Below, piece by piece: positions 1 through 35,948 of a stretch of 35,948 nucleotides of DNA (its first letter is position 1; each line of letters starts with the position of its first letter). A program made the position numbers and the translations under genes. Under the pieces are notes generated by a model. The model searched no databases. It was not told the origin of the DNA and saw only the letters and a list, made by a program, of their open reading frames with translations. The stretch lies in contig JAGDXL010000006.1 in the NCBI GenBank assembly GCA_023256385.1, forward strand, positions 1 to 35,948, in the 5' to 3' direction. The stretch is from Nitrososphaerales archaeon (lineage in GTDB: Archaea; Thermoproteota; Nitrososphaeria; Conexivisphaerales; Conexivisphaeraceae).

Positions 1-45
1 GGAAGCTCCGAGGCTTCAGCTGAGGAGCAGCTCGCCGTTTCGTTT
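1..45 (+). mobile_element. Right-end / C-terminal coding fragment of a TnpB-like (IS200/IS605-type) element, copy 1, truncated by window start
   Basis: Identical over 45 nt to 19226-19270. Two tandem hairpins: GAAGC(TCCGAG)GCTTC and AGCTG(AGGAG)CAGCT. Encodes [15 protein letters not shown] in frame, the same as the C-terminal part of the TnpB-like remnant at 19025. Confidence 0.55.
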
Positions 46-66
46 GGGCCGTGGCGTTGCGGGGCA

Positions 67-339
67 ATGCCCAAGACAACGGTGGACCTCTCGGTTGAGC
101 TGGGGAATCGGAGGGTCGCGGAATCCATACTCGCGGCGCTTGCGCCTGATAATGTGAACCTGCCGGACGGGATGGAGCTCCATATGCGCGTGGAGTCCAC
201 CAAGCTGCACGTGATAATTTCATGCGACATCGAGCGCGCTGACACGCTTGCCGCGACTGTTGATGAGGTGCTCGGGCACGTGCGCTTGGCACTTGCGGCG
301 GAGTCATCCGTCGGTCATATTCATAATTCAGTCACCTAG
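67..339 (+). CDS. pcc1: KEOPS complex subunit Pcc1 (CTAG/Pcc1 family)
   Basis: 90 aa; VDLSVELGNRRVAESILAALAPDN...LHVIISCDIERADTLAATVDEVLGHVRLA is typical of Pcc1; located next to the S3Ae gene. Confidence 0.8.
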   Translation: MPKTTVDLSVELGNRRVAESILAALAPDNVNLPDGMELHMRVESTKLHVIISCDIERADTLAATVDEVLGHVRLALAAESSVGHIHNSVT

Positions 340-411
340 ATATCGACCGAACGCGGAGAAATGGGGCCATAAACATTTATTAACGCAGCAGAAGGGCTAC
401 CCACGTCGCAA

Positions 412-1065
412 TTGTCTGCCAAGCAGAAGCGCGAGAAGATCTGGTTGACCGTGTACGCGCCTCCCTATTTCGGGGGGAGTCCAATAGCATCAATACCCGT
501 AACCCGTCCCGAATCTGCCATAGGTCGCGTCATAGAGGTAACATTGTATGATCTTCTCAAGCTAGATCCATCGCAATACGTCATAAAGCTGTATTTCCAG
601 GTGGAGAAGGTAGAGGGAGAGAGCGCGTACACTAGGTACAAGGGGCATGAGTACACAGTGGAGTACCTGAACAGCCTGATACGGCGTGGCACATCGATGG
701 TGAACCTGATACATGACTACAGGACAAAGGACGGGCTGGACCTCAGGGTCTACGCAGTGGTCTTCACGCAATATCGCATAAACACCTCGCGCAAGCATGC
801 GATAAGGCAGATAGCACACGAGGTACTCCAGGCGCGCATACCAGAGATGACGCTGGGCCAGTACGCACAGGAGGCAGTCCTCGGGAAGCTGGCATCAGAA
901 ATATACAACGAGGCGAAGAAGGTCACCGTGCTCAGGCACGCTGGAATCAAGAAGACAAAGCTGCTGACGAAGTTGGAGGATCGGCCACCTCTGGAGCTTC
1001 CATATCAGGTCCAGGGCGAATCCAGTCCGCCCACCCCGCAGGAGCCCGTGAGCCCGGAACAGTAG
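412..1065 (+). CDS. rps3ae: 30S ribosomal protein S3Ae (eS1), TTG start
   Basis: KIWLTVYAPPYFGGSPIASIPVTRPESAIGRVIEVTLYDLLKLDPSQ... matches the archaeal S3Ae family. Confidence 0.93.
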   Translation: MSAKQKREKIWLTVYAPPYFGGSPIASIPVTRPESAIGRVIEVTLYDLLKLDPSQYVIKLYFQVEKVEGESAYTRYKGHEYTVEYLNSLIRRGTSMVNLIHDYRTKDGLDLRVYAVVFTQYRINTSRKHAIRQIAHEVLQARIPEMTLGQYAQEAVLGKLASEIYNEAKKVTVLRHAGIKKTKLLTKLEDRPPLELPYQVQGESSPPTPQEPVSPEQ

Positions 1066-1124
1066 GATGCGTGGCCTGAAAGCCTACCCTGAGGAGTGCT
1101 GGCAATATAGCGCAGGTCCCGCGC

Positions 1125-2330
1125 TCATCTCCTCTGGGCGGTCGCGACGATCTTTATCACGTCGTTGTTCTTCAGCACATGGTCGGCGCCGATGCGCATC
1201 TTCCTCCGGACATCCACCGCGTGGAGAAACGTCTCCCCGAGCTCCGTGTGTACCCTGTAGGCGAGATCCCTGGCGCTGGATCCCCTGCGCACTAAGTACG
1301 CATCCGGCAGCACATGCCCATCTTTGTCGGATAACCGCTCCTCATCCTCCACCGGGTACACGACTATCATATCCAATAGCTCAAACACGGCGGCGTTCAG
1401 CGCCTGCTGAACCCCGGTCCCTCCAAACACCTTCAGCACTTTCTCCCTGATGTACCTGAGCGCCCTCCCTTGTTCCGGGCTCACGGTGACTCCCTCGACC
1501 TCCTCGAAGTCGCCATCCCCGGGCCTGTACCTTATGAGTCCCTGTTTCGCTGCCTTCCTCAGCGCGAGCTCGGATATCGCGGACGTTGGCACTACCTTGA
1601 GGCCGGTCCCGCGGAGCCTCTCCAGGTTCCTCGCGGCGGCCGGCAGGTCCACCTTATTCGCCGCTATTAGCATGGGCTTGGCCAGGACGCGCAGTTCGTG
1701 CACGAATTCGTCCAGATGGTCGGACCAGCTGTGCGACGGCTTGCCCAGAAGCCCTATCCTGCCCAGCGCCTCCCTGATGTCCTTCGAGGTTATCCCGAGG
1801 CCGCTGAGCCTCTTCTCCAGCTCGCCCAGCGCCTCCTTGGAGTCTTGGATCCTGGTGACGCGCGGCCAGTCCTTCTCCAGTATTCCCCTCATCCAGAGCT
1901 CGTATTCGCGCGCTACGAACTCCACGTCCACGACCGGATCATGCGATCCTGGATCCACGATCCTGCCCTCCTCGTCGGTTGAACCCGATGCATCGACGAC
2001 GTGTATTATTGCGTCGGCCCTCCTCACGTCGTCGAGGAACTTGTTGCCCAGGCCTAGCCCCCTCGCCGCGCCCGGTATGAGCCCCGCCACGTCTATGAGC
2101 TTTATCGGGATGTACCTGATCCCATCTAGGCACATGGAGTTCACCGGATCATCCTTCACGCCCAGCTCCCTGCAGACGCATGGTGAGGACACGTAGGCAA
2201 CTCCGACGTTAGGCTCCACAGTGGTGAACGGATAATTCGCGATCGCCACGTCGACTAGCGTTGCGGCTGAGAAGAACGTCGACTTACCACTGTTCGGCTT
2301 CCCTATGAGCCCTATCGATACTTGTTCCAT
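1125..2330 (-). CDS. OBG/YchF-family redox-regulated GTPase with C-terminal TGS domain
   Basis: IGLIGKPNSGKSTFFSAATL (P-loop), LIDVAGLIPGAARGLGLGNKFLDD, ANKVD. Start trimmed to MEQVSIGLIGKP (ATG at 2328-2330 on the minus strand). Confidence 0.93.
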   Translation of the reverse strand: MEQVSIGLIGKPNSGKSTFFSAATLVDVAIANYPFTTVEPNVGVAYVSSPCVCRELGVKDDPVNSMCLDGIRYIPIKLIDVAGLIPGAARGLGLGNKFLDDVRRADAIIHVVDASGSTDEEGRIVDPGSHDPVVDVEFVAREYELWMRGILEKDWPRVTRIQDSKEALGELEKRLSGLGITSKDIREALGRIGLLGKPSHSWSDHLDEFVHELRVLAKPMLIAANKVDLPAAARNLERLRGTGLKVVPTSAISELALRKAAKQGLIRYRPGDGDFEEVEGVTVSPEQGRALRYIREKVLKVFGGTGVQQALNAAVFELLDMIVVYPVEDEERLSDKDGHVLPDAYLVRRGSSARDLAYRVHTELGETFLHAVDVRRKMRIGADHVLKNNDVIKIVATAQRR

Positions 2331-2450
2331 CGGCGCACCACCCGCGGGCCCGCTGGCCCATGCACGCGGGTTGGGCGATCCGGACACACTTAAACACATC
2401 CATGGCCCCGCATCGATGCGTGGCGCTAGCTAAAAATACACGGCCTACCA

Positions 2451-3398
2451 GTGCCCTGCGGCTTGACGGTTAAGGTTCTGATAACGGATGAGGTCGACGA
2501 GGCCGGCGTGGACATGCTGCGTAGCGCCGGCTTTGATGTCAGGTATTCCCCGGGAATGGGGAAGGATGAACTCCTGGGGGTCATCGAGCAGTACCACGTC
2601 CTGATAGTCAGGAGCAGGACCAAGGTCACCAAGGACGTCATAGAGCGTGGGCGCAACTTGGTGGTCATAGGGAGATCCGGCGTTGGGCTGGACAACATAG
2701 ATGTGGAGGCAGCGCGCACACGTGGGATAGAGGTAGTTAACTCGCCCGAGGCGCTCACGAACTCGACGGCGGAGCTCGCCCTCGGCCTGATGCTCGCGGC
2801 AGCTAGGAAGATAGCCTACACACACCAGCAGCTGAGCTCCGGCAAATGGGCGAAGGAGGAGTCCATGGGCTATGAGCTGTACGGCAAGACCCTTGGCATA
2901 ATAGGATTCGGAAGGATAGGCAGGAGGCTGGCCGAGCTCGCCAGCTGCATGGGCATGAGCATATTGGCGTACGACGTGGTGAAGCCGCCGGAGGACGCCC
3001 TAAGGAAGGTGGGCGCCAAGCTGGTGAGCCTCGAAGAACTCTTCGCCGGATCCGACTTCATATCCATCCACGTGACCCTGACGCCTCAGACAAAGGGCAT
3101 GATAGGCGAGCCGCTGCTCAGGAGAGCCAAGAGGAACGCGATAATAGTGAACACGTCAAGGGGCGAAGTCTTCGACACTCAGTCACTCGTGAAGGCCCTG
3201 GAGTCCGGCTGGATAGCTGGCGCCGCGCTCGACGTCTACGACAAGGAACCCCCGGAGCCGGGATCCAAGTTGCTCACGCTCCCCAATGTCGTACACACAC
3301 CTCACATAGGCGCGCAGACCTACGAGGCCCAGAGGAAGTCCATAACGATGTTGGCCGAAAAGATAATAAGCATAATCAAGTCGAAGGGCCTAAGCTGA
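2451..3398 (+). CDS. serA: D-3-phosphoglycerate dehydrogenase / 2-hydroxyacid dehydrogenase
   Basis: KVLITDEVDEAGVDMLRSAGFDV..., GKTLGIIGFGRIGRRLA Rossmann motif, NTSRGEVFDTQSLVKAL, TPHIGAQT. Confidence 0.9.
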   Translation: MPCGLTVKVLITDEVDEAGVDMLRSAGFDVRYSPGMGKDELLGVIEQYHVLIVRSRTKVTKDVIERGRNLVVIGRSGVGLDNIDVEAARTRGIEVVNSPEALTNSTAELALGLMLAAARKIAYTHQQLSSGKWAKEESMGYELYGKTLGIIGFGRIGRRLAELASCMGMSILAYDVVKPPEDALRKVGAKLVSLEELFAGSDFISIHVTLTPQTKGMIGEPLLRRAKRNAIIVNTSRGEVFDTQSLVKALESGWIAGAALDVYDKEPPEPGSKLLTLPNVVHTPHIGAQTYEAQRKSITMLAEKIISIIKSKGLS

Positions 3399-3404
3399 CG
3401 GAAA

Positions 3405-3869
3405 ATGGGCGTATACCAGCAGTTGAACGAGACCTGGCACAGATTCTACTCCGAGAGATCTCAGGAGCTGAAGGAAAAGCTCGTTGAGTGGAGAAGGGAG
3501 CCCAGGGTCCTGCGCGTGGATAGGCCGACGCGCTTGGACAAGGCCAGGAGGGTCGGTTACCGGGCGAAGCAGGGAATAATAGTGGTCCGCGCTAGGGTGC
3601 CGAAGGGCGGCATGCGGAGGAAGAGGCCGAACTCCGGCAGGCGCCAGAAGGCGCTCGGAACCGTCAGGATAAAGGGCAAGTACAGCTCCAGAGATGTCGC
3701 GGAGAATCGTGCGAAGGAGATGTTCCCGAACATGGAGGTCCTGGGGTCCTACTATCTGGCTGAGGATGGTAGATACTACTGGTACGAGGTGGTGATGGTC
3801 GATCCGAGCCATCCCTCGATAGCCGACGATCCAAAGTTTCGGAGAGTCCTCGGCTCAAGGATGGATTGA
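3405..3869 (+). CDS. rpl15e: 50S ribosomal protein L15e
   Basis: MGVYQQLNETWHRFYSERSQELKEKLVEWRREPRVLRVDRPTRLDKARRVGYRAKQGIIVVRARV. Confidence 0.96.
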   Translation: MGVYQQLNETWHRFYSERSQELKEKLVEWRREPRVLRVDRPTRLDKARRVGYRAKQGIIVVRARVPKGGMRRKRPNSGRRQKALGTVRIKGKYSSRDVAENRAKEMFPNMEVLGSYYLAEDGRYYWYEVVMVDPSHPSIADDPKFRRVLGSRMD

Positions 3870-4495
3870 GCATGTGCGCTGCGCTTCCCGCGCACGAGCG
3901 CTCCCTGTTGAAGGCAATATTCGTAGGCAGGCTTAAGGGCGCACGTTCGGATGCCGCGGAGCTCTCGAAGGTCCTGGGGCTTCCCGAGGAGCTGGTCTCT
4001 GGCTGGCTTTCGTCCCTCGAGTCGAGGGGGCTCGTGCGCGGAGGCGCTGCGGGGTACGTGCTGACCGACGCGGGCAGATCCGCGATAAATGTCGTCCTGA
4101 CCGGCGGCGTCTTCGACGTCATACATCCGGGCCACGTATACACGCTCAGGGCGGCCGCCGCCCTGGGCGACGTGCTGGTCGTCGTGGTCGCCCGCGACTC
4201 CACGGTCGAGAGGAACAAGGGCCGTCCCCCGCTACACGGCGAGGACCTGAGGTTGATGCTGGTCTCGGCGCTCAAGCCCGTGGACATCGCAGTGCTGGGC
4301 AGCACTGGTGACATCATGGACACCGTGGAGCTCGTCAGGCCCGACGTGATAGCCCTTGGCTACGATCAGATCCACACGGAGGACTCCCTGATCAGTGCAG
4401 GCGCATCCAGGGGATTGAGGTTCAGGGTCGTCCGGCTCGACAGCCCCTACCCTGACATAAAGACCAGCGCAATAAGGTCAAAGCTTGGAATCTGA
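3866..4495 (+). CDS. N-terminal winged-helix-like domain fused to cytidylyltransferase (FAD synthase RibL-like)
   Basis: N-terminal ~70 aa HTH-like (SDAAELSKVLGLPEELVSGWLSSLESRGLVRGGAAGYVLTDAGR), then VVLTGGVFDVIHPGHVYTLRAAAALGD, a nucleotidyltransferase HxGH motif. Confidence 0.85.
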   Translation: MSMCAALPAHERSLLKAIFVGRLKGARSDAAELSKVLGLPEELVSGWLSSLESRGLVRGGAAGYVLTDAGRSAINVVLTGGVFDVIHPGHVYTLRAAAALGDVLVVVVARDSTVERNKGRPPLHGEDLRLMLVSALKPVDIAVLGSTGDIMDTVELVRPDVIALGYDQIHTEDSLISAGASRGLRFRVVRLDSPYPDIKTSAIRSKLGI

Positions 4496-4531
4496 AGCGA
4501 AAGTTCACTCGATAAAGCATGAGCGCGATCG

Positions 4532-5155
4532 CTAGCGGCACTTTATGCTGGCCTCCGTCAGAACCTTGACGGCGTCGTCCAGCACCATCTTCGCGACGTC
4601 AACTTTTCTCTTTATCCCCGCGGCCGACCTATCGTAGATGGCCATGTGCGCCACCTTCGAGTACGCATCGTCCGCGACCTGCAGTATCCTCTCCGCCTCC
4701 TCCAGATTTCCGGCGCGCACGCGATCGTAGATCAACCTGCGGCACTCGCCGATTGCATCCAGGACGCCGAGCACATACGATCTGGGATCAACGCCCAGCT
4801 CGACGACGCCCCTTATGGCCCTATCAAACGCCACATCGTGGAAGACGTTTGCCTCCACGTACTCGGACTCCACCGGCAGCACGTACTTCAGGAGATCCGA
4901 TTCTGCGCGGCTTCTCATAGACCGCAGTATCCTCCCCGCCTCCTCCAGCTTCTCCTTGGCGCGCCCCTCATCACCCGCGTGTACGCTTGCGATAGCCCTC
5001 CTTATGGCGAGCATAGCATCCCTGCCGTCCTTGAGGAGCGCCTCCCTAGCCTCCTCGATCCTTCTGAGTTCGGCCTCTACTCCATCAGCTATCGTGGGAT
5101 CTAGGAGGTGCACCAAGAACTCTCGGCCTCTCTCAGAAGGTGATGCTCCTCTCAT
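4532..5155 (-). CDS. Translin-family protein
   Basis: Helical protein: EAREALLKDGRDAMLAIRRAIASVHAG...LGVLDAIGECRRLIYDRVRAGNLEEAERILQVADDAYSKVAHM. Start MRGASPSERGREFL overlaps the psmB stop region. Confidence 0.75.
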   Translation of the reverse strand: MRGASPSERGREFLVHLLDPTIADGVEAELRRIEEAREALLKDGRDAMLAIRRAIASVHAGDEGRAKEKLEEAGRILRSMRSRAESDLLKYVLPVESEYVEANVFHDVAFDRAIRGVVELGVDPRSYVLGVLDAIGECRRLIYDRVRAGNLEEAERILQVADDAYSKVAHMAIYDRSAAGIKRKVDVAKMVLDDAVKVLTEASIKCR

Positions 5156-5738
5156 CGAATCCGGATTTCCTGACGACGAGCACGTCCACGCCGTCCCCGC
5201 TGGCCGCATCGCGCAATATGGCGGATTTTATGGCGCGAATTGCCAGGTCCACGGCGGCCTCGGCGTCCATGCCATCCTTGTAGCCGGCCTCCACTAAGCT
5301 TATCGCGGTCTCTGCGCCAGTCCCCACGGCCGCATACTTATCCGGTATCACCGATCCGAGCGGATCCAATACGTAGATCTCCGGCGCGTCGCCATCTCCC
5401 ACCCCTCCAAGTATAACCTGCGTGAGCATGGGGGCCATCCTCTGCTCGTACATTATAACGCCCATCAGCTTGGCGACTGACCTGGGGGTGACCGACCTGA
5501 GCTCGTCCACCTCCTTCAATTTAACCATGGACTGCACGTACCTCACGAGCACCTGCATGTCGCCTATCATGCCGGCGAACGCCGCGCCCACTCTATCAGT
5601 TATGCGGAAGACCTTCTTACCGCTCCTGCTCACTATGAAGTTACCATATGCGAAGCGTTTCTCCGCTGCTAGGACTACTCCATCGTTGAACGCTATACCC
5701 ACGGCTGTGGCTCCCGGGATGATAGATTCTATACCCAT
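5133..5738 (-). CDS. psmB: Proteasome beta subunit paralogue lacking the N-terminal catalytic Thr (GATAVGI instead of GTTTVGL)
   Basis: MGIESIIPGATAVGIAFNDGVVLAAEKRFAYGNFIVSRSGKKVFRITDRVGAAFAGMIGDMQ; beta fold landmarks and the aligned Lys33 are kept. Confidence 0.88.
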   Translation of the reverse strand: MGIESIIPGATAVGIAFNDGVVLAAEKRFAYGNFIVSRSGKKVFRITDRVGAAFAGMIGDMQVLVRYVQSMVKLKEVDELRSVTPRSVAKLMGVIMYEQRMAPMLTQVILGGVGDGDAPEIYVLDPLGSVIPDKYAAVGTGAETAISLVEAGYKDGMDAEAAVDLAIRAIKSAILRDAASGDGVDVLVVRKSGFDERSITF

Positions 5739-5852
5739 ACGTCCACCGCTGCCTTTCCTGAATATTAAGCATTCTGCCTCTATCAGTCCACGCACCTTGG
5801 GCCGGCATTGCGCGGGCTAACGTTATTAAACGGCGATCTACGAGCGCGACAC

Positions 5853-6365
5853 GTGCGCACCGGTATATTCGTGGGCAGGTTCCAGCCGTTCCACAAGGGC
5901 CATCTCGAGGCTGTCCGGTACGCGCTCGGCAGGGTTGATCGCCTCGTGATAGTCATAGGAAGTGCGCAGAGGAACTACGAGCCGCGCAATCCGTTCACCC
6001 TCGGCGAGAGAATTGAGATGATCTGGAGAGTGCTGAGGGCAGAGGGCCTGCTCGACCGCGTCCTGATAGTGCCAGTCCAGGACGTGGAGAACCATGCTAC
6101 TTGGGTGAAGTTCGTGGAGGCATCGGTTCCCGAATTCTCCCACGTGTTCTCCAACGATCCGCTCACGCTCGAGCTCTTCCGCGCCGAGGGCTACGACGCG
6201 GCTGAGGTCCCCCTGCTGAATCGTCCACTCTACATGGCGACTGAGGTCAGGCAGCGGATGGCCAACGGCGGGAATTGGGAGGATCTGGTGCCATCCCCGG
6301 TCGCGGAATATCTGAAGGAAATTGGCGGCGTGGACAGGGTGCGGCGCATATTGGGTGCGGAGTGA
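5853..6365 (+). CDS. Nicotinamide-nucleotide adenylyltransferase (archaeal NadM type)
   Basis: GIFVGRFQPFHKGHLEAVRYALGRVDRLVIVIGSAQRNYEPRNPFTLGERIEMI. GTG start placed downstream of the TATA-like GTTATTAAACGG at about 5822. Confidence 0.93.
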   Translation: MRTGIFVGRFQPFHKGHLEAVRYALGRVDRLVIVIGSAQRNYEPRNPFTLGERIEMIWRVLRAEGLLDRVLIVPVQDVENHATWVKFVEASVPEFSHVFSNDPLTLELFRAEGYDAAEVPLLNRPLYMATEVRQRMANGGNWEDLVPSPVAEYLKEIGGVDRVRRILGAE

Positions 6366-6475
6366 GCGCCTGTTTACCGCGCGGTGCCTGGACAGGATGC
6401 CTCGTTCACGTTCGACGGCAATCCGCGCCGTCTGGGAAGACTTTTAAGTATAGCTCCCTCCAGCACGCGGTTGGA

Positions 6476-7669
6476 ATGCCGGAGAATGGCTCGTTCTACC
6501 CCAGGCACAAGCTGGTGATGCTGCCGGGTCCCACCAACGTGCCAGAGCGGATACTCTTGGCCATGGCAAGGCCCATGATAAACCACAGGGGACCCGAGTT
6601 CCATCAGCTCTATGATGGGATAATAAGGAAATCTCGTGAGGTTTTCAAGACGAAGGACGGCGAGATAGCCGTGGTCTCCGCCTCCGGAACCGGCGGCGTC
6701 GAGGCCGCAGCGCTCAACGTCGTGAAGCCGGGCGACAAGGTCGTCGTGCCGGTGTTCGGCGAGTTCGGTGAGAGGATCGTGGAGCACGTGAAGCGCGCAG
6801 GGGGCGACGTGGTTGAGGTCAGGTCTCCATACGGAACTGCGCCCGAGCCCGCCGAGGTCGAGCGGGCGGTGAAGTCCGCCGGCAAGGTGAAGGCTCTCTT
6901 CGTCGTCTACAACGACACGTCGCCCGGCGTCACCTACAGGTGGCTGAAGGACGTGTCGAGGATCGCCAAGGACGCCGGGGCGTTCGTGGTAGTGGACGCC
7001 ATATCGGTGTTCGGCGGCGACGAGCTGCCACAGGATGACTGGAAGCTCGACCTGGTGATAGCCGGTGCCCAGAAGTGCCTGAGCCTCCCTCCGGGCATAA
7101 CGCTTCTCTCCGTGAGCAAGGAGCTCAAGGACTACATATCGCGCAATCCCCCGTCATCGACTGTGTACTTCGACCTCAGCAAGTACTTCGAGTTCAACAA
7201 GAAACTGGAGATACCATTCACCCCAGCCATACCGATATTCTACGCGCTGGACGAATCACTCAACATGGTGCTCGAGGACGGGCTCGACAGGAGAATAGAG
7301 CGGCATCGCGTGGCTGCCATGGCCTACTACAAAGCGCTGGAGGCGGCCGGGCTGAAGCCGTTCGTCGAGCCGCGCGTCAGGTCGAACGTAGTAATAACCG
7401 TGGAGTATCCGCCCGGTGTGCAGGACGCGGCATTCAGGGACCTGCTGGACAAGGAATTCGGCGTGGTAGTGGCAGGTGGCTTCGGAAGTCTGAAGGGCAA
7501 GATATTCCGGATCGGCAACATGGGCGACATAAGTCCGATAAACGTCACGCAGACCCTGATGGGAATAGCCGGCGCGTTCTCGGAGCTAGGCGTGAAGGTC
7601 GACGCATCGGCAATGCTGGCCGCTGCCCATGATGAGCTCAAATCGCTCCTCTCTGGACAATCTTTATAA
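6476..7669 (+). CDS. Class V aminotransferase, alanine-glyoxylate / serine-pyruvate type
   Basis: KLVMLPGPTNVPERILLAMARPMINHRGPEFHQLYDGII, AGAQKCLSLPPGITLLSVS; start chosen downstream of promoter-like CTTTTAAGTATAG. Confidence 0.92.
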   Translation: MPENGSFYPRHKLVMLPGPTNVPERILLAMARPMINHRGPEFHQLYDGIIRKSREVFKTKDGEIAVVSASGTGGVEAAALNVVKPGDKVVVPVFGEFGERIVEHVKRAGGDVVEVRSPYGTAPEPAEVERAVKSAGKVKALFVVYNDTSPGVTYRWLKDVSRIAKDAGAFVVVDAISVFGGDELPQDDWKLDLVIAGAQKCLSLPPGITLLSVSKELKDYISRNPPSSTVYFDLSKYFEFNKKLEIPFTPAIPIFYALDESLNMVLEDGLDRRIERHRVAAMAYYKALEAAGLKPFVEPRVRSNVVITVEYPPGVQDAAFRDLLDKEFGVVVAGGFGSLKGKIFRIGNMGDISPINVTQTLMGIAGAFSELGVKVDASAMLAAAHDELKSLLSGQSL

Positions 7670-7698
7670 AATCACCAGATCATTCACGGCCGATCGCC

Positions 7699-8598
7699 TT
7701 GGATAAGGGCACACTGGTCTACATCAACTACACGCTCAGGGTGAAGGGCGAGGAGAAGCCGGTGGAGACCACCAGCGAGGAGGTCGCTAAGCAGTCCGGC
7801 GTACACAACCCCGAGATAAAGTACGAGCCGATGCTGGTCGCAGTCGGCGACCGGTGGGTGGTGCCCGGGCTCGATGACGCCCTGCTGCAGATGTCCGAGG
7901 GCGAGAAGCTCACGCTAGAGGTCCCGCCCGAGAAGGGATACGGCCAAAGGGATCCCTCCAAGATAAAACTGATCCCCCTCAGGAAGTTCGGCGAGAATGC
8001 CTCCAGGATACACGTCGGGGATCAGATAGACGTCGATGGGCAGATAGGCGTCGTGAGCTACATAGGATCCGGCAGGGTCGCCGTAGACTTCAACCACAGG
8101 TTGGCAGGAAGGACGCTCGTCTACGACGTCGAGGTAGTGAAGGTGCTCAAGGAGATCGAGGAGAAGGTCAGGGCTCTCGTGTCATATGCCCTCAGGATGC
8201 AAGAGAATGAGATAAAAACATCGGTTGATGGAGATTCCGCAACCGTCACGCTCCCTACCGACAAATACGAGGAAGGTGCATACTACATGAGGCGCATAGC
8301 CGCCAGCTACGTCTTCAAGTACGTGCCCACGATAAGGAAGCTCGTGTTCCAGGAAGTGTACGAGCGGACAGAGGAGAAGCCGACGGAGGGCGCAGCACAG
8401 GTCGAGGAAGCCCCTGCTCAGAAGGAGGAGGCGCAGGAGCAGAAGTCGTCCGCCGAGGGCGGATCAAAAGATAAGGAATCCGCCGATCAGACGCCCGCGG
8501 AGGAACCGGCCAGTGCGCCGAAGGGTAACAGGACCCGTAAGAGGTCCAGGTCCAGCTCTCAGGCCACTCCCAACTCATCTACGAGCGAGCAGGCCTGA
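7699..8598 (+). CDS. FKBP/SlyD-type peptidyl-prolyl cis-trans isomerase with low-complexity acidic/basic C-terminal tail
   Basis: GTLVYINYTLRVKGEEKPVETT...VVPGLDDALLQMSEGEKLTLEVPPEKGYGQRDPSKIKLIPLRKF; tail is E/A/K/S-rich. Confidence 0.93.
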   Translation: MDKGTLVYINYTLRVKGEEKPVETTSEEVAKQSGVHNPEIKYEPMLVAVGDRWVVPGLDDALLQMSEGEKLTLEVPPEKGYGQRDPSKIKLIPLRKFGENASRIHVGDQIDVDGQIGVVSYIGSGRVAVDFNHRLAGRTLVYDVEVVKVLKEIEEKVRALVSYALRMQENEIKTSVDGDSATVTLPTDKYEEGAYYMRRIAASYVFKYVPTIRKLVFQEVYERTEEKPTEGAAQVEEAPAQKEEAQEQKSSAEGGSKDKESADQTPAEEPASAPKGNRTRKRSRSSSQATPNSSTSEQA

Positions 8599-9587
8599 TC
8601 GTGATCCGGCCTCACCTTGTGAAGTATCGTGTATCTATTGGGCCTTATCAGGGGTGCCATTACTATAGCCCGACAGACCTCTTCCCTGGCTATTCCCAGC
8701 TGGCCGAACGACGTCGGAGCTCCGACGTCATCCAGAGCCCTGAGGATCCGTCTCCAGTTCATGCCGTGGAGCCTGGCCGCTATTGCCGTCGATATTCCCA
8801 CCTTCTCGCCGTGAAGCCCCTTGCCCTGGGAGATGATGTCCAAGGCGTGGCTTATCAGGTGCTCGGACCCACTGCACGGCCTACTGCTGCCGGCGATTCC
8901 AGCGGCGACCCCGGCGCTTATGAGCGCCTCCACGAGCACCCTGATGCCATCCTCCTCCATCCTCCCTATCAATTTCCTGTTGGAAATGACGACCTGCGCG
9001 CTCAAGAGCGCCAAGTGCGCCGCATACTCGCCGTAGTACTCGCCCACCTCGACCTTTGCCAGCCTCCAATCCTTGGTCGCGGTGACCTTCGCCAACAGGT
9101 CCCCGAATCCGCTCCTTGAGAGATTCGGCGGGGATGACGAGATGGCACGTATATCTGCGATCACTATCCTGGGCGGCGACATCATCTCACTGTAGGGCGC
9201 ATCCGAGTCCTTGAGGGACGCCATTGGACTTGCTATGCCGTCGTGCGCGGCGCTTGTAGGCACGCTCGCGAACCATATGCCTGCCAGGTGCGCGGCGTAC
9301 TTCGCCACATCTATCGGTTTTCCGCCGCCCAGACCTATTATAACATCGAATCCCCTGGCCCTTTCCGCCGCCCTTCTTGCTTCGTCCTTTGTCGGCGAAT
9401 CTACGATTAATATTCCATGATCAAGTCCAGCATCCCTCAAGCTCCTTCCCACGACTTCGCCGAACATGCGCCCGACGTTCGGCCCCGTGATGACGAGCGC
9501 CCTCTTGGCTTCGCGCACCTCTCTTATCTCATCCCCCACGGTGCCCAGGAGGTCGTCCCCGACCACGACGCGCTCAGGAAGCCTCAT
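8559..9587 (-). CDS. egsA: sn-glycerol-1-phosphate dehydrogenase (archaeal lipid backbone)
   Basis: MRLPERVVVGDDLLGTVGDEI...IIGLGGGKPIDVAKYAAHLAGIWFASVPTSAAHDGIASPMASL; 3' end overlaps the FKBP gene convergently by 40 bp. Confidence 0.93.
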   Translation of the reverse strand: MRLPERVVVGDDLLGTVGDEIREVREAKRALVITGPNVGRMFGEVVGRSLRDAGLDHGILIVDSPTKDEARRAAERARGFDVIIGLGGGKPIDVAKYAAHLAGIWFASVPTSAAHDGIASPMASLKDSDAPYSEMMSPPRIVIADIRAISSSPPNLSRSGFGDLLAKVTATKDWRLAKVEVGEYYGEYAAHLALLSAQVVISNRKLIGRMEEDGIRVLVEALISAGVAAGIAGSSRPCSGSEHLISHALDIISQGKGLHGEKVGISTAIAARLHGMNWRRILRALDDVGAPTSFGQLGIAREEVCRAIVMAPLIRPNRYTILHKVRPDHDQACSLVDELGVA

Positions 9588-9752
9588 GAGATGCCGCTTC
9601 CTCGCAGTGTCCGCATCCAACTGACACGGATGGCATGTGAGCACAAATAAGCTATTCGCAGACGCGTCGTTGCGTACATGTCGGCGAGCAGGGCATTTGT
9701 CGAGCATTACACCGTACGTCGCGAGACATGCGGCGCCTTCAACGTAGTCATC

Positions 9753-9772
9753 TTATATCTAATTAGATATAA
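9753..9772. repeat. 20-bp perfect palindrome TTATATCTAATTAGATATAA in the divergent egsA/psmB intergenic region
   Basis: Read directly; the sequence equals its own reverse complement. Confidence 0.97.
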
Positions 9773-9832
9773 TTTATTTTCTAAAGTGTTGATGTCGTAA
9801 TAAACTTTATTAGCGCCTGTCCTACACACGAC

Positions 9833-10519
9833 ATGCTTTCTGGGAGGGCAATAGCTTTGTTATACAACACCGGGAATAGCGTCAACGGCGCGGGAGGTAT
9901 GGTCACCAAGACCACCGGCACCACTACGGTCGGCCTCATATTCAATGGTGGAGTAGTGCTGGCCACCGATAAGAGGGTCACCATGGGTTACTTCATAGCT
10001 CATCGCCAGGGTAGGAAGATATACCAGATAGATGATCATCTGGGGATAACTATCTCCGGGGTCGTCGCCGATGCGCAGGCGGTAATAGATGTGCTCAGGT
10101 ACGGCGCCAAGCAGTACAGGGTGGAGCAAGGTCGTCCCATGCCGGTTAGATCAGCTGCATCGATGGCGGCCAATCTTTTCTTCTCGTACAGGCTTTTCCC
10201 CCTGATAGCTGACGTCCTCATAGGGGGCTTCGATGGATCACCTGGGCTCTACAACATAGATTTCTTCGGCGCTATGAGCAGCGAGAAGTACGTATCGACG
10301 GGCAGCGGTTCACCGGTCGCATACGGAGTATTGGAGTCCGGTTACCGCGAGGGGCTTTCGGAGGACGACGCGGTGTCGCTCGCGGTTAAGGCGGTGCACT
10401 ACGCTATGAAGAGGGACTCCGCATCCGGCGATGGCATAGACGCTGTGATCCTCGACGCTCGCGGCTACAGGGAAGTTGACCAGGAAACCAAGCGGCGGAT
10501 AGTATCTGCCTTGGGTTAG
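9833..10519 (+). CDS. psmB: Proteasome beta subunit, catalytic (TTTVGL N-terminus after propeptide)
   Basis: TGTTTVGLIFNGGVVLATDKRVTMGYFIAHRQGRKIYQIDDHLGITISGVVADAQ; Thr1, Asp17 and Lys33 all present. Confidence 0.94.
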   Translation: MLSGRAIALLYNTGNSVNGAGGMVTKTTGTTTVGLIFNGGVVLATDKRVTMGYFIAHRQGRKIYQIDDHLGITISGVVADAQAVIDVLRYGAKQYRVEQGRPMPVRSAASMAANLFFSYRLFPLIADVLIGGFDGSPGLYNIDFFGAMSSEKYVSTGSGSPVAYGVLESGYREGLSEDDAVSLAVKAVHYAMKRDSASGDGIDAVILDARGYREVDQETKRRIVSALG

Positions 10520-10537
10520 GGCATCGGGATCTAGGTC

Positions 10538-12457
10538 ATGAACCAGGTCTCCAAGGAGAATCAAACGCTCGTCGCAAGGATACTCAGCGAGCTCAAGCCG
10601 GAGGCCAAGGTCTCTAGAATAGAATACGAGGGACCTAGGATAGCCATCTACACGGACAATCCGAGATATTTCGTCGATAACGGCAACGTGATAGGCCAGC
10701 TCGTGGTGGAGCTCAGGAAGCGCATAATAGTCAAGGCCTCGGAGTCCGCTAGAAAGCCTCCGGAGGAGGTCAGGGACTACATAATGTCGGTCGTCCCAAG
10801 GGACGCCGGGATAAACAGGATATTCTTCGACACAGTGCTGGGGGAGGTGCTGATAGAGGCCGCGAACGCGAGGCTCCTGCAGATACCGGAGCTGTCGGAG
10901 CAGGAGTTCTTCGCGCGGACTGGATGGAGGCCTCGGATAAGGCAGTCTTCCCCCATACCATCACCGGCGGTCGAGCAGATGTACTACGCAATGACGGACG
11001 TGGAGGAGCGCATGTCGTTCCTGCGCAGCGCGGGCGAGCGCATCTTCAGGGATCGTGTGTATCCGAAATCCGAGGTGGTCCTCACGGTCCTCGGCGCGGC
11101 GCGCGAGGTTGGTAGATCCTGCCTGCTCGTCTCCACGCCCGAGAGCAGGATATTGCTGGACTGCGGCATACATCCTGGCGCCAAGGGCCCACTGAACTCC
11201 TATCCCAGGCTGGATTGGCTAGACATGTCGCTGGACGACGTGGACGCGGTGGTGATTTCGCACGCACATCTAGATCACGTGGGATTCCTCCCGGTACTCT
11301 TCAAGCACGGGTACAAGGGACCGGTCTACATGACCGAGCCGACGCTGGCGCTCTCCACGTTGCTTCTAATGGACGCCCTCAAGGTATCTCAGTCGGAGGG
11401 GAAATCCGCCCCCTACAGCGGCGACGATCTGAGGATGATGATAGCGCACACCGTGACTCTGCCGTACAACCTGGTGACCGACATAACGCCGGACGTCAAG
11501 CTGACGCTCTACAACGCGGGTCACATACTGGGTTCCTCCATAGTACATCTCCATGTGGGCGATGGGGCACATAACGTGGTCTACACAGGCGACTTCAAGT
11601 TTGACAACACCCGGCTGTTCCAGGCGGCATACTTCAACTTCGTCAGGGCCGAGACCCTCGTGATGGAGAGCACGTACGGTTCGCGCTCCGACGTCATGCC
11701 GCCGCGCGTGGAGACCGAGCAGGTCTTCGCGGCATCTCTCAGGCAGACCCTGGAGAACGGCGGCAAGGTGCTCGTGCCGGTTCCGGCGGTGGGAAGGGCG
11801 CAGGAGATAATGCTCGTGATAAATGAGCTGGTAAAGTCAGGGGCAATACCCGAGGTACCAGTTTACCTCGAGGGCATGCTCAAGGAGGCTACGGGCATAC
11901 ATCTCCTATACTCAGACTATCTGTCCCCATTCCTGCGGTCCGAGGTGAAGGAGACCGGGTTCGACCCATTCCTAGCGGACTGGTACACGGTAGTTGATAG
12001 TCCGCGGCGGAGGGCGGAGATCGTGCAGGAGAGGGGGCCATCAATAATAATGGCTACCTCCGGCATGCTCGAGGGCGGTCCCTCCATATACTACTTCTCC
12101 GAGCTCGCCGAGAATCCCGCCAACAAGGTACTGTTCGTATCCTACCAGGTGCCCGGCACCACTGGTCGCCACGTGCTGGATAGCCCCTCGAAGGAGGTCA
12201 ACCTGTTCGATCCGAGCACCGGCAGGATGCGCGTGCTCAGGGTCAACGCTGCCGTCGAGCGCATAGAGGGATTCAGCGGGCACAGCGACTTCAATCAACT
12301 GACCAGGTACGTCTCCAGGCTCCAGAGGAAGGTCCGCAGGGTCCTGGTGATCCACGGCGAGCGCAAGAAGGCAGAGGAATTCGCCTTCCACCTGCAGCAG
12401 CACATGAAGGTCAACTCTTACGCTCCTCAGTTACTCGACTCCATAAGACTGTATTGA
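10538..12457 (+). CDS. aCPSF1/FttA: KH-domain, metallo-beta-lactamase, beta-CASP ribonuclease (archaeal termination factor)
   Basis: N-terminal KH-like region; HAHLDHVGFLP, TGDFKFDNTRLF, ESTYGSR, IIMATSGMLEGGPS, FSGHSDFNQL. Confidence 0.96.
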   Translation: MNQVSKENQTLVARILSELKPEAKVSRIEYEGPRIAIYTDNPRYFVDNGNVIGQLVVELRKRIIVKASESARKPPEEVRDYIMSVVPRDAGINRIFFDTVLGEVLIEAANARLLQIPELSEQEFFARTGWRPRIRQSSPIPSPAVEQMYYAMTDVEERMSFLRSAGERIFRDRVYPKSEVVLTVLGAAREVGRSCLLVSTPESRILLDCGIHPGAKGPLNSYPRLDWLDMSLDDVDAVVISHAHLDHVGFLPVLFKHGYKGPVYMTEPTLALSTLLLMDALKVSQSEGKSAPYSGDDLRMMIAHTVTLPYNLVTDITPDVKLTLYNAGHILGSSIVHLHVGDGAHNVVYTGDFKFDNTRLFQAAYFNFVRAETLVMESTYGSRSDVMPPRVETEQVFAASLRQTLENGGKVLVPVPAVGRAQEIMLVINELVKSGAIPEVPVYLEGMLKEATGIHLLYSDYLSPFLRSEVKETGFDPFLADWYTVVDSPRRRAEIVQERGPSIIMATSGMLEGGPSIYYFSELAENPANKVLFVSYQVPGTTGRHVLDSPSKEVNLFDPSTGRMRVLRVNAAVERIEGFSGHSDFNQLTRYVSRLQRKVRRVLVIHGERKKAEEFAFHLQQHMKVNSYAPQLLDSIRLY

Positions 12458-12496
12458 TCTACTAATTCAATAGCTTCACTACATTAATCGTAGATA

Positions 12497-12793
12497 CTAG
12501 GTGCCCATATCCCTCCAGATCCTGACGCCGGGTGGCGTCAGCACTATGCGGTCCTCACCAAGCCTCGCCATGTCACCGCCCATAGATACTACATACTCAT
12601 AGATCTGATTTATTACTTTTATAGTAATCTCACGTCCTCTCTCCAGGAGTGGCGTTATCCTTAGTATCACTATGAAATTATTTCTCACGTCCTCCTTGAC
12701 CTTTCTCACGTCCTCCTCTGTCTTTATGGAATAGCTTGTGACGTAGTAGAGCGCCTTCTGGCTCTCGCTGCGCACATCCCCGGTTCCACTCAT
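12497..12793 (-). CDS. sepF: SepF-family cell-division protein
   Basis: EEDVRKVKEDVRNNFIVILRITPLLERGREITIKVINQIYEYVVSMGGDMARLGEDRIVLTPPGVRI matches the SepF core (GGD-A-x-G-x-D/E-R...LTPPGV). Confidence 0.85.
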   Translation of the reverse strand: MSGTGDVRSESQKALYYVTSYSIKTEEDVRKVKEDVRNNFIVILRITPLLERGREITIKVINQIYEYVVSMGGDMARLGEDRIVLTPPGVRIWRDMGT

Positions 12794-13027
12794 GCTATGG
12801 GCAGCATACCACGTGGTTCGTTATAAGCATGGGGGTCCAACTATTTGCTATCTTATGTTTATTTATTAATCTAAAATTGGAGAGCCTCCTTATCAAAGTA
12901 ATTTTACATAAGCAAATTTTTCATTGATATTCACCATTCTGAGTGGCGCGCAGGTGGTCATCGAGGCACTATGGCGCTCGATGCCCTGAGGCAAAAGGGC
13001 GCGACTTCGCTGTTCATCTGATGGACG

Positions 13028-13564
13028 TCATTTAACCAATTTATTTATCAACCTCTTGGCGTCCTCGTCGTGCAGCAACTCCCAGGCGCCATCCCTCAGA
13101 TGGTGCACGTTCCTCACAACGGCTCCCTTCGACATGGATGCCAGTTCCCGCGAAGGCACTAGCGCCACGCCAACGGCTATCGGCTTTCCATAAACTCCCT
13201 CCTTCACCACAACGATATCTCCGGCCTCGAAATCCGTGTACTCCTTTATCCCGGGCCTCATCACATTCGCGCCGTTTACCACGTGCCTCACGGCCCCCTC
13301 ATCCACGACCACGTGCCCCTTGATGCCCGCTACGGAATCTGCATCGGTGAGCGTTGGCACGTAGATATTCTCCTCCGGAATGCCCACCAGCACCAATCCC
13401 TCGCGCGTCACTATCAACGCGAACCCCTCCGAGTCGAGTTCCGCCAGTGGCGTCAACTCACGGCCCAGCATTCTCGACGCGGCATCAGATACTTCGCGCG
13501 CCTCGCGCTTAGAGAAATACCTGAGTTTGAACTCGGGCACGCCAGACCTGTATATTCGCGTCAT
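13028..13564 (-). CDS. PUA-domain RNA-binding protein
   Basis: VVVDEGAVRHVVNGANVMRPGIKEYTDFEAGDIVVVKEGVYGKPIAVGVAL is a PUA domain signature; start at MTRIYRSGVPEF. Confidence 0.85.
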   Translation of the reverse strand: MTRIYRSGVPEFKLRYFSKREAREVSDAASRMLGRELTPLAELDSEGFALIVTREGLVLVGIPEENIYVPTLTDADSVAGIKGHVVVDEGAVRHVVNGANVMRPGIKEYTDFEAGDIVVVKEGVYGKPIAVGVALVPSRELASMSKGAVVRNVHHLRDGAWELLHDEDAKRLINKLVK

Positions 13565-13694
13565 CTTTATTCTTTTTAAGGATTTGTGGAGCGCGTCCTT
13601 CATCGAGCCGGTAGGGGGTCGTGACGACGGCCCGACGGCCGAGATATGTCGCCGGCAAAACCTAAATATGGAGCCACTCTCGCGGTTCGTCGGC

Positions 13695-13928
13695 ATGTCC
13701 GATGCCGATATGACGCTAAATATACTTCAGGGCAGCATAGGCAGAACCGTGCTCATAAAACTGAAGGGTGGACGCACGATACGTGGCACCTTAAAGGGAT
13801 ACGATCATCACATGAACCTGCTGCTGGAGGGATCCGAGGAGCTCAGGGAAGACGGCGCATCCAACAAGCTCGGCGTAATAGTGATACGCGGCGACAACGT
13901 GGTCCTGATCTCGCCGCCCGCCGACTGA
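13695..13928 (+). CDS. Sm-like (Lsm) RNA-binding protein (possible alternative ATG at 13668)
   Basis: LNILQGSIGRTVLIKLKGGRTIRGTLKGYDHHMNLLLEGSEE...LGVIVIRGDNVVLISPP contains Sm1 and Sm2 motifs. Confidence 0.93.
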   Translation: MSDADMTLNILQGSIGRTVLIKLKGGRTIRGTLKGYDHHMNLLLEGSEELREDGASNKLGVIVIRGDNVVLISPPAD

Positions 13929-14024
13929 CAGCATCGGACACCTCCTGATATCGTGCGTCTCCATCGTCCTCACGTTTAAATTCACCCTCCGGCACTGGGG
14001 CAGCGGGTTACGCAGTGATCGCAC

Positions 14025-14183
14025 ATGAAGGGAACGCCGTCGCGTGGGAGACATAGCAGGCACGTAGTCCATATAATCTGCAGAAGATGCGGTCATAAAT
14101 CATATAATATAAAGAAGAAGCGCTGCTCATATTGCGGATATCCTGATCCGAAGTGGCGCGAGTACTCCTGGTCGAACCCCTGA
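14025..14183 (+). CDS. rpl37e: 50S ribosomal protein L37e (zinc ribbon; not in the supplied ORF track)
   Basis: Translated by hand: MKGTPSRGRHSRHVVHIICRRCGHKSYNIKKKRCSYCGYPDPKWREYSWSNP*; directly after Lsm, the conserved archaeal arrangement. Confidence 0.95.
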   Translation: MKGTPSRGRHSRHVVHIICRRCGHKSYNIKKKRCSYCGYPDPKWREYSWSNP

Positions 14184-14211
14184 AGCAGCGCGAAGTCGTG
14201 ACGGCGGCTGA

Positions 14212-14742
14212 TCACTCTATCCTGACAAGCGATTCCACGCGATAATCCCTAAGCATATCCCTGCCCTTCAGGTACACCAACTCCACTATGAATCCCATTC
14301 CGAGCACGGTGCCACCCATCTCCTCTATCAACTTGGCCGCTGCGCGCGCAGTGCCTCCGGTCGCCAGCAGATCGTCCACCAGGAGCACCTTCTGGCCGCT
14401 TGATATCGCGTCCTCGTGTATCTCCATGGACTCCACCCCATATTCCAGCTTGTACGATGTGGACCTCTTGCGCCATGGAAGTTTCCCCGGTTTCCTTATG
14501 GGCACGAATCCCGTGCCCAGTGCAAGTGCAACCGGCGCGCCTACGATGAACCCCCTGGCCTCCACACCCACGACCGCGTCGACCTTCAGGTCATGGAAAC
14601 GTTCGCTCAGACCGTCTATCGCAGACCTGAAGGCCGCTGCGTCCTTGAAGAGCGGCGTCAGGTCGCGAAACACGACGCCCTTCGTGGGATAGTCCGGTAT
14701 GTCCCTGATATATCTCCTGAGGTACGCCCCCAGGTTGCTCAA
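14212..14742 (-). CDS. apt: Adenine phosphoribosyltransferase
   Basis: YLRRYIRDIPDYPTKGVVFRDLTPLFKDAAAFRSAID...VLLVDDLLATGGTARAAAKLIEEMGG. Confidence 0.95.
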   Translation of the reverse strand: MSNLGAYLRRYIRDIPDYPTKGVVFRDLTPLFKDAAAFRSAIDGLSERFHDLKVDAVVGVEARGFIVGAPVALALGTGFVPIRKPGKLPWRKRSTSYKLEYGVESMEIHEDAISSGQKVLLVDDLLATGGTARAAAKLIEEMGGTVLGMGFIVELVYLKGRDMLRDYRVESLVRIE

Positions 14743-14944
14743 CCTTCATCGCCAGAGGGTTCCTCCTTAAAAGTTTCACTCGCACCTTCAATCAATCTAC
14801 TCGGTTCGTGGGCGCGTCGGTCGATATCTGTTTAGCATAACTCCAGTAACAATGTATGACATGGTCTCCATCCGTACAATCGGGCCAGCTGGTAACATTG
14901 TCGGTGCGGATAACCTAATATCGCGCGAATTGAGTGGGGTTCGC

Positions 14945-15047
14945 GGGCCCGTAGCTCAGCTTGGCAGAGCGTTCGAGCGGGCGCCGCCAGACGTCCGCGA
15001 CGAGGCTGATAACCGAAAGGCCGTGGGTTCGAATCCCACCGGGCCCA
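14945..15047 (+). tRNA. tRNA-Ile (GAU) with a 29-nt intron (14976-15004) in the 5' anticodon stem (30/31)
   Basis: Acceptor GGGCCCG/CGGGCCC, D-arm GCTC/GAGC, T-arm GTGGG TTCGAAT CCCAC, discriminator A. Removing the intron restores TTCGG-CTGATAA-CCGAA. BHB: CGUU/GACG central helix with bulges CG|A and AG|G. Confidence 0.92.
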
Positions 15048-15153
15048 CGCAAATCTTATAACCATAGGGCATCGGGGAGCCCCTTGTCGGAAGGGGGGAG
15101 GGTCTATAGGGCACAGGAAGCAGCATACGCCAAGGAGAGGTTCGCTAGCGTTC

Positions 15154-16119
15154 ATGCCAAGGTCTAGGGCGGCAGGTCTGCTGCCGAGGATTCGTACATG
15201 GCCCGAGCTGCCCGAGGGCGAGAAGCCGAGGCTCCTCGGCACGATCGCCTACAAGGCCGGCATGACACATGTGATAATGATAGATGATCGTCAGACGGTA
15301 CCGAACGCTGGGAAACCGCTGTTCAAGGCCGTCACGGTCCTGGCCATCCCTCCTCTCTACGTGCTCGGCATGAGGTTGTATGGATATAGGGATGGCTATC
15401 AATACGTCTTGGGCGATGCTCTGAACTACTCCGATGGTCGCGTGTTCGGCGGCAAGCCGAAGAAATACAGCTCCTTGGAGCAGTCACTGAAGGACCTGGA
15501 ATCCGTCCTGGGCGACGCCGTCAGGATGTCCGCTATAGTTTACAGCATACCGAAGGACGTCGGCCTCACGCAGAGACGGCCATTCATGATGGAGGTCGCC
15601 GTCAGCGGGGGGAACATGAAGCAGCGTTTCGATTATCTCTCAGCGCTCATAGGTGCGAGTGTCTCCGCGGAGGACGTCGTGAAGCCGGGAACGTATATGG
15701 ACGTCATATCCGTGAGCAAGGGCAAGGGATTCCAGGGCCCGGTCAAGAGGTTCGGCATAAAGCGCAAGCAGCACAAATCCAGGAAGAGCGTCAGGGAGCC
15801 CGGAACCCTTGGTCCCTGGCATCCCGCCGCGGTCATGCGCACGGTCCCAATGGCCGGGCAAATGGGGTTCCATCAGAGGATCGAGTACAATAAGAGGGTC
15901 ATTGCGCTCGCAGATGAGTCCGAGCGGCCCGTGACACCTCCTGGCGGCTTCCTTCACTTCGGGGTCATACGCGGTAAGTACGTCATGCTCGCCGGATCCG
16001 TGCCGGGACCAGCCAAGCGGCCCGTGATACTGAGGTATCCGCTCAGGCAGCCGTCCATACGTCTTGGCGTGCCCACGATAACGTACGTCGACAGCGTCCA
16101 GGGAGGTGTCAAGCAATGA
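15154..16119 (+). CDS. rpl3: 50S ribosomal protein L3
   Basis: LGTIAYKAGMTHVIMID...KGKGFQGPVKRFGIKRKQHKSRKSVREPGTLGPWHPAAV. Confidence 0.97.
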   Translation: MPRSRAAGLLPRIRTWPELPEGEKPRLLGTIAYKAGMTHVIMIDDRQTVPNAGKPLFKAVTVLAIPPLYVLGMRLYGYRDGYQYVLGDALNYSDGRVFGGKPKKYSSLEQSLKDLESVLGDAVRMSAIVYSIPKDVGLTQRRPFMMEVAVSGGNMKQRFDYLSALIGASVSAEDVVKPGTYMDVISVSKGKGFQGPVKRFGIKRKQHKSRKSVREPGTLGPWHPAAVMRTVPMAGQMGFHQRIEYNKRVIALADESERPVTPPGGFLHFGVIRGKYVMLAGSVPGPAKRPVILRYPLRQPSIRLGVPTITYVDSVQGGVKQ

Positions 16120-16919
16120 GTCGCCGCGTTCCAGTATACTCAGTTACAGGTGATAAATCCGGCGAGGTAGATCTGCCGCCCGTGTTTGAGGTGCCCGTGA
16201 GACGCGACCTCATAGAGAGATCGTTCTGGGCCGAGTTCACGCACGCGCTGCAGCCCAAGGGCACCGACCCAATGGCCGGCATGCGCACCTCCGCTGAGTC
16301 CTTCGGGGTCGGCATGGGCATAGCCAGGCTGGCGCGTGTGAAGGGTAGGGGGTACTCGAGGGCCGGTCAGGCGGCCGGTGTCGCCGGCGTCCTCAAGGGG
16401 AGAAAGCCTCATCCCCCAAGGGTCGACAAGGTGATCTACAAGAGGCTGAACGTCAAGGAACGTCGCTTGGCTACCGCCTCCGCTATAGCTGCCACGTCCG
16501 TCTTGGACCTTGTCAGGGCGAGGGGACATGCGATCCCGGATTCCATCGAGGTACCGGTGGTCGTGTCGGACGAGCTGGAGTCACTGTCGAGGCTCAAGGA
16601 CCTCAGGGCACTCCTGGAGAAGCTCGGGCTGTGGGCAGACGTCGAGAGGATCGCGAATCGCAGCGATCGGGGAGGTAAGGCCAGCTGGAGGGGAAGAGCT
16701 CAAAGGGGTGGAAAGAGCATACTTCTGGTCGTGTCCTCCGATAGAGGGATATCGCGGGCCGCGGGGAACCTGCCCGGAGTGGACGTAGTCCTTGCGAAGG
16801 ATGTGTCGGTGCTTGACCTAGCGCCTGGCGGCAGGCCCGGCAGGTTGACCGTGTGGAGCACCGCCGCGCTCAGATCTCTGCCGCACACGCTTGAGGAGGT
16901 GTATGTGAATGGACCGTGA
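16116..16919 (+). CDS. rpl4: 50S ribosomal protein L4 (L4e type)
   Basis: [57 protein letters not shown]; operon position. Confidence 0.96.
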
Positions 16920-17175
16920 GAGGGCATTCAGGATAATAAGGACGCCGCTCGTGACCGAGAAGACCTACCTTATGATAGAGAAGGAGAATAAGCTGGCCTT
17001 CATCGTTGATCGCGGCGCTTCCAAGGGCGACATAAAGAGCGCTGTGGAAGTGCTGTTCGACGTGAAGGTGGAGAGGGTCAACGTTCTGAACACACCGGTG
17101 GGCAGAAAGGCATACGTCAAACTGTCGCCCGAGTATAGGGCGGTCGACGTGGTGTCTAAATTGGGCCTCTTGTAG
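16909..17175 (+). CDS. rpl23: 50S ribosomal protein L23
   Basis: [64 protein letters not shown]. Confidence 0.96.
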
Positions 17176-17185
17176 GTGGTGTGCG

Positions 17186-17914
17186 ATGGGAAAGAGAATA
17201 CTCGTGCAGAGGCGCGGTCGCGGAGGCTCTCAGTTCAGAGCCCGCAAGGTCGGCAAGATAGCACCCGCGTCATATCCACTGTTTCCGCTTGATGAGACCC
17301 ATCAGGCAATCGTCGAGGATATCGTGCACGAGAGGGGCCGCCAGGCTCCACTCGCCCGCCTGAGGTTTGATGACGGCACCGTCGCATATCTGCCGGCGGT
17401 GGTGGGCCTCGAGAGGGGCGCCATCGTGCACATGGGTCCTGACGCACCACTGGCGAACGGCAACGTGCTTCCGCTCTGGAGGATACCGGAGGGGACGTTC
17501 ATCTCGAACATAGAAAGGTCCATCGCAGATGGCGGCGAGCTGGTCCGCACGCCGGGCGGATCCGCGATCGTGCTCACGCAGGCGCAGAACTCCGTGATAG
17601 TCAAACTGCCATCAGGAAGGACGCTTGAGCTCGACAGGCGCTCCAGGGCCACTGTTGGAATAATAGCCGGCGGAGGAAAGGAGGAGAAACCCTTCCTCAA
17701 GGCCGGGAACAGATGGCATCTGCTGCGCGCCAGGGGCAGGAAATACCCACTCGTGAGGGGTGTGGCAATGACCACAGTCTACCATCCATTCGGCGGTGGC
17801 AGACATCAGCACCCAGGTCATCCGACCACAGTCTCCAGGAACGCCCCACCGGGAGCCAAAGTCGGCAACATCGCATCCAGGAAGACGGGAAGGGGCGGAG
17901 TCAGGGGCAAGTGA
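17186..17914 (+). CDS. rpl2: 50S ribosomal protein L2
   Basis: MGKRILVQRRGRGGSQFRA...VRGVAMTTVYHPFGGGRHQHPGHPTTVSRNAPPGAKVGNIASRKTGR. Confidence 0.97.
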   Translation: MGKRILVQRRGRGGSQFRARKVGKIAPASYPLFPLDETHQAIVEDIVHERGRQAPLARLRFDDGTVAYLPAVVGLERGAIVHMGPDAPLANGNVLPLWRIPEGTFISNIERSIADGGELVRTPGGSAIVLTQAQNSVIVKLPSGRTLELDRRSRATVGIIAGGGKEEKPFLKAGNRWHLLRARGRKYPLVRGVAMTTVYHPFGGGRHQHPGHPTTVSRNAPPGAKVGNIASRKTGRGGVRGK

Positions 17915-17989
17915 TCATCTGTCCGGTCCATTTAGGCACGGATTTCCGTTAAATTTTAATACCCTATGGCTTGAGATAAGCAGCGTAGC

Positions 17990-18376
17990 ATGCCGAAGGA
18001 ATTCAGGTACAGGGGATACACGCTGGACCAGCTGATGAACATGTCGCTGGACCAGGTGATACAGTTACTTCCCTCGAGGGCCCGGAGGAGCCTCAACAGG
18101 GGTCTGAATCCATCAAAGAGGAAACTCCTGGAGGAACTGAGGTCCGCGGGCGACGGCAAGACTCCGAAGACGCACCTGAGGGATCTCGTGATACTGCCGT
18201 TCATGGTGGGGAGAACGATAAACGTGTACAGCGGTAAGGAATTCGTCGCTGTTGAGATAAAGCCGGAGATGATAGGGCACTTCCTGGGGGAGTACGTGCA
18301 GACCTGCAAGCGCGTCATGCACGGCGAGCCGGGCGTCGGAGCTACCAGGAGCTCGCTATACGTGCCGCTGAAGTGA
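17990..18376 (+). CDS. rps19: 30S ribosomal protein S19
   Basis: [37 protein letters not shown]...[28 protein letters not shown]. Confidence 0.96.
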
Positions 18377-18438
18377 TCGTTCGAGCACGATTGGCTCTAT
18401 AATATAGGATTCTTCGGTGCAGCTACGGTGGTAACCGT

Positions 18439-18825
18439 TCAGTCCTTCCGTTTCATGGCGTCCATGAGCGGCACGAATCTGCCATCCTGTTCCACATAGA
18501 TCTTGGTCTCCAGCCTGACGTCCAGCCCAAGCTGCCTGAAGAGCCATAGGAGCTGTCTGCCCGTTATCTTTCCCGCAATGGCGCCCCGCTCGACTAGCTC
18601 AGCCAGCCTCTCGGCTATCCTGCGGGTCTCCTCTGGGTACTGAGACAGGGCGGCTTCGAGAACTTCGTCACCTCTGTCGATCAGCACGGCGCGGAGTACC
18701 TCGACTGGATCCTTCTTGGCGGAGGGCTGCTCCACGGCCTTGCCAGCACCTTGGCGCGCTGCCATGGCCAGGAGCTCGCGCCTCTTCCTGGCCAGTATCA
18801 TGTCGAGCTCTGGGTCGTCGCTCAT
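18439..18825 (-). CDS. PDCD5/TFAR19-like DNA-binding protein
   Basis: MSDDPELDMILARKRRELLAMAARQ...DPVEVLRAVLIDRGDEVLEAALSQYPEETRRIAERLAELVERGAIAGKITGRQLLWLFRQLGL; family assigned by memory of similar archaeal proteins. Confidence 0.5.
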   Translation of the reverse strand: MSDDPELDMILARKRRELLAMAARQGAGKAVEQPSAKKDPVEVLRAVLIDRGDEVLEAALSQYPEETRRIAERLAELVERGAIAGKITGRQLLWLFRQLGLDVRLETKIYVEQDGRFVPLMDAMKRKD

Positions 18826-19002
18826 GGCATCGATCGCCGCATACCTTCCTCATAAACTTCATGGAATACCAGATCACACCGAGTAGCCGCATCCTCATGG
18901 GACGAATTAGCAGCGATTTTATGAAGAATAGTGGATTTTGGGAAAAGCAGTAGCAGTAAAACTTCGAACCTTCAGGAGGAGATGCACGGACTCCCTCTAG
19001 GG

Positions 19003-19297
19003 CTTTATAAATGGATGTGAGTATGTGACGTCTATACCCACCGTGGGACTGAAGTTCCGCGCGTACGCAGATGGCGCGACTGAGGGGCGCTCAGGGCCCT
19101 GCTGGACTGTGAATCGTGACTACAACGTCCTGCGGTCGGCGCACAGGGCGGGAGCCGCCCGCAGTGCCCGTGGAGCTTCGCCCTCTACCATTCCCAACGG
19201 AGTGGCAAGGCGGGGCTATGAGCCGGGAAGCTCCGAGGCTTCAGCTGAGGAGCAGCTCGCCGTTTCGTTTACTGCTGGCGACGGCACTACGCTGTAG
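19003..19297 (+). pseudogene. Decayed C-terminal remnant of a TnpB-like (IS200/IS605 OrfB) protein, ending in copy 2 of the 45-nt repeat
   Basis: [33 protein letters not shown] resembles the C-x-x-DRDxNAxxNI region of TnpB; followed by [15 protein letters not shown], shared with the fragment at 1-45; TATA-like CTTTATAAATGG at about 19003. Confidence 0.5.
19226..19270 (+). repeat. 45-nt direct repeat copy 2 (identical to 1-45), putative TnpB element right end / omegaRNA-scaffold-like hairpins
   Basis: GGAAGCTCCGAGGCTTCAGCTGAGGAGCAGCTCGCCGTTTCGTTT in both places; identity stops exactly after CGTTT. Confidence 0.9.
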
Positions 19298-19358
19298 CTG
19301 CAGGTAAGCGGCGTGATCCTCCGGAACAATTATTTGACGCCTATACACCAGGTGCACC

Positions 19359-20201
19359 ATGAGGTTATGGATAGCGGTACCGTCATCCCTAATAGAGGAC
19401 GTCAACTCGAAGGATGAGAGGACTAGGAAAATAGGAATGATAGCCAGGGCCGCGGCCATTTACCGCGCCGAGAAGATATTCATATTCAGGGATCCCCTCG
19501 GCGAGCGGCCCCGTGACGCAGAGTTCATAGCACGCGTCCTGGAGTATGCCGCAACCCCGCCCTACCTGCGAAGGAAGCTTTTCCCCATAGCGGACGACCT
19601 CGAGAAGGTCGGGCTGCTGCACCCGCTGGGGATACCGCCTCATAGGCGCTCTAAGGAGCTGAAGCCGGGGGAGGTGAGGGAGGCCATCCTGGAGCTCGTG
19701 GGCGGCAGGCTATACGCGGACGTCGGCGTCGGCAGGCTCCTGGAATACTCGGGTCACGGCCAGGCTGGCCGTCGCGTGACGGTCATCGTCAAGACTAGGA
19801 ACGGTGATTACTTCTGTGAGGAGGCAAGTCCCACCGAATACTGGGGATACAGCGTGAGCGCGGTGGACACGCTGCCAAAGCTCGTCAGATCAGCCCGCCC
19901 CTCACACTTCGTGGTCACTTCCCGGCACGGCGCCCCTCTCGTGGACGCCTGGCGGCGCCTCTCCGGGATTGCATCGTCTGAGGAATCCGTTCTGATGGCA
20001 TTCGGATCCCGTCGGGGGCTCCTGGAGATGCACGAGAGGGAGGAGTACGAGTCCCTGGGCGCGTTGATAGTAAATTTCATACCTGGACAGGGAGTAGAGA
20101 CCGTGAGGACGGAGGAGGCCATGATCGCGACCCTCTCCGCCATGCAGGTGCTGAGGGAGATCGGCGCTGCAGCGCCCGGTGCTGGAGGTAATGGTAATTG
20201 A
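19359..20201 (+). CDS. SPOUT-superfamily RNA methyltransferase (COG2106-like)
   Basis: RLWIAVPSSLIEDVNSKDERTRKIGMIARAAAIYRAEKIFIFRDP...ILEYAATPPYLRRKLFPIADDLEKVGLLHPL; the family is usually adjacent to rpl3. Confidence 0.88.
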   Translation: MRLWIAVPSSLIEDVNSKDERTRKIGMIARAAAIYRAEKIFIFRDPLGERPRDAEFIARVLEYAATPPYLRRKLFPIADDLEKVGLLHPLGIPPHRRSKELKPGEVREAILELVGGRLYADVGVGRLLEYSGHGQAGRRVTVIVKTRNGDYFCEEASPTEYWGYSVSAVDTLPKLVRSARPSHFVVTSRHGAPLVDAWRRLSGIASSEESVLMAFGSRRGLLEMHEREEYESLGALIVNFIPGQGVETVRTEEAMIATLSAMQVLREIGAAAPGAGGNGN

Positions 20202-20284
20202 GTTGCCTTGTTCCGTGCTGGCACTCGGCGGAAAGGTATTTTAACGGCATCTCGCCGGGGCGCCCCTATAAAGAGTGAGCGGAC

Positions 20285-20746
20285 ATGCCGACGTTCGACT
20301 ACAGCTTTCAAGGTTATAATCCGGTCGTCCACGTACGCGCCAGTCTGCGCGAGGCAGACATGAGTCCGAAGGAGGCCAGGGAGGTCTGCGCGGCCATCAG
20401 GGGGCTGCCGCTCGACAGGGCCAGGGCTATCCTAAACGACGTGGTGGAGCTCAGGCAGCCTATACCCTTCAGGAGGTATCGTGGCAAGGTGGGCCACAAG
20501 GCTGGCCTGCAGGGATACTACGCCGGCCGCTATCCCGTGAAGGTCGCCAAGGCAGTCCTGAAGCTGCTCGACAGCCTTGAGGCAAATGCAGATTACAGGG
20601 GGCTGGATACCAGCCGGTTGAAACTGATCCACGTGGCAGCGTACCCGGGCAGGCGGCTCAGGAGATACACCCCCCGGGCGTTCGGCCGCGCATCCGCCAA
20701 GAACAAGGAGCTCGTCCACATAGAAGTTGTGGGGGCTGAGAGCTGA
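20285..20746 (+). CDS. rpl22: 50S ribosomal protein L22
   Basis: VHVRASLREADMSPKEAREVCAAIRGLPLDRARAILNDVVELRQPIPFRRYRGKVGHK. Confidence 0.96.
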   Translation: MPTFDYSFQGYNPVVHVRASLREADMSPKEAREVCAAIRGLPLDRARAILNDVVELRQPIPFRRYRGKVGHKAGLQGYYAGRYPVKVAKAVLKLLDSLEANADYRGLDTSRLKLIHVAAYPGRRLRRYTPRAFGRASAKNKELVHIEVVGAES

Positions 20747-21387
20747 TGTCCTACAAGACCATGCTCGACAGAAAGGAGCTCGAGGTGGAGCTGGACGAGT
20801 ACCTCGCCTCCAAGCTCAGGGATGCCGGGTACGGCGGAATGATGCTCGAGAAGACCCCCCTGAGCTACAAGCTCACGATATTCGCCCTCAGGCCAGGGCT
20901 CGTGATAGGGCATCGCGGAACCGGGATCAGGGCTCTCACGGATGAGCTGGCCCAGAAATATCATCTGGAGAACTTGGCGCTCAGCGTGAGCGAAGTGACG
21001 ATGCCGGAGCTGAACCCGCGGATAATGGCTTCCCGTATCGTGCAGATGGTCGAGAGGGGCATACCGTTCAGGAGGGCCGCCAACAACGCGCTCAACACGA
21101 TAATGGAGAAAGGCGCTCTCGGCTGCGAGATAACGGTCGCCGGCAAGCTGAGGACCGAGAGGTCGCACACAGAGAAATTCAGGGCCGGGGTCGTTCCCAA
21201 GAGCGGATACCCGGCAGAAGCTGCGGTGAGGGAGGCAAAGGTCAGTGTGACCCTGAAGCTCGGCACCTACGGGATAAAGGTGAGGATAGTCGACTCAACG
21301 CGCCTCAGGCCGCCCGTGATATTCAAGGAGCAGCCGAGCACCGGTGCCGTGGAGCCTCAGTCGCAGATCGGAGGCGGTGCCAGTTGA
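20746..21387 (+). CDS. rps3: 30S ribosomal protein S3
   Basis: KH domain IFALRPGLVIGHRGTGIRALTDELAQKYHLENLALSVSEV; operon position. Confidence 0.96.
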   Translation: MSYKTMLDRKELEVELDEYLASKLRDAGYGGMMLEKTPLSYKLTIFALRPGLVIGHRGTGIRALTDELAQKYHLENLALSVSEVTMPELNPRIMASRIVQMVERGIPFRRAANNALNTIMEKGALGCEITVAGKLRTERSHTEKFRAGVVPKSGYPAEAAVREAKVSVTLKLGTYGIKVRIVDSTRLRPPVIFKEQPSTGAVEPQSQIGGGAS

Positions 21388-21587
21388 CGCTCAAGCCCTC
21401 AGAGCTCCGGAAGATGAGCGACGAGGAGTTGAGGGAAAAGCTCCTCGAGCTAAGGAGTGAGCTGATGCGCCTTCGCGCTATGTCGGAGAGGGGCACGTTG
21501 GGCAAGGAGTCCGGCGTGATCAAGGGAGTGCGCAGGGACATAGCCCGTATCCTGACGATACTCCGGGAGAGGAGGACAGGGGCATGA
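21384..21587 (+). CDS. rpl29: 50S ribosomal protein L29
   Basis: LKPSELRKMSDEELREKLLELRSELMRLRAMSERGTLGKESGVIKGVRRDIARILTILRER. Confidence 0.94.
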   Translation: MTLKPSELRKMSDEELREKLLELRSELMRLRAMSERGTLGKESGVIKGVRRDIARILTILRERRTGA

Positions 21588-21841
21588 GATGGCCCAGGCC
21601 GCATCTCCCAAGGGACGTCGCGCGTGCACTGCAGCCAGGTGCGCGCCTGGAGGTTCTGGAACCCATCCGCAGATCTGGCAGGCTCGTCGTCGAGACTAGG
21701 AACACGGTGCTGCTCGACGTCGGAGGAAAGATAATTAAAGTGCCCAAGATGGGTTCTGTGTTCATGCTCGGCGATGGTCGCATAGTGCCAGGGTCCGCGC
21801 TCGTCGGGGATCCTGTGGATAGGATGGTGAGGGCCAAGTGA
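21584..21841 (+). CDS. rnp1: RNase P protein component 1 (Rpp29/Pop4)
   Basis: GARLEVLEPIRRSGRLVVETRNTVLLDVGGKIIKVPKMGSVFMLGDG; located between L29 and S17 as in most archaea. Confidence 0.88.
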   Translation: MRWPRPHLPRDVARALQPGARLEVLEPIRRSGRLVVETRNTVLLDVGGKIIKVPKMGSVFMLGDGRIVPGSALVGDPVDRMVRAK

Positions 21842-22185
21842 GCACTAGGACTGCCAGGAACATAGGCATCCAGTGGATAAAGCCGCCCACGAGGTCATGC
21901 GATGATGATAAGTGTCCCTGGCACGGCTCCCTCCCCGTCAGGGGAAGGGTCTTCGAGGCCAAGGTCGTCAGGTTCAGGGCCCGCAATTTGGCGGTCGTGG
22001 AGCGCATGTACTATCAGTATCAGCATAAATACATGAGATATGAGAGGAGGAGAAGCGACCTTCACGCATATGTGCCGTCCTGCCTCGACGTCAGGGAGGG
22101 TGACACAGTTTTCATAGGCGAGACGAGGCAGCTTGCGAAGTCCGTCGCCTTCGTCGTGCTCGGAAAATCAGGGGGTGGATCCTAG
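21838..22185 (+). CDS. rps17: 30S ribosomal protein S17
   Basis: NIGIQWIKPPTRSCDDDKCPWHGSLPVRGRVFEAKVVRFRARNLAVVERMYYQYQHKYMRYERRRSDLHAYVPSCLDVREGDTV. Confidence 0.95.
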   Translation: MSTRTARNIGIQWIKPPTRSCDDDKCPWHGSLPVRGRVFEAKVVRFRARNLAVVERMYYQYQHKYMRYERRRSDLHAYVPSCLDVREGDTVFIGETRQLAKSVAFVVLGKSGGGS

Positions 22186-22614
22186 ATGCCCAAGAGGGGA
22201 GCAGGGACAGCTGGCGCGGCCGAGTGGACCCCCCGCACCTCCAAGGGGGTGCCCGTGAACTCGCTAATAACGTGCGCGGATAACAGCGGCGCCAAGGAAC
22301 TGAGGGTCGTGCAGGTGATGGGATATAAGGGCAGGCTGAAGAGGAGGCCCACGGCGACCGTGGGCGACAAGCTCGTGGTTGTGGTGCGCAGCGGTCCGCC
22401 CGAGATGAAGAAACAGATCTTCTTCGCGGTGCTCGTCAGACAGCGCTATCCGTTCCGGAGGCCGTCCGGACTCAGGATATCGTTCGAGGACAATGCGGCG
22501 GTCCTGATAACGCCCGAGGGCGACGTGAAGGGGACCGATATCAGGGGGCCCGTTGCGGCGGAGGCGGCCGAGCGCTGGCCCAGGATAGCCAACATCGCCT
22601 CAAGTATAATATGA
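22186..22614 (+). CDS. rpl14: 50S ribosomal protein L14
   Basis: VPVNSLITCADNSGAKELRVVQVMGYKGRLKRRPTATVGDKLVVVVRSGPPEMKKQIFFAVLVRQ. Confidence 0.96.
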   Translation: MPKRGAGTAGAAEWTPRTSKGVPVNSLITCADNSGAKELRVVQVMGYKGRLKRRPTATVGDKLVVVVRSGPPEMKKQIFFAVLVRQRYPFRRPSGLRISFEDNAAVLITPEGDVKGTDIRGPVAAEAAERWPRIANIASSII

Positions 22615-22618
22615 GGAG

Positions 22619-23005
22619 GTGGCATTGTTGAATCGTGACGATGAGGTCGGACGGGCGCGGGCGCACTCCCTGAACGCACACCTCTCGGAGGATCTCGTGA
22701 AGGAATACGGCATACGGTCCGTGCGCGTTCGCACGGGCGACGTCGTGAAGGTTCTCCGGGGCTCCTACAGGGGGGTCGAGGGAAAGGTGATCAAGGTCTA
22801 CCTCGACGAGGGACGCGTTGCGGTAGAGGGTCTGACCCGGCAGAACTCGAGGGGCGAGAACTCGCCGGTGAGGATACACGCGTCGAAGGTCCTGGTGACT
22901 AGGCTCAACTTAGACGATAAGGTTAGAAGGGAGGCATTGGAGGCCATAAAGTCCAGGAAAACTGGAAAGATCGATGAGAAGGTGGAGGGTGAGGTAAATG
23001 GCTAG
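22619..23005 (+). CDS. rpl24: 50S ribosomal protein L24 (KOW domain)
   Basis: HLSEDLVKEYGIRSVRVRTGDVVKVLRGSYRGVEGKVIKVYLDEGRVAVEGLTRQNSRGENSPVRIHASKV. Confidence 0.95.
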   Translation: MALLNRDDEVGRARAHSLNAHLSEDLVKEYGIRSVRVRTGDVVKVLRGSYRGVEGKVIKVYLDEGRVAVEGLTRQNSRGENSPVRIHASKVLVTRLNLDDKVRREALEAIKSRKTGKIDEKVEGEVNG

Positions 23006-23735
23006 AATGGGGCGCAGCACCGTGCAGAAGAGGCTATCGGCGCCGCGCGTGTACGCGGTACCGAGGAAGCCGCGCCACGGCAGGTTCCTGACCAAAGTGG
23101 GTCCGGGGCCGCATCCCAAGGAGCTCGGCATAGATCTCGTGACGCTCCTGAGGGATTACCTCAGATCCGTCAGCAATGCGCGCGAGGCTCTCTACGCGCT
23201 CAAGAACCGCTACCTGCTGGTCGACGGCGTCGTCAGGACCGAGAAGTCGTTCCCGGTCGGGCTCATGGACGTCATCGAGGTCGCCCGCGAGGGGAAGGTC
23301 TACAGGATGGTGCCGGCGGTCGGCAGGCTTCTTTACCCGGCCCCCATACCCGATTCCGAGAAGGGCCTGAAGATTTCGATGATACGTTCGAAGGTTACGG
23401 TGCCCGGCGGTCGTGTGCAGCTGGGAACCCACGATGGCAGGAGCTTCCTCGTGGACGATCCGGATGCGTACTTCGTCGGCGACAGTCTGCTGATAAAGGT
23501 GCCCAGCCAAGAGATCGTGTCGCGCATACCGCTGGAGGAGGGGACGACGGCGCTCGTAATCGGCGGTGAGAGGCTCTCGAGCCTTGGCAAGGTCGTCAGG
23601 GTGATACCGGGTTCCTTCAGCGTGAGGCCGGCCGTGGAGCTCGAGATAGGTCAGGAGAGGGTGCTCGTCCCAAAGGAGCTGGCGATGCCCGTCGGGATGC
23701 CCGAGCCCCCGATAACCGTGAGGTGGGTCGAATGA
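22998..23735 (+). CDS. rps4e: 30S ribosomal protein S4e
   Basis: QKRLSAPRVYAVPRKPRHGRFLTKVGPGPHPKELGIDLVTLLRDYLRSVSNAREALYALKNRYLLVDGVVRTEKSFPVGLMDVIEV. Confidence 0.96.
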   Translation: MARMGRSTVQKRLSAPRVYAVPRKPRHGRFLTKVGPGPHPKELGIDLVTLLRDYLRSVSNAREALYALKNRYLLVDGVVRTEKSFPVGLMDVIEVAREGKVYRMVPAVGRLLYPAPIPDSEKGLKISMIRSKVTVPGGRVQLGTHDGRSFLVDDPDAYFVGDSLLIKVPSQEIVSRIPLEEGTTALVIGGERLSSLGKVVRVIPGSFSVRPAVELEIGQERVLVPKELAMPVGMPEPPITVRWVE

Positions 23736-24322
23736 GCGAGGCAGAGATCGGCGAGCAGATTCCAGCGGAGATTGAGGCCCAGAGGCCGGCGATGGCGCCC
23801 GTCGGGAATCCCATGAGGACCGTCAGGATAGCAAAGGTCGTGTTGAACATAGGTGTCGGCGCCTCCGGTGAGAGGCTGGAGAAGGCCGTGAAGCTGCTCG
23901 AGAACATGTCTGGTCAGACTCCCTCCGTGAGAAACGCCAAGAGCACGATAAGGGGATTCGGCATCCACAGGGGGGAGCCGATAGCGGCCATGGTGACGCT
24001 CAGGGGGAGGAAGGCACTTGAGCTGCTGAACAGGCTCCTCGACGCTAGGGGAAGGAGGATCCTCGAGAGGTCATTCGACAACAGGGGGAACGTCTCATTC
24101 GGGATAAAGGAGCACATAGATATACCGGGCATGAAGTACGACCCGGAGATAGGGATCTTCGGAATGGACGTCAGCGTATCCCTTGAGAGGCCTGGCTACA
24201 GGGTGGCGCGCAGAAGGCGCGCCAGATCGTCCGTCGGGAAGGACCACGTGGTCAGCAGGGAGGACGCAATAAACTTCTTCAGGACCCAGTTGAACGTGGA
24301 GGTGGCGCAGGAAATTGGCTAA
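23723..24322 (+). CDS. rpl5: 50S ribosomal protein L5 (true start may be at 23735, ATGAGCGAGG)
   Basis: [67 protein letters not shown]. Confidence 0.95.
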
Positions 24323-24479
24323 AGTGAGGAGCGGTAAGCCAAGGCGCTTCGGGAAGGGCTCGAGGATATGCGTCAGATGCGGCCAGACGGGGCCAGTTAT
24401 ACAGAAGTACGGGCTGATGCTCTGCAGGCAGTGCTTCCGCGAGGTCGCAGAGGAGATGGGGTTTGAGAAATATCAGTGA
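24315..24479 (+). CDS. rps14: 30S ribosomal protein S14 (zinc-ribbon type; TTG start; not in the supplied ORF track)
   Basis: Translated by hand: [54 protein letters not shown]; sits between L5 and S8. Confidence 0.95.
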
Positions 24480-24488
24480 GGTGATGTC

Positions 24489-24884
24489 GTGATGCCCGCC
24501 CAGGAGATAATCTCGAACCTGTTCTCATCCCTGTACAGCAATGAGAGGAGGAACAAGGGCTGGTGCCTCATCGTGCCCGCGTCCAGGCTGGCCCAGGAGG
24601 TGCTCAGGACCCTTCAGAAGTACGGCTACGTCGGCGAGTTCGAGTTCATAGACGACGGCAGGGCTGGAAAGTTGAGGGTTCAGCTGCTGGGAAGAATCCA
24701 TCGGTGCGGCTCTGTCAAGCCCAGGCACTCCGTGAACGGCGATTCTTACTACATGTGGGAGCGCAGGCTCCTCCCGGCATATGGGACCGGAATATTGGTG
24801 GTCTCGACCGATGAGGGCGTGATGTCGCATGTGGAGGCGCGCGAGAAGGGCTTAGGAGGGAGGTTGCTGGGATATGTCTACTGA
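24489..24884 (+). CDS. rps8: 30S ribosomal protein S8
   Basis: EIISNLFSSLYSNERRNKGWCLIVPASRLAQEVLRTLQKYGYVGEFEFIDDGRAGKLRVQLLGRIHRCGSVKPRHSV. Confidence 0.96.
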   Translation: MMPAQEIISNLFSSLYSNERRNKGWCLIVPASRLAQEVLRTLQKYGYVGEFEFIDDGRAGKLRVQLLGRIHRCGSVKPRHSVNGDSYYMWERRLLPAYGTGILVVSTDEGVMSHVEAREKGLGGRLLGYVY

Positions 24885-25446
24885 GCAGGCGGAGCTGATA
24901 GTTGGGGACGGATACGCCGAGGTGGTGCTTCCGAAGGGGGTAACCGCCTCCATGGACGGACATATCCTCAGGGTATCGGGCCCGCTTGGCTCCTGCGAGC
25001 GCGACGTCTCCAAGATACCGGTGAAGGTCGAGGTATCTGGGGGTCGCGTGAGGATAACGCCTCTCCTGCGCAAGAAGAGGGGCAGGGCGATACTTGGGAC
25101 AATGTCCAGCCACGTCAGGAACATGGCCGTGGGCGTCGTCAGGGGGTATGCCTACCGTCTCAAGATAGTCTACTCGCACTTCCCCATGACCGTGAAGGTG
25201 AAGGGGGACGAGGTTCAGATAGATAACTTCCTGGGCGAGAAGACCCCGCGCAGGGCCAAGATAGTGGGAGCTGGTACGGAGGTCTCCGTCGAGGGCGACG
25301 ACGTAGTGGTCAAGGGACCATGTCTGGAGTCGGTGAGCCAGACTGCCGCCAACATAGAGCAGTCCACCAGGATAAAGAAGAAGGATCCCAGGGTATTCAT
25401 GGATGGGGTGTACATCTATGAGCGCAAGTTACCGGCAAGGAGTTGA
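24874..25446 (+). CDS. rpl6: 50S ribosomal protein L6
   Basis: [45 protein letters not shown]...[37 protein letters not shown]. Confidence 0.96.
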
Positions 25447-25453
25447 TGGAGTG

Positions 25454-25834
25454 ATGGAGAAACAGGAACTCAGAAAGCTCTTGGAGCTCAGGAGGGTCGC
25501 CAAGGCGAAGAAGCCCACATTCGTGAGGCAGGAGAGCTGGAGGTACCTTAGGATAAAACCCAGCTGGCGCCGTCCCCACGGAATACACTCGAAGATGCGG
25601 GAGAGCGTCGGGGGACATCTGCCGCTGGTCAAGATCGGCTACAGGGGACCGCGCGCGGTCAGGGGGCTCCATCCCTCCGGCTACGAGGAGGTGCTTGTGC
25701 ACAACCCGGCCGAGCTCGCGGGCATCGATCCCCACAGGCAGGCCGTGAGGATAGCCTCGACCGTGGGCGCTAGGAAGAGGGAGGAGATAATAAGGGGCGC
25801 CCGCGCCCTGGGGCTCAGGATACTCAACGCATGA
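25454..25834 (+). CDS. rpl32e: 50S ribosomal protein L32e
   Basis: [69 protein letters not shown]. Confidence 0.96.
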
Positions 25835-25844
25835 GGTGAATTGT

Positions 25845-26273
25845 ATGACTAACTTGTCGTTCCAGAGGGAACTCGCCGCGAAGGTGCTCGGAGTGGGCAA
25901 GGGCAGGATAAAGTTCAACCCGGAGAGGCTCGAGGACATAGAGGACGCCATAACCAGGGAGGACATACGCCGGCTCCACCGCGCGGGCGCAATAGATGTG
26001 ATCCCCGTGGCGGGGACCTCGCGCGGCAGGGCGAGGACGCGCAGCGGAAGGCGCGGCCCCGGGAGCAGGAAGGGCACCAGGGAGTCCGAGAAGGAGAAGT
26101 GGATGCGCCAGGTAAGGGCGCTGAGGAAGACCCTGAGGGATCTCAGGAAGAGGGGTGAGATAGATGCAAAACTGTACAGGAGGCTCTACATGCTCGTAAA
26201 GGGAGGTGCCGTGCGCAGCAGGCGGCGGCTTATGGAGATAATGGAGGCTGAGAGGCATGCCGCGGGGAGCTGA
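25845..26273 (+). CDS. rpl19e: 50S ribosomal protein L19e
   Basis: MTNLSFQRELAAKVLGVGKGRIKFNPERLEDIEDAITREDIRRLHRAGAIDVIPVAGTSRGRARTRSGRRGPGSRKGT. Confidence 0.96.
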   Translation: MTNLSFQRELAAKVLGVGKGRIKFNPERLEDIEDAITREDIRRLHRAGAIDVIPVAGTSRGRARTRSGRRGPGSRKGTRESEKEKWMRQVRALRKTLRDLRKRGEIDAKLYRRLYMLVKGGAVRSRRRLMEIMEAERHAAGS

Positions 26274-26844
26274 TTACGTGCCGATTTTCAGGCGCCGCAG
26301 GGAGGGAAAGACAAACTATCACAGCAGGCTGACGCTTATCGTCAGCAGGCGGCCGTTCATAACGGTGTTCGTCTCGGACAGGAACGTGAGCGCCCAGCTT
26401 CATGTGCCGGAGAAGGCCGGGGATCGCGTAGTGGTCCAGGCGCACTCCAGGGAGCTGGTGGAGCACGGCTGGCGCGCCAGCAGGAAGTCTTTGCCGGCCG
26501 CGTATCTAGTGGGATATCTCCTAGGCCTGAGAGCGTTGAAGGTCGGGGTGAGCAGCGCCGTACTCTACACTGGGGTGAGGGCGTTCATCCCCGGATCCAG
26601 GATAGCGGCAGTAGTAGCCGGGGCGCGCGACGCGGGTCTGGACGTGCCGGCCTCGGAGGACGCGTTGCCGGATGAGTCGAGGCTCAGGGGAGATCACGTG
26701 GCGGAGTACGCCAAGGCCCTCAGGGACTCCGGGCTCTACGAGCAGCGCTTCTCAGGATACGTGAAGTCAGGTTTCGATCCATCGGACTATCCCAAGCTGG
26801 TGGAAGAGGTTAAAGCCAGGTTGAAGGGGGCGATGGCGAGTTGA
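26257..26844 (+). CDS. rpl18: 50S ribosomal protein L18
   Basis: YVPIFRRRREGKTNYHSRLTLIVSRRPFITVFVSDRNVSAQLHVPEKAGDRVVVQAHSRELVEHGWRASRKSLPAAYLVGYLLG. Confidence 0.96.
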   Translation: MPRGADYVPIFRRRREGKTNYHSRLTLIVSRRPFITVFVSDRNVSAQLHVPEKAGDRVVVQAHSRELVEHGWRASRKSLPAAYLVGYLLGLRALKVGVSSAVLYTGVRAFIPGSRIAAVVAGARDAGLDVPASEDALPDESRLRGDHVAEYAKALRDSGLYEQRFSGYVKSGFDPSDYPKLVEEVKARLKGAMAS

Positions 26845-27482
26845 GCGCGTCGCGCGGAAGGCAGAGGCGTGAGGCGAAGGAGTGGATACCTCGCACTAAG
26901 GTCGGGCGCGCCGTGGAGGAGGGCAAGCTGACCTCCCTCTCCGAGATATTCGAGGCGGGCCTCAGGGTAAAGGAGGCGGAGATAGTAAGGAAGCTGCTCC
27001 CGGACCTCAAGCAGGAGGTCCTCGGAATAAGGATAGTTCAGAAGCAGACGGAGTCCGGCGAGGTGACGAGGTTCAGCGCAATAGTGGCGGTGGGATCCCC
27101 GGGATGGCTGGGGCTGGGCCACGCAAAGGCTTACCAGATGAGGGATGCCATAGACAAGGCCACGAACGTAGCAATGCTCAACATAGTGCCGGTTCACCTG
27201 GGGTGCGGCAGCTGGGAGTGCAGGTGCGGTCGTCCGCACTCCGTGCCCTACAAGCTCGTGGGGAAGGCCGGGAGCGTCACCGTGGAGATAATACCCGGTC
27301 CCAGGGGGCTCGGCCTGGTGGCGGACGACGTCGTGAAGAAGCTCCTGGCTCTAGCGGGGCTTCAGGACGCGTGGACGCGCTCGTTCGGCATGACCTCCAC
27401 CCTCCTGTCGAAGGCGCAGGCGGTCTACAACGCCTTCCGCGACATGCACGCTTACTCCGACCTGAGGAGGTTCGAGGGCTGA
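26841..27482 (+). CDS. rps5: 30S ribosomal protein S5
   Basis: EWIPRTKVGRAVEEGKLTSLSEIFEAGLRVKEAEIVRKLLPDLKQEVLGIRIVQKQTESGEVTRFSAIVAVGSPGWLGLGHAKA. Confidence 0.96.
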   Translation: MSASRGRQRREAKEWIPRTKVGRAVEEGKLTSLSEIFEAGLRVKEAEIVRKLLPDLKQEVLGIRIVQKQTESGEVTRFSAIVAVGSPGWLGLGHAKAYQMRDAIDKATNVAMLNIVPVHLGCGSWECRCGRPHSVPYKLVGKAGSVTVEIIPGPRGLGLVADDVVKKLLALAGLQDAWTRSFGMTSTLLSKAQAVYNAFRDMHAYSDLRRFEG

Positions 27483-27967
27483 TGTCAGCGTCCAAGTCGT
27501 CCGCATCGGTGCTCCTGGTCCTCAGGATAAGGGGCGATATCGACGCCAGGCATGCGGCGGAGGACGCGCTCACCCGCATGAACCTCAGGAGGAGGCACAA
27601 CGCAACGCTGATACCGGACACGCCCGAGTACAGGGGTATGCTCCAGAGCCTGAAGGACTACGTGGCTTGGTGCCCCGCGACCAAGGAGGTCGTGCTGGAC
27701 CTGTTGAGGAACAGGGCCAGGACCTCCGGCTGGCGGCCCCTCACGGAGGAGATTGTTAAGGCGCACGGATACTCCGGATTCGAGGAGCTCGCCGACGCGA
27801 TCGTGGGGGGAAGGGTCAGGCTGCAGGACCTGGACTGGATGAAGCCCTACTTCGCACTTCAACCTCCAAGGGGAGGCTACAGGCTTCCAATAAAGCGCAA
27901 CGCCCGCGAGGGCGGCGTCCTCGGGCGCAACGAGGGGCTCTTGGACCTCGTGTCCAGGATGCTCTGA
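27482..27967 (+). CDS. rpl30: 50S ribosomal protein L30 (C-terminal part of supplied ORF 27104..27967)
   Basis: From MSASKSSASVLLVLRIRGDIDARHAAEDALTRMNLRRRHNATLIPDTPEYRGMLQSLKDYVAW...; ATG at 27482. Confidence 0.94.
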   Translation: MSASKSSASVLLVLRIRGDIDARHAAEDALTRMNLRRRHNATLIPDTPEYRGMLQSLKDYVAWCPATKEVVLDLLRNRARTSGWRPLTEEIVKAHGYSGFEELADAIVGGRVRLQDLDWMKPYFALQPPRGGYRLPIKRNAREGGVLGRNEGLLDLVSRML

Positions 27968-28028
27968 GGATCCGATCCGTTTCTGGAAAGCTTATTTATA
28001 ATGGAGCTCGGCCGCTGAGCGTTCAGCC

Positions 28029-28481
28029 ATGCCGACTAGGCTAAGGAAGACTAGGGAGAAGAGGGGCACGCGCGTCGTCGGATGGGGGCGCGTGGGACAG
28101 CACAGGAAGAGTGGACGTAGCGGCGGCAGGGGGTTGGCCGGCCTCAAGAGACATAAGAAGAGCTGGATGCTGAAGTACGACCCAGAGCACTTCGGTCGCC
28201 ATGGATTCTACCGGCATCCCGTCCCGGACGTCGTGGACAGATGGATCAACGTGCGCGATCTGGACGAGCTATACAAGGGCCAAAGTTCGCGTGGCAGCCC
28301 ATCTGAGGGCGGCCTTCCCGTGATAGACCTGAGCGCGCTCGGCGTCGAGAAGCTCCTGGGAGGGGGTTCGGTCAGGGGCGCCTACAAGGTCATCGTGCAG
28401 CGGGCCACGGCCTCCGCCGTGAAAAAGGTTAAAGAGGCGGGGGGTCAGGTGGAGATCCTGTCCAAGGCCGCTGAGAGTTGA
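28029..28481 (+). CDS. rpl15: 50S ribosomal protein L15
   Basis: RLRKTREKRGTRVVGWGRVGQHRKSGRSGGRGLAGLKRHKKSWMLKYDPEHFGRHGFYRH; promoter-like CTTATTTATA upstream. Confidence 0.96.
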   Translation: MPTRLRKTREKRGTRVVGWGRVGQHRKSGRSGGRGLAGLKRHKKSWMLKYDPEHFGRHGFYRHPVPDVVDRWINVRDLDELYKGQSSRGSPSEGGLPVIDLSALGVEKLLGGGSVRGAYKVIVQRATASAVKKVKEAGGQVEILSKAAES

Positions 28482-29878
28482 GCTCCGAGCGCTTCTCCGC
28501 AATCTCCAAGATAGCGCAGTACATACCGGAGGTGCCGAGGCCCCTCCGCAAGCCCACGCTCAAGGTGAGGCTTCTCTGGACACTCCTGATACTGGTGCTG
28601 TACGTGACGATGGGATTCATCTCGCTGTACAAGGTCACGGTGAGCGCCCAGGTACTGCCGCTCTACCAGATAGTGTTCGCGGCACAGCAGGGTACGCTCA
28701 CGTCGCTCGGAATTGGGCCGATAGTCACCGGAGGACTGCTCGCGGAGATACTGGTCGGATCCGAGATAATAAACCTGGACTTCTCGAGGGAGGAGGACAA
28801 GGCCGCGTTCACCGCGATGGTCAAGGTCTTCACGATAGTGTTCATCATCATAGAGTCGGTCGCATACACCGTCGGCATGCTCGGCTTCTATTACCACGTG
28901 CCGCTCTCGGCGCTCCCGATCGACGCGATCCAGCTCATACTCGCCGGCATCGTCGTCTACATGCTGGACCAGATGATACAGAAGGGGTGGGGAGTCGGCA
29001 GCGGCATAAGCCTGTTCATACTAGCCAACGTGGCGCTGCTGGTCATGGTGGACCTGTTCAACCCCGTGAAGGTCGCCGGGCAGTTCTTCGGCATAATACC
29101 GTTCCTCGTGCAGGCCGCCCTGTCGGGCAACATCTACGCGGCCGTCCTAAGGCCCAACGGCTATCCATCGCTAGTTGGGCTCGGGGCCACTGTTGCGTTC
29201 ATCCTGCTGTTGGTGTACCTGGAGGGGGTGAGGATAGAGGTTCCCGTCACCTCCTCGCAGTACAGGGGAATAGCGGGAACCTACCCGATAAAGTTGCTCT
29301 ACGTCTCCAACGTACCAGTGATACTCGTCGCGGCGCTGCTGGCGAACATACAGATGATCGCATCATGGTGGGCGAGCTGGGCCCGCACGTCAGGGCTCTG
29401 GTACGCGAGCATGCTGGCTCAGTACAACTCGCAGGGCCAACTAGTGGGCGGTCTCCTGTACTACCTGATAGGGCCGCAGACCCTCCAGCAGGCGATCTCG
29501 AATCCACTCTTGGCGGTTCTTTTCGTCGCCATAATGACCGTGCTCAGCACGGCGTTCGCGAAGGTCTGGGTGGAGATGAGCGGCATGAGCGCCGAGAAGG
29601 CCGCCGACGGCCTCATAAAGGCACAGATGGCGATACCGGGCTTCAGGTCCACGAGGTCCACCGTGGGCATGATGCTCGGCAGGTGGATACCCGTGGTGAC
29701 GCTCCTGGGAGGGGCCCTCGTGGGACTGATAGCCGGCATATCGCAGTTCCTCGGGGTCTTCGGCGGGGGCATAGGGTTGCTGCTGATGGTGGACATAGCC
29801 ATCCAGTACTACCAGACGTTAATACAGGAGGAGCTAGAGTTTATAATGCCCAGGCTCGCTGGGATCTTCGGACGCTAA
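28478..29878 (+). CDS. secY: Preprotein translocase subunit SecY
   Basis: 466 aa multi-TM; IAQYIPEVPRPLRKPTLKVRLLWTLLILVLYVTMGFISLYKV; follows L15. Confidence 0.97.
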   Translation: MSSERFSAISKIAQYIPEVPRPLRKPTLKVRLLWTLLILVLYVTMGFISLYKVTVSAQVLPLYQIVFAAQQGTLTSLGIGPIVTGGLLAEILVGSEIINLDFSREEDKAAFTAMVKVFTIVFIIIESVAYTVGMLGFYYHVPLSALPIDAIQLILAGIVVYMLDQMIQKGWGVGSGISLFILANVALLVMVDLFNPVKVAGQFFGIIPFLVQAALSGNIYAAVLRPNGYPSLVGLGATVAFILLLVYLEGVRIEVPVTSSQYRGIAGTYPIKLLYVSNVPVILVAALLANIQMIASWWASWARTSGLWYASMLAQYNSQGQLVGGLLYYLIGPQTLQQAISNPLLAVLFVAIMTVLSTAFAKVWVEMSGMSAEKAADGLIKAQMAIPGFRSTRSTVGMMLGRWIPVVTLLGGALVGLIAGISQFLGVFGGGIGLLLMVDIAIQYYQTLIQEELEFIMPRLAGIFGR

Positions 29879-29879
29879 A

Positions 29880-30434
29880 ATGAGGGCTGTCATAGGCGGC
29901 ATACCCGGAGTGGGAAAGAGCACCGTGCTGGACATACTGAGGGCTAAGCTCGGCGCCAGGCTCGAGGTCGTCAACTACGGCACGGTGATGATGGAGGAGG
30001 CCAAGCTGAGGGGGGCGGCCGACAGGGATCAGATGAGGCGGCTGCCCGCGCAGGTCCAGAGGGAGATACAGGCCTCCGCCGCCAGGAAGATCTCCTCGAT
30101 GAGGGTGGAGTTCCTCCTCGTGGACACGCACTTCTCGATAAAGACCCCGCAGGGATATCTGCCGGGCATGCCCTCGCACGTCGTCTCCGCGCTCGCGCCG
30201 GACGCGCTGATAGTGTTGTTCGCCTCCGCCGAGGAGATATCGTCCAGGAGGGCGGCCGACGCCACCAGGGTGAGGGAGTCGTCGATCGAGTCCGTGAGGG
30301 AGGAGCTGGAGATGGAGCGCCTCTTCGCGGTCGCCGCGTCGAACGAGAGCGGAGCGCCCCTCGCGATGATAATGAACAGACAGGGCGAGGCAGAGGGCGC
30401 CGCGAAGTCACTCGCCGCAGTCATGGGGGTGTGA
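29880..30434 (+). CDS. adkA: Archaeal-type adenylate kinase
   Basis: RAVIGGIPGVGKSTVLDILRAKLGARLEVVNYGTVMMEEAKLRGAADRDQMRRL. Confidence 0.93.
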   Translation: MRAVIGGIPGVGKSTVLDILRAKLGARLEVVNYGTVMMEEAKLRGAADRDQMRRLPAQVQREIQASAARKISSMRVEFLLVDTHFSIKTPQGYLPGMPSHVVSALAPDALIVLFASAEEISSRRAADATRVRESSIESVREELEMERLFAVAASNESGAPLAMIMNRQGEAEGAAKSLAAVMGV

Positions 30435-30949
30435 CCCTGTGGTTCTTGTGGTTCTCACTCACGCTTGACGCGCTTCGCGTGATGCCGTATTCCACGCTCT
30501 TCGTGGCGGCGGTGGCGCTGGCGCTCAACGTGGTGGCGAACGCCGTAACTAGGGCCACCATGGACATCGACATGTACAGGAGGGTGCAGAAGGAGTACTC
30601 CGAGTACCAGAAGCAGCTCAGGGCCGCCCTGAGGACCGGCGACCCTGATAAGGCAGACAAGGTCAGGAAGAGGTACAAGCCAGTCGAGGAGCAGATGCTC
30701 AAGCTTCAGATGGACAGGATGAAGATAAGCTTCTACTACCTGATACCATTCATAGTGCTCTACTACCTTCTGGCCTGGTTCATGGGACAGGTACCTGTGG
30801 CAGTCTCCCCATATCATTTCAACCTATTGATAGTGTCCGCTACGACTCCACTCGGCCCAGGCTACGCGATGAACATGGTCACTTGGTACATATTTACATC
30901 GGTGGCCTTCAGCGTGATCGTGACTAGGCTCTTCGGACTCCAGGTGTAG
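30431..30949 (+). CDS. DUF106 membrane protein (EMC3/TMCO1/YidC-related)
   Basis: Three predicted TM segments, coiled-coil MDIDMYRRVQKEYSEYQKQLRAA...; between adk and cmk. Confidence 0.88.
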   Translation: MTLWFLWFSLTLDALRVMPYSTLFVAAVALALNVVANAVTRATMDIDMYRRVQKEYSEYQKQLRAALRTGDPDKADKVRKRYKPVEEQMLKLQMDRMKISFYYLIPFIVLYYLLAWFMGQVPVAVSPYHFNLLIVSATTPLGPGYAMNMVTWYIFTSVAFSVIVTRLFGLQV

Positions 30950-30952
30950 GAT

Positions 30953-31543
30953 ATGAAGTACGTGAGAAGCGTCGTCATAGCGGGGATGCCGGCATCCGGG
31001 AAGACCACCGTGGCGCGCATGGTGGCCTCGAGGCTCAACTTGAACTACGTGGCGGGCGGCGACATCCTGAGGGAGATAGCGCGCGATAGGGGCTACAGGC
31101 CCGAGGGCGACGGCTGGTGGGACTCGGACGAGGGCAGGAGGTTCCTCATGGAGAGGAAGGGTAACCCGGAGTTCGACAAGGAGGTGGATCGCCGGCTCAG
31201 GGAACTGATACTATCTGGTGGGTACGTCGCGACCAGTTATTCCATGCCCTGGCTCCTGGGGCCGGAGGTTCTCAAGGTCTGGCTGAACGCCTCGCCCTCG
31301 GCGCGCGCGGCTAGGATGGCCAAGAGGGATGGGATACCCGTGGAGGATGCCCGGCGCATAATAGAGTTCCGTGACGGCGAGAACGCACAGCTCTACAGGA
31401 CACTTTACGGCTACGAGCTCGCGCCGGACGCATCCGTTTTTCACCTGATAATAGACACAGAGTCCGTGCCCCCGGTCGACGTGGCCGAGCTGATAGCGCT
31501 CTATGCAAGGGCCCTCTGGGGGACCTCCTCGGAAACCTTTTAG
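30953..31543 (+). CDS. cmk: Cytidylate kinase (archaeal)
   Basis: VVIAGMPASGKTTVARMVASRLNLNYVAGGDILREIARDRGY...ATSYSMPWLLGPEVLKVWLNASPSARAARMAKRDG. Confidence 0.92.
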   Translation: MKYVRSVVIAGMPASGKTTVARMVASRLNLNYVAGGDILREIARDRGYRPEGDGWWDSDEGRRFLMERKGNPEFDKEVDRRLRELILSGGYVATSYSMPWLLGPEVLKVWLNASPSARAARMAKRDGIPVEDARRIIEFRDGENAQLYRTLYGYELAPDASVFHLIIDTESVPPVDVAELIALYARALWGTSSETF

Positions 31544-31566
31544 ATGCATATCGATCGTCGAGTGGC

Positions 31567-32634
31567 ATGGCCCAGGGGCCGAGCATAAGAGACTGGCTTC
31601 TCAGGTCCACCGTGGTGGTCAGCGAGGAGTCGGAGGGGGAGTATGGACGGCCGCCCGAGGAGAGATCCACCGAGGAACTTCTGGAATATGGACTGGTGCC
31701 CGTGGACAAACCCGCCGGCCAGACCAGCCATCAAGTGACGGCATGGGTCAAGAGGGTTCTCGGGGTCGAGAGGGCAGGTCACAGCGGGACGCTGGATCCA
31801 CTGGCGACTGGAATGCTCCCGGTCGCCACCGGACGGGCAACTAAGGTTATCCAGGCGCTCCTCCTGGGGCCCAAGGAATACTACTCCGTCATGAGATTAC
31901 ATGATCCAGTTCCGGACGAGCAGCTCAGGTCGGTGGTCTCGGAGTTCACTGGCCCCATATACCAGCGCCCGCCCGTGAGGTCCCGCGTGAAGAGGGAGCG
32001 CAGGGTGAGGAACGTGTACGAGCTGGAGGTGGTCGAGAGGAAGGGCAACCTGGTGCTGCTGCGGTCGCTCGTGCAGTCCGGCACCTATGTCAGGAAGCTG
32101 ATCTACGACATGGGGGAGGTCCTGGGACCGGGGGCAACAATGGTGGAGCTCAGGAGGACTAGGGTCTGCGACCTGAGGGAGTCGGAGCACATGGTCAGGC
32201 TGCACGACTTGGCGTACGCGGCGAAGCTCTGGAGGGAGGGCGGCGATGACTCGGAGCTCAGGAGAATGGTGCTTCCCATCGAGGCCGGGATGACGCACCT
32301 GAAGCCTGTGATCGCCAAGGACACGGCCGTGGACGCCATTGCCCATGGATCGTACCTCGCAGTGCCGGGCGTCGCTCGGATGCATCCGGGTATAAAGAAG
32401 GGTGAGGTCGTGTCAATCTTCACGCACAGGGGTGAGCTCGTAGCTATCGCGTCCGCCGAGATGGGCTACGAGGAGATCGAGGAGTCCGGAAGGGGAGTTG
32501 CGTTCAGGCCGTTGAGGGTATTGATGCCCTCCGGCGTCTATCCCCGCTCCTGGAGGACCAAGGAGGAACTCGGACCACGGGAAAACAAGGACGGGCAGGA
32601 TTCCGGGAGCGCCACATCACCTCAGCAGCCCTAA
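31567..32634 (+). CDS. cbf5: tRNA/rRNA pseudouridine synthase Cbf5 (TruB/dyskerin family, PUA)
   Basis: GLVPVDKPAGQTSHQVTAWVKRVLGVERAGHSGTLDPLATGMLPVATGRATKVIQALL. Confidence 0.96.
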   Translation: MAQGPSIRDWLLRSTVVVSEESEGEYGRPPEERSTEELLEYGLVPVDKPAGQTSHQVTAWVKRVLGVERAGHSGTLDPLATGMLPVATGRATKVIQALLLGPKEYYSVMRLHDPVPDEQLRSVVSEFTGPIYQRPPVRSRVKRERRVRNVYELEVVERKGNLVLLRSLVQSGTYVRKLIYDMGEVLGPGATMVELRRTRVCDLRESEHMVRLHDLAYAAKLWREGGDDSELRRMVLPIEAGMTHLKPVIAKDTAVDAIAHGSYLAVPGVARMHPGIKKGEVVSIFTHRGELVAIASAEMGYEEIEESGRGVAFRPLRVLMPSGVYPRSWRTKEELGPRENKDGQDSGSATSPQQP

Positions 32635-32667
32635 ACTTTTAATTTGGAGGTGCGATGCCGCATGCGA

Positions 32668-32764
32668 GCCGGGGTGCCCGAGTGGTCAAGGGGCAGGCCT
32701 GGAGTCGATTGGACCGAGAGCCTGTGGGCGAAAGCCCTCGTGGGTTCGAATCCCACCCCCGGCG
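32668..32764 (+). tRNA. tRNA-Ser with long variable arm and 14-nt anticodon-loop intron; anticodon GGA (canonical 37/38 intron) or CGA (alternative splice)
   Basis: GCCGGGG/CCCCGGC acceptor, G discriminator, CAGGC/GCCTG anticodon stem with 21-nt loop CTGGAGTCGATTGGACCGAGA, V-arm GGGC-GAAA-GCCC, T-arm GTGGG TTCGAAT CCCAC. Confidence 0.88.
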
Positions 32765-32794
32765 TGCCGCGTCACACGCGCATATCGGAGGGGG

Positions 32795-33085
32795 TCACAG
32801 ATCGTGCAGGTCCCTCAGGATCCTAGACGACTCATCCATGAGATCCTCTATCCCATCCTTGGAGAGCATCCTAGCGGCCAAGAGGAGCCCTGCCCCGGCT
32901 ACGTCCGTGAACGGATCAGGTAGTGCTATCATGAGAATTCCGATTCCCTTGAGTGCACGTGTGTCCCGGCGCCTCAGGCGATTCACGCCGCCGGATGCCG
33001 TGGATATGGCAGCGCTCAGTGCGCCCGCTGTCTCATCCACATCCCTAGACCTGCGGAGGAGCGATCTCCTGACCTCCGCCTCCAC
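32795..33085 (-). CDS. Small uncharacterised protein with hydrophobic C-terminal half
   Basis: 96 aa; KGIGILMIALPDPFTDVAGAGLLLAARML hydrophobic stretch; own strand, intergenic otherwise. Confidence 0.6.
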   Translation of the reverse strand: MEAEVRRSLLRRSRDVDETAGALSAAISTASGGVNRLRRRDTRALKGIGILMIALPDPFTDVAGAGLLLAARMLSKDGIEDLMDESSRILRDLHDL

Positions 33086-33170
33086 GTCGATGAAAACTTC
33101 CCGGTGCCTTAAATCGCGACCGAATCTCAGTGGAATACCTTCATGTCAAAATTCCCATTATCGGGACATC

Positions 33171-33515
33171 ATGGAAACGATTTATAGAGGCGTCCCCAAA
33201 GCTCTCGGGATGAGCAGGGATCAGTATCTAGGCGTCCTAATGCTGGTCGTGGGCATCCTAGTGATAATCATCTACGGCTGGCTCGACTGGATGTATCCCC
33301 TCAGGACTCTGCAGGTGACCGCCTTCATAGTGGTCGCCGCGGCCCTCGCAATAGTTGCATGGATAGGCTACACCCTCGCCACCACTCCTCCACCGAAGCC
33401 CATAGCTGAGATAGAGAAGGAGCTCGAGGATGAGCTGAAGAAGGTCAGCGAGGGGGAGAAGGGAGGAAGTGCCGCATCCGGCACGGCGTCCTCCGGACCG
33501 CAGCAGAAATCATGA
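33171..33515 (+). CDS. Small membrane protein, two TM helices plus charged/low-complexity C-terminal tail
   Basis: DQYLGVLMLVVGILVIIIYGWLDWMYP...LQVTAFIVVAAALAIVAWIGYTLATTP...; start chosen at ATG 33171. Confidence 0.7.
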   Translation: METIYRGVPKALGMSRDQYLGVLMLVVGILVIIIYGWLDWMYPLRTLQVTAFIVVAAALAIVAWIGYTLATTPPPKPIAEIEKELEDELKKVSEGEKGGSAASGTASSGPQQKS

Positions 33516-33593
33516 GCCAGTTCGTCCACAGCATCCCCTTCCTCAATACATCCATTTGGTCATACTTTTATCTCAAGAACCACCATCTAGAGC

Positions 33594-34361
33594 GTGCGCG
33601 CCATAATAATGGCCGGTGGGTTCGCGCGCAGGATGTGGCCACTGACCTCCACGACGCCGAAGCAGTTGCTTCCGCTCGCTGAAGGCTACGTCATACTCGA
33701 CCTGGTCGTGGATGGCCTCTTGGAAATAGACCTTGAGGAGATAATCCTGAGCGTCAACGCCAAGTTCTCGGGCGCCTTCCGTCGCTGGTTGAGCTCGCGC
33801 GGCCTGAATATCCAGTTGATAGAGGAGCCATCGAGGAGCGAGGCGGAGAAGCCCGGTGCAGTGGGCGCGCTGCACATGATGCTCGGGTCCCTTCCCCGCG
33901 ACGACTACCTCATCGTGGCTGGCGACAACGTCACCTCGATAAAGTACTCCGAGCTGGTGGGCGCCATGAGGTTCCATGGAGCCCCCACGATAGCGCTCTA
34001 CGACGTTGGATCGATGGAGCTGGCCAGGAGGTACGGCGTCGTGGAGCTCGGCCCTGACTCGAGGGTGATCTCCCTGATCGAGAAGCCGAATGATCCTCCG
34101 TCCACCCTGATATCCACGGCGATCTACGCCATGCCGTGGAGGAGCCTCTCCAGGATAGAGGAGTACCTGGCATCGGGCGGGTCCCGCGACGCGATTGGCC
34201 ACTTCATATCGTGGCTGGTCAGGGCCGAGCCCGTTTACGGCTTCAGGTTCAACGGCTTCTGGTTCGACGTGGGCAGCATTGACGAGTACGACCGCGTCAG
34301 GGAGCTCTTCTCGCAGGGAGTCATCGAGAGGCCCCGGCACGTGGTGCTGCCATCCATGTGA
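33594..34361 (+). CDS. Nucleotidyltransferase (glucose-1-phosphate thymidylyl/uridylyltransferase-like)
   Basis: MRAIIMAGGFARRMWPLTSTTPKQLLPLAEGYVILDLVVDGLLEI...VAGDNVTSIKYSELV; GxGxRxxP-type motif. Confidence 0.9.
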   Translation: MRAIIMAGGFARRMWPLTSTTPKQLLPLAEGYVILDLVVDGLLEIDLEEIILSVNAKFSGAFRRWLSSRGLNIQLIEEPSRSEAEKPGAVGALHMMLGSLPRDDYLIVAGDNVTSIKYSELVGAMRFHGAPTIALYDVGSMELARRYGVVELGPDSRVISLIEKPNDPPSTLISTAIYAMPWRSLSRIEEYLASGGSRDAIGHFISWLVRAEPVYGFRFNGFWFDVGSIDEYDRVRELFSQGVIERPRHVVLPSM

Positions 34362-34513
34362 AAAATCCGTTTTCAACCTACTTTTCAGATCTCCTTCATA
34401 CCTCAGGATTTGTTGACGGCGATTCCGCTAGACCCGAGGCACAACCTCGCCAAGTGCCAAGAGGTCATGTTCCTCGTCGGGCTGCTCACATGTTCGCTGT
34501 TAACATTTATTAA

Positions 34514-34975
<462 letters not shown>

Positions 34976-35032
34976 TCGGCCGGCTCGCGTCCACGGATAT
35001 CATTTTATCATGCGTTTCATTTAGCTCGACGC

Positions 35033-35948
35033 GTGGATCTAACGCGCGAGGAGGAGAGGGCGGCATCCGGCGAGATGGGGGAGGCGCTCGCCGCCGCCTA
35101 CAGGGTCCTGCTGGCCGTGGGCGAGCTTCTGGGCGCCAAGAGACTGATAAGCATATCATCGGCCCATCTGTCCGGCGTGAACTACGCCAACATAGGTGAT
35201 CCCGGGCTCGAGTTCCTGGAGCGCTTCAGCGCGTCCGCCAGGGTCTCCGTCCCCACGACCGTGAATCCGTGTGGCGCTGACCTCTACGATCCTCCCGGGC
35301 ATGTTCCGCGCGAGTTCTTGGAGAAGCAACTCACCATAAGGGATGCATACCTGAGGATGGGGTGCGCCGAGTCCTTCACGTGCGCGCCCTACGAACTCGA
35401 GAGCCTGCAGCCCCCCGGAAGCCATGTGAGCTGGGCCGAGAGCTCAGCCGCAATCTTCGCAAACTCCGAGCTCGGACTCATCACGAACAGGGAGAGCGGG
35501 ATCAGCGCACTCGCATCCGCGATAGCAGGGCGTACCCCTGAGGGCGGGATGCACTTGGCGGAGAACAGGGCGCCCCGCTACGCGCTCAGGGTCGACGGCG
35601 CCGCCCTCAAGGACGGTGGCCCGAGCTACCTGGACTACCAGCTCATCGCCTACTACGCGGCCTCCAGGACGTCCGCGGATGTGATGGCGCTCGTCGGGAT
35701 CGAACGTCCCACCCGCTCCGTCGTGAAGTTGATGGCCGCTGCGGTCGGCGCGGCTGGTCCCTCCTCCATGTTCGTGTTCTCGGACTCACCGCCTCGGGAT
35801 GCGGAGGTCGAGTCGCTGTCCCGCGACGACTTGGTCAACCTCAAGCGCGAGATGTCGGGTTCCGGATCAATAGAGGTATCCGGTGCGATGGCAATCCTCG
35901 GCTGTCCGTTCTACGGCGCCGAGGAGCTGTCGACCGTCGCGGCGGCCC
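35033..35948 (+). CDS. Aconitase X large-subunit-like protein (phosphomevalonate dehydratase), truncated at window end; not in the supplied ORF track
   Basis: Hand translation from GTG 35033: MDLTREEERAASGEMGEALAAAYRVLLAVGELLGAKRLISISSAHLSGVNYANIGDPGLEFLERFSASARVSVPTTVNPCGADLYD...; open to the last base. Confidence 0.88.
   Translation, partial: MDLTREEERAASGEMGEALAAAYRVLLAVGELLGAKRLISISSAHLSGVNYANIGDPGLEFLERFSASARVSVPTTVNPCGADLYDPPGHVPREFLEKQLTIRDAYLRMGCAESFTCAPYELESLQPPGSHVSWAESSAAIFANSELGLITNRESGISALASAIAGRTPEGGMHLAENRAPRYALRVDGAALKDGGPSYLDYQLIAYYAASRTSADVMALVGIERPTRSVVKLMAAAVGAAGPSSMFVFSDSPPRDAEVESLSRDDLVNLKREMSGSGSIEVSGAMAILGCPFYGAEELSTVAAA

Follow-up and report, generated by a model that had tools for sequence, protein, structure and literature searches.

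A 45-nt direct repeat in the 35,948-nt stretch of archaeal DNA analysed here (the window) is very probably the right-hand end of an IS200/IS605-type TnpB element from archaea. Judged from sequence, it would comprise the last codons of tnpB, the stop region and the 3′ end of an omegaRNA scaffold (...GAGGAGYAGCTCAC), with host sequence, the presumptive guide, directly after it. The class, IS200/IS605-type TnpB/omegaRNA, is already known; the one odd feature of the present elements is that certain copies share the start of their guides.

The repeat and the boundary of the element

The 45-mer has exactly two matches in the window, at positions 1-45 and 19226-19270, both on the + strand and without mismatches, and none of 100 shuffles gave a match (0 expected). 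Exact search and shuffles thus confirm the perfect repeat described in the initial annotation, including the change after CGTTT to GGGCCG at one place and ACTGCT at the other. Base 1 of the window is base 1 of contig C16 in a 560-kb genome that is 55% complete (G000), so the left side of the first copy is absent from the contig and not from nature. Several contig ends of this genome overlap by exactly 55 nt (C2/C31, C10/C20, C21/C10 and C28/C21), which suggests assembly from a k=55 de Bruijn graph; TnpB-related repeats sit at some of the breaks. Elsewhere in the window, Rfam tRNA matches at 14945-15047 (103 nt) and 32668-32764 (97 nt), which exceed the 71-position model and were missed by ARAGORN, are probably intron-containing archaeal tRNAs.

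Genome-wide, the 33-mer GGAAGCTCCGAGGCTTCAGCTGAGGAGCAGCTC and its close variants occur about 12 times in G000, and alignment of these right-end (RE) copies reveals a common right end, GGGGCAATGAGCCGGGAAGCTCCGAGGCTTCAGCTGAGGAGYAGCTCAC, followed by divergence. The closed genome of a congener (G001; 1,593,902 bp, ~95% nucleotide identity to G000 around pcc1) carries the RE in at least nine places, eight listed and one further copy at tRNA-Leu, and the listed copies finish in TAGCTCAC before unrelated sequence begins. Divergence sets in directly after ...AGCTCAC in the listed G001 copies and in most G000 copies; at window base 35 the scaffold ends in CTCGC, a variant of the consensus CTCAC. Because the other copies part at this point, base 35 is the last of the conserved element, and since none of the genome's RE copies outside the two in the window continues into GCCGTTTCGTTT, the 45-mer resolves into a 35-nt element end and 10 shared flank bases. 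The scaffold/guide boundary had originally been placed after CGTTT, a position that we reject on the same grounds and because these 10 bases, CGTTTCGTTT, are native at an empty site in G001.

That empty site lies upstream of the G001 orthologue of a gene at 67..339 (+) that is presumably pcc1-like and would encode a KEOPS subunit (94% identity between the two). In G000, the gene is adjoined by a longer tnpB element of which the contig start leaves only the RE, that is, the tnpB 3′ end and omegaRNA scaffold end (1..35, +, delimited by the genome-wide RE alignments), with the target-derived flank CGTTTCGTTT in guide position (36..45, +). The corresponding G001 region has no element and reads ...AAGTTTAT immediately followed by CGTTTCGTTTGAGCC, TTTAT there directly preceding CGTTTCGTTT, and it is exactly CGTTTCGTTT that the RE of the G000 copy abuts. 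The TTTAT-CGTTTCGTTT site at G001 pcc1 is unique within one mismatch, and a search for TTATCGTTTCGTTT gives a single G001 hit, at pcc1, and none in G000. The empty site and the abutting RE therefore fix the RE boundary and identify TTTAT as the insertion motif. In several other copies (N)TTAT stands six bases before a conserved left-end TTAGG, and the one empty site shows insertion directly behind a short AT-rich motif, with no duplication of the target.

The left side of the same insertion appears at the end of contig C3, which passes from the G001-syntenic pcc1 left flank through a remnant of another repeat into TnpB residues 1-43, where the contig stops; this tnpB 5′ part lacks the deletion found in the MITE-like copies described below. 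Because the C3 end combines the pcc1 left flank with a tnpB 5′ part, C3 and C16 would flank one longer, left-truncated tnpB element, and synteny with G001 suggests that the two contigs are neighbours. The left end is truncated by the other repeat sequence, so the TAM of the pcc1 copy is deduced from G001 only. We also considered C16:1-45 as a chimera with the second window copy and rejected it, given the tnpB 5′ part at the C3 end and the junction predicted by the empty G001 site.

The second copy is a MITE-like, internally deleted tnpB element of 338 nt (18923..19260, +) that keeps the left end, putative promoter, TnpB N-terminal remnant, C-terminal tail and RE, with ~1 kb of tnpB missing. 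It begins directly after TTTAT (18918..18922, +), the presumed TAM or insertion motif, which also precedes the insertion point of the empty pcc1 site. A TATA-like box, TTTATAAAT (19004..19012, +), is a putative promoter element; it recurs ahead of the intact tnpB of G001 and in several further copies. Further along are a remnant for TnpB residues 369-403 (19137..19241, +; 89% identical to G001 TnpB) and a predicted omegaRNA scaffold (19172..19260, +) built from a GAGCT...AGCTC closing helix, a covarying upstream stem and a 3′ interrupted hairpin. The RE (19226..19260, +) is identical to 1-35, and CGTTTCGTTT again occupies the guide position (19261..19270, +), in common with the pcc1 copy. The element lies upstream of an RNA-methyltransferase-like gene, presumably a SPOUT methyltransferase.

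Several G000 copies have this MITE-like form, with an internal deletion, both ends kept and no intact tnpB. Non-autonomous IS200/IS605 derivatives likewise combine internal deletion with retention of both ends, but the present copies have in addition retained the TATA-like box and the predicted omegaRNA scaffold in full, and the literature searched yielded no earlier description of IS200/IS605 deletions that keep promoter and scaffold. Searches for an empty SPOUT site met 284 nt of other, partly repetitive sequence in G001 and a locus too diverged to tell in another genome, G002. The 284 nt in G001 (C1:284418-284701) follow the same TTTTAT, and part of them resembles another G000 repeat family (C21 end, C10); one site may have been used by two different repeats.

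TnpB genes and the predicted scaffold RNA

Apart from the N-terminal remnant of the MITE-like copy, the window itself holds of TnpB only a C-terminal remnant and the RE. G001, however, encodes an intact, uninterrupted TnpB of 403 aa from the presumed Met (C1:1047495-1048703), the TAG stop codon of which sits in the RE hairpin loop with the rest of the RE directly after it. Among PDB entries this protein matches ISDra2 TnpB (8h1j, E 2e-31), and its top match is 9yyg, a TnpB-like designed nuclease, with which GIDVGI, VMEDID and ADRDYNAALNI align at the catalytic D/E/D motifs and the zinc ribbon also lines up. Homologues in G002 and G016 have PF01385 and PF07282 domains and the same RE layout; those in G002 keep the layout with different stem sequences, and an intact tnpB is present there too. 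OrfB_IS605 and zinc-ribbon domains together with the RuvC D/E/D residues were found in both G001 and G002. Farther away among archaea, in G016 and in MAGs labelled Thermoplasma and Micrarchaeota, tnpB genes or tnpB-like tails likewise finish in this RE. Overall, the scaffold region overlaps the tnpB 3′ end, has a conserved terminus and is followed by variable sequence. The initial annotation had proposed just such an overlapping right end and had suggested asking whether full-length tnpB copies finish in the repeat; the intact G001 gene finishes in the corresponding RE.

The 55%-complete G000 yielded no intact TnpB of the family with the CTCAC RE. Around C20:28583-28777, that genome also has a TnpB of a separate family, a 502-aa open frame with another C-terminal tail. 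The same RE also occurs in MAG contigs L127 and L128, labelled Micrarchaeota and Thermoplasma; the TnpB fragment and RE flank of L127 match contig L129 of G016, so transfer or mis-binning is possible.

The RNA minimum-energy fold of the RE is one interrupted hairpin, GCUCC-GA-GGC(UUCA)GCU-GA-GGAGC. Over 25 variants, 92.9% of its cells are paired, with modest covariation, versus 85.5% for the two small hairpins drawn in the initial annotation, which are therefore disfavoured by comparative counts as well as by RNA energy; single-stranded DNA parameters do recover the second of them as an alternative fold. In the predicted fold of the last ~90 nt of 13 copies, the GAGCT/AGCTC closing helix, the upstream stem and the 3′ hairpin form a structured scaffold in which compensatory changes support six pairs, five in the upstream stem and one in the 3′ hairpin. 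Hairpin energies relative to shuffles are not extreme (z -0.5 to -2.6). No Rfam family matched the repeat at threshold. The sub-threshold match to an archaeal sot RNA (sot0042, RF02656), confined to the G002 copy, resembles our case in being a sense-overlapping RNA, but its 17.4 bits are far under the gathering score of 88.

Among characterized systems, the Sulfolobus TnpB7 elements have an RE ending in TTCAC, a guide directly after it and the TAM TTTAA (PMC11043419). SisTnpB7 (Sulfolobus islandicus, IS605-type) is likewise an archaeal TnpB with a conserved RE at the tnpB 3′ end and the guide directly after; that RE measures 38/39 nt, with the TTCAC end and a TTTAA-like TAM (PMC11043419). In contrast, the present RE ends in CTCAC, the motif is (N)TTAT, most copies are MITE-like deletions, and the family is known from sequence. 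ISDra2 TnpB uses a right-end RNA with a ~16-nt flank guide and its element inserts 3′ of an AT-rich pentamer (PMC8612924); the G001 protein is homologous and insertion again follows an AT-rich pentamer, but ISDra2 differs in its TAM, TTGAT, and in having a tnpA partner, none of which was found in the present genus. That absence of Y1 TnpA is the one point in favour of a rival reading, in which the repeat is an IS607-type end (serine recombinase) or some regulatory or structural RNA without relation to TnpB. This reading is very improbable given that the tnpB overlap, the CTCAC RE motif and the TTTAT insertion site fit IS605-type TnpB elements, that Rfam offers no family at threshold, and that the intact G001 tnpB ending in the RE already largely refutes it.

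Shared bases at the guide position

The initial annotation had expected the two window loci to combine the same scaffold with different guides. Different sequences do follow the RE across loci, but the expectation fails for this particular pair because the first 10 guide-position bases, CGTTTCGTTT, are identical. When guide prefixes were compared among 22 copies in three genomes, other non-orthologous pairs shared 0-3 bases, with one exception: the copies at tRNA-Leu and ubiD in G000 share 15 (GCGTACTTGC), and through this the ubiD copy shares 6 with the G001 tRNA-Leu copy. The shuffle test and this distribution led us to reject mere chance as the source of the two identical 45-mers.

Each pair consists of one longer, damaged tnpB copy and one MITE. 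The pcc1 (tnpB) and SPOUT (MITE) copies lie ~19 kb apart in G000, and the copy at the presumed ubiD gene (tnpB) and that at tRNA-Leu (MITE, C21) correspond to G001 sites ~6.5 kb apart. The tRNA-Leu MITE is the older of its pair, since G001 has the orthologous copy in the same flanking sequence; the G001 ubiD site has no element and matches only from CGGGC on. A 5.3-kb inversion has distributed the ubiD tnpB over C28:16558-16778, the end of C28 and, apparently, the start of C21, which on our own reading of the C21 sequence carries the other part. The inversion itself separates the congeners (G000 C28:16421-22171 and C21:1-100 versus G001:C1:1552269-1557984) and appears to break tnpB, leaving residues ~96-172 at one breakpoint and the RE with, apparently, the zinc-ribbon part at the other.

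The most likely source of the shared guide starts, in our tentative view, is recombination or template switching at the RE. While the RE hairpin was being repaired or replicated, one of the copies would have picked up the RE with a few bases of flank from a copy nearby, microhomology then allowing it to rejoin its own site. The proximity of the members of both pairs favours this account, as do the 5-nt CGGGC at which the ubiD copy joins its native flank and the inversion that split a tnpB in the ubiD/tRNA-Leu region. Against it, no intermediate is seen, and the ancestral SPOUT site is masked in G001 by the partly repetitive sequence described above. Moreover, G001 has the pcc1 flank in its native state, which leaves a single member of the pcc1/SPOUT pair to be explained.

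An assembly or library effect, in which the shared flank stems from a chimeric join or a graph fork where contigs end, is possible but less probable, and mainly concerns the second pair. In its favour, each pair has a member located at a contig end, the contigs behave like those of a k=55 de Bruijn graph, and several of their ends share exactly 55 nt; because the C28 end does so with C21, the C28 join is a graph fork, real or chimeric. Even so, a 55-mer fork still requires read-supported bases, the start of C16 shares 45 nt and not 55, and the pcc1 copy is exactly what the tnpB 5′ part at the C3 end and the empty G001 site predict.

There is an outside chance that insertion was linked to the guide, a MITE-derived guide having led TnpB to cut at a TAM with a partial match, where the tnpB element was then placed during repair, so that two loci came to carry one guide. 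The 10 guide bases of the SPOUT MITE do match the unique TTTAT-CGTTTCGTTT site at pcc1, tnpB-occupied in G000, and the composition of each pair and the greater age of the tRNA-Leu MITE would fit. However, the pairs number only two, the native G001 ubiD sequence after TTTAT (ATGTCGAAGGTCGGGC) mismatches the guide in the seed, and in Sulfolobus full 15-nt matching is needed on weak TAMs (PMC11043419).

Proposed working and mobility

If the element works as ISDra2 TnpB (PMC8612924) and Sulfolobus TnpB (PMC11043419) do, transcription across the RE would yield an RNA with a scaffold that binds TnpB, and the first ~16 nt past CTCAC would match the original target and act as guide. TnpB would then cut empty sites bearing (N)TTAT and the target, 15-21 bp away, and repair would restore the element. 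MITE-like copies, with promoter and scaffold kept, could supply guides in trans to TnpB made elsewhere.

Y1 TnpA (PF01797) was absent from G000, the closed G001, G002 and G003, and present in the more distant G012, G014, G016 and G019. TnpB-only elements are known, and a missing TnpA bears on autonomy rather than on membership of the TnpB class. Since neither Y1 TnpA in the genus nor an undamaged tnpB of this family in the partial G000 was found, these elements may by now have largely lost their mobility here, and present mobility is doubtful. We consider it improbable that the MITE-like copies are free-standing guide-RNA genes for TnpB made elsewhere, whose guides steer where full tnpB copies establish and so leave tnpB/MITE pairs with the same scaffold and a 10-15-nt guide in common.

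Overall, these findings add this archaeal genus to the known range of TnpB/omegaRNA elements and supply a defined RE (CTCAC), an (N)TTAT motif, an empty site and a closed congener encoding an intact TnpB, which together make the guide and TAM predictions directly testable. Should guides be able to act in trans and affect where elements insert, the multi-copy deletions retaining promoter and scaffold would gain importance, as would the two tnpB/MITE pairs whose guides start alike.
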